A DNA stretch of 38,460 bases, taken from the NCBI GenBank assembly GCA_001803795.1, contig MHEK01000001.1, forward strand, positions 17,150 to 55,609. Reading direction: 5' to 3'. Made by a program: the position numbers and the translations under genes. Shown piece after piece: positions 1 through 38,460 of this stretch. The DNA is from Nitrospirae bacterium RBG_16_64_22. GTDB taxonomy: Bacteria; Nitrospirota; RBG-16-64-22. Positions within the stretch are counted from its first letter, which is position 1. Every line of letters begins with the position of its first letter. Under the pieces are notes generated by a model that saw nothing but the letters and a program-made list of their open reading frames with translations, made no database searches and had not been told where the DNA came from.

Positions 1-498
1 GAGATTCAGGATCTCGCCGGCCTTCCGGTTGACCAGGAGAACGGAGCCCGCGCCGTCCACGGCGATGACGCCGTCCGTCATGGCCGCGAGGATCGCGGAG
101 AGACGGGTCCGTTCCTCGGAGAGTTCCTCGATCTTCCGCCGGACGGCCTGGGCCATCGTGTCCATGGCGTTCGCGAGGACCTCGATCTCGTCACCCGTCC
201 TGACGGAAAGCCTTGGAAGCGGCTTCCCTTCGACGACCTGCCGCGTCTGTTCCGCCATTCCCTCGATGGGCCTGGTGATCCGCCCGGCGGTCCGGCCGAC
301 GAGGAGGAGCGAGAGGACGAGCGCTACGAGAAACCCCGTTCCCGTGACGAGGCGAAAGGCCGTGAGGGCCTCGTCGGAAGGGATCTGGAGGAAGTGCCGG
401 ACGCCGATCTCTCCGAAGACGACCGTAACGGCGAACCCGGCCAGGAACGAGAGCGCGACGCTCTTGAGAATGCGGAGGCGGAGGGGCTGGTAGGTCAT
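1..498 (-). CDS. Membrane sensor histidine kinase, N-terminal part (runs off the left edge)
   Basis: The visible 166 codons encode the sensor half of a two-component kinase; the kinase core lies outside the window. A first membrane helix spans about residues 10-28, followed by a very short periplasmic loop and a second helix at about 44-62. A HAMP segment follows, with IEGMAEQTRQVVEG and TGDEIEVLANAMDTM, then a coiled linker leading into a PAS domain that begins ILAAMTDGVIAVDG. This order (TM-TM-HAMP-PAS) is that of PhoR/WalK-type kinases. The ATG at 498 is preceded by GGAAG at usable distance. The loop between the helices is too short to be a ligand domain, so sensing probably occurs in the membrane or PAS domain. 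The gene follows the HEPN-like gene on the same strand after 130 bases that hold only a weak CCCCG/CGGGG hairpin (593-609). No partner regulator is visible. Confidence 0.85.
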   Translation of the reverse strand, partial: MTYQPLRLRILKSVALSFLAGFAVTVVFGEIGVRHFLQIPSDEALTAFRLVTGTGFLVALVLSLLLVGRTAGRITRPIEGMAEQTRQVVEGKPLPRLSVRTGDEIEVLANAMDTMAQAVRRKIEELSEERTRLSAILAAMTDGVIAVDGAGSVLLVNRKAGEILNL

Positions 499-628
499 CG
501 CGCGTTTTCTTCCGAGAGCAATAGGGTCGCCATGGCCGGACGGTATCACAGCGTTCCAGGCGAGGCAAGGGTCGAGCGAAAACGCGGCGCATCCCCGCGC
601 TCTCCGGGGAGATGTGAACGGCAAGACA

Positions 629-1531
629 TCATTTCGGCGAGGGACTATCGAAAGAAAAGGAGCCGATGCTCCACCAGCAGGTTTGTACGTAGGGCGTTTT
701 GTAACCAAGCATCGCCGGAATTAACCTTTGGTTCAGCCGTTGCAGATGATGAGCCGCGTAGAACGAGGAGTTGTTCCCATCGGAACACGGTTGGCCGCCG
801 TCCCAAAGCGTTTCGTGAAAAAGCCCATTTCGCAATCTCACAATCGCCTCGATGACATCGGCGTTCAATGGGATTTGGAAATGCTTACAGAGCGTCCGAA
901 TGCGCTCTTTGTGCGGGGGTTCCTTTGGAAGGGCAAGCATACGGAGATCCGTTGCCAACCTATGGCAGCCATCAAACACCTTGTAGGCATTTGCGAATTG
1001 TTCCCACTCCCATGGGTACAAGGTCGTACGTGAGTGCATGAACAGTAGATTTGTAAGAAGTCTTTGGGACTTTTCCGGCCAGCTATTCCAGGTCCGAAGG
1101 GAATGAGAAAGAAAGTCCCCCACCACGTCTCTAGTACAGCGGATACCATGAGCTGGCTTGATCGGGATGCGACCATCAACCCACCATTCCTCAAACTGAA
1201 GCCTTGTTCCGAAGAGATACGCTAAGAGGTGGATTAGGAAGGCCCCAGGGCCTCGTCGCAACGGTTCTGATGTTCCAGGGCAATCCAGAGCCAAATCGTG
1301 AGAGGGTGGAACTTGATGCAAGAGCGCCGGACGTAATGAGTGCGGAATTTCTCTGCCTGATTGGTCAGCGCTGTAGGAGGCCGGAGGGTACAGGAAGCCG
1401 TCGCGGTTCGTGTGTTCGGAAACCCATGCGGACGCCCGCTCGTAGTCCGGAACCAAAGAGATGGCCCCACCGTTGAACAGAATCGGATACGGGTATTCCA
1501 GGAATCCAAAGCAACTCGAACTACTCATCAC
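629..1531 (-). CDS. HEPN-like protein of the restriction/Fic module (putative RNase)
   Basis: A 300-residue soluble protein with no recognised full-length family. The C-terminal third is helical and ends in R234-N-G-L-F-H239. This fits the R(N/D/H)x3-5H signature of HEPN ribonucleases, and the context IVRLRNGLFHE is typical of their last helix. The N-terminal 130 residues are rich in aromatic residues and unassigned. The GTG start at 1531 has GGAG ten bases upstream; an ATG follows at 1528. The start overlaps the end of the Fic-containing frame by 11 bases, so the two are probably translationally coupled. Base composition is visibly lower in GC than the housekeeping genes, as in the target-recognition half of the restriction gene, which suggests horizontal transfer. 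HEPN proteins are common effectors or toxins in defence islands; RNase activity here is inference from one motif. Confidence 0.7.
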   Translation of the reverse strand: MMSSSSCFGFLEYPYPILFNGGAISLVPDYERASAWVSEHTNRDGFLYPPASYSADQSGREIPHSLRPALLHQVPPSHDLALDCPGTSEPLRRGPGAFLIHLLAYLFGTRLQFEEWWVDGRIPIKPAHGIRCTRDVVGDFLSHSLRTWNSWPEKSQRLLTNLLFMHSRTTLYPWEWEQFANAYKVFDGCHRLATDLRMLALPKEPPHKERIRTLCKHFQIPLNADVIEAIVRLRNGLFHETLWDGGQPCSDGNNSSFYAAHHLQRLNQRLIPAMLGYKTPYVQTCWWSIGSFSFDSPSPK

Positions 1532-2160
1532 TTTCTGATTGCTCCGGATTTCCGTGCATTCCCTCCAAGGGTAGACGTCCGGTCGCTTCGGCGATCCGGC
1601 GGGTCCAGAGTTCTAGCAGTCTTGCAGGATCCCCGAGATCGGCGGTGCGTAGGGCATCTAGGTACCCTTGACGGGTTTCGGGTAGGACTGGGACTGTTTC
1701 CAAGGGCGGGAGGCCCAGTTTGTGGAAGAGGGCAACCAGGATAACCCGGCCGATTCGGCCATTGAAATCTCGAAACGGATGAACCCACTGGAACCGCCAG
1801 TCGGCCCAGACTAGAAGCTCGGCCAGAGAGCGGATGTCCGCCTCGTCAGGCCGCACGTGCCTCAGCCTTTCGCCAAGATCATCGCAAAAGACACGGACGA
1901 GGACGGGGACCTCGTAGAATGGCGGGGGGGTGTGAGATCCGACCTGCACATTGACGTCGCGATACCGTCCGGCCCAATCCGGGAAGAGCCCGCCCGCCAG
2001 CCTCCGATGTTGTAGGCAAATCCATTCCGGAGTGATAGCAAGGGCCGCAGGGGGGGACTCGACAATTTCCCCCAGAATGCCCGCAAGCGATAAAGCCAGC
2101 CGCTCCGAGACCTCCGTGTAGGAAAGGGCACCCTCGGGCGTCTCGAAATATCGCGTTGAT
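1521..2160 (-). other. Fic domain portion of the fused frame
   Basis: These bases encode the Fic module, from about YFETPEG to the stop. It contains TPEWICLQHRRL, FPDWAGRYRDVNV and the active-site loop H1232-P-F-R-D-F-N-G-R-I-G-R1243. Against the consensus HxFx(D/E)GNGRxxR, the first Gly is Phe; the catalytic His and both Arg are kept. Fic proteins usually transfer AMP to a target protein, and related family members act as toxins when not bound by antitoxin. Between the antitoxin stop and a GTG about 70 codons into the domain I find no in-frame ATG, GTG or TTG. An independent Fic protein would therefore lack a normal start, which favours translation as part of the restriction protein. Confidence 0.8.
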
Positions 2161-5100
2161 CCTAAGGGTTCGCCGCCTTCGCCCGGGTCTTCAGGAGCGT
2201 CTTCAGGCGTTCGATACCGACCGGCTGGTTCTCGAACGCCATTGACTGCGCCACCCACTCCGGGATCTTCTTCCGGAACAGGGCCTCCCGCTCCGCCGGG
2301 TCTGCGTGAAGCTCCCGCCACCGCCTCAGCCTGGCGTTTAGTTCGGCTGTGTCTATTTCCTTGTGCGTCCTCGTCTTCATGGCCTTCATTCTCCCATGCC
2401 CGCTTTCCGGTTTCAACTCCTCCTTCGACGATCGCAATCTCCTCGTCCGTGAGTTCATAAAGCTCGTAGACCAGCCGGTCGATCTGCCGGTCGGTTGCGT
2501 CGATCTGGCGCTTGAGGCTCTCCTTCTCGTGCGGTGCCTTGGCAGTAGCGAGCCGCCTATGAAGCGCGAGCATGCTTTTGACCGGCGAGACCATCTTGTC
2601 GTGGTGGGCGGGGTCGGCGTTACATATCGGCAGGCTGCGGATAAAACGTGCCTCGAAGCTAAACCATCCACCGCGAAACGGGGTTGCGGTTTGCTTTATG
2701 ATCCAGTCCAGCAACTTGCTGTTCAGCAAACCCAAGACATACTCCCGCGAGTAGTCCGGTTTGACCAGGATTCCATAGCCACCAGCTACGCCGCCGGTGA
2801 AAAACACCTCTCCGGTTTCGTCCAGGGAAAAAGCCGCGCGCGGGGCGATGTCGGGCGTGAATATCTTGGGAAGCGGCATGACATCAAGCGCCTTTGGATA
2901 TACATACCCATACCATCGCAGCCCGCGCATCTTGCCGTGCTCGCGCTCCTCAAGGTATGTCCGGTTGGCCTTTAAGTAGTCCCACGTGAGCGGATAGCGG
3001 GATTTGAAGGCATCCTCGGGAATCAACCGCGTCTCGCCGTCGGCCTGCTTGGCGTAGGGAAAGAGGATCAGGCGGTCGGTGCGCGATAGATTATATGGCT
3101 TGCTGTCGCCCCCTTTTATCAAGGGATGAAGCAAATCGGGCTCTAACCAATATTCAGCGCCCTTCTCGGGCGAGTAGATTCGGACGCGATCTTTCTTGCG
3201 TTCCCTTTCCTCGACTATGTAAATCTTGTCGGCGCTGGTTTTGACGCCCTGGAAAATCCTGTCCGTGACATCTTCCAGTTTCGGCGCGATGCGACCGAGT
3301 TTTTCAAGAAGTGCGCCGCCCTTCCCGGCGGAAAACGCCCACTCGGCGGAGCTCGCGTGCTCGGCTGGCAACTCGCCTTCCTCGGCGCTGCCCGTTCTGC
3401 GCCATTGGTCAAGATCGCCCACCTTCACAAACCGGACGGTGTCTCGGCCGGCACGGTCGAGAAACATCAAGCAGGTGTAGGTGGATGCTCCGGCGAAAAC
3501 CTGTTGGTGGCCGAAATGCACGATTTCCGTGAGGTGCTTGCCTTTAGCTATCAGCTCCCGCAGCGGTTCGCCATATTGAGCATTGAAGAATTTATGCGGC
3601 AGGATGAAGCCGAGGCGGCCGGTCTGGTTGAGGAGGCTCAGCGCTTTTTCGACGAAGACAACGTATATGTCGTAGTTCCCTTTGGACGCCGACCTGTAGA
3701 TCGTCTTGTAGGCGTCCACTTCGAGCGGTGCCCACTCCGTGAGTGTCTGGACGCGGATGTACGGGGGATTCCCGATCACGGCGTCGAAGCCGCCGTTCCC
3801 CTCACCCTTCCCTCTCCCGGCGGGAGAGGAGAAAACGTGCGGAAACTCCCCTTTCCAGTCGAAGGGGTTGATCCGGCGCATGGCGTCCTGATCCGGCAGT
3901 AGCTGGCCCGCGAAGTAGTCCGGGCCGATGAGTGAGTTGCCGCACTTGATGTTGTTCCCGAGGTCCGGGAGGGCGCGCTCCCGCCACATCTTGAGCTGGC
4001 GGGTGAGCGTATCCCCATTCTCCCCCTCCAGGACCTTGAGCAGGAGGGAGAGCTTCGTCACCTCCACGGCCTGGCTGTCGATGTCCACGCCGTAGATGTT
4101 GTTGAGGAGGATGCGCTTCTTCTCCTGCGTGGTGAGGTGCCACCGGCCGCCCGCGCCCTGGTAGACCGCGTTCGTGTGCTTGAGCGGCCCATCGCTCAGG
4201 TACCAGTCTCTGTGGTGGTTGAGGAGGGACTCATAGGCGCCGATGAGGAAGGAGCCGGAGCCGCAGGCGGGATCGAGGATTCGGAGCCTGGCGATTTGCT
4301 TCGGGGTCTTTCCCTCGCGGAGCTTGCCAACGGTGTTCTTGACGATGTAGTCGACGATATAGGCCGGGGTGTAGTAGACGCCGCCCGCCTTCTTGACCTC
4401 CGGCTTCTCTTCGACCACCGCCCGGTGGCCGGCGGTCAGGCGAATCACTTTACCAAGGAACTGCTCGTAGACCTGGCCCAGGATCTCGGCAGGGAAGACG
4501 GAGAACTCGTAAGGGCTCTCCGGGTAGTAGAGGCGGCCGATGATGTCCTTGAGGACCTTGTCGTCGATGACGAGCGCGGGCGTCAGATCGTCCGGCGCCT
4601 CGGCTCTTTCCTTTTCCGGCTTGAAATGGAACAGCCCGGAGTTGTAGCGGTCGTCGGCCAGGCCGTAGACGTATTGGAGTCTGCGATAGACGTTCTCGCC
4701 GTTGAGGAGGCCCTGGATCTGGCCGTACGTTTCGACGCCCCGGTCCTCGCAGATGCGGAGAAAGATCAGCCGGTCGATGGTTCTCTGGACGGCGAAGTTG
4801 ACGTCCTGGACCGTGAGCTTCGGGTTCCGGAGAGCCACGTTGCGGGCCAGGGTCTCTCGCCACCCTTCGATCTCGGCCAGGAACTCGGCGTCCACGGTTG
4901 CGGTGCCGCGCTTCCGCTCGGAGACGGCGAAACGGTCGAAGGACCCCCTGAGAACGGCCTCCTTGGAGAAAATGGAGGCGATCTCGTCCCAACGGGCGAG
5001 GTATTCCCTGTGCGTGAGGTAAAGGATGCGGCCCTTGCCCGGTTTGTCGGTGCGATTCGGCCGCGTGCGGCAGTCGTAGACCGCGAATTCTTCGAAATCC

Positions 5101-5474
5101 GTCAGGATCGAGAGTGGAAGCTTGGCGGACCAGGCATAGCGGCGGACCTGGTAGGCGAGATCGGGGGCGTCCTTGATGTTGACGGCGGGCTTCTTGGCTT
5201 CCAGGAAGAACTTCCGGACGCCGCCGATGCGGAAGCAGTAGTCCGGGGCCTTGGTCGCGCCGGAGACGCTGATCGCGTCCTCGTGGACCACGTCCTTGTA
5301 CGCCTCGGCGTGGCCCGCCTTGTTCATGACGTCCCATCCCAGCGCGTCGAAGAAGGGGTCGATGAACTCCCGGCGGAGCTGAGTCTCGTTGTAGCCCGGG
5401 CCGCGGTAGGAGTCGAGGTTTCGCTCGAACCGCGTGGTGAGGTCAAGGATGATTGCCGGAGGAGTCAGGGGCAT
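1521..5474 (-). CDS. Type IIG restriction-modification enzyme with in-frame C-terminal Fic domain
   Basis: A 1317-residue frame. Residues 1-200 hold a PD-(D/E)xK nuclease (P77-D78, then E92-A-K94 in FFLEAKK). Helical linker to about 360. An N6-adenine methyltransferase follows, with motif I DPACGSGSF at 401-409 and motif IV GNPPY at 568-572. Residues about 700-1000 form an Eco57I/TaqI-C-like target-recognition region (LLNSKLLDWIIKQ, GGWFSFEARFI). The restriction part looks complete at about residue 1015 (YELTDEEIAIVEG). Residues about 1020-1105 are low-complexity Gly/Pro/Arg and overlie an antitoxin gene in another frame. Residues 1106-1317 are a Fic domain with HPFRDFNGRIGR at 1232-1243. One protein should cut and methylate DNA; whether Fic is truly fused or the frame was joined by mutation or an assembly indel is open. 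Own promoter at 5506-5534. The ATG at 5474 has a weak ribosome site. Confidence 0.88.
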   Translation of the reverse strand: MPLTPPAIILDLTTRFERNLDSYRGPGYNETQLRREFIDPFFDALGWDVMNKAGHAEAYKDVVHEDAISVSGATKAPDYCFRIGGVRKFFLEAKKPAVNIKDAPDLAYQVRRYAWSAKLPLSILTDFEEFAVYDCRTRPNRTDKPGKGRILYLTHREYLARWDEIASIFSKEAVLRGSFDRFAVSERKRGTATVDAEFLAEIEGWRETLARNVALRNPKLTVQDVNFAVQRTIDRLIFLRICEDRGVETYGQIQGLLNGENVYRRLQYVYGLADDRYNSGLFHFKPEKERAEAPDDLTPALVIDDKVLKDIIGRLYYPESPYEFSVFPAEILGQVYEQFLGKVIRLTAGHRAVVEEKPEVKKAGGVYYTPAYIVDYIVKNTVGKLREGKTPKQIARLRILDPACGSGSFLIGAYESLLNHHRDWYLSDGPLKHTNAVYQGAGGRWHLTTQEKKRILLNNIYGVDIDSQAVEVTKLSLLLKVLEGENGDTLTRQLKMWRERALPDLGNNIKCGNSLIGPDYFAGQLLPDQDAMRRINPFDWKGEFPHVFSSPAGRGKGEGNGGFDAVIGNPPYIRVQTLTEWAPLEVDAYKTIYRSASKGNYDIYVVFVEKALSLLNQTGRLGFILPHKFFNAQYGEPLRELIAKGKHLTEIVHFGHQQVFAGASTYTCLMFLDRAGRDTVRFVKVGDLDQWRRTGSAEEGELPAEHASSAEWAFSAGKGGALLEKLGRIAPKLEDVTDRIFQGVKTSADKIYIVEERERKKDRVRIYSPEKGAEYWLEPDLLHPLIKGGDSKPYNLSRTDRLILFPYAKQADGETRLIPEDAFKSRYPLTWDYLKANRTYLEEREHGKMRGLRWYGYVYPKALDVMPLPKIFTPDIAPRAAFSLDETGEVFFTGGVAGGYGILVKPDYSREYVLGLLNSKLLDWIIKQTATPFRGGWFSFEARFIRSLPICNADPAHHDKMVSPVKSMLALHRRLATAKAPHEKESLKRQIDATDRQIDRLVYELYELTDEEIAIVEGGVETGKRAWENEGHEDEDAQGNRHSRTKRQAEAVAGASRRPGGAGGPVPEEDPGVGGAVNGVREPAGRYRTPEDAPEDPGEGGEPLGSTRYFETPEGALSYTEVSERLALSLAGILGEIVESPPAALAITPEWICLQHRRLAGGLFPDWAGRYRDVNVQVGSHTPPPFYEVPVLVRVFCDDLGERLRHVRPDEADIRSLAELLVWADWRFQWVHPFRDFNGRIGRVILVALFHKLGLPPLETVPVLPETRQGYLDALRTADLGDPARLLELWTRRIAEATGRLPLEGMHGNPEQSESDE
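2162..2380 (-). CDS. VbhA/FicA-like antitoxin, overprinted inside the R-M/Fic frame
   Basis: A 72-residue frame lying wholly inside the long restriction/Fic frame but shifted by one base. Its codons show strong G/C bias at the third position, as true genes here do, whereas the host frame over the same bases gives Gly/Pro/Arg-rich nonsense. It carries S46-M-A-F-E50-N51, matching the (S/T)xxxE(G/N) motif with which class I Fic antitoxins block ATP binding in their partner; in the family the Glu pairs with the second Arg of the Fic motif. Two ATGs are possible: 2389, with GGGAG almost touching it, and 2380, with GGGAG ten bases away; I chose 2380. The TAG lies immediately before the conserved start of the Fic domain, the usual antitoxin-then-toxin order. 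The rest of the sequence is charged and helical. Identification rests on motif, size and position. Confidence 0.72.
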   Translation of the reverse strand: MKTRTHKEIDTAELNARLRRWRELHADPAEREALFRKKIPEWVAQSMAFENQPVGIERLKTLLKTRAKAANP

Positions 5475-5505
5475 GGGCCGCCGAAATGAGGACCGATTGG
5501 CGGGC

Positions 5506-5534
5506 AGTCTATGGAACGGTCAGGCGGGTGTCAA
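5506..5534 (-). promoter_or_regulatory. Promoter of the R-M/antitoxin/Fic/HEPN unit
   Basis: On the minus strand TTGACA (5534-5529) is followed after 17 bases by TAGACT (5511-5506). The -35 is perfect and the -10 matches 4 of 6. It lies about 30 bases upstream of the restriction gene ATG, so the module can be transcribed independently of tatC. No operator repeat for a controller protein is obvious. Confidence 0.6.
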
Positions 5535-5583
5535 GCCGCGCTTCGATCCGACAGCCCGGCCGCCAGCCGGATGAACTGGGAAG

Positions 5584-6369
5584 CTACGCCTCGGCGGGTT
5601 TCTTTCGGCCGAAGAGGCGGGCGGAGAGGATGCCGACCTCGTAGAGGAGGAGGAGCGGGCCGGCCATGAGGACCTGGTTGAAGACGTCGGGCGTGGGCGT
5701 GAGGATCGCGGCGACGATGAAGGCGAGGAGGACGGCGTACTTCCTGTTCCGCGCGAGGAAGGCCGGCGTCGTGATGCCCATCCGGGCCATGAGCGTGATG
5801 GCGAGCGGGAGCTCGAAGATCAGACCGAAGGCCAGGAGGAACTTGACGCAGAAATCGACGTACTCCCCGACGGTCAGGATCGGCTTCAGGTTCTCGTCGA
5901 ACGAGACAAGGAAGTTGAGGGCGAAGGGAAGGACGACCTTGTAACAGAAGGCGAGGCCGAGAGCGAAAAACAGGGTCGAAAGGGCGACGAAGGGGAGGGC
6001 ATAGCGCCGCTCGCCGGGAAGAAGGCCGGGGGCGACGAACCGCCAGACTTCGAAGAGAATGACCGGGATCGACAGGAAGAGCGCGGCGAAGAAGGCCAGC
6101 TTCAGGTGCGTCCAGAACGGCTCGGTGGGCGTGTGGAAGTAGAGCGTGAGCGGCTCCGGACGCATCTTCACATGGACGTACGGCGGAACGCGCTCGAAGA
6201 CGTACGTCGTGTTGAGCGGCGCCTGGACCAACTGGAGGATGGAGTGCGACTGGTTAAAGGTGACGGCCAGGGCAATCCCGACGGCGACGATCGAGACGAG
6301 AAGGCGCTTCCTCAGCTCTTCGAGATGAGCGGTGAGCGGCATCCGCTCGCTGTTTTCTTCCTCAACCAC
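5584..6369 (-). CDS. tatC: Sec-independent protein translocase TatC
   Basis: TatC is the multi-spanning receptor of the twin-arginine pathway, which exports folded proteins across the inner membrane. The conserved N-terminus [14 protein letters not shown] is present, followed by six hydrophobic segments and the loop [17 protein letters not shown]. The frame is open further upstream to 6423, but that would overlap tatA by 62 bases. I chose the GTG at 6369, which has GGAGG eight bases upstream and overlaps the tatA stop by 8 bases; a later ATG at 6342 is also possible. Length (261 residues) is normal. The first periplasmic loop is somewhat long ([24 protein letters not shown]). It forms a tatAC pair with the upstream gene. 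It ends about 50 bases before the promoter of the restriction module, with no clear terminator between. Confidence 0.95.
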
Positions 6370-6739
6370 CTTGCGGACCTCCAGCCGGCCGATCCTTCTC
6401 TTCTTTTTCTCCCGGCTCTCCAAGCTCTCCCGGGGCGGGCTCTCCGGCTTTCGTCTCCTTCTCGACGGGCGATTCCACGACCGACGTGATTTCCCGGGCG
6501 GTGTCCTGCGCGGTTTTCTTCGTTTCCTCCAGATATTTCTCGATGTCGGCCTTCTCCTCTTCGAGGCGAATCTGCTTGATCTCCTCGTCGATCGTCTCCT
6601 TGACCTCCTGCGTGGCCCGCTTGAACTCCGCGAACCCCTTACCGACGGCCCGGGCGAGGTCCGGGAGCTTCTTGGGGCCGAAGACCAGAAGGGCGATGAC
6701 GAAGATGATGATCAGTTCGGGGACGCCGATTCCAAACAC
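6362..6739 (-). CDS. tatA: Twin-arginine translocase subunit TatA/TatB
   Basis: A 125-residue Tat pore or accessory subunit. The first 20 residues form the single membrane helix ([17 protein letters not shown]), followed by the hinge [16 protein letters not shown] and an amphipathic helix, then a long Glu/Lys-rich tail. The motif set fits TatA better than TatB, but the tail is long, so in this organism one protein may serve both roles; no second tatA/B gene is visible here. The ATG at 6739 has GGAG seven bases upstream. It is the first gene of the tatA-tatC pair and is separated from the upstream ompA-like gene by a strong terminator. Confidence 0.92.
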
Positions 6740-6760
6740 AGAGATTCTCCGGAACTAAAC

Positions 6761-6790
6761 AGGCACCCCCGGGTTCTTCCGGGGGTGCCT
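6761..6790 (-). terminator. Rho-independent terminator of the ompA-like gene
   Basis: A perfect 12-base inverted repeat (AGGCACCCCCGG and CCGGGGGTGCCT) with a six-base loop starts 33 bases past the ompA-like stop. On the minus strand it is followed by TGTTTAGTT, a weak T tract. It separates ompA from tatA. Confidence 0.8.
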
Positions 6791-6822
6791 GATGAGAAAG
6801 CGAGCCGCGCGGAGGCTTGCGG

Positions 6823-8091
6823 CTAGCGGGTTTTTACCGTGAAGTGCGCCCGGCGGTTTTTGGCTCGGTTTGCCTCCACGTCGTTGGGATAGGCCGGCTT
6901 CTCTTCGCCGTAGGAGATTGTGGAGAGCCGGTCGGCGGGGATGCCCAGGAGGACGAGATAGTTGTACGCGCTCCGGGCCCGGCGGTCTCCCAGGGCGAGG
7001 TTGTATTCCGTCGTTCCGATGTCGCACGTGTGGCCTTCGACGACGACCGCTGCGCCTGGATTCTTCTTGAGCTCTTCGGCGGCCCGGTCGAGGATCTTCT
7101 TCCCCTCGGGACGAAGCGTGGCGCGGTCGAAGTCGAAGTGGACGTCCTCCAGGGCCGCCACGAGGCTCGCGGGGACGGCGGCGGGGGCGGCCGGTGCCGC
7201 GGCTGCGGGCGCGGCAGGTGCGGCCGGCGCCCCGGCCGGCGCGGCTTCGGCTTTCTTGACGCCGAACAGGAAGGCGACGCCCGCCGTCAGGCCCCAATCA
7301 GGGGAACTGCTCGAGAACGCCCGGCTCGCGCCGAAGTGAGCCACGAGGGTATCCGTCACGTACCGAAGGCCCGCCCGCCCCTCGAGTTGTCTCGATGCGG
7401 CATGGTCCGGGTTGCGGTCGGAATTCCCCGCGACTTCCGCCAAACCCTGGAGCTTCTTTCCGGCGGGGAAGGCAAGGCCGACGCCGTACGTCACCTCGTT
7501 GTCCCTCTTGAACTCGGAAGGTTCGCCGACGACGGTGTAGCCGACGTTCACGTTCGTCTCGACGGTCCCCAGCGTCTTTGTGAGAAGGAACTTCGCGCCG
7601 TAGTCGGCCTTCTTGGTCCCGATCCCCTTGTCCTTGCTGGCCGTGGGCGCGGCGACGAACCCGAGGATCCCAAGCCCCGGCTTTCCGGCGGCCTCGTCGA
7701 GGAAGCGGTAGCGGACGCCGACGGTGATGTCGTCGAGTCCCGCCTTGTTCGTCTTCGACTTGTCGGCTTCCCAGAAGGTGAACGGGAGATTTGCCTCGAT
7801 CTGGAGGTTGTTTCTGATGCCGTAGGCCAGGGGGACGTAGAACGTGTTCTGGTCCAGGTCGTCCCCGCCGGCTTCCGTGATCGCTTCGATTCCGTACCAG
7901 CCCAGGCCGACGCCGAACGCCCCCTGGGGAAGAGTCCGGGTCCCGATGACCGTGAAGATGCCGGTGTCGCCCACCGGCTTATGCCCCCACGCCTCGGCCT
8001 GAGGCGCGGCCGCCTGGGCGGTGACCGGCATCAGGAAGAAAACGGCGATCATCGCGGCAAAGACTCCGGCCAACCAGGGTCGAGCGTTCAT
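6823..8091 (-). CDS. OmpA-family outer-membrane beta-barrel protein
   Basis: A 422-residue envelope protein. Residues 1-28 are a signal peptide ending AQA-AAPQ. Residues about 30-280 show alternating aromatic/polar strands and Gly-rich turns typical of an outer-membrane barrel (LGWYGIEAI, ADYGAKFLLTKTLG). Residues about 285-315 form an Ala/Pro linker. The C-terminal domain (about 320-422) is the peptidoglycan-binding OmpA/Pal fold, with VHFDFDRATLRPEGKKIL, VEGHTCDIGTTEYNLALGDRRA and NRRAHF. It probably tethers the outer membrane to the wall. The start at 8091 has AGGAGG five bases upstream. It is transcribed alone from a promoter 120-150 bases upstream and ends at a strong terminator. The GHTCDIGTTEYN segment resembles the Pal version (GHTDxxGTxEYN). 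Confidence 0.9.
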   Translation of the reverse strand: MNARPWLAGVFAAMIAVFFLMPVTAQAAAPQAEAWGHKPVGDTGIFTVIGTRTLPQGAFGVGLGWYGIEAITEAGGDDLDQNTFYVPLAYGIRNNLQIEANLPFTFWEADKSKTNKAGLDDITVGVRYRFLDEAAGKPGLGILGFVAAPTASKDKGIGTKKADYGAKFLLTKTLGTVETNVNVGYTVVGEPSEFKRDNEVTYGVGLAFPAGKKLQGLAEVAGNSDRNPDHAASRQLEGRAGLRYVTDTLVAHFGASRAFSSSSPDWGLTAGVAFLFGVKKAEAAPAGAPAAPAAPAAAAPAAPAAVPASLVAALEDVHFDFDRATLRPEGKKILDRAAEELKKNPGAAVVVEGHTCDIGTTEYNLALGDRRARSAYNYLVLLGIPADRLSTISYGEEKPAYPNDVEANRAKNRRAHFTVKTR

Positions 8092-8210
8092 CTCATCCTC
8101 CTTGTCGGCTCCTCCCCGAACGGCTCGCGGGAGGAGAAGGGCCAGGGCGTTCCTGTCTCAAGTCGAAATCGTCAGCTATGACTGGCGGGGCGGACCGAAA
8201 AACGGTTGGG

Positions 8211-8239
8211 ATAATAGCAACGCGGGAGAAGGGGGTCAA
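8211..8239 (-). promoter_or_regulatory. Promoter of the ompA-like gene
   Basis: On the minus strand TTGACC (8239-8234), 17 bases, TATTAT (8216-8211): both boxes match 5 of 6. The inferred leader is about 113 bases. This is long enough to carry post-transcriptional control, as known for other omp mRNAs, though I see no specific structure. Confidence 0.7.
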
Positions 8240-8258
8240 GCGTTCAATCTATCGGCCC

Positions 8259-8286
8259 TTGACGCTCCAGTCCCGCCCTGTATAAT
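8259..8286 (+). promoter_or_regulatory. Promoter of dprA-topA
   Basis: TTGACG (8259-8264), 16 bases, TATAAT (8281-8286), with start expected near 8293 and a leader of about 20 bases. It is divergent from the ompA promoter, with the two -35 boxes about 20 bases apart. Confidence 0.8.
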
Positions 8287-8313
8287 ACGCGGCCGTTTTA
8301 GAAGGCGGTTTCC

Positions 8314-9462
8314 ATGGATCAGGAAAATCTCTCCGGAAAAAAGCTCGCGTGGCTCGCCCTTCGGTCTGTTGACGGCATCGGCCCCGTCTCCGCCCGCCGG
8401 CTGATCGACGCCTTCGGCTCCCCCGAAGCGGCTCTGCGCGCCGGGCCCGCGCTTCTCAGGCGGGTCGAGGGGCTTTCCGCCCGCCAGGTCGACTCGTTCG
8501 CGTCGCACGGGTGGCTCGAAGAGGCCCGGCAAGAGTGGAGCAAACTGCGCGATCTGGGCGCGGAGATCTCGACGCCGGACGACTCCGACTACCCCGCCAG
8601 GCTCCGCGAGATTCCCGATCCGCCCCTGGTCCTGACGCGAAGAGGGGCCTTCCTCCCCCGGGACGCGGCGGCCGTCGCGATCGTGGGCGCCCGCCGGGCC
8701 TCTCCGTTCGGTCTCTCTCTGGCGGAGCAGTTCGGCCGCGAACTCGCCGCCATGGGATTCACCGTGGTCTCCGGCCTCGCGCGGGGAATCGACGCGGCCG
8801 CCCACCGCGGAGCGGTCTCGGCCGGCGGAAGAACGATCGGCGTCCTGGGGTGCGGGATCGACGTCGTCTATCCCCGCGAGCACGGCCCGTTGCTCGCGGC
8901 CGTCGCGGCGCACGGCGCCGTCGTGACCGAGCTTCCGTGCGGAACGCCTCCCGATCCGGCGAACTTCCCGCAGAGGAACAGGATCATCAGCGGCTTGTCG
9001 ATGGGCGTCGTCGTTGTCGAGGCCGCTCCCGATTCCGGGTCTCTCATTACGGCCCGCCTGGCGCTCGAGCAGGGCCGCGAGGTCTTCGCCGTCCCGGGAC
9101 GGCCCGGGATGCCCCTGTCCAAGGGCCCCCACGCCCTGATCCGCCAGGGGGCGGTCCTCGTGGAATCGGCTTCGGAAGTGGCCGACGCCTTGCGCCCCCA
9201 GGCCGAGGGAGTCACCCTGCACGCCTCGCCGCCCCGCCCCCCCGCAACCGTCTCGTTGACTCCGGCGGAACGGGGCGTGTATGCTTCGCTCTCCGCTGAT
9301 CCCAAGCACATCGATCGGGTCAGCGCGGAGCTCGGTCGCCCCATTCGGGAAGTCGCGCCGATCCTCACCATGCTCGAAATGAAGGGAGCCGTAAGGCAAA
9401 TGGACGGGAAGCGGTTCGTTTCGCTCCCCGTCATCCCGGCAGGAGAAACAGGGTCGTCATGA
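8314..9462 (+). CDS. dprA: DNA-processing protein DprA/Smf
   Basis: DprA loads RecA on incoming single-stranded DNA during natural transformation and is widely kept even in species not known to be competent. Residues 10-70 form the N-terminal helical HhH/SAM-like domain (SVDGIGPVSARRLIDAFGS). Residues about 95-300 are the Rossmann-like DprA fold, with AIVGARRASPFG, VVSGLARGIDAAAHRGA, GCGIDVVYPREH and the hallmark FPQRNRIISGLS. A C-terminal winged-helix-like segment (LTPAERGVYASLSADPKHID) completes the protein at 382 residues. It is the first gene under a strong promoter, and its TGA overlaps the topA ATG (ATGA), so the two are translationally coupled. Confidence 0.95.
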   Translation: MDQENLSGKKLAWLALRSVDGIGPVSARRLIDAFGSPEAALRAGPALLRRVEGLSARQVDSFASHGWLEEARQEWSKLRDLGAEISTPDDSDYPARLREIPDPPLVLTRRGAFLPRDAAAVAIVGARRASPFGLSLAEQFGRELAAMGFTVVSGLARGIDAAAHRGAVSAGGRTIGVLGCGIDVVYPREHGPLLAAVAAHGAVVTELPCGTPPDPANFPQRNRIISGLSMGVVVVEAAPDSGSLITARLALEQGREVFAVPGRPGMPLSKGPHALIRQGAVLVESASEVADALRPQAEGVTLHASPPRPPATVSLTPAERGVYASLSADPKHIDRVSAELGRPIREVAPILTMLEMKGAVRQMDGKRFVSLPVIPAGETGSS

Positions 9463-11888
9463 GCAGTTCCGTCATCATCGTCGAGTCGCCGGCCAAGGTC
9501 AAGACGCTCAGGAAGTTCCTGAGCAAGGAGTACGAGATCCTGGCCTCGGTCGGACACGTCAGGGATCTCCCCAAAAAGACGCTCGGCGTCGACGTCGACA
9601 AGGGGTTCGAGCCCCAGTACGAGACGATCAAGGGCAAGAAGGACGCCCTGGCGAAGATCAGGCAGACGGCGAAGAGCGCCAAGGCCGTTTTCCTGGCGAC
9701 CGACCCGGACCGCGAGGGAGAAGCGATTGCCTGGCACGTCGCCGAAGAGCTCGGCAACGGGTCGAAGAAGGTCCCCGCGATCTACCGGATCACGTTCAAC
9801 GAGATCACCAAGCGCGCCGTCACCGACGCGCTCAAGACCCCCGGCCGGATCGACATGTCGCTCGTGGACGCCCAGCAGGCCCGGCGCGTCATGGACAGGC
9901 TCATGGGATACCAGCTCTCCCCCCTCCTTTGGGAGAAAGTCCGGCGGGGCCTCTCGGCCGGCCGGGTCCAGTCCGTCGCCGTGCGCCTCGTCTGTGAGCG
10001 CGAGCGCGAGATCAACGAATTCAAGCAGGAAGAGTTCTGGTCAATCACGGCCGGCCTCGAAGCCGGCGCGCCGCCGCCGTTCGAAGCGAAGCTCGCCCGC
10101 CTGGACGGAAAGAAGGCCTCTCTTCCAGACCAGGCGGCCGCCGAGGCCGCCCTCCGGGCCATAGAGGGAAAGCCGTTCCGAGTCGCGAGCATCGAGCGGA
10201 AAGAGAAGCGGCGCAATCCCGTCCCTCCGTTCATCACGAGCACCCTGCAACAGGAAGCGGCCCGGAAGCTCGGGTTCACGGCGAAGAAGACGATGATGCT
10301 GGCCCAACGCCTGTACGAGGGCATGGAGATCGGGAGCGAGGGCTCGGTCGGCCTCATCACGTACATGAGAACCGACTCGTTCCGGATCGCCAAGGAGGCC
10401 CAGGACGAGGCGCGCGACGCGATCCGGACGAGGTTCGGTCCGGAGTACCTGCCCGCGGCGCCCCCGGTCTATGCGTCGAAGAAAGGCGCCCAGGACGCGC
10501 ACGAAGCCGTCCGTCCCACGTCGCCGTCAAGGACGCCCGATGCCGTCATGGATTTCCTGGAACGCGACATGGCCCGGCTCTACCGCCTGATCTGGGAACG
10601 GTTCATCGCCTCCCAGATGCCCCCCGCTCTCATGGACGCCACGTCCGTCGAGATCGAGGCGGGGCCCGGGCTCTTCAGAGTCACGGGTTCCGTCATCACG
10701 TTCCCCGGGTTTCTCAAGGTCTACGCGGAGGGACGGGACGAAGAGGAAAAAAAGGGCTCCGAGGAGCCCGAGGCCCAGACCGAGGAACGGGAAGGCGTGC
10801 TCCCCGCCATGAAGGCGGGAGACATCCTCGCGCTCAAGAGCCTCGCGCCCCGCCAGCATTTCACCCAGCCTCCTCCCCGCTATACGGAGGCGACCCTCGT
10901 CAAGGTGCTCGAAGAGAAGGGAATCGGCCGCCCGTCCACGTACGCCGCCATCCTGTCGACGATCCAGGACCGGAAGTACACGGAAAAGATCGAGAAGAAA
11001 TTCCATCCCACGCCGCTCGGCCTCCTGGTCAACGACCTTCTCGTGGCGCATTTCCCGACGCTCCTGGACGTCGCCTTCACGGCGCGCATGGAGGAAGAGC
11101 TCGACCGCGTGGAGGAAGGGAATCTCCCCTGGAGACAGGCCGTCGGCGACTTCTACACGCCCTTCTCGGAAAGCCTGGCGCAGGCCAAGGTGGAGATGAG
11201 GAACGTCAAGACCCACGAGATCCCGACCGATATCGTTTGCGACAAGTGCGGCGGGAAGATGGTCATCCGCTGGGGAAAGAACGGAGAGTTCCTCGCCTGC
11301 TCGGCCTACCCGGAATGCAAGAACACGCGGGAGTTCGCGCGGGACGCGGAGGGGGGAATCCAGCCGGTGGCGCCGCCCGAGACGGGCGAGACCTGCGAGA
11401 ACTGCGGGAGTCCCATGGTCCACAAGCGGGGGCGCTTCGGACCGTTCCTCGCATGCTCGCGCTACCCGGAGTGCAAGACGACGCGGCCGGTTGGGAAGGG
11501 AACGGAGGAGCCGGCCGCTCCCCCGGAGCCGACGGGCGAGACGTGCGGGAAGTGCGGGAGCCCACTCGTCATCCGCTCGGGGCGCTTCGGCCGGTTCATC
11601 GCCTGCGCGCGCTATCCCACCTGCAAGACGACCAAGCCGATCAGCATCGGCGTCGCCTGCCCGGAGCCGGACTGCGGCGGATACCTGACGGCCAAGAAGA
11701 CAAAACGGGGGAAGGCGTTCTACTCATGCTCCCGCTACCCGGACTGCAAGTACGCCGTCTGGGACCGGCCCGTCCCGACGCCGTGCCCGGCCTGCGGCGC
11801 GCCCTTTCTCGTCGAGAACCGGTCCAAGAAGAACGGGACCGTGCTCAAGTGCGTGCGCGAGGGATGCGCATACACTCAGCCGGCCTGA
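9459..11888 (+). CDS. topA: DNA topoisomerase I (type IA)
   Basis: It relaxes negative supercoils by single-strand passage. The TOPRIM domain starts at once (SSVIIVESPAKVKTLRKFL, E9; later DPDREGEAIAWH). The active-site tyrosine is Y302 in GLITYMRTDS. The cleavage/strand-passage region ends near residue 585. Five C-terminal zinc-finger units follow: CDKCGGKM, CENCGSPM, CGKCGSPL, CPEPDCGGYL and CPACGAPF. The first four carry the usual distal pair (CSAYPECKNT-like) and the last ends CVREGCAY. At 809 residues it is full length. It overlaps dprA by four bases. Its 3' end overlaps the convergent thioredoxin gene by 13 bases, leaving no space for a terminator. Confidence 0.97.
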   Translation: MSSSVIIVESPAKVKTLRKFLSKEYEILASVGHVRDLPKKTLGVDVDKGFEPQYETIKGKKDALAKIRQTAKSAKAVFLATDPDREGEAIAWHVAEELGNGSKKVPAIYRITFNEITKRAVTDALKTPGRIDMSLVDAQQARRVMDRLMGYQLSPLLWEKVRRGLSAGRVQSVAVRLVCEREREINEFKQEEFWSITAGLEAGAPPPFEAKLARLDGKKASLPDQAAAEAALRAIEGKPFRVASIERKEKRRNPVPPFITSTLQQEAARKLGFTAKKTMMLAQRLYEGMEIGSEGSVGLITYMRTDSFRIAKEAQDEARDAIRTRFGPEYLPAAPPVYASKKGAQDAHEAVRPTSPSRTPDAVMDFLERDMARLYRLIWERFIASQMPPALMDATSVEIEAGPGLFRVTGSVITFPGFLKVYAEGRDEEEKKGSEEPEAQTEEREGVLPAMKAGDILALKSLAPRQHFTQPPPRYTEATLVKVLEEKGIGRPSTYAAILSTIQDRKYTEKIEKKFHPTPLGLLVNDLLVAHFPTLLDVAFTARMEEELDRVEEGNLPWRQAVGDFYTPFSESLAQAKVEMRNVKTHEIPTDIVCDKCGGKMVIRWGKNGEFLACSAYPECKNTREFARDAEGGIQPVAPPETGETCENCGSPMVHKRGRFGPFLACSRYPECKTTRPVGKGTEEPAAPPEPTGETCGKCGSPLVIRSGRFGRFIACARYPTCKTTKPISIGVACPEPDCGGYLTAKKTKRGKAFYSCSRYPDCKYAVWDRPVPTPCPACGAPFLVENRSKKNGTVLKCVREGCAYTQPA

Positions 11889-12244
11889 TGTTCCCGCCCT
11901 CGGGCGGGGGAAGCATGTTCGTCGATGAACTCGCGCACGGCCTGCTCGGACCGGAAGCCGGCGAAGCGTCCCTTCTCCTCGCCGTCCAGGAATAGCATCA
12001 CGGTGGGGAACCCCTTCACCCTGTAGAATCCCGCCAGCCGCATGTTCTCGTCGGCCTCCAGCTTGGCCAGGAGAACCCTCCCTTCACGGCTCTTCGCCAC
12101 CTTCTCGAGTACGGGCGTGAGCTGGCGGCACGGCGGGCACCACTCGGCCCAGATATCGACCATGACGGGCCGCGTCCGCGACGCCTCGATCACCCTCTGC
12201 TCGAAGTCTTCCTCGCTCACGTCGAAGACGATCTCGTCCGGCAC
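11876..12244 (-). CDS. Thioredoxin-like protein
   Basis: A 122-residue single-domain thioredoxin with the active site W35-C36-P-P-C39 in VDIWAEWCPPCRQLTPVL and the cis-Pro loop GFPTVMLF. WCPPC, rather than WCGPC, is less usual for housekeeping TrxA. No signal peptide is present, so it is cytoplasmic and probably a thiol reductant. The frame is open back to a GTG at 12265, but the GTG at 12244 has GGAGAGG five bases upstream and avoids overlapping the oxidoreductase stop, so I chose it. It is last in the mqnD-like/oxidoreductase/thioredoxin unit, 13 bases after the preceding stop. The pairing with a flavin oxidoreductase suggests, but does not prove, a shared redox role. Confidence 0.9.
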   Translation of the reverse strand: MPDEIVFDVSEEDFEQRVIEASRTRPVMVDIWAEWCPPCRQLTPVLEKVAKSREGRVLLAKLEADENMRLAGFYRVKGFPTVMLFLDGEEKGRFAGFRSEQAVREFIDEHASPARGREHQAG

Positions 12245-12257
12245 GGCCGCCTCTCCG

Positions 12258-13322
12258 CTACGCACGGCCGCGAAGGTACTGCGGGGGCCAATGGACGTCG
12301 GCGCCCAGCGTTCGCGCCGCGCGCAGGGCCCAGTACGGGTCGCGGAGAAGGACGCGGCCCAGGAGAACGGCGTCCGCCTGCCCCGTCGCGACGATCTGAT
12401 CGGCCTGTACCGGGCTCGTGACGAACCCCACGGCCCCCGCCGGAATCCCCGCCCTCTCGCGGACCGCCGCGGCGAAGGGAACCTGGAACCCGGGGCCCGC
12501 CGGAATCACGGCGTCCTCGACGAGGCCGCCGCTCGAGCAGTCGATGAGATCGATCCCGGCGTCCTTCAGGGCACGGGCCAGGCGCACGGACTGTTCGAGG
12601 TCCCACCCGCCCTCCACCCAGTCCATGGCCGAGATACGGACGAACACCGGCAGGTCGTCCGGCCACGCCTTGCGGACCGTCCTCGCGACTTCCATCGGGA
12701 AGCGGATACGGTTTTTGAAGGAGCCCCCGTAGGCGTCGGTGCGTTTGTTCGCAATGGGAGACAGGAACTCGTGAAGCAGGTAGCCATGCGCCATGTGGAC
12801 CTCAACGACCTGGAAGCCGGACTCCAGGCATCGCCGGGCCGCGCCCTCGTACACGCCGAGCAGGTCTTGCAGGTCGGTCTCCGACAGCGCCCTGGGAACC
12901 TGGTGCCGCGGCGAAAACGGAATGGGGCTCGGGGCGACGACGGGCCATCCGCCTTTCTCCGCGCCGAGAGGCCCTCCGCCCTTCCAGGGAACATCCGTGG
13001 AGCCCTTTCGTCCCGCGTGGGCGATCTGGATTCCGGCAACGGCCCCCTGCTCCCGGATGAACCGCGTGATCCGCTTAAACGCCCCCGCCTGCTTGTCCGA
13101 CCAGATCCCGAGGTCGCCCGGCGAGATCCGGCCCTCGGGCGTAATGGCCGTGGCCTCGACGATGACGAGCCCGGCGCCCCCAACGGCCCGCGTCCCGTAA
13201 TGGCAGAAGTGCCAGTCGTCCGGGACGCTGTCCATGGCGCAGTGCTGGCACATGGGGGACATGAAGACGCGGTTGCGGAACTCCACACCGCGGAGCTGGA
13301 GCGGTTCGAAAAGGCGGCTCAT
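12258..13322 (-). CDS. Old yellow enzyme family NADH:flavin oxidoreductase (YqjM/NamA-like)
   Basis: An FMN-dependent TIM-barrel ene-reductase of 354 residues. The start MSRLFEPLQLRGVEFRNRVF is typical. Family landmarks are MSPMCQ, WHFCHYGTRAVGGAGLVIVEATA, EGRISPGDLGIW, the active-site His pair region IQIAHAGRK, GYLLHEFLSP and the C-terminal FMN site ADAVLLGRVLLRDPYW. The QHCAMDS segment after MSPMC differs from QYSA in YqjM, which may tune the flavin. These enzymes reduce activated C=C bonds of enals, enones and nitro compounds; the true substrate is unknown. The ATG at 13322 overlaps the TGA of the mqnD-like gene (ATGA). Longer upstream frames are shadows. Confidence 0.92.
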   Translation of the reverse strand: MSRLFEPLQLRGVEFRNRVFMSPMCQHCAMDSVPDDWHFCHYGTRAVGGAGLVIVEATAITPEGRISPGDLGIWSDKQAGAFKRITRFIREQGAVAGIQIAHAGRKGSTDVPWKGGGPLGAEKGGWPVVAPSPIPFSPRHQVPRALSETDLQDLLGVYEGAARRCLESGFQVVEVHMAHGYLLHEFLSPIANKRTDAYGGSFKNRIRFPMEVARTVRKAWPDDLPVFVRISAMDWVEGGWDLEQSVRLARALKDAGIDLIDCSSGGLVEDAVIPAGPGFQVPFAAAVRERAGIPAGAVGFVTSPVQADQIVATGQADAVLLGRVLLRDPYWALRAARTLGADVHWPPQYLRGRA

Positions 13323-14164
13323 TCCGCCCACTCGACCCTGGCCGGCGGAACGAGGCCGGCCTGGCGCGCCCGGTCGAGGAAGAGCGCGATCGCTTTCCGC
13401 CCTTTCGGCCCGTAATCGAGCGTGTAGTCGTTCACGTACATCCCCACGAACCGGTCGGCGAGGTCCCGCCCCATGTCGCGGGCGTACTTCATCGCCGCGC
13501 CCAGGGCCTCCTCCCGATGATCGAGGGCGTAGCGGATGGAGGACTTGAGGATCGTCGAGAGTTCCCGGATTGCATCCGGGCCAAGGTCTCTCCGGATCGC
13601 GTTCCCGCCGAGCGGCAAGGGGAGACCCGTCTCTTCCTTCCACCACGCACCCAAGTCCGCGACCTTGTGGAGGCCGAGGTTTCCAAACGTGAGCTGGCCC
13701 TCGTGGATGAGGAGACCCACGGGCGCCTTCCCGTCGGCCACGTACCTCGGGATCTCATCGAACGGAACGACGATCTCCCGGACGTCCGGCCGGAACAGCT
13801 TGAGCGCCAGGAAGGCGGACGTCAAACGTCCGGGCACGGCGATCGCCGCCCCCGAGAGATCGGCGGGAGCCATCGGCTCGCGCGAGACGAGGAGAGGACC
13901 GTATCCGTCCCCCATGCTGGCGCCGTGAGGGAGGAGAAGATAGCGGTCCGCGAGATAGGCGTAGGCATGGATCGAGACGGCCGTGATTTCGAGCTCGCCC
14001 ATCATCGCCCGGCGGTTGAGCGATTCGATGTCCTCGAGGAGGTGCTCGATCCGCCAACTCCCCGAATCGACCTTTCCCGCGGCGAGCGGCCACCACATGA
14101 AGGCGTCATCGGGGTCGGGCGAGTGGCCGAGGCGGATGGTCTGCGAAACCATGCGATTCATCAT
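13319..14164 (-). CDS. MqnD/MqnA-type menaquinone (futalosine pathway) protein
   Basis: A periplasmic-binding-protein-like fold without signal peptide, typical of the cytoplasmic enzymes MqnA and MqnD. LGHSPDPDDAFMWWPLAAGK corresponds to the MqnD N-terminal motif (SPxPNDTFIF), and ELEITAVSIHAYAYLADRYLLLPHGASMGDGYGPLLVSR is highly characteristic. MqnD converts cyclic de-hypoxanthinyl futalosine to 1,4-dihydroxy-6-naphthoate. The divergent SPDPDDAF version forms its own subgroup, so the exact step is less certain than the superfamily. The start is ambiguous among ATGs at 14164, 14161 and 14152; none has a good ribosome site. It is first in a unit with the old yellow enzyme and thioredoxin. No other mqn gene is in the window. 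Confidence 0.78.
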   Translation of the reverse strand: MMNRMVSQTIRLGHSPDPDDAFMWWPLAAGKVDSGSWRIEHLLEDIESLNRRAMMGELEITAVSIHAYAYLADRYLLLPHGASMGDGYGPLLVSREPMAPADLSGAAIAVPGRLTSAFLALKLFRPDVREIVVPFDEIPRYVADGKAPVGLLIHEGQLTFGNLGLHKVADLGAWWKEETGLPLPLGGNAIRRDLGPDAIRELSTILKSSIRYALDHREEALGAAMKYARDMGRDLADRFVGMYVNDYTLDYGPKGRKAIALFLDRARQAGLVPPARVEWAE

Positions 14165-14337
14165 TCGGACTGCCCGCGTTCTCCGTGAGTTCGTCGAGAC
14201 ACCATGCCGGCGGTCAAGCCGTCCTCGGTCCGGCCCAATATACAGCGGCCCGGACGGTCCTGCAAGGAATGGCTCGCGTCCGGACCCATCCGCGCAGGCG
14301 TTGACCGAAGAGCGCAAAGCCGGTAGGATGGTGTCCG

Positions 14338-15843
14338 ATGTCGACCCCCGCCGAGCAAATCCATCGTTCGATTGCCGCCCGCACGCCCCTCATCTGCGCC
14401 GTCACGGAAGGGGACGAGCGGATCGAGACGCTCATGCAGGACCTCGCCGGCAGGGCCTTCTCGAAGCCCGTCCCTTTCTACCGCTGGACGCTTTCCGACG
14501 GAATGACGCAGGGCGGCAAACCGGTCGAGGATGCGCCTCGGGACGCCGAACTGGCCCTCGCCTGGGCCGCGGGTCGTTCGGAGGTCGCGTTCTATCTCTT
14601 TCACGACCTCCACCATCGCATTCTGTCCGACATCGGGATCGTTCGCCGCCTCAAGGACGTTTACCAGAGGTTCCGGCCGACCTACTCGTGCCTCGTCTTT
14701 TCCTCTCCGACCCTGCACCTTCCGGCGGAGCTGACGACGATCACGCTCGTCGTGGACATGGGACTGCCGGGTCCCGACGAGCTCGATGCGCTCTTCGCGC
14801 GGACGGCCTCGCCCAACAAGCAGTTGGCGCCTTCCCTCGCCTCCCTGCCCGCCGACGTCAAACAGCAGATTCTCGCCGCCGCCATGGGCCTTTCCTACCC
14901 GGAAGCGGAGCGGGCGTTCCGCCGCTCACTCGTGGGCAAGAACACGATCGACGCGTCCGTCCCCAGGACGATCTTCGAGGAAAAACAGCAATTCATAAAA
15001 AAGAGCGGGATCATGGAGTTCGTGGAAGCTGGCATTCGTCTCGAGGACATCGGCGGGATGAAAATGCTCAAAGACTGGCTCGTCAAGCGCCAGACGCTCT
15101 TCTCGGAGGAGGCGCGGGAGTTCGGCCTGTCGCTCCCCAAGGGCGTCCTGATGACCGGGATCTCCGGCTGCGGGAAGTCCCTCTTCGTGAAGGCCATCGC
15201 CTCCTTCTGGAACCTTCCCCTGCTCCGTCTCGATATGTCCAAGATCTACGGCGGCTCGTTCGGCTCCCCGGAGGAAGCCTTTCTCAAGGCGGCGCACACG
15301 GCCGAGGCCGTGACGCCTTGCGTCCTGTGGATCGACGAGATCGAGGCGGGAATCTCCGTCCAGGGGTTCAAGGCGGAAGGAGGCGCCGCGTCGCGCGTCC
15401 TCGGATCGTTTCTCACCTGGATGCAGGAGAAGAAGGGTTTCGTCTTCGTCGCCGCCACGGCCAACGCGATCGACCTCCTCCCCGCGGAGGTCCTCCGGAA
15501 AGGGCGGTTCGACGAAATCTTCTTCGTCTCGCTCCCCACGAAGGAGGAGCGCAAGCAGATCTTCCGGATCCACATGTCCACGCGAAAGAACAACCCGGAT
15601 GACTTCGACCTGAACCTTCTGGCCCACGGCACGAAGGGGTTCTCGGGGGCGGAGATCGAGCAGGCGATCGTGAGCGCCATGTTCGAGGCGTTCAGCGAAA
15701 AGCGCCCCCTCCAGCAGAGGGACATCATGATCGCCCTCGACAGGACGGTCCCCCTCTCCGTCACGATGCAGGAGCAGATCAAGAAGATCGAGCACTGGGC
15801 CTACAACCGCGCCGCGAGAGCGTCGGAGAAGGAACAGGAATAG
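14338..15843 (+). CDS. Ycf46-like AAA+ ATPase
   Basis: A 501-residue stand-alone AAA protein. Residues 1-180 form the Ycf46-type N-terminal domain (ARTPLICAVTEGDERI, FYRWTLSDGM, FYLFHDLHH), followed by a helical linker. The AAA module has IGGMKMLKDWL, Walker A GISGCGKS at 274-281, Walker B VLWIDEIE at 329-336, sensor-1 AATAN and an Arg-finger-like RKGRFDEIF. The C-terminal lid includes GFSGAEIEQAI. In cyanobacteria Ycf46 is linked to carbon-use regulation, but no biochemical function is settled for most homologues. It is monocistronic here, divergent from the mqnD-like gene across 173 bases, in which I found no convincing promoter. A palindromic element starts seven bases after its stop. Confidence 0.85.
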   Translation: MSTPAEQIHRSIAARTPLICAVTEGDERIETLMQDLAGRAFSKPVPFYRWTLSDGMTQGGKPVEDAPRDAELALAWAAGRSEVAFYLFHDLHHRILSDIGIVRRLKDVYQRFRPTYSCLVFSSPTLHLPAELTTITLVVDMGLPGPDELDALFARTASPNKQLAPSLASLPADVKQQILAAAMGLSYPEAERAFRRSLVGKNTIDASVPRTIFEEKQQFIKKSGIMEFVEAGIRLEDIGGMKMLKDWLVKRQTLFSEEAREFGLSLPKGVLMTGISGCGKSLFVKAIASFWNLPLLRLDMSKIYGGSFGSPEEAFLKAAHTAEAVTPCVLWIDEIEAGISVQGFKAEGGAASRVLGSFLTWMQEKKGFVFVAATANAIDLLPAEVLRKGRFDEIFFVSLPTKEERKQIFRIHMSTRKNNPDDFDLNLLAHGTKGFSGAEIEQAIVSAMFEAFSEKRPLQQRDIMIALDRTVPLSVTMQEQIKKIEHWAYNRAARASEKEQE

Positions 15844-15850
15844 CCCGCCG

Positions 15851-15920
15851 GGCGCACGAATGCAAACAACGAAAAGCGCCGCAGAGGTCGGAGAACCCCG
15901 CCTTTCAAGGCGGGGTTCTC
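15851..15920 (+). repeat. Dispersed palindromic element, copy 1 (also likely terminator)
   Basis: Seventy bases beginning GGCGCACGAATGCAAA and ending in a perfect 12-base stem (15891-15902 with 15909-15920, loop TTTCAA). A near-identical copy in the opposite orientation is at 36611-36679. It lies between convergent genes, so the hairpin can end transcription from both sides. The shared bases reach well beyond the hairpin, so it is a repeated element and not merely a terminator. Confidence 0.8.
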
Positions 15921-15945
15921 TGACGCCGGGAAATCGGGGCCCCGG

Positions 15946-16248
15946 TTACTTCTTTGCCGGAGAATACCCCGAGTCCAAGTCGTACGTTTTGGCAAACGCG
16001 GCGAGGGACTTGGAGAGCGAGCGGGTCTTGTAGTAGGAGTACCCCAGGTAGTAGTGGGACCGGGGATCGTTGGGATTGGCCGCGACGGCCTTCTCCAGGA
16101 GTGCGGCGGACTTTCCGAACTGCTTCTTGAGGTAGGCCGCCTTCGCCTGCTCGAAGAGGTCCGGCTTGCCTTCCTCGGCGCTCCATGCCGGAGCGGCCGC
16201 GGCCAGGAAAAGAACGACGGCAAAAACCTTCGTGAGTCTCGCAATCAT
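15946..16248 (-). CDS. Small exported TPR-repeat protein
   Basis: One hundred residues. The first 23 are a signal peptide (KVFAVVLFLAAAAPAWSA). The rest holds about two tetratricopeptide repeats: LFEQAKAAYLKKQFGKSAALLEKAVAANP, then SHYYLGYSYYKTRSLSKSLAAFAKTYDLDSG. TPR pairs bind partner proteins, so this is probably a periplasmic adaptor. There is no Cys for lipidation. GGGAGG lies six bases before the ATG. It follows the PBP1A gene on the same strand after about 80 bases and could be co-transcribed; a link to wall synthesis is inference from position only. Confidence 0.85.
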   Translation of the reverse strand: MIARLTKVFAVVLFLAAAAPAWSAEEGKPDLFEQAKAAYLKKQFGKSAALLEKAVAANPNDPRSHYYLGYSYYKTRSLSKSLAAFAKTYDLDSGYSPAKK

Positions 16249-16331
16249 CTCGCGCCTCCCATCCGTGAAAGGTCAGCCAAGCCCGTCCGCCGACGGCTAA
16301 AACCATACCACACGGACGGGGGCCGGTCAAA

Positions 16332-18794
16332 TCAGTCCCGGTCCTCCTGGGTCTGGCGCTGGCCCCGGCGGGCGGCCTTCTTTTCCGTTTTTCCCTTGTC
16401 CTTTTCCCTCTCCGCCGCGGCCTCGAACTCCTTCCTGGCCGCCTCTTCAAGGGCCTCGCGGTCCGCCTGGGTTGAGGCTCTCGTCGGCTCCTTCCCCGCC
16501 TTGAAGACCTCGGGAATCGTTTCCTCGGAGTCGAACGAGGCCAGGAGGCCCGTGGCGGCGTCGATTTCGAGAACAGTGACCCCCGGCGGGCGGACGAACG
16601 GCTCGACGGGGACTTCCTTGAGCGCCTCCTTCATCATGGCCGTCCAGATCGGAGAAGCCGCCCGCGATCCCGTCTCCTGCGGCCCGAGTGATTTCTCGTT
16701 GTCGTACCCGACCCACACGCCGGCCGCCAAGTTGGGCGTGTACCCGACGAACCACGCGTCGATGTAGTCGTTCGTCGTCCCCGTTTTCCCCGCCACGGGG
16801 CGTCCGACCTCTCGAACGCGCCAGCCCGTCCCGTAGGCCACGACGTCCTGGAGCATGCTGGTCAGCAGGTACGATGACTCGGGGGAGACGACGGGCTCGC
16901 CCTGCGGCTCCTCGCTCTCGATGATTTCGCCGTTCGCGCCCGCGACCGCCCGGATCAGGATAGGCTTCATCCGCGTGCCGCCATTGGCGAAGGCCGCGTA
17001 AGCCGCCGTCAGATCGAGAGGCGTCGCGCTCCCGGAGCCGAGGGCCAGCGTCAGGTCTTCCGGAAGCGGACCGGAGATCCCGAGTTGGCGCGCCAGACCG
17101 ATGACCGGCTTGAGACCGACCTCCTTGAGAAGCTTGATCGTCACGATGTTCCGCGAGTACGCGAGCGCCGTCCGGAGCCGCGTCGGTCCGAAGTACTCCC
17201 GGTCGTAGTTCTCGGGCGACCAGCCGGGCTTGAGGTCCTTCTGCTCGTCGTACGTCACGGGCGCGTCGATGATGATGGAGGCCGGCGAGAACCCCGCGTC
17301 CATCGCGGCCGCATAGACAAACGGCTTGAAGGCGCTGCCCGCCTGTCGCCGGGCGTGGAGCGCCCGGTTGAACTCGCTCCGGCCAAAGTCGAACCCCCCG
17401 ACCAGGGCCCTGATGAACCCTGTCGCTGGATCAAGCATTACGGCTGCGCCCTCGACGAGAGGGTCCTGCTCCAGGTCGAACAACGCGCCCTTTCCCTTCT
17501 GCGGAAGGGCCGCCACGCGCACGCGGATGATGTCTCCGGCCTTCAGTATCCGGTCCGGAGCGGCCCGCCATTTCTTTCCCTTCGGAACCTTCTCGCCCTT
17601 CGCCGGCCTCACCTTGTTGAGCGCCCAGGCCATCCCCGAGGGGGGGATCCGCCCCTTGACGCCTCTCGCCAGCACCGAGACCCCGTCTCCCGAAACGGCC
17701 GTCACGCGGCCAGTGATAACCTCTCCCAGGGGCAGGACCGTCTTGCCGGCGGTTGTCTCGTCTTCGTCCTTCTTCTTCCCGTCCGTCTTCCGCGGCTCCC
17801 TGTGCTCCACCGGTCCCCGGAATCCGTGGCGCTTGTCCAGATCGCGCAGACCCGCCTGGAGAGCCTGGACGGCCGCAAGTTGCATCGCCGGATCGATCGT
17901 CGTGTAGACCTTCAATCCCTTCTGGTACAGCGCTTCCTGACCGTACCGTTCCTCAATCTCTTTCCGGACGGCCTCGACGACATAGGGGGCGACGTCCGTC
18001 TTCTTTCGCAGGTTCCTCAAGGCAAGGGGTTTGGAATAGGCCGATTTCGCCTCTTCGGCCGTGATGTACCCTTCCTCGATCATCCGGTCCAGGACGTACT
18101 TCTGGCGCCTCTTGGTCCGGTCCAGATCCGCGTAGGGGGAGTAGATGTTCGGCGCCTTGGGAAGACCCGCCAGCACGGCTGACTCGGACAGCGTGAGCGC
18201 CTCGACGTGCTTGCCGAAGTATGTCTGGGCGGCCATCTCGATCCCGTACGCGCCGTGACCGAAGTAGATCTTGTTCAGGTAGAGATCGAGGATCTCGTCC
18301 TTGGTCAGCCGGGCTTCGATCCTCCGCGCCAGGATCACCTCCCGGATCTTGCGGGAGAAGGTCCGCTCCGGCGTCAGGAACATGATCTTGGCCAATTGCT
18401 GGGTGATCGTGCTCCCGCCCTGGCGGACGCCCCCGGCCCAGATGTTCGTGAGCAGAGCGCGCAGCATTCCGACGTAGTCCAGGCCGTGGTGGCGGAAGAA
18501 GTGGGCGTCCTCGACGGCGACTATCGCCTGGACGAGGCTCTTCGGGACTTTCTTGAGGGGGACGGGAGTCCCTTTTTCGAACTTGATCTCGCCCAGAAGG
18601 ACATTGTCGTCCGCGTAGATCTTCGTCCCCGGATAGGCCTTCTGATCCTTGAGGACGTCGACCCAGGGAAGATCGCGCGTGAAGTACCAGTATCCCCCTC
18701 CTCCCGCGAGGAGAATGATCACGGCCAGCACGAGCGCGGGCACGACGACTCGGCCGGAAGTGCGATGAGAGGAAGCCTTCTTGTGCGGAAGCAT
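16332..18794 (-). CDS. Class A penicillin-binding protein (PBP1A type)
   Basis: Bifunctional peptidoglycan synthase of the inner membrane, 820 residues. A cytoplasmic tail and one membrane helix (about 17-37) come first. The GT51 glycosyltransferase domain has the catalytic Glu in VEDAHFFRHHG (E95) and GGSTITQQLAK. An OB-like insert lies at about 330-440 (ITGRVTAVSGDGVSVLARG). The transpeptidase has S487-A-F-K, S547-R-N and K670-T-G. A charged Lys/Glu tail of about 40 residues closes the protein. All catalytic motifs are intact. A promoter with a perfect -35 lies about 50-75 bases upstream; the ATG at 18794 has no clear ribosome site. The gene is probably mrcA/ponA-like. Confidence 0.95.
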   Translation of the reverse strand: MLPHKKASSHRTSGRVVVPALVLAVIILLAGGGGYWYFTRDLPWVDVLKDQKAYPGTKIYADDNVLLGEIKFEKGTPVPLKKVPKSLVQAIVAVEDAHFFRHHGLDYVGMLRALLTNIWAGGVRQGGSTITQQLAKIMFLTPERTFSRKIREVILARRIEARLTKDEILDLYLNKIYFGHGAYGIEMAAQTYFGKHVEALTLSESAVLAGLPKAPNIYSPYADLDRTKRRQKYVLDRMIEEGYITAEEAKSAYSKPLALRNLRKKTDVAPYVVEAVRKEIEERYGQEALYQKGLKVYTTIDPAMQLAAVQALQAGLRDLDKRHGFRGPVEHREPRKTDGKKKDEDETTAGKTVLPLGEVITGRVTAVSGDGVSVLARGVKGRIPPSGMAWALNKVRPAKGEKVPKGKKWRAAPDRILKAGDIIRVRVAALPQKGKGALFDLEQDPLVEGAAVMLDPATGFIRALVGGFDFGRSEFNRALHARRQAGSAFKPFVYAAAMDAGFSPASIIIDAPVTYDEQKDLKPGWSPENYDREYFGPTRLRTALAYSRNIVTIKLLKEVGLKPVIGLARQLGISGPLPEDLTLALGSGSATPLDLTAAYAAFANGGTRMKPILIRAVAGANGEIIESEEPQGEPVVSPESSYLLTSMLQDVVAYGTGWRVREVGRPVAGKTGTTNDYIDAWFVGYTPNLAAGVWVGYDNEKSLGPQETGSRAASPIWTAMMKEALKEVPVEPFVRPPGVTVLEIDAATGLLASFDSEETIPEVFKAGKEPTRASTQADREALEEAARKEFEAAAEREKDKGKTEKKAARRGQRQTQEDRD

Positions 18795-18841
18795 CCAGGT
18801 CGGGTTCGCGATGTAGAAAACGGGCCAGAGGAACGGAGGCT

Positions 18842-18870
18842 AGAGTAGCCTCAAGGGCGCCGGGTGTCAA
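18842..18870 (-). promoter_or_regulatory. Promoter of the PBP1A gene
   Basis: On the minus strand TTGACA (18870-18865), 17 bases, TACTCT (18847-18842). The -35 is perfect and the -10 weak (3 of 6), so activation by a bound protein is plausible. Transcription would begin near 18835, giving a leader of about 40 bases. Confidence 0.5.
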
Positions 18871-18873
18871 GGA

Positions 18874-18922
18874 GAGGAGCGGCGTCCGTCATGCAGGGTC
18901 CGTCATGCATCAACGGCTCCTC
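18874..18922. repeat. Direct repeat flanked by a dyad, upstream of the PBP1A promoter
   Basis: GTCCGTCATGCA occurs twice (18884-18895 and 18898-18909), two bases apart. GAGGAGC (18874-18880) and its complement GCTCCTC (18916-18922) flank the pair. It lies between the nadC stop and the -35 box. It could be a 14-base-period activator site, a loop-type nadC terminator, or a chance duplication. Confidence 0.5.
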
Positions 18923-18950
18923 TTTGTTCTCAGCAGAGAGCCTTGGCGGG

Positions 18951-19823
18951 CTATCTCGGACGGGTTCGCTTCGCGGGAAGGAGCTTGAGGTCCAGAGAGA
19001 TGTCGAGCGCGGGGGCGGAGTGAGTGAGGGCCCCCACGGAGATGTCGTTCACGCCCGTCCGGGCGATCGTCCGGACGTTCCGGAGCGTCAGGCCTCCGGA
19101 CGCCTCCGTCCGGGCGCGTCCGCCGACCATCCTGACGGCGGCGCGAAGCTGTTGCGGCGTCATGTTGTCGAGGAGGATCGTATCGGCGCCCGCGAGAAGG
19201 GCCTCGCGCACTTCAAGGGGCGTCCGGGCCTCGACCTCAATCGGAACGCGGCCGCGGGTCGCCTTCCGCGCGGCGGCGATGGCCGCGAGGATCCCTCCCG
19301 ATGCGGCGATGTGGTTGTCCTTGATGAGGATCGCGTCGTAGAGGCCCATCCGGTGGTTCGCGCCGCCGCCCATCCGGACGGCGTATTTTTCGAGAAGCCG
19401 GAGGCCAGGGATTGTCTTCCTGGTGTCGAGAATACGGGCGCGGGTGCCGCGAACGGCCCTGACGAATGCGTGCGTGAGAGTCGCGATTCCGGAGAGGTGC
19501 TGGAGGAAGTTCAGGGCCACCCTCTCGCCCGCCAGAATCGTCCAGGCGGAACCGGAGATTTCGAGAAGCGGATCGCCGGGGCGGACGGCTGATCCGTCCT
19601 TCTTTTGGACGCGGACGCGGCAGGAGGGATCCAGTATCCGGAAGACCCGCGCGGCCGCGGGGAGACCGGCGGCGATCCCCCAACTCCCGGCGACGATGAG
19701 GCCGACGGCCCGGCGCGCGGGCGGGATCGTGACGCGCGTCGTCAGATCCCCTTTTCCGATGTCCTCGGCCAGGGCCAGGCGGATCGCGCGGTCGACATCC
19801 GGAAGCGGACTCGGCCGGGTCAC
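18951..19823 (-). CDS. nadC: Nicotinate-nucleotide pyrophosphorylase (carboxylating)
   Basis: Converts quinolinate and PRPP to nicotinate mononucleotide in de novo NAD synthesis. The 290-residue length is normal. Landmarks are [24 protein letters not shown], the phosphate-binding [13 protein letters not shown], the repeated [28 protein letters not shown], and the C-terminal [10 protein letters not shown] and EASGGLTL. The start is GTG, overlapping the valS TGA by four bases (GTGA), so translation is coupled to valS. nadA and nadB are not in the window. Confidence 0.96.
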
Positions 19824-22678
19824 GACGGCTCCCGCCCGATTTCCGTAAGCCTTGCGGCCTGCTCCCCGATCTTCTGCCTCTTTTCCGCGAGCTCCGCCAG
19901 CCGCGCGCGGCCGTTCTCCACGACTTCAGGCGGCGCCTTCGAGACGAAGTCGGGGTTCTCGAACTTCTTCGCGAGGCCGAACACTTCCTTGTCCACCTTC
20001 TCGATCTCTTTTCCGAGGCGGGCGATCTCATCCTCGATCCGGACGACGCCCTCGAGGGGGAGATAAACTTCGATCTCCGGCAGGATCTGGACGGCCGACT
20101 TGGACGGACGGGCGAGGCCGAGGCCGATCTCCGGCCGGCAGCGCGCCAAGCGTCCGACTTCGCCTCCGTGTTCCCGGAGGAGCGCCGCAACGCCCTCGTT
20201 CCGGGTCGAGAAGACGGCCGCGACTTCCAGCGACGGCGGGACGCTCATCTCGCTCCTCAGCATCCTGAGCGCGCCGATTGCCTCCATCACCTTCGACATC
20301 GCGGCCTCCGCCGGACGGTCGATGACGGACCCGTCGGGAGCGGGGAACGGGGCGAGCATGATCGTCCCGCCGCGCGGCGCATGCGTCCGGCAATCCGGCG
20401 GAAGCGCCTGCCAGATCTCCTCCGTGAGGAAAGGCATGAAGGGGTGGAGGAGGCGAAGCGTCGTCTCCAGGACCATCACGAGGACGGTCTGCGTCCGCCG
20501 TTTTGCTGTCGCGTCTTCGCCGAAGAGGGAGATCTTGGCCAGTTCGATATACCAGTCACAGTACTCATGCCAGATGAACTGGTAGAGGGCGGCTGAGGCC
20601 TCGTTGAAGCGGTAATCCGTGAGCGCCTGGTTCACCTCGCCGGCGACGGCGCTCAAACGGCTTACGATCCACCGGTCGGCGAGGGCGCCGGCCCAGGGCG
20701 TCTCGCGCGAGACGCTCCGTGTCGAGAGATCGGGCGGGACGTTCATGAGGACGAACCGCGAAGCGTTCCAGATCTTGTTGGCGAAGTTCCGGTACCCTTC
20801 GATCCGCTCCTCGGAGAGCTTGATGTCCCGCCCTTGCGCCGCCATGGCGGCCAGCGTGAAACGGAAGGCGTCCGCGCCGTGCTTGTCCACGATGTCGAGG
20901 GGATCGATGACGTTTCCCTTCGACTTGCTCATCTTCCGCCCTTCGGCGTCCCGGACGAGGGCGTGGATGTAGACGTCGCGGAAGGGGACGTCGCCCATGA
21001 ACTTGAGCCCCATCATGATCATCCGGGCGACCCAGAAGAAGAGGATATCGAAGCCGGTGACGAGGGCGGACGTGGGGTAGAAGGTCTTGAGCGCGTCCGT
21101 CCGGTCAGGCCACCCGAGCGTCGAGAAGGGCCAGAGGGCGGACGAGAACCACGTGTCGAGGACGTCGGGGTCCTGAATCACGTTCTTCCCGCCGCAGGAC
21201 GGACAGGCGGGATTGTCCTCGCGGGACACGATCGCGGGCACGTCGCGCTCCACGATCAGCGTGTCCATGCCCGTCAAGATCCGCTCGTGGGAGAGCCCCT
21301 GCGCGCGAAGCCGGGCATAGGCGGCCGGGGCTTTTCCCACCGGTCCATCGCCCCATCGCCCCGTCAATCGGATTTTCTCTCCGCGGCAGTCGCCGCAGTA
21401 CCAGGCGGGAATCCGGTGACCCCACCAGATCTGGCGCGAGATGCACCAGTCGCGGATATTTCGCATCCATTCGAAGTAGGTCTTTTCCCAGTTCTGGGGG
21501 ACGATCCGGATCCTTCCGCTCTCGACGGCTTCGATGGCGGGTGCCGCAAGGGGGGCGACCTTGACGAACCACTGGTCCTTGACGAGCGGTTCGACGACCG
21601 TCTTGCAGCGGTAGCAGTGTCCAACGGCGTGGAGGTGGTCCTGGACGGCGGCCAGAAGGCCTTCGGCCGAGAGCGCCGCGACAACCTTCTCCCGGCATTC
21701 CGTCCGGTCCAGCCCCGCAAACGCCTCCCCCGCGTCGGCCGTCATCCGGCCGTCGTCGCCGATGACCGTGATCTCGGGGAGATTGTGGCGTCGGCCGATC
21801 TCGAAGTCGGCGGGATCGTGGGCGGGCGTCACCTTGACGGCCCCCGTCCCGAATTCCGGGCTCACGGCGGGGTCCGCGATGACAGGGATCTTCCGTCCCG
21901 TGAGCGGAAGGCTCACGACCAGGCCGATCTTTCCCGTGTACCGCTCGTCGTCGGGATGGACGGCCACGGCCGCGTCTCCCAGCATCGTCTCGGGCCGCGT
22001 CGTCGCGACCTCCACGCCGGGGCCGCCGTCGGCCGCGGGATAGCGGACGAAGTAGATCTTTCCCTTGCGCTCCTCGTGCTCGACCTCCAGGTCGGAGAGG
22101 GCCGTGTGACAGCGCGGGCACCAGTTGACGATGTACGATCCCCGATAGACGAGGCCCTCCTCGAACAGCCGGACGAAGACTTCCCTCACGGCGCGCGAGA
22201 GGCCCTCGTCCATCGTGAACCGCTCCCGTTTCCAGTCGCACGAGGCGCCGAGACGCTTGAGCTGGCGGATGATCCGTCCGCCGGACGTCTCCTTCCACTT
22301 CCAGACGCGCGTGGTGAAATCGGCGCGGCCGAGGCGGTGGCGGTCCGTCCCCTCGCCGGCAAGCTGTTTTTCGACGACGTTCTGCGTGGCGATCCCGGCG
22401 TGGTCCGTTCCGGGAAGCCAGAGAGCGTTGAAGCCGGCCATCCGCTTCCACCGGACGAGAACGTCCTGGAGCGTCGCGTTCAGCGCATGCCCCATGTGGA
22501 GAGAGCCGGTCACGTTGGGAGGGGGGATGACGATCGAGAACGCGGGGTGGTCCGACGCGTCACGCGCGGAGAAGAACCCTTCCGCGCTCCACGTCTCGTA
22601 CCAGCGGTCCTCCGCGGCCTGCGGGGAATAGGACTTGGGAATCTGGGACAGGGTGTCGGGTGCTTGAGGCTGTGTCAT
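19820..22678 (-). CDS. valS: Valyl-tRNA synthetase
   Basis: Class I synthetase of 952 residues charging tRNA-Val. [14 protein letters not shown] carries HMGH at 61-64 and KMSKS is at 582-586. The CP1 editing domain lies between them ([17 protein letters not shown]). Possible zinc-binding Cys pairs are [17 protein letters not shown] and ACPSCGGKN. The anticodon-binding domain follows, and a C-terminal coiled-coil arm (about 880-940) closes the protein. The frame is open to a TTG at 22705, but the ATG at 22678, with AAGGA about 12 bases upstream, is more likely. It is first in a valS-nadC pair. Confidence 0.97.
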
Positions 22679-22722
22679 GGGCTCGGGTTTCCTTCGAATG
22701 GCCAAGGATCGTGGCGGGGCCG

Positions 22723-22750
22723 TCAGCTTTCAGCGGTCAGCGCTCAGCGA
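22723..22750. repeat. Tandem heptamers TCAGCNN, four copies
   Basis: TCAGCTT, TCAGCGG, TCAGCGC and TCAGCGA run head to tail between valS and the HD-GYP gene. The rest of this roughly 150-base gap holds a short GCTCC/GGAGC palindrome and nothing else I recognise. Confidence 0.8.
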
Positions 22751-22828
22751 GAAGCCACAAAGACCGACGGGTTTTTGCCGGAGGCCGGCCGCAGAAAGGC
22801 TCCGCCGGAGCGCCGCCAATACTACAGG

Positions 22829-24295
22829 CTAGATGAAGTACTCCGCAAGGTTGATGTTGTACTTGTTGACGTCCAGCACCTTGGCGACCGACCGCTTGTG
22901 GCGCCCGGTCCGGGGGTCGATCTCCGTGAGGTCCGCCGTGCGGGCCTCGATCTGGTTTCCGGACGTGTCCGTGATGACCAGGACCCGGGGCCGGTTGGCG
23001 TTTGCGGGGGCGGGGTTCGTGTCGAAGACGAGGGCGAGCTCGTTCGTGTCCAGGAGGATGAGCGTCCCGATCGGATAGATCCCGACCATGTTCACGAAAA
23101 CCTTGAGGAGCGCAGGCTCGAAGTGGGTCCCCGACCGCTCCGCCATGACGGAGAGGGCCTTGTCCGGGGAGAACGGGACCCGCTGGTAGACGCGGGAGGA
23201 GGTCATGGCGTCGTACTGGTCGGCCAGCGCGACGATCCGGCTGAAGAAGTGCATGTCCCACTCGGCCCGGGAGCGAAGGGAGGGGTACCCTCTGCTGTCG
23301 TGCCGCAGGTGGTGCTCGAACGAGACGATCATCGAGACCATGGTCAGGTCGTTGAGTCCCCGTATCCGGGAGAGGATCTTCACGCCCAGGCTCGGGTGTT
23401 CCTTGACCTGCCGCCAGTCCGCCTCCGTGAACTCGGTCGGCTTGTCGATGATCTCGTGGGGGATCTCGACCTTCCCGATGTCGTGAAAGACGGAGGAGAC
23501 GCCAAGGTTCGTCAGGTGCGCCTTCGGGAGTCCGAGGCGCTTCCCCAGGGTGAGGGCGAAGATGCTCACGTTGATGCAGTGGTTATACAGGTACTCGTCG
23601 TAGTCTTTGAGCGTCGTCAGGCCCAGCAGGGAGAACTCCTCCCGGAGCATCACGTCGATGATCGACTGGACGGAGCGCTTGACCCGGCGGAGCTCGACGG
23701 CCTGGCCTTCCTTGAGGGCGTGGACGATTCCTTTGAGACTGCTGATGGCCCGGAAGTAGGTCCGCTTGGCCCTCTTGCGCTCGTCCATGATGGTATCGAG
23801 GGGCTGTTCCGGCGGCTCGTCGTACGCCTCCACGGTGATGGAAAAACAGTTCCCCGCGACGAGCCGTTTCTGGATCTCGTACACGGGGTCGGGGTGGGTC
23901 CTTTCGATGCCGGCGAAGACGGCGCCGAACGTCCGGGCCGTCGCCGTGTCGACCGGCCCCTTGAAGGAGACGGACCCGACCCGGCGGTGCTTCATCTCTT
24001 CCAGAAGGTAGTTGTAGGATGTCGCGGTCTCGATGTCGTAGCGGACGCGGACCTCGTCGATGTAAAGAAAATCGCGCGAGAGGCGGAGCGTCACCGCGGG
24101 GGCCGTCCGGTGGAAGACGGAGAGCGTTTCGGCCAGGCGTTCCGACGGACGCACGAGGGCGACGTTGTTCCGCTCGTGGATCCCGCAGAGCTTGAGGAGG
24201 ATCTGGAGGCGGATGACGAGGTCCTTCCCCAGCGCAAGAACGTGCTCGTTGTAGACTTGGGGCGCGGCGATCTGAAAGGAAGGAATCTGGGCCAT
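22829..24295 (-). CDS. HD-GYP domain protein (c-di-GMP phosphodiesterase)
   Basis: A 488-residue soluble protein. The HD-GYP core lies in the second half: H271-D272 in VFHDIGKVEIP, then KEHPSLGVKIL, FEHHLRHDSRG336-Y337-P338 and VALADQYDAMTS. All metal ligands look present, so it should hydrolyse c-di-GMP to pGpG or GMP. Residues about 20-150 are a domain of alternating helices and strands (VTLRLSRDFLYIDEVRVRYD, RVGSVSFKGPVDTATARTF) that parallels the N-terminus of the neighbouring HEAT protein. A short beta-rich tail (LVFDTNPAPANANRPRVLVI) closes it. It is last in the GGDEF-HEAT-HD-GYP operon, six bases after the HEAT gene stop. Synthesis and breakdown of the messenger are thus encoded together. 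Confidence 0.92.
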   Translation of the reverse strand: MAQIPSFQIAAPQVYNEHVLALGKDLVIRLQILLKLCGIHERNNVALVRPSERLAETLSVFHRTAPAVTLRLSRDFLYIDEVRVRYDIETATSYNYLLEEMKHRRVGSVSFKGPVDTATARTFGAVFAGIERTHPDPVYEIQKRLVAGNCFSITVEAYDEPPEQPLDTIMDERKRAKRTYFRAISSLKGIVHALKEGQAVELRRVKRSVQSIIDVMLREEFSLLGLTTLKDYDEYLYNHCINVSIFALTLGKRLGLPKAHLTNLGVSSVFHDIGKVEIPHEIIDKPTEFTEADWRQVKEHPSLGVKILSRIRGLNDLTMVSMIVSFEHHLRHDSRGYPSLRSRAEWDMHFFSRIVALADQYDAMTSSRVYQRVPFSPDKALSVMAERSGTHFEPALLKVFVNMVGIYPIGTLILLDTNELALVFDTNPAPANANRPRVLVITDTSGNQIEARTADLTEIDPRTGRHKRSVAKVLDVNKYNINLAEYFI

Positions 24296-24301
24296 GGGTA
24301 T

Positions 24302-26074
24302 CTATTCCGCCCGCTTCTCGAGCGCTTCCCGCGCGGCCGACCGGACGGACGGATTCTTGTTCTCCCCCAGGCGCCCGAGGATCTCGCGGGACTTCGGTGT
24401 GTCGATGAGCCCGAGCGCGGCCGTCGCAGCCGTCTGTATCTCCTCGATGCGGCTCCGGTCGAACCAGCCCCCGCGGGTCGCCAGCTCTTCGAGGAGGGGA
24501 AGAGCGTCCGGGCCCGCGGCCTCGGCGTATGCATCCAGATGCGCCCGCGTCGCCTCGTTCGGGAGGTCTTTGAAACCCTTGCTCCGGATCCGTTCCGTGA
24601 TCCGGCGGGCGGCTTCGGGCGAGCGCGTCGCGCCGAGGTATCGGACGGCCGCCAGGCGGATTTGAGGATCCGCGTCGTCCAGGTAGAGGCCGAGTCCCTC
24701 GGCGGCCGGCGGGCCCAGGAGTCCCAGCGACCGGACGGCTTCCATGCGGACGCGGGATTCGGAATTGGACACGAACCGCTTGAGGACGCCGGCCGCCCGC
24801 CCGTCGTCAAGGCGGCCGAGGATGTAGATGATGTTGCGGACGATGTACCAGCGGGAGTCGGAGAGCCCCCGGACGAGCGCTTCCATGTGCTTCCGGCCCA
24901 GGACGATCAGGGCGTTCACGATGACCCGCCGGTTCTTCATCTCCTTGAGGCCCAGCAGGTCGCACAGCGGGAGAATGGCCGTTTCGTCCAGTGAGACAAG
25001 ATAGGCTTCCAGCGCTTCCGGCGAGTACGGGATGCCCTGGTCCAGGGACTGGCCCACCTCCTTGAGCCGGGCCTCGTTTCCGAGGGCCGATCTGGTTTGG
25101 CGAAGGAGGTTCCGCTCCTTCTCGTCGAACCTCTCCTTGTCCCCGAGCATCTGGCGGAACTGTCCGAGCAGGTCCGCGACGAGCCGGAACTCGCCGCGCA
25201 TGAGGGCCAGCTTGCCGAGGCGCTCGAGCGTCCGGACGGACTCCTCGAACCCGGCCGGGTTGGCGCCGGCGTCCTGGAACAGGATCTCGACGCAGATATC
25301 GACGGTTCGCTGAAGGAGCAGGGCGTTCCTCTTGTCCTGGATCTGGAGCTTGAGCCGGCGGACGTCATCCTCGTCCAGCGGGAGCGGCGACATCAGCTCC
25401 TTGGGAAACGAGGAGAGATCCTCGAACCCGGGCGTGGCGGCGAGGGATCGGATCTCCTCGCCCCCCGCCCGGGGGCCGTCGGGGGCGACGGCGTCCCGGT
25501 GCGCCTCGGTGAGGTTGCCGTACGCGGCCCCCGGCCGCGCGCCGCGCGGAAGGAGGCCGGGATCGTTCTCGTCGCCTTCGCCCTCTTCGACGACGGTGTA
25601 GCGGACGTGCTCCAGGTCTTTTTCCCACATGAGCGTGACGACGTCATCGTCAAGCTCGGCCGAACGCCCGCCGAGCTGAATGATTTCGAGAAACTCGGCC
25701 GTCTCCTCGTCGGTGATCCCCCGGAGGAACGTGAGGTTTCGGATGCCGTCCCTGTAGAAAAGGGCGGCGAGGTTGTCCTCCATGTCGGGCGACTGGTAGA
25801 TCGTTTTTCCGCCGCAGAGGATCTGCGTCCGCTGGATGTCGATCGTGACCGCCTCCTGGCTTTCGAAGGCGTTCTCGAACGCCTTGGAAAGGCCGGCGAT
25901 CGTTTGCTGATAGATCGGATTGTTGGGGAGGTACAGGCGCAGGTTCTTCCGCGTCTTGACGATCGCCGTGACGAGGGATTTTGCCGTCTCGATCTCGCGG
26001 GCGAGGTCGGCGTCGGCGACCGCCCCGAGAGGATGGCTCGGTCCGGCTTCGGGCGTCTTCAGGGGATCGGTCAT
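24302..26074 (-). CDS. HEAT-repeat scaffold protein of the c-di-GMP operon
   Basis: Five hundred and ninety residues, no signal peptide or membrane helix. Residues about 25-150 form a domain seen again in the HD-GYP neighbour (NLRLYLPNNPIYQQTI, AVTIDIQRTQILCGGKTIYQ, GIRNLTFLRGITDEETAEFL). A Pro/Gly/Glu-rich linker follows to about 230. The middle is helical (LQIQDKRNALLLQRTVDIC). From about 360 on, HEAT repeats recur (VVIVNALIVLGRKH-like, NIIYILGRLDDGRAAGVL, EAVRSLGLLGPPAAEGL, AAVRYLGATRSPEAARRI, SAAREALEKRAE). HEAT stacks bind partner proteins, so it probably docks the GGDEF and HD-GYP enzymes; that is inference. Its ATG overlaps the GGDEF stop by four bases. Confidence 0.85.
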   Translation of the reverse strand: MTDPLKTPEAGPSHPLGAVADADLAREIETAKSLVTAIVKTRKNLRLYLPNNPIYQQTIAGLSKAFENAFESQEAVTIDIQRTQILCGGKTIYQSPDMEDNLAALFYRDGIRNLTFLRGITDEETAEFLEIIQLGGRSAELDDDVVTLMWEKDLEHVRYTVVEEGEGDENDPGLLPRGARPGAAYGNLTEAHRDAVAPDGPRAGGEEIRSLAATPGFEDLSSFPKELMSPLPLDEDDVRRLKLQIQDKRNALLLQRTVDICVEILFQDAGANPAGFEESVRTLERLGKLALMRGEFRLVADLLGQFRQMLGDKERFDEKERNLLRQTRSALGNEARLKEVGQSLDQGIPYSPEALEAYLVSLDETAILPLCDLLGLKEMKNRRVIVNALIVLGRKHMEALVRGLSDSRWYIVRNIIYILGRLDDGRAAGVLKRFVSNSESRVRMEAVRSLGLLGPPAAEGLGLYLDDADPQIRLAAVRYLGATRSPEAARRITERIRSKGFKDLPNEATRAHLDAYAEAAGPDALPLLEELATRGGWFDRSRIEEIQTAATAALGLIDTPKSREILGRLGENKNPSVRSAAREALEKRAE

Positions 26075-27213
26075 TTCTTCCTGGTCTTCCCAGCTCGGCG
26101 CCGCGGCTTGACGGCCAGGTCCGACGCGACGATGACCCGGTTCTTTCCCTTGGCCTTGGCCTGGTACATTGCCTGGTCCGCGAGCTTGAGAAGGTCGTCG
26201 CCCCGGCGGGGCTGGTTTTCCGGATACGCGGCGAGCCCCAGGCTGATGGTGATGGGATGACCCAGTCCGCGGAAACGCCGGCGCGCGACCGCCTCGCGGA
26301 TCCGCTCCGCTTCCTGAAAAGCGCCGGAGAGCGGGGTCTGGGGGAGCAGGATCACGAATTCTTCCCCGCCGTACCGGGTGACGATGTCGCTCCGCCGGAC
26401 GGCCCGCCGGATCGTGGCCGCCACGTCCTTGAGGACCTCGTCGCCCCGGCGGTGGCCGAATGTGTCGTTGACGCGCTTGAAGTCGTCGAGATCGACCATG
26501 ATCAGGGCAAGAGGAGACTGGTAACGGGCGGCCCGCGCGAACTCCTCGTCCAGCCGCGTGTAAAGGTAGCGATGATTGTAGACGCCCGTCAACCCGTCCG
26601 TGATGGCAAGTCTTTCCAATGTATGCGTCTTGCGCTCGAGGGTCCGATAGACGCCCGTGTGGGACAGCGACTGGGAAGCGATATTGGCGGCCATCCGGCA
26701 GAACCGGAGCTCATCGGCGTCGAACCGCCCCCGGGACTTGGCCGTTCGAAGGAACAGGACGCCCAGGAGGTTCCGGCGCATGAAGATGGGAATGAGGAGC
26801 ATGGACGAGAGGCCCAGACGGCGGATGAGCGGGCGAACCGGCTTGAAAAGGCTGTTCCGGTCGATGTTCGGGATGTACAGGACTTCCCGGGTCTTCATCA
26901 CGCGGCGGAGCTCCGGGTATTTCCGGAGGTCGATTTTGAGGTTCCGGATCTCCGGATCCTCGGAAGACGCGACGACGGTGGCCTCTCTCGTCCGCGGGGA
27001 AACCTCGACGATCGAGCAGCGGCGGGCCTTGGTGACAAGGACGATCTTCCGCGTGATGGAATGAAGGATGGCGTGGGGATCGAACGTGGCGACGGCGGCG
27101 TCCGACATCTCGAGGAGCGCCCTCAAGTAGGCGTTCTCGACCTTGAGCGTCCGGAAGAGTGCGCCGGTCGACAACTTGGCGGATGTCCGTTCTTGCGCCT
27201 GAGAAAACATCAT
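26071..27213 (-). CDS. GAF-GGDEF diguanylate cyclase
   Basis: About 380 residues. A coiled N-terminus leads into a GAF domain (about 35-190; LHSITRKIVLVTKARRCSIVEV, SSMLLIPIFMRRNLLGVLFL). The GGDEF domain begins near LAITDGLTGVYNHRYL and has the active loop GGEEF at 282-286, with metal ligand D in VDLDDFKRVND. The inhibitory site RxxD is present (R273-D276) at the usual five-residue spacing, so product feedback is expected. The protein is soluble and should make c-di-GMP on an intracellular cue. GTG at 27219 and ATGs at 27213 and 27210 are possible starts; I chose 27213. It is first in the operon, with a promoter only about ten bases before the start. Confidence 0.94.
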   Translation of the reverse strand: MMFSQAQERTSAKLSTGALFRTLKVENAYLRALLEMSDAAVATFDPHAILHSITRKIVLVTKARRCSIVEVSPRTREATVVASSEDPEIRNLKIDLRKYPELRRVMKTREVLYIPNIDRNSLFKPVRPLIRRLGLSSMLLIPIFMRRNLLGVLFLRTAKSRGRFDADELRFCRMAANIASQSLSHTGVYRTLERKTHTLERLAITDGLTGVYNHRYLYTRLDEEFARAARYQSPLALIMVDLDDFKRVNDTFGHRRGDEVLKDVAATIRRAVRRSDIVTRYGGEEFVILLPQTPLSGAFQEAERIREAVARRRFRGLGHPITISLGLAAYPENQPRRGDDLLKLADQAMYQAKAKGKNRVIVASDLAVKPRRRAGKTRKK

Positions 27214-27227
27214 TTTCACCCGAGCGG

Positions 27228-27256
27228 ATTTTACCAGCCCCGTTCCCGCAAGCCAA
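27228..27256 (-). promoter_or_regulatory. Promoter of the GGDEF-HEAT-HD-GYP operon
   Basis: On the minus strand TTGGCT (27256-27251), 17 bases, TAAAAT (27233-27228). The predicted start is near 27221, leaving a leader of about ten bases or fewer. Confidence 0.6.
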
Positions 27257-27276
27257 TGGTTTTTGGATCGCGTTAA

Positions 27277-27311
27277 ACCTGTGGACAGGTCCCGGCGGCT
27301 GTTCCTATAGT
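27277..27311 (+). promoter_or_regulatory. Promoter of the ABC exporter genes, with a dyad over the -35 box
   Basis: TGGACA (27282-27287), 18 bases, TATAGT (27306-27311); both boxes match 5 of 6. The -35 sits inside the palindrome ACCTGT-GG-ACAGGT (27277-27290), which could be a repressor site. The promoter is divergent from the c-di-GMP operon. Confidence 0.55.
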
Positions 27312-27360
27312 CAGGATTGCGGACGGACCCGCATCACTTGGCAGGGTGATGAGAAAGACG

Positions 27361-27381
27361 ATTGAAAATTGAAAATTGAAA
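27361..27381. repeat. Tandem heptamers ATTGAAA, three copies
   Basis: Three exact ATTGAAA units sit in the leader just before the first ABC gene, in an otherwise GC-rich region. They resemble the ATTGGAA arrays at 34384-34476. The A/T run could ease ribosome entry, but the repeat form suggests a dispersed repeat family. Confidence 0.75.
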
Positions 27382-27398
27382 ATTCGGAAATCTGAAAA

Positions 27399-29189
27399 AT
27401 GATCCTTTCGACCATCCGGTGGCTGTTGCGCGAACTGCCAGGACTCAAGCGCACGCTGTTCCTGGGGGCGGCGGCCTCGCTTGTCGGCTCGGCGTTCGCC
27501 GTGGCCGCCCCTCTCGCGCTCAGGGCGGCGATCGACCGGATGACTGGAGGAGGACTGGACGGCGCCGCGATGCTGAAGGCGCTGGCCGCGCTTGCGGCCG
27601 TCATCGCCCTCCTTGCCCTGGGGGAGGGCGTATTTCGGTTTTCCGCCCGATGGCTCCTTGTCTCCCAGGCCCGGATCCAGGAGCACGCCGTGCGGGAACG
27701 GATGGTGCGCCGCCTTCTGGGCCTGCCTCTTTCGTTCTTCCACCGGTCGCCAAGCGGCGACCTGATGGCCCGACTGACGAACGATCCATCCTCTCTCCAG
27801 CACCTCATCGGCGTCGGGATGCTGGGCCTCTCGAATACGGTCCTCGTGTTCGCCATGAGCGTTGCGATGATGGCGGTCCTTTCCCCCTCGCTGGCGCTCA
27901 TGGTCCTCGTTCCATTTCCCTTCATCGCGGTCATGATCAACCGGGTGGGGAAGAGCGTCTACGCCCGCTTCCGGGCCGTCCAGGACCATTACGGCGTCCT
28001 AACCGATCGAGTCCAGGAAAACCTGTCGGGGATCCGCGTCGTCAAGGCGATGGTCCGGGAGCGGGCCGAGGAGGAGGAGTTCGCCGCCCTCTCCCGCGAG
28101 TACATGCGCCGCTCTCTCTTGCTTACGCGCGCCCAGGCGGCCGTGATCCCGGGGATCGGCCTTCTCGCCGGCCTGGGGCTCGGCATGATCCTGTACGTGG
28201 GCGGGAGGATGGTCATCTCCGGCTCCCTGACCCTTGGGACGTTCGTGGCTTTCAACGCCTATCTGGCCATGCTCGTCTGGCCGGCCGTCTCCCTTGGCTG
28301 GGTCCTGAACCTCGTCCAGCGGGCCGCGGTCTCACTCGAGCGGATCCGTGAGGTCGAAGCGGAGGCCGCCGAGGAGACGGATGAAGGGGGAGAGCCGTTC
28401 CGGCAGGGCGACATCGACGTTTCCCATCTGACTTTCGCTTATCCCGGCGCCGCGTCTTGCGCGCTCTCCGACGTTACTCTCTCGATTCCTGCGGGGAAGA
28501 CCATCGGCCTTGTCGGTCCCACGGGATCGGGCAAGACGACGTTCGTCCGGCTGATCCTTCGGCTGTACGACGTTCCGGCCGGATCGATCCGCGTGGGCAA
28601 GACGGACCTCGGCCGCATCTCGCGCTCCTCCCTCCGCGCGGAGGCGGCCGTCGTTTCGCAGGAGCCGTTTCTCTATTCCGACACGCTGGCGGCCAACATC
28701 TCCTTCGGGCGGGAAGACGCGGGACCCGAGGAGATCGAAGAAGCGGCCCTGCTCGCGGGGCTCAAGCCGGACCTCGAAACCTTTCCGAAGGGCCTCGAGA
28801 CCGTCGTGGGAGAAAGAGGCGTGACCCTCTCCGGCGGCCAGCGGCAGAGGGCCGCGCTCGCCCGCGCCCTCGTCCGCCGGCCCCGTCTCCTCATCCTGGA
28901 CGATCCTTTTTCCGCGCTCGATGCCGAGACGGAGGAGGCGATCCTGGCCCGTCTGCGGGAGGAAGTCGGGCGTCTCAAGACGCCGGGGAACGGGGGAGAG
29001 AATGGGACCACCGTCATCCTGGTCGCCCACCGCGTCTCCGCCGTCCGCGCCTGCGACTGGATCTGCGTCTTCGACGGAGGAACGATCGCGGCGCGGGGAA
29101 CGCATGAAGAGCTTCTCGGGCGGGACGGGTTCTATCGCGACATGGCCAGACGCCAGCAGATCGAAGAGAACCTGGGGATTCGGGACTGA
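27399..29189 (+). CDS. ABC exporter half-transporter, subunit 1 (degenerate-site Walker B)
   Basis: A 596-residue fused permease/ATPase. Six membrane helices occupy about residues 15-310 (coupling segment VQENLSGIRVVKAMVRE). The nucleotide-binding domain has Walker A GPTGSGKT at 373-380, Q-loop VSQEP, a canonical LSGGQ signature and Walker B LLILDDP. At position 502 Asp replaces the catalytic Glu, as in the degenerate sites of heterodimeric exporters such as TM287/288 or BmrCD. It should pair with the next gene to pump lipids, drugs or peptides outward; the cargo is unknown. GGAAA lies eight bases before the ATG. The stop is one base before the next start. Confidence 0.93.
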   Translation: MILSTIRWLLRELPGLKRTLFLGAAASLVGSAFAVAAPLALRAAIDRMTGGGLDGAAMLKALAALAAVIALLALGEGVFRFSARWLLVSQARIQEHAVRERMVRRLLGLPLSFFHRSPSGDLMARLTNDPSSLQHLIGVGMLGLSNTVLVFAMSVAMMAVLSPSLALMVLVPFPFIAVMINRVGKSVYARFRAVQDHYGVLTDRVQENLSGIRVVKAMVRERAEEEEFAALSREYMRRSLLLTRAQAAVIPGIGLLAGLGLGMILYVGGRMVISGSLTLGTFVAFNAYLAMLVWPAVSLGWVLNLVQRAAVSLERIREVEAEAAEETDEGGEPFRQGDIDVSHLTFAYPGAASCALSDVTLSIPAGKTIGLVGPTGSGKTTFVRLILRLYDVPAGSIRVGKTDLGRISRSSLRAEAAVVSQEPFLYSDTLAANISFGREDAGPEEIEEAALLAGLKPDLETFPKGLETVVGERGVTLSGGQRQRAALARALVRRPRLLILDDPFSALDAETEEAILARLREEVGRLKTPGNGGENGTTVILVAHRVSAVRACDWICVFDGGTIAARGTHEELLGRDGFYRDMARRQQIEENLGIRD

Positions 29190-29190
29190 T

Positions 29191-30993
29191 ATGGGCTGGG
29201 GAATCTACGAAGCGGACGCGGTGGCGGGACGGAAGGTCGACATCCGCCTGGCCGGCCGCCTGTTGTCCCTCCTGCGGCCGCACGCGGGATTTCTCTTCCT
29301 TGTTTTCCTGATTCTCCTGCTGGAGTCCGGGACGAAGCTCGTCCAGCCTTACCTCGTCAAGGTTGCCGTCGACCGGCACATCTCGGCGGGGGATCCCGAG
29401 GGGCTCCTGAACATCGTTCTTGTCTTCGTCCTGGTCCTGGTCTTCGGGTTCCTTCTTTCCTACGTTCAGGCGAACATGATCCAGCGGCTCGGCCAGCGGA
29501 TCCTCCATGACCTGCGCGTCCGTCTTTTCGCCCACATCCAGGAGCTCCCCGTCGCCTATTTCGATCGGACCCCCGTCGGGCGGACCCTGGCGCGGGTGAC
29601 CTCCGACGTCCAGGTGATCCACGAGCTGTTGACCGCCGGCGCGGTGGCGGTCGTCGGGGACGTCGTTCTCCTCGTCGGGATCGTCGTCGTGATGCTCGCC
29701 ATCGACTGGCGGCTCGCTCTTCTCGCCTATGCCGTCGCGCCCTTCCTGGCCGCGGCCACCGTTCTCTACAAGAGGAAGGCGCGGGCGGGATTCCGCAAGG
29801 AGCGGGAGACCAACGCCGACCTGACGGCCGTTCTCTCCGAGACGCTGGCCGGCGTGGAGACGACGAAGGTCCTCGCGCGGGAGGCGGGGGCCTTCGGCCG
29901 GGTCCGGGACGCGAACCAGCGCCACTTGAAGGCGACGCTCGCCACGGTCCTCGCCATTTCCCTCTTTTACCCGGCGGTCGAGTTCCTGGGGGCCCTTGCC
30001 GTGGCCCTCCTCGTCGGCGCGGGCGGCGTCTGGGTCGTCGGCGGCGCCGTGACGCTCGGGTCGCTCGTGGCGTTCATCCAGTACGTCGAGAAGTTCTTCG
30101 CTCCCGTGAAGGACCTGTCGGAGAAGTACGCGATCATCCAGTCGGCGATGGCCGCGGGGGAGCGCGTCTTCGGCCTGCTCGATACGCCCCAGGAGGAGAA
30201 GCCGGCGCGGCCGCGCGTTCCCGATCCCCTCCGGGGAGAGGTCGTCTTCGACTCGGTCTCCTTCTCCTACGACCGGGGGGAGCCTGTCCTGGCCGATCTC
30301 TCGTTCTCCGTCGCGCCGGGGGAGCGGGTCGCGGTCGTCGGGGCGACGGGAGGCGGCAAGTCCACGGTCGCGAAGCTGATCCTCCGGTTTCACGATCCCA
30401 CGGCGGGACGGATCCTCCTGGACGGCGTCGATCTTCGGGAGGTGCCGCCCCGATGGATCCGGGAGCGCATCGGCTTCGTTCCGCAGGACTTCTTCCTTTT
30501 CCGGGGGACGATCGCGGACAACGTACGGATGGCCCACGGCGAGATCACGGACGAAAGGATCCGGGACGTCTGCCGGATCGTCCGGGCGGACGATTTCATC
30601 CGCGCCCTTCCGGGCGGGTACTCAGCGCCGGTCGCCGAGCGGGGAGCGACCTTCTCGACCGGGCAGAAACAGCTCCTCGCGTTCGCGCGGGCTCTGGCCG
30701 CCGATCCAAGACTCCTGATCCTCGACGAGGCGACGGCGTCCGTCGATTCGGAGACCGAAGCGCTCATCCACGAAGCGATGGACGCCCTCCTCGCGGGACG
30801 GACCTCGATCACGATCGCCCACCGGCTCTCGACTATCATCAAGTCGGACCGGATCCTCGTCATCCACCGCGGCCGTCTCGTCGAGAGCGGGACGCACGCC
30901 GAACTTCTCGCCCGGGGCAGCGTCTACGCGCGCCTCTACGAGCTTCAGTTCCGGCCCGGAGAGAACGTTCCCCCGGCCGCTTCGCGAGCATGA
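29191..30993 (+). CDS. ABC exporter half-transporter, subunit 2 (catalytic Walker B)
   Basis: Six hundred residues from the ATG at 29191, one base after the previous stop; longer upstream frames overlap the partner gene and are artefacts. Six membrane helices (about 30-320) include VAYFDRTPVGRTLARVTSDV. The nucleotide-binding domain has Walker A GATGGGKS at 384-391, Q-loop FVPQDFFLF, Walker B LLILDEA with the catalytic E513, and the switch His in ITIAHRLS. Its signature is FSTGQ (488-492) instead of LSGGQ. This matches the altered Walker B of subunit 1, because both changes fall in the same composite site. Together they make an asymmetric heterodimer with one active ATP site. Confidence 0.94.
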   Translation: MGWGIYEADAVAGRKVDIRLAGRLLSLLRPHAGFLFLVFLILLLESGTKLVQPYLVKVAVDRHISAGDPEGLLNIVLVFVLVLVFGFLLSYVQANMIQRLGQRILHDLRVRLFAHIQELPVAYFDRTPVGRTLARVTSDVQVIHELLTAGAVAVVGDVVLLVGIVVVMLAIDWRLALLAYAVAPFLAAATVLYKRKARAGFRKERETNADLTAVLSETLAGVETTKVLAREAGAFGRVRDANQRHLKATLATVLAISLFYPAVEFLGALAVALLVGAGGVWVVGGAVTLGSLVAFIQYVEKFFAPVKDLSEKYAIIQSAMAAGERVFGLLDTPQEEKPARPRVPDPLRGEVVFDSVSFSYDRGEPVLADLSFSVAPGERVAVVGATGGGKSTVAKLILRFHDPTAGRILLDGVDLREVPPRWIRERIGFVPQDFFLFRGTIADNVRMAHGEITDERIRDVCRIVRADDFIRALPGGYSAPVAERGATFSTGQKQLLAFARALAADPRLLILDEATASVDSETEALIHEAMDALLAGRTSITIAHRLSTIIKSDRILVIHRGRLVESGTHAELLARGSVYARLYELQFRPGENVPPAASRA

Positions 30994-31059
30994 CGGCCTT
31001 TCCACAAAGCCCGGCGCGCATTTCCGTGAGGAGCCGCGGGGAGGGCGCGAGAAGTACGT

Positions 31060-31806
31060 TTACGACGACTCGGCTTCGAGATCCTTCAGGATCCGTTTGT
31101 CCTCCTCCGTGAGACTTGCGCGGGCGAGGAGGTCGGGGCGGGCGGCGAGGGTCTTCCGGAGGGCCTCGCGGCGGCGCCACTTGCGAATCTCCTCATGGTT
31201 TCCGGAGAGAAGAACGTCGGGGACCTTCATTCCCTCGAACTCGGGCGGACGGGTGTAGTGAGGGTGGTCGAGAATGCCGTGTTCTGAGAACGAATCCTGC
31301 CTGGCCGATTCTTCCGCGCCGAGGACGCCCGGCAGGAGCCGGGCCACGGCCTCGAGGACGACGAGCGCGGGCGCTTCTCCTCCCGACAGGACATAGTCGC
31401 CGATCGACAGTTCCTCGTCGGCGAGATGCGCCGCGACGCGTTCGTCCACGCCTTCGTACCGCCCGCAGATCAGGACGAGGTCTTTCGGGTTCTCCGCGTA
31501 CTCCCGAGCCGTTTCCTGCGAGAAGAGTTTTCCCTGGGGCGATAGGAGGACGACTCGGACCTCGGCCTGGGAGGACCGGCGGACGGCCTCGACGGCCCGG
31601 AAGATCGGTTCGGGCTTGAGGACCATCCCCGCGCCTCCGCCGTACGGAGCGTCGTCGGCCGTCTTGTGACGTCCCTCCGTAAAGCCGCGGATGTCGACGA
31701 GGCTCACGTCCAGCGCGCCCTTTTCCCGCGCCCGCTTGAGAAGGGTTTCCGAGAGAGGCGAGGAGAAGAAGCCGGGGAAGAGCGTGAGAACGTGGCAATT
31801 CTTCAT
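31060..31806 (-). CDS. trmD: tRNA (guanine-N1)-methyltransferase
   Basis: TrmD methylates G37 of tRNAs reading CNN and some GNN codons, preventing frameshifts. It is a SPOUT knotted-fold enzyme of 248 residues. Landmarks are LTLFPGFF, HKTADDAPYGGGAGMVLKPEPIF, the knot region LICGRYEGVDER with EELSIGDYVLSGGEAPALV, and the C-terminal HYTRPPEFEGMKVPDVLLSGNHEEIRKWRR. It is last in the ffh-rpsP-khpA-rimM-trmD cluster, four bases after the rimM stop. The usual next gene, rplS, is missing: the convergent ABC gene ends 66 bases beyond. Confidence 0.97.
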   Translation of the reverse strand: MKNCHVLTLFPGFFSSPLSETLLKRAREKGALDVSLVDIRGFTEGRHKTADDAPYGGGAGMVLKPEPIFRAVEAVRRSSQAEVRVVLLSPQGKLFSQETAREYAENPKDLVLICGRYEGVDERVAAHLADEELSIGDYVLSGGEAPALVVLEAVARLLPGVLGAEESARQDSFSEHGILDHPHYTRPPEFEGMKVPDVLLSGNHEEIRKWRRREALRKTLAARPDLLARASLTEEDKRILKDLEAESS

Positions 31807-31810
31807 GCGG

Positions 31811-32305
31811 CTACGATTCCTCGGAGAGGAGGCCGGGCATCGGGCGGATCACCATTCTCCCGCGCTCGGGCTCGACCAAGACGATGACCTGGCGGATCGC
31901 GGGGACGAGCGTCTCTCTCCCGCCGTCGCGGACGACGTAGACGTCGTTGGCGCCGGTCTCGATGATCTCTTCGACGCGGCCCAGCACGACGCCGTCCTCC
32001 GTCTCGACGGAGAGGCCCAGGATGTCACTGTGGTAGTAGACGCCGTCGGGAAGGGACGGAAGTTTCTCCGAAGGGACGAGGATGGCGGCCCTGCGCAGGG
32101 TCTCCACGGCGGAACGGCTTTCGTATCCCTTGAACGATACGAGGATCGTTTCCCCGGCGCTCCTCGCCGAAGCGAGCTCGACCGGGAACTCGGTCCCGTC
32201 CTTTCGGAGAAGGGAAACCGTGGACAGGGATTTCCACCAGGCAAGGTCGCCGGCGGGGGCGACGATGCGGACTTCGCCGCGCACGCCGTGCGGCTTTCCG
32301 ACCAC
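31811..32305 (-). CDS. rimM: Ribosome maturation factor RimM
   Basis: RimM assists maturation of the 30S head and binds S19. The N-terminal VGKPHGVRGEVRIV motif, the YESRSAVETLRRAAILV segment and the C-terminal PRC-barrel (DGVYYHSDILGLSVETEDG, ETLVPAIRQVIVLVE) are all present. The start is uncertain. The GTG at 32305 gives 164 residues but an N-terminus a few residues shorter than usual, and no in-frame ATG or GTG lies between it and the khpA stop. The gap to khpA is 38 bases. Position within the cluster supports the call. Confidence 0.93.
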   Translation of the reverse strand: MVGKPHGVRGEVRIVAPAGDLAWWKSLSTVSLLRKDGTEFPVELASARSAGETILVSFKGYESRSAVETLRRAAILVPSEKLPSLPDGVYYHSDILGLSVETEDGVVLGRVEEIIETGANDVYVVRDGGRETLVPAIRQVIVLVEPERGRMVIRPMPGLLSEES

Positions 32306-32343
32306 TCCGGCGGCCGCGGAGCGATCCGTCGATGAGCGGGAGG

Positions 32344-32574
32344 CTATTCGAGGATCTCGAGGTTGCAGTGTTTTCCGACCTTGGTTCCGGCGGCGGTCAG
32401 GATCGTTCGCATGGCTTGGGCGGTGCGGCCCTGCTTCCCGATCACCTTGCCCAAGTCTTCCTTGGCTACCCGAAGCTCGATGATGGTAGTTTTCTCGCCT
32501 TCCACCTCGTGAACGGAGACCGCTTCCGGCTTGTCCACGAGGGCCTTGGCGATCGACTCGACCAAGTCCTTCAC
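32344..32574 (-). CDS. khpA: KH-domain RNA-binding protein KhpA
   Basis: A 76-residue single KH domain with the RNA-binding loop GKQG in [20 protein letters not shown]. KhpA (YlqC) usually works with KhpB/Jag in RNA binding linked to cell elongation and division. The start is GTG at 32574 with GGAGG four bases upstream. It sits between rpsP and rimM, its standard place. Confidence 0.95.
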
Positions 32575-32641
32575 CCTGCCTCCTTGGCTATCTTCCTTTC
32601 AAGGCGCCCAAGGACCAACCCCGGCCGCGCCGGGAAACGAA

Positions 32642-32905
32642 TCAGGCGGCGGGGGACTGTCCCGCAAGGAGGCCCGATCGCTTGAGAAGCCGGCGGACCG
32701 TGTCCGACATCTGCGCGCCCTGGCCGAGCCATGTCTTGATCCGGTCGCCGTTCACCTGGACGGCCGAGGGTTCCTTGAGGGGATCGTATGTTCCGAGCTC
32801 TTCCAGGAATCGGCCGTTGCGGGGCATCCGCGAATCGGCGGCCACGAGGCGGTAAAAGGGCTTCTTGTGGGCCCCCATCCGCCGCAGACGAATTACTACC
32901 GGCAT
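32642..32905 (-). CDS. rpsP: 30S ribosomal protein S16
   Basis: Eighty-seven residues with the typical MPVVIRLRRMGAHKKPFYRLVAADSR start, LEELGTYDP and a C-terminal DTVRRLLKRSG helix. GGAGG lies seven bases before the ATG, the best ribosome site of the cluster, fitting its high expression. Forty bases separate it from ffh. S16 is a primary assembly protein of the 30S body. Confidence 0.98.
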   Translation of the reverse strand: MPVVIRLRRMGAHKKPFYRLVAADSRMPRNGRFLEELGTYDPLKEPSAVQVNGDRIKTWLGQGAQMSDTVRRLLKRSGLLAGQSPAA

Positions 32906-32945
32906 TTCTTCACCTCCGCTGTTTTCACTTCTTCCACGAGACCCG

Positions 32946-34274
<1,329 letters not shown>

Positions 34275-34311
34275 AAGGATAATATCAAACAGCCCGAAAC
34301 GAGAAAACGCA

Positions 34312-34341
34312 ACTATATTGGCCCGTTGCGGGTATTGTCAA
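34312..34341 (-). promoter_or_regulatory. Promoter of the ffh-rpsP-khpA-rimM-trmD operon
   Basis: On the minus strand TTGACA (34341-34336), 18 bases, TATAGT (34317-34312). The spacer contains the palindrome CCCG-TTG-CGGG (34322-34332 on the plus strand), a possible operator. Confidence 0.75.
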
Positions 34342-34383
34342 GGAAAAAGCCCTGGAATGGGTTGATGGGACCACGAAAGGCTC

Positions 34384-34476
34384 ATTGGAAATTGGAAATT
34401 GCAAATTGGAAATTGGAAAACGAATGACAAATACCACAATTTTGAAATTTACAATTTGCAATTTCCAATTTCCAAT
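34384..34476. repeat. Long inverted repeat built of ATTGGAA heptamers
   Basis: The left arm (34384-34408) is a run of ATTGGAA-type heptamers, continuing imperfectly to 34418. The right arm (34452-34476) is its perfect 25-base reverse complement, with 43 bases between. The element is very A/T-rich in a GC-rich setting and lies between the GGDEF-EAL stop and the ffh promoter. It could fold into a long hairpin and act as terminator or insulator. Confidence 0.88.
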
Positions 34477-34499
34477 TCTTACTCTCCCACAATCCGATC

Positions 34500-36599
34500 C
34501 TAACCGAGGTGGGAGTCCGCGATGTGCGGGAAGAAAGGCCGTCCTTCCCGCAGGAACTGGGTCATGGCCTCGCCCGGGACCGCCGGGCTGAAGAAACACC
34601 CCTGGATCTGGTCACAGCGGTTCCTGCGAAGAAAGGCCATCTGCTCTTCGGTCTCCACCCCTTCGGCGATGACCTTGAGCCCCAGGTTGTGGGCGAGCAG
34701 GATGATGGCGCTTGCGATCGCGGCGTCGCTCGGGTCGGTGGCGATGTTCCGGATGAACGACGTGTCGATCTTGAGTTTGTCGACGGGGAAGTGCTTGAGG
34801 TAGTTGAGATAGGAGTGCCCCGTGCCGAAATCGTCGATCGCGATCTGGACGCCCATCGCCCTGATGTCCCGCAGAGTCTCGATCGTCGGCTCGGCGTTCG
34901 GGATGATGAGGCTCTCCGTCAGCTCCAGCTCCAGGAATCGGGGCTCCAGGCCGGTTTCGCCGAGAACGCGGTCAACCATTTTCACGAGGTCTTTTTCCCT
35001 GAGCTGGCGGCTGGAGAGATTGACGCCCATCTTCATGGGTGGAAAACCGGCCGATTGCCAGGCCTTGTTCTGGGCGCAGGCGGTCCGGAGGACCCACTCG
35101 CCGATCGGAACGATCATCCCGGTCTGTTCCGCAAGCGGAATGAAGTCCGTGGGCGAGATGATCCCCCAGGTGGGGTGCAGCCAGCGGATGAGCGCTTCCA
35201 TTCCCACGATCTCTCCCGTTCGCAGATCGACCTGAGGTTGGTAGTACATGGCGAACTCGGCCCGCTCCAGGGCGTGGCGCAGGCCGGTCTCCATCGCTAG
35301 CCGCTCGTGGGCCTTGATCGTCATGATGGGCGAATAGAACTGGTACTGGTTTCCGCCCTGCTCCTTGGCCCTGTACATGGCCGCGTCGGCGTTCTTGAGA
35401 AGGGTCTGCGCCTCGGCGCCGTCGGTCGGGAAGAGCGTGATTCCGATGCTGGCCGTGATGAACAGTTCATGCCCTTCCACGACGAAGGGCTGAGAGAGAA
35501 GGTCGAGGAGTTTTTTCGCGACGGTGGCGGCGTCCTGCGCGTGCGACATGTACGTCAGAATGATGTTGAACTCGTCGCCGCCGAGCCGCGCGAAGGTGTC
35601 GCCGTCGCGGACGATGACCGAGAGGCGGTGCCCGGCTTCCTTGAGAAGCTGATCGCCGATCGTGTGGCCCAGCGTGTCGTTGATGACCTTGAAGCGGTCG
35701 AGATCGAGAAAGAGGAGGGCGACGGGGTTCTTGAGGCGCTGGGCCTGGGAGATCGCCTGGTGCAACCGGTCGATGAACAGCAGGCGGTTCGGGAGGTTGG
35801 TCAGGGGGTCGTGGTGGGCGAGATGGTTGAGGCGCGACTCTGAGTCAAGGAGCCGGGCGGAGGCCTCGTTCAACGCTTCTCCGAGCTGTTCGATCTCGAC
35901 GGTCGTACGGTCCACGGGGATCTTGTTCCCCCGAAGCTCGTCGAGCTTCTGGGCGAAGACGGTCGCGCGCCGGATGGCCCGCATGGGGCGGCCGAGAAAA
36001 GCGAGAAGAAGCGCCGTGCTCGCGAGGATCGCGAGGACGACGGCGATCAGGCTGCTCTTCCTGATCTGCCCGCGGATCTCGCCGATCGTCCGCAAAGAGT
36101 GCTCGATCCGGACCCAGCCGAGAATGCCGCCGCTCGCGACCGGGCGCCAGACGGCCAGACGGTCCGCCTCCCGCTGGACAATGGACCCGCCGGAGTCGGA
36201 CAACGCGGGAGGCGTGAGGGGGGGCTCGCCGAACCGGACGCGGGCGGGGGCGTTGTTCTCCGTGCGGACGACGTCGCCCACGCGGCGGCCGCCCGCGTCG
36301 GTCACCTGGATGCTCAAGACCCCGGGGAACTCGGCCGATTGGATGAGAATCTGCTCGAGCGAGGCGAAGTCGCGGACGACGAGGTAATCCGCGCTGGCCG
36401 TCGCCAGGTTCTGGGCCAGAGTGTGGATCTCCATCAGGATCGTCTTCTCGGCGATGGCCGACTGTTCCCTGGCCGTGTACCAACCGTAGAGGGCGATCGT
36501 GATCGCGAGCATCAGGCCGGAGAGCAGGGCCAGTTGCGCGTGAAGGCTTCTCGGCCAGAGCCGGTTTCCGAGCGAGAGGTTGTTCTTCGTTCGATTCAT
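34500..36599 (-). CDS. Membrane GGDEF-EAL protein
   Basis: A 699-residue c-di-GMP enzyme. Membrane helix 1 lies at about 20-40, then a periplasmic sensor domain of about 120 residues (TLAQNLATASADYLVVRDFASLEQIL), helix 2 at about 175-195, and a HAMP-like segment. The GGDEF domain has an intact GGDEF at 340-344 and an inhibitory RxxD at 331-334. The EAL domain has E468-A-L and LTESLI, with IDDFGTGHSYLNYL. Both active sites look complete, so it may make or degrade c-di-GMP depending on signal. The upstream neighbour, a periplasmic PhnD-like binding protein, is a candidate signal partner. I chose the ATG at 36599; the longer frame would run into that gene. Confidence 0.94.
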   Translation of the reverse strand: MNRTKNNLSLGNRLWPRSLHAQLALLSGLMLAITIALYGWYTAREQSAIAEKTILMEIHTLAQNLATASADYLVVRDFASLEQILIQSAEFPGVLSIQVTDAGGRRVGDVVRTENNAPARVRFGEPPLTPPALSDSGGSIVQREADRLAVWRPVASGGILGWVRIEHSLRTIGEIRGQIRKSSLIAVVLAILASTALLLAFLGRPMRAIRRATVFAQKLDELRGNKIPVDRTTVEIEQLGEALNEASARLLDSESRLNHLAHHDPLTNLPNRLLFIDRLHQAISQAQRLKNPVALLFLDLDRFKVINDTLGHTIGDQLLKEAGHRLSVIVRDGDTFARLGGDEFNIILTYMSHAQDAATVAKKLLDLLSQPFVVEGHELFITASIGITLFPTDGAEAQTLLKNADAAMYRAKEQGGNQYQFYSPIMTIKAHERLAMETGLRHALERAEFAMYYQPQVDLRTGEIVGMEALIRWLHPTWGIISPTDFIPLAEQTGMIVPIGEWVLRTACAQNKAWQSAGFPPMKMGVNLSSRQLREKDLVKMVDRVLGETGLEPRFLELELTESLIIPNAEPTIETLRDIRAMGVQIAIDDFGTGHSYLNYLKHFPVDKLKIDTSFIRNIATDPSDAAIASAIILLAHNLGLKVIAEGVETEEQMAFLRRNRCDQIQGCFFSPAVPGEAMTQFLREGRPFFPHIADSHLG

Positions 36600-36610
36600 C
36601 GGCGGTTGAA

Positions 36611-36715
36611 GAACCCCGCCTTGGAAGGCGGGGATTCTCCGACCTCCAAGGTATTTGTCGTTATTTGCATTCGTGCGCCTTGACCCCGCCCCAAGGGGCG
36701 GGGACTCGGGCGCAC
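36611..36715 (-). repeat. Dispersed palindromic element, copy 2
   Basis: On the minus strand this element starts eight bases after the PhnD-like stop. A first hairpin has outer arms GTGCGCC/GGCGCAC (36709-36715 with 36673-36679) and inner arms CCCCGCCCC/GGGGCGGGG. Then come GAATGCAAATAACGA and a second hairpin CCCCGCC-TTCCAA-GGCGGGG, followed by TTCTTCAAC. The 36611-36679 part aligns with copy 1 at 15851-15920. It may act as terminator or attenuator between the two genes. Confidence 0.8.
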
Positions 36716-36723
36716 TTTTCGGT

Positions 36724-37560
36724 TCATCGGACGACGTACCTGTCAAGGCCGAGCTGTTCGAGCGGTTTGTAGTCCCGCGCGTAGTCGGCTTGGACGGGTT
36801 TCGGCATTTGTACTTCGTTCAGGATGCGCCGGCCGTCGCCGTCGCCGGTCATTTGCAGGATGTTTTCGACGACGGATTTCCGCAGTTTGAGGCTCACGCG
36901 CGGATGGGCGGAGAAGGGATGCGTGACCATGCCGGGCGTCTCGTAGAGAACGCGGAGCTCGGCCCGCACTTCGGGCGTGTCCCTTTCGAACGTCTTGTTC
37001 GCGGCGCTTCCGGCCCGCGTCATTCCCAGGATGACGTTCCGGTAGACGTTCGTGTGGCTGACGACGTAGCGCGGGGTGATCCGGATTTTCTCCTTCTCGG
37101 CCAGGAGGGCGCGCATGTAGAGAGAGGCCGCGCACGAATTGGGCGCCGGAAAGGCGACCTCCATTCCGTCCAGGTCCCTGACCGTCTTGACCGCGCTGTC
37201 CTTGCGGACCACCAGGATTCCCTTGAGCGGGCTCCCGCCGTCGCGGACAAGAGGAACGTAGCCGACCGGCCCGAAGACCCTGGCCTGTTCGTATGGGTTC
37301 AGGAAGGCGAAGTCCGGGATTCCCTTGAAGACGTCGTTCTCGAATTCCGAAAGCGTCTGGTAGATCTTCAGGCGGATCTCCGTCCCGGTCGCTTCAGACA
37401 GGCGCTTGGCGAACGGGGCCCAGGCCCGGTGGGCCGCGAGCGGCGGGAGTTGCGGGACGACGGCAAGGGTATAGGTTGGCTTCGCTTCATCAGCGGCGGC
37501 CGGAAGAACCCAAAGAGATACCGCGGCGAATAACGCCGCGCAGAGGTGGAACGCCGTCAT
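36724..37560 (-). CDS. PhnD-like phosphate/phosphonate-type periplasmic binding protein
   Basis: Two hundred and seventy-eight residues. A signal peptide (about 1-23, AAVSLWVLPAAADEA) precedes a type-II binding-protein fold of the PhnD/Phosphonate-bd family: YTLAVVPQLPP, FAKRLSEATG, FAFLNPYEQARVFG, GILVVRKDSAVKTVRDLDGMEVAFPAPNSCAAS, RYVVSHTNVYRNVILG. No permease or ATPase gene follows. The next gene is a membrane GGDEF-EAL protein, so the binding protein may present a ligand to that sensor instead of feeding a transporter. The upstream gap (37561-37777) has a TATGAT-like box near 37630 but no clear -35. Confidence 0.9.
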   Translation of the reverse strand: MTAFHLCAALFAAVSLWVLPAAADEAKPTYTLAVVPQLPPLAAHRAWAPFAKRLSEATGTEIRLKIYQTLSEFENDVFKGIPDFAFLNPYEQARVFGPVGYVPLVRDGGSPLKGILVVRKDSAVKTVRDLDGMEVAFPAPNSCAASLYMRALLAEKEKIRITPRYVVSHTNVYRNVILGMTRAGSAANKTFERDTPEVRAELRVLYETPGMVTHPFSAHPRVSLKLRKSVVENILQMTGDGDGRRILNEVQMPKPVQADYARDYKPLEQLGLDRYVVR

Positions 37561-37777
37561 AACTCCATCGCTAGGGAGACGGATTGAAGCTCGCTTGTGC
37601 GACTCAAAGGGGCTGTAGCAGAAAAGATATCATACGGATGGATCGATTACCCGGATTTTTCAGCGTTTCCGCTGGCTTTTCACTCGGTTGAGGGTCTCGA
37701 TCGGCGAGCGCGGCGAAAGGGGTCTGTCCCGGCTCCGCTCCCGCCCATCAGAACCGGAAAAGCCGGCAAGATTCCCC

Positions 37778-38460
37778 TTACGTTTCCTTTTGCGTCGTTT
37801 CGGCTCCTCCGGTCTTGTCAATGCACATCACCAGGAAGGCGCCGAAGGGGAGAGTGTGCAGGAGCGGGAACCTCTCGCACGAACGCGTAAGCGGAAGGAC
37901 GTGGAGCGGGCAGAGGAGCGTCGTTCTCCAAACGGGTTTGCGGCCGGCTTCCCGTTCGATCAGCCGGGCGAGCTCCGGGGGCGAGAAGAAACGCGCCCCG
38001 CGGTAGACGGTCGGGATGAAGAGCCCCTTGATCCGGCGAGCGGTCGTGATGATCGACCAGCGGTTGAGGACGGCGACGGCGACTCTACAGCGGGCGACGC
38101 GAAGGGCCTCCCGGACGGCCCGGGCGGGATCGGGGATGAACTCCAGAGACGTGATGAGCGTGACGACGTCGAACGACTTGTCCGCGAACGGGAGGGCCTC
38201 TCCGGCGCCGCGGACCAGGCCGATTCCCGCTTCCGCCCGCGGACGGGCGGCTTTGAGCATCTCGGCCGACGGCTCTACGCCGATGCGCCGGCCTGCTTGA
38301 CCCAAGGCCGAGAGCCAGCGAGCGGTGCCGCATCCGACGTCGAGGACCGACTCGCCCGGCTGGACGTTTAAAAGCGATTCGAGAAGTTCCCGCTCAAGAA
38401 CGTCGGCGGAGCGGCCCCAGGGAGTTTCGTACCAGGCGTCGTAGCGCGAAGCGAGGTCGG
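37778..38460 (-). CDS. Class I SAM-dependent methyltransferase (start lies beyond the right edge)
   Basis: The visible 227 codons contain SAM-binding motif I VLDVGCGTARWLSAL, the acidic end of strand 2 (GVEPSAEML), LPFADKSFDVVTLITSLEF and the following PDPARAVREALRVAR. The upstream RYDAWYETPWGR segment is typical of UbiE/BioC-like small-molecule methyltransferases. The C-terminal part (RFFSPPELARLI, a lid segment, then LPFGAFLVMCIDKTG) fits the Methyltransf_11/25 group. The substrate cannot be told. The ATG-like start at 38305 is internal, since the frame and motif I continue upstream of it. Confidence 0.9.
   Translation of the reverse strand, partial: DLASRYDAWYETPWGRSADVLERELLESLLNVQPGESVLDVGCGTARWLSALGQAGRRIGVEPSAEMLKAARPRAEAGIGLVRGAGEALPFADKSFDVVTLITSLEFIPDPARAVREALRVARCRVAVAVLNRWSIITTARRIKGLFIPTVYRGARFFSPPELARLIEREAGRKPVWRTTLLCPLHVLPLTRSCERFPLLHTLPFGAFLVMCIDKTGGAETTQKET

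Follow-up and report, generated by a model that had tools for sequence, protein, structure and literature searches.

A Nitrospirota locus with a Fic domain fused to a type IIG restriction enzyme and a putative antitoxin nested in a second reading frame

In the known Fic pairs, the two genes lie side by side and overlap only briefly, by 8 and 15 bp (PMC5651007). The (S/T)xxxE(G/N) motif and the inhibition of class I Fic proteins are established (PMC3667792), and class I antitoxins block the Fic active site (PMC3667792, PMC5033356). An antitoxin encoded inside a longer gene is found in Rpn, where the antitoxin RpnS corresponds to the C-terminal domain of the longer protein Rpn and is read in the same frame (PMC10327210). 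Among toxic effectors associated with restriction-methylation (RM) systems, PrrC in EcoprrI, a distinct anticodon nuclease that a type I complex holds, is the standard RM guardian (PMC12707154). Finally, PDC-S04, a PADLOC candidate of the broad Fic family to which the present domain belongs, was without defensive effect in one test (PMC12409345).

The locus described here lies in a window of 38,460 nucleotides from contig MHEK01000001.1 (positions 17,150 to 55,609) of Nitrospirae bacterium RBG_16_64_22, and the 2.4-Mb source assembly, a Nitrospirota MAG, comprises 118 contigs. A type IIG enzyme and a Fic domain formed one continuous frame with no intervening stop, and a 72-residue antitoxin-like gene was nested in another frame inside it, an architecture of which we are highly confident. 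The locus resembles class I Fic pairs (VbhA-VbhT, EcFicA-EcFicT and Campylobacter fti-fic) in the Fic fold and in the small, upstream-starting partner with a (S/T)xxxE(G/N)-type motif, whereas those pairs have a separate upstream antitoxin gene and here the gene for the putative antitoxin is contained in the toxin ORF, read in the +1 frame, and the putative toxin is joined to an RM enzyme. With the anti-phage toxin gene of Rpn it shares a small partner arising from an internal start within the longer gene, but the Rpn antitoxin is in frame with its toxin and here the other frame is used, with zero residues in common. The locus is also like PrrC and similar RM guardians in that a candidate toxic effector is genetically tied to an RM system; PrrC is a separate protein, whereas the Fic domain is part of the type IIG chain and comes with a putative antitoxin of its own. 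CreTA is a small-RNA system. CreTA modules, which guard CRISPR-Cas (PMC12737573), are comparable to solo versions of the present module inside CRISPR-Cas operons; the Fic/antitoxin module is protein-based. Plain type IIG enzymes of the Eco57I family (PADLOC model PDLC03604) likewise have nuclease, methylase and specificity domains on a single chain, without the extra C-terminal linker and Fic domain present here. The Fic domain matched the same PADLOC models as PDC-S04, a candidate consisting of one gene for which no mechanism is given.

All features of the locus were on the minus strand. The RM-Fic ORF (1317 aa, positions 1521-5474) was recognised by Pfam and PADLOC, had the same layout among relatives and consisted of a type IIG part (residues 1 to about 1032), a disordered dual-coded linker (about 1032-1105) and the Fic domain (1106-1317). 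The type IIG part (2339-5474) contained a PD-ExK nuclease with the motif PD-(x13)-EAK (5193-5246), an N6-adenine methyltransferase with the motifs DPACGSGSF (4248-4274) and NPPY (3759-3770), and a TaqI_C-like specificity domain, all on one chain as type IIG requires. The ORF matched Eco57I in Pfam (E 4e-48) and the PADLOC type IIG model PDLC03604 across residues 11-1015 (E 4e-263), both in agreement with the first-pass annotation, which had named a complete type IIG enzyme with these motifs. By its predicted domain content, the N-terminal part is a complete type IIG restriction-methylation enzyme. Among the open frames of relatives, plain enzymes were about 950-1050 aa long and Fic-carrying ones 1217-1332 aa, and the RM parts fused to Fic spanned several Eco57I-type subfamilies. 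A row of overlapping genes under one promoter had been proposed for this locus. The overlap holds but the row does not, as RM-Fic is one frame with the antitoxin gene nested in another; a promoter-like site (TTGACA-17-TAGACT, 5506-5534) was indeed present just upstream of the RM-Fic start, but chance expectation covers such sites in the region. An Rfam search matched no RNA element at the locus.

The Fic domain (1524-2159) was identified by Pfam (E 1e-10) and by its predicted fold. An AlphaFold model from 22 sequences gave a confident Fic fold with pLDDT mostly above 90 and a disordered dual-coded linker, and Foldseek returned FICD, EcFicT and VbhT as structural neighbours, so that both the Fic motif and the Fic fold noted at first reading were confirmed. 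The motif of the window, HPFRDFNGRIGR (1746-1781), has Phe where Gly is usual. The family motif is HP(F/Y)xDFNGRxxR, against the canonical HxFx(D/E)GN(G/K)RxxR; the His, the Asp, the Asn-Gly-Arg and the last Arg were invariant, and Gly was replaced by Phe in 22/22 aligned members. Because of this replacement the nucleotide use of the domain may differ, and AMPylation is not to be assumed.

The nested gene (72 aa, 2162-2380) was in the +1 frame relative to the RM-Fic ORF and carried the S-x3-E-N residues of the earlier reading as SMAFEN (2228-2245), which fits the inhibitory motif (S/T)xxxE(G/N). In the dual-coded stretch (2162-2381), frame 0 encodes the RM-Fic linker and frame +1 the putative antitoxin. 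The S-x3-E was kept across relatives and the final motif position varied. No family in Pfam, NCBIfam or PADLOC was matched by the 72-residue sequence, and its comparison with solved structures, VbhA included, gave nothing significant. A Shine-Dalgarno-like core preceded the internal start in 22/28 fused loci, compared with 9% of random positions. By analogy with class I pairs, the 72-residue protein is probably a FicA/VbhA-like antitoxin that neutralises the Fic domain.

The search in Nitrospirota covered 296 genomes, with a Fic match in 67 and the close family in about 29, and a wider scan of 84,980 species genomes produced 80 loci. The latter belonged to Nitrospirota, Planctomycetota, Nitrospinota, Deltaproteobacteria, Methylomirabilota, beta- and gammaproteobacteria, Verrucomicrobiota and one actinobacterium, and the distribution of the Fic/antitoxin module was patchy. 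A total of 92 distinct loci were placed on a tree: 27 RM-fused, one fused to another domain (L106, with an AlbA_2/Schlafen domain instead of the RM enzyme), 39 solo nested, 22 with separate genes and three in which antitoxin and Fic share a frame. Thus 28 loci were counted as fused and 67 (28 fused and 39 solo) as nested, the fused/solo split being only approximate because L044 was scored solo although it is RM-fused by ORF length and type IIG match; the class of L040 is also uncertain. Wherever the RM enzyme ran into Fic in the mapped Nitrospirota loci, the two shared one frame and the antitoxin was in the +1 frame, with the exception of L065, which is apparently broken by a frameshift. On the tree, nested and separate arrangements switched at least three times. 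An assembly artefact or frameshift as the source of the arrangement was rejected, as the same frame relation recurred in many species. The combination of restriction enzyme, Fic and antitoxin, noted in the first-pass annotation, was found in many species. That homologous restriction genes never occur beside these partners does not hold for RM, Fic and antitoxin, because fused nested loci were present in many species and a Fic fold was predicted.

Over the antitoxin stretch, the Fic frame of the nested loci had 0 stops in 4544 codons and the same frame of the separate-gene loci had 74 stops in 1537 codons, a count that taken alone is partly circular because these same stops served to tell nested from separate loci. 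The third frame, codon resampling, start codons and fourfold sites provided tests independent of the class definition. The third frame of the nested loci had 313 stops. Resampling of codons by local usage led to about 2-6 stops expected per locus, with P mostly below 0.05 for each locus (the loci are related and these values are not independent), and the deficit held in genomes near 40% GC too. A permutation of codons within genes gave P of about 0.01-0.65 per locus and was weak alone, because stop-making codons are already depleted. For start codons, an ATG or GTG was present 7-10 codons before the Fic domain in 22/22 separate loci, and no start codon was found within 22 codons before Fic in 65/67 nested loci (exceptions L121 and L128). 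The window also had no start codon in the RM-Fic frame near its Fic domain. Neither dual coding nor the loss of a separate Fic start had been noticed at first reading. At fourfold sites, divergence in 33 disjoint nested pairs was lower in the antitoxin than in Fic in 32/33 (sign test p = 8e-9; pooled divergence 0.26 vs 0.49), while 10 separate pairs showed this in 6/10 (0.31 vs 0.34, p = 0.75). The antitoxin DNA is therefore concluded to encode two proteins, since the stop, start and fourfold tests agree and the separate-gene relatives had the opposite outcome on all three. In the solo loci, an ATG of the Fic frame was upstream of the antitoxin ATG in 34/39, the two being 7 nt apart in many Verrucomicrobia.

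Two other explanations for the open frame were considered. A chance open frame due to high GC was rejected on the low-GC loci, the third frame, the separate-gene controls and the fourfold sites. Alternatively, there might be no dual coding if Fic started inside the antitoxin gene at a conserved NTG (about codon -54) and composition kept the frame open. Nearly all loci did have an NTG at this place, which in the window is GTG at 2321; however, the codon was equally present in separate-gene loci, was sometimes CTG, and is conserved because the antitoxin has a conserved Trp at this position. A Shine-Dalgarno core preceded it in 1/28 fused loci, ribosomes in the fused loci must pass from RM into Fic because there is no stop between them, and an internal start leaves the upstream stop avoidance and the lowered fourfold divergence unaccounted for. 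Overall, an internal Fic start in place of dual coding is highly improbable.

The HEPN-like gene (629-1528 or 1531, 299-300 aa) was an optional neighbour downstream of Fic. The RNGLFH motif of its protein was read at 815-832, on the same strand as first reported, and a start at ATG 1528 produces an 8-nt overlap with the Fic stop. The gene was found in 5/296 Nitrospirota genomes, and the R-x4-H was invariant in 5/5 sequences. The 300-residue protein had no match in Pfam, NCBIfam, PADLOC or PDB, and its AlphaFold model, from a two-sequence alignment, had a pLDDT of 34. A four-part system with a HEPN-like RNase as an obligate second effector would be in line with the invariant motif and with the position of the gene, which adjoins and overlaps the locus in the window and adjoins RM-Fic in G292 (L069/L153). 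Of the roughly 29 Nitrospirota genomes that carry this Fic family, however, these two alone had the HEPN-like gene alongside, and the gene is thus no regular part of the combination. Elsewhere the gene followed a plain type IIG enzyme with one gene between them (G135) or overlapped large helicase-like genes (G035 and G253, with SNF2 confirmed for G035). A four-part system is thus very unlikely, and the most fitting view of the HEPN-like gene is that of an independent, defence-associated gene that is an occasional neighbour.

The surroundings of the solo modules were examined for about 20 chosen neighbours, for which no enrichment is claimed. Solo nested modules in Verrucomicrobiota adjoined Cas5/Cas1, Cas7, Cas3 or Cas1 genes, other solo modules adjoined HsdR or HsdM genes or a SIR2-STAND gene, and some neighbours were unremarkable, e.g. 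ribosomal S1 in L055. That solo modules occur within CRISPR-Cas operons and next to type I restriction genes suggests a guard or an addiction module. As a selfish addiction module, Fic and antitoxin would mainly keep the linked RM or CRISPR locus from being lost, in the manner of other toxin-antitoxin pairs, with no phage sensing. The patchy distribution and about 14 changes of RM linkage on the tree are consistent with this, as is the linkage itself to RM fusions, type I RM neighbours and CRISPR operons. Classic addiction modules differ in their carriers: in the collections searched, relatives of the present module were absent from phages and viral contigs and plasmids gave one weak match, and selfish addiction is considered quite unlikely. 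The Fic domain could also be a regulator whose substrate is the attached restriction enzyme or a DNA-bound partner and which adjusts nuclease or methylase activity, with the nested protein as the switch. The flexible linker that tethers Fic covalently to the enzyme agrees with such a role, and the non-canonical motif position makes a special substrate possible. The module, however, needs no RM enzyme as substrate, because solo, AlbA_2/Schlafen-fused and CRISPR-operon versions exist; a regulatory role is therefore unlikely. The many RM-free solo copies also indicate that the RM link is not obligatory.

The reading preferred here is that of a type IIG-Fic toxin fusion restrained by the out-of-frame nested antitoxin, with arrest of the cell when the toxin is freed, and as a whole this account is somewhat favoured. 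In this account, ribosomes in the main frame would make the RM-linker-Fic polypeptide, and initiation at the internal ATG would yield the 72-residue antitoxin. This small protein probably docks on Fic with the Glu of SMAFEN in the nucleotide site, like VbhA on VbhT, and would keep Fic off in the healthy cell. With less antitoxin, or when a phage disturbs the enzyme, Fic would be freed and would modify cell proteins, leading to arrest or abortive infection. We infer the toxicity of the Fic domain, its target, its trigger and its anti-phage effect. Abortive infection upon failed restriction, as suggested earlier, is a plausible hypothesis. A fixed RM-Fic fusion alone does not account for the release of the toxin on RM failure. 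A defence or guard role of the locus is a serious possibility that falls a little short of being probable. With regard to the layout, the Fic frame cannot be transcribed in full without the antitoxin, and a frameshift or nonsense mutation that inactivates the RM part would in most cases abolish Fic as well; the nested layout is for these reasons safe against toxin-only expression.

No description of an RM-Fic fusion or of an out-of-frame nested antitoxin was found in the open-licence literature by literal term matching. If the account is true, one DNA read in two frames would represent a toxin-antitoxin architecture for which no description was found, and most changes in the overlap would hit both proteins because toxin and antitoxin share DNA in different frames. 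It would be a natural counterpart of the engineered gene overlaps that protect costly genes (PMC8528312), and standard annotation would overlook such antitoxins. Tentatively, the module may be a portable Fic cassette with an out-of-frame antitoxin inside, which fuses in frame to the C-terminus of type IIG enzymes and to other proteins, occurs in CRISPR-Cas operons and could serve as a general guard, with arrest of the cell as the response to a disabled host defence. Finally, some type IIG restriction enzymes would have a built-in protein-modifying domain.

A short palindrome (CCCTCACCC..CTCTCCCGGCGGGAGAGG) was located at window positions 3799-3833, within the restriction-methyltransferase coding sequence of the RM-Fic gene. 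Because similar stretches of 29-32 nt were present elsewhere in the same genome, it resembles the in-frame insertion of a dispersed palindromic repeat. The genes upstream of the RM-Fic gene, encoding TatC, TatA/B and an OmpA-family protein (5584-8091, minus strand), are ordinary housekeeping genes.

Other arrangements of Fic and its antitoxin were also identified among the relative loci. At L106 (6263-7579), the place of the restriction enzyme was taken by an AlbA_2/Schlafen domain, with the nested Fic module fused in frame downstream of it. At L143 (6839-7591), antitoxin and Fic were encoded as a single protein in the same frame, resembling class II Fic; either a natural fusion or a slip in the sequence could account for this. 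The relatives L065/L126 and L059/L107 showed a frame slip either between the antitoxin and Fic or within Fic, and look like decaying copies. In Verrucomicrobiota, solo nested Fic modules, which have no restriction enzyme attached, were flanked by Cas5 (upstream) and Cas1 (downstream) at L132, and adjoined genes for Cas7 (L141), Cas3 (L127) and Cas1 (L130).

Among the loci with relatives of the HEPN-like gene, L151 has a plain type IIG gene separated from the HEPN-like relative by a gene (4811-5881) for a 356-aa protein, possibly another effector. At L152 (7101-10923), the HEPN-like relative overlapped a 1028-aa helicase-like gene and was followed by genes with a beginning similar to sacsin/HATPase proteins; this region is a possible separate candidate defence cluster.

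Follow-up and report, generated by a model that had tools for sequence, protein, structure and literature searches.

A phylum-wide family of short, probably IS200/IS605-type mobile elements in Nitrospirota inserts after TGAA and carries a putative guide strand covarying with its left end

PATEs and IS608 are the closest described systems to the repeat studied here. The PATEs of Haloquadratum and Halanaerobium, in the excerpted accounts (PMC3119063, PMC7290912), lack terminal inverted repeats, have near-terminal palindromes, generate no target duplication, are too short for a transposase and use a target of 4-5 bases at the 5' end. IS608, in the excerpted text of PMC5934647, inserts 3' of TTAC and keeps this target at its left, has TCAA as CR and GAAT as GR, and prefers C at +1.

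Our repeat occurs twice in the window, the whole stretch of 38,460 nucleotides that we analysed. As far as the excerpts describe them, it shares with PATEs the ends without terminal inverted repeats, the near-terminal palindromes, the absence of duplication, the shortness and the 5' target, and with IS608 a tetranucleotide target that remains in the left flank, immediately 5' of the insert, the combination of TCAA with GAAT, and C at +1. The excerpted accounts relate Haloquadratum and Halanaerobium PATEs to IS605-type transposons with the same ends, whereas we found none here; they also describe nothing like the spread of the present family across a phylum at near-constant length or its covariation between left end and guide. 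Unlike IS608, the element has neither tnpA nor tnpB, its target is TGAA or TTAA, and an additional covarying strand, which pairs with the left end, is located 5' of the right hairpin, the IS608 target guide being 5' of the left one. We conclude that the repeat is very probably a non-autonomous, PATE-like mobile element of the IS200/IS605 type, presumably moved in trans by a Y1 enzyme and equipped with an extra, putative guide strand. A miniature IS200/IS605-like derivative had been proposed in an earlier, sequence-only reading of this DNA, and several features support that proposal: the choice of target, its insertion without duplication, a hairpin near each end, the right cleavage site TCAA with its foot of GAAT type, and C at +1.

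The same reading had described a 70-base palindromic unit present in two copies. Both copies are there, related far beyond chance, but the unit is larger: what had been read was only the right half of copy 2, which is complete at 117 nt and aligns at 93% with the genus consensus (Table 1). Rather than being a single palindrome, the element has two different hairpins, always in the same order, with a conserved linker between them. From 5' to 3' it starts with CC and an imperfect left palindrome; the linker GAATGCAAATAACG follows, and after it a short segment whose last bases are AGGTC. The right hairpin (GGAGAAT-CCCCGCC...GGCGGGG-TTCTTC) comes next, and AA precedes the right border. It thus has a subterminal hairpin at each end, no terminal inverted repeats, and too little length for a transposase gene. 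The right cleavage site of copy 2, TCAA, is made of the terminal TC of the right hairpin plus AA. In its putative guide, GG could pair with the element's first CC, T with A at -1, and C with the target G at -3. Copy 1 is a remnant, because its left half and last bases are missing; its right end has decayed to TTCTCTGACG in place of TTCTTCAAC. RNAalifold predicted 31 pairs, only 3 of which had changes on both sides, a number to be expected of young copies, and DNA folds of seven members had z-scores of -2.1 to -6.1.

Table 1. Features of the two window copies and their neighbourhood (positions in the window; a caret marks the insertion junction)
Feature	Position	Strand	Basis or remark
Complete element (copy 2), 117 nt	36606-36722	-	consensus alignment and empty sites in sister genomes
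Insertion target TGAA of copy 2	36723-36726	-	empty sites in G001 and G002 read CCGATGAA^C
First four element bases, facing the putative guide: CCGA in copy 2, CCGC in consensus	36719-36722	-	
Left palindrome GTGCGCC...GGCGCAC around CCCCGCCCC/GGGGCGGGG	36673-36715	-	
Putative guide AGGTC	36641-36645	-	covariation across the family
Right hairpin GGAGAATCCCCGCC...GGCGGGGTTCTTC, GAAT foot	36608-36640	-	
Flank position +1 of copy 2, C	36605	-	55 of 65 full copies have C here
Copy 1, a remnant of the right part (consensus positions 48-117)	15851-15919	+	
Gene upstream of copy 2, encoding a phosphonate-type ABC substrate-binding protein (PF12974)	36724-37560	-	stop codon is the target's TGA
Downstream gene of copy 2, GGDEF and EAL domains, start 6 bases past +1	34500-36599	-	

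The borders were fixed by comparing occupied with empty orthologous sites. For 17 copies we fused the left and right flanks and used the product as a query against three genomes: the window's own assembly (G000; 2.38 Mb in 118 contigs, 89% complete), which supplied 12 of the copies, and two sisters of the same genus (G001 and G002), which supplied the other 5. In 11 of the 17 cases, a sister genome contains at least one continuous stretch across the junction that lacks the element. Clean empty junctions were found for L024 in two genomes (GTTGAA^CGGCC), for L025 (CTTGAA^AGCG) and for L033 (TTCAA^CCTT). Both sisters carry the empty site of window copy 2 and thereby fix its borders; it reads CCGATGAA^CGG, exact on the left side and with an 11-base difference immediately to the right. 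The empty site of L027 has TGAG in both sisters, and small indels or changes in the target are present at those of L083, L088, L042, L082, L066 and L034. No target duplication was seen at any empty-site locus compared. Comparison of the genomes shows, at the level of sequence, that the element is mobile, with exact borders, and inserts precisely 3' of TGAA, which it keeps at its left. Some insertions are common to two genomes (L084/L227, L028/L200 and L021/L206) and most of the tested G000 insertions are not; therefore activity continued after the species split.

The flanks of 65 full copies (64 from the genus and one from G361), with borders not shifted toward known targets, gave a matching picture: TGAA precedes the element in 53, A occupies both -2 and -1 in all 65, and C is at +1 in 55. 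Other flank positions held no notable information, leaving TGAA^C as the only conserved flank. Since both ends read AA^C in the window genus, or often AA^T in relatives, site-specific recombination at a shared AAC/AAT core, by an integron-type attC site or an IS110-type bridge RNA, might be considered, and the pairing of an internal strand with the left end would suit it. The empty site of L025, however, has a flank other than C and places the C in the element, and therefore the break lies between A and +1. To our knowledge, moreover, neither a pair of subterminal hairpins nor a 4-base target is a feature of attC. We consider recombination of this kind very unlikely, and retain single-strand transposition of an IS200/IS605-type element as the preferred reading.

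The window's genome carries about 40 copies and two sister species carry more, contrary to the possibility, raised in the sequence-only reading as one that would speak against a mobile element, that only two copies exist. The 16-mer GGCGCACGAATGCAAA, allowing up to 2 mismatches, occurs 39 times in G000, compared with once for a reversed control pattern. Partial and self-inverse rows are included in the 75 matches of a 121-nt query to G000, and also in the matches of the full-length query at E <=1e-4, which number 44 in G000 and 43 and 21 in the two same-genus genomes. An exact 21-base pattern, run over 84,980 named species genomes, matched 18 stretches, all in the Nitrospirota records JACPZO01 and CAKKSE01; we take these to be the sister genomes G001/G002, and the window's own record may be absent from that set.

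DNA search of 395 Nitrospirota genomes gave a match in 7. A covariance model at E <=0.001, by comparison, found relatives in 57 of the 395 genomes and 46 of 170 genera, most matches being 112-127 nt and thus near-constant in length. The model was built from 25 copies, two of them from other genera, with rough calibration, and at most nine candidates were scored per genome, making its copy numbers lower bounds. A first search for relatives, whose result was 11/61, used a query of the right half plus about 51 nt of flank and therefore gives no family count. Collecting genomic copies, mapping their ends and building such a model had been among the checks proposed for this repeat, and they recovered the family and its exact borders. 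The 104 relative loci that we read share one plan: TGAA^ or TTAA^, a short lead, (A)GCGAGCG, the left hairpin, GCGAGCGAATA, an A/T-rich linker, the guide, the right hairpin and CTTCAA^. The family also occurs on three Ca. Manganitrophus plasmids: two of four plasmid queries matched, in these three records only, and the other two matched nothing. In the two Ca. Manganitrophus records examined, no annotated transposase lies within 4 kb of the copies. Two exact patterns had 0 matches in viral contigs, and one query found none in phages.

In the relatives, the right hairpin is directly preceded by bases that mirror those at the start of the element. Left ends and putative guides combine as TGAA^CCCG with CGGGTC, TGAA^TCCG with CGGATC, TGAA^TTCT with AGAATC, TGGA^AACG with CGTTTC, TGAA^TATG with CATATC, and TTAA^ATGG with CATTA. 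Writing the left junction as N1N2N3N4^XYZW, the guide would consist of the complements of W, Z, Y and X in that order, a T opposite N4 and a base opposite N2, with N3 skipped. Taking one element per genome, 36 of 43 pair at 5 or more of the 6 positions and 13 at all 6; against left ends from other genomes, 15% reach at least 5 and 1.4% reach 6. With a fixed anchor, 31 unique left ends pair at 2.48 of 4 positions, as opposed to 1.30 when permuted (maximum 1.94 in 20,000), and the 17 types unique on both sides at 3.06 of 4 (permuted mean 1.35, maximum 2.35 in 20,000). Across 42 distinct types the in-register mean is 2.21, as against 0.79-1.55 when the guide is slid by -6 to +4 and 1.07 when N3 is not skipped. 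Just 19 of these 42 types reach 3 of 4, and therefore many copies must be decayed or exceptions.

The base opposite N2 follows the target as well. Among 162 rows it forms G:C in 127, the pairing of the TGAA types, and T:A in 21, that of the TTAA types, and 14 deviate. For this count and the other anchored ones, the anchor expressions were devised with the sequences already in view, and 162 of 168 rows had an anchor and were used. Because the TTAA types may form one clade, the N2 link could rest on few events. Before the pairing counts, left borders of model matches were shifted by up to 2 bases toward TGAA, TGGA, TTAA, ATAA or CGAA, and these targets are therefore favoured in the relatives' counts. 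The Manganitrophus copies, which lay outside the building of the rule, fit it with one mismatch, although their type had already been seen. The helix between left end and guide appears in the minimum-energy DNA fold of one of seven elements folded (L351).

Compensatory changes seen on comparing relatives support this left-end/guide pairing, which is a new observation: we found no report of such Nitrospirota elements or of such covariation in the titles and abstract openings of a mostly freely readable literature. It is possible, though we would not call it probable, that a single internal DNA guide, lying 5' of the right hairpin, reads the target (at -3 and -1) as well as the left terminus of its own element, that target choice is rewritten by changing the guide together with the first bases, and that this architecture, distinct from the two-guide IS608, is moved by a Y1 or other enzyme across the whole phylum. 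DNA-DNA pairing for target choice is known in detail for very few elements, and a phylum-wide family with natural compensatory guide variants provides existing variants with which to test how single-strand elements locate their ends and targets.

How far the element follows IS608 differs between its two ends. At the right, under a pairing rule of which two pairs are given in the excerpted PMC5934647, the cleavage site is complementary to the tetranucleotide at the 5' foot of the right hairpin, and the two change together: GAAT or GATT accompanies TCAA in 121 of 168 rows, and GATA accompanies TCAT in all 6 TCAT rows. For the left end, the guide pairing rule of IS608 predicts CAAT for the target TGAA. 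The consensus left foot, CAAT, fits TGAA, but TGAA is also the target of a GAGT subfamily, and TATT, found in the TTAA types, is not what the rule predicts. The simple IS608 left-guide rule is half supported, and we set it aside as a full model. Where N2 of the target is G, the base at +1 is identical to the first base of the element in 56 of 77 elements beginning with C, 26 of 41 with T and 6 of 15 with A; the predicted identity holds for C and T and fails for A. In the TTAA types, T follows A.

Given IS608-like features and a left-guide rule that only half fits, we propose that a Y1 enzyme acts in trans on a folded strand in which a new helix ties the left end and target to the right hairpin. 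We infer the single-strand route, the transposase type and the role of the guide. In this scheme, the single-stranded element would adopt its two hairpins and be cut by a Y1 (HUH) transposase supplied in trans, on the left behind TGAA and on the right behind TCAA; the released strand would then be ligated 3' of another TGAA, with a preference for sites followed by C. The choice of right cleavage site is probably made by the GAAT/GATT foot of the right hairpin, as in IS608. The guide strand probably draws the left end and the target towards the right hairpin and has a part in selecting the target.

The missing transposase would be a concrete, findable partner. RAYT-like Y1 genes are present in G000-G003, and none of the Y1 genes with readable flanks there carries the element's ends. 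Some (L050 and L051 in G000; L138-L140 and L143 in relatives) have inverted ends of their own, of the type GGGGACGT...ACGTCCCC, while the excerpted PMC3733652 states that RAYTs are not flanked by CGTC repeats. A further 25 genomes, mostly drafts, gave 68 Y1 matches; 30 of these loci were fetched and scanned with the model, and by-eye reading of borders covered all but L275, L277, L282, L287, L289, L290 and L295 of the 30. Among the 43 Y1 loci scanned with the covariance model, none has a Y1 gene between left and right family ends. No TnpB match was found in G000, the one genome searched for it, and the IS200 model NF033573 had no match over cut-off in G000-G003. The idea that the copies are TnpB-less remnants of a parent has accordingly found no parent among the Y1 loci read. 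Two loci were rejected as candidates: L273, of IS200-type tnpA, matches the family mainly via the hairpin (E 1.6e-5) and has different borders, and L281 has a weak match (E 4.5e-6) far from the Y1 gene and on one side only. Orphan halves in G000-G002 were likewise rejected as a gene-bearing parent, being internal deletions (L195, L200, L204), nested insertions (L086, L206) or decayed ends.

The RAYT-like genes raise the question of whether the family is a REP/REPIN-type repeat spread by a host RAYT (TnpA-REP). Like REPs, it consists of short intergenic hairpins in many copies, possibly served by a Y1 enzyme in trans, and RAYT-like genes are at hand in G000-G003. Those of the window genus with readable flanks are nevertheless bordered by their own ends, as described above, and for this reason we dropped them as the parent. 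The element also has no GTAG or CGTC tag beside a hairpin, and it was not found flanking a RAYT gene among those read. REP cleavage occurs at CT in the excerpted PMC8266576, as opposed to after AA here, and the present unit has exact borders and two different hairpins in fixed order. We therefore judge a REP/RAYT origin unlikely and keep the reading of a PATE-like IS200/IS605-type element.

Both window copies had been placed within ten bases of a gene's stop codon. This is true of copy 1, which starts 7 bases after TAG (15841-15843). For copy 2, the start first assigned (36679) lies about 45 bases from the stop, whereas the complete element begins one base beyond it, the TGA of the stop being the first three letters of the target TGAA. 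The family in general adjoins stop codons because its target can contain a gene's TGA: of 47 listed copies, 42 are full length and 32 of these sit at TGAA, and in 9 of the 32 the TGA is the upstream gene's stop, an insertion that leaves that gene intact. In the window, 1 of 28 non-coding TGAA sites is at a stop, taken as copy 2's own site, which makes a weak background for enrichment, the genes having been called by a small purpose-written codon-usage finder. The element lies on the same strand as the upstream gene in 25 cases and on the opposite strand in 13; its orientation is therefore mixed.

These 9 copies, together with the strong hairpins (the z-scores given above), could also be taken to mean a structured RNA or transcription terminator kept after stop codons. 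Yet no intrinsic terminator (hairpin plus T run) is predicted at either window copy, and we dropped the suggestion that the copies now serve as 3' terminators. No Rfam model matches the window at gathering score, and a known RNA family was dropped too. Empty orthologous sites and mixed orientation likewise speak against an RNA or terminator, and the target accounts for the link to stops; we hold this explanation to be highly improbable. The structured-RNA option of the sequence-only reading keeps some room for an RNA role, with mobility explaining the structure itself. Movement of an IS200/IS605-type element thus explains a class of repeats that hug stop codons without invoking terminators.

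Several copies depart from the standard plan. L200, L204 and L212 are single-hairpin derivatives of about 50 nt, with left and right ends fused through repeated hairpin arms, and L043, L090 and L091 (all in G000) are longer versions with additional hairpins between the halves. At L086 (G000, contig C109), a copy is interrupted by a different element, which has the ends CAGGACTTTCCCC / GGGGAAAGTCCTG and is accompanied by a 10-base duplication, GCACGAATGC; this insert is a nested transposon of a different type. One copy that two species share, L021 (G000, contig C1) and L206 (G001, contig C42), contains a similar insert of about 140-190 bases with ends GCAGGTTGC / GCAACCTGC. Elsewhere in the window, positions 34384-34476 hold an A/T-rich inverted repeat of ATTGGAAATTGCAAATT units, whose 37-base arms are 92% complementary.
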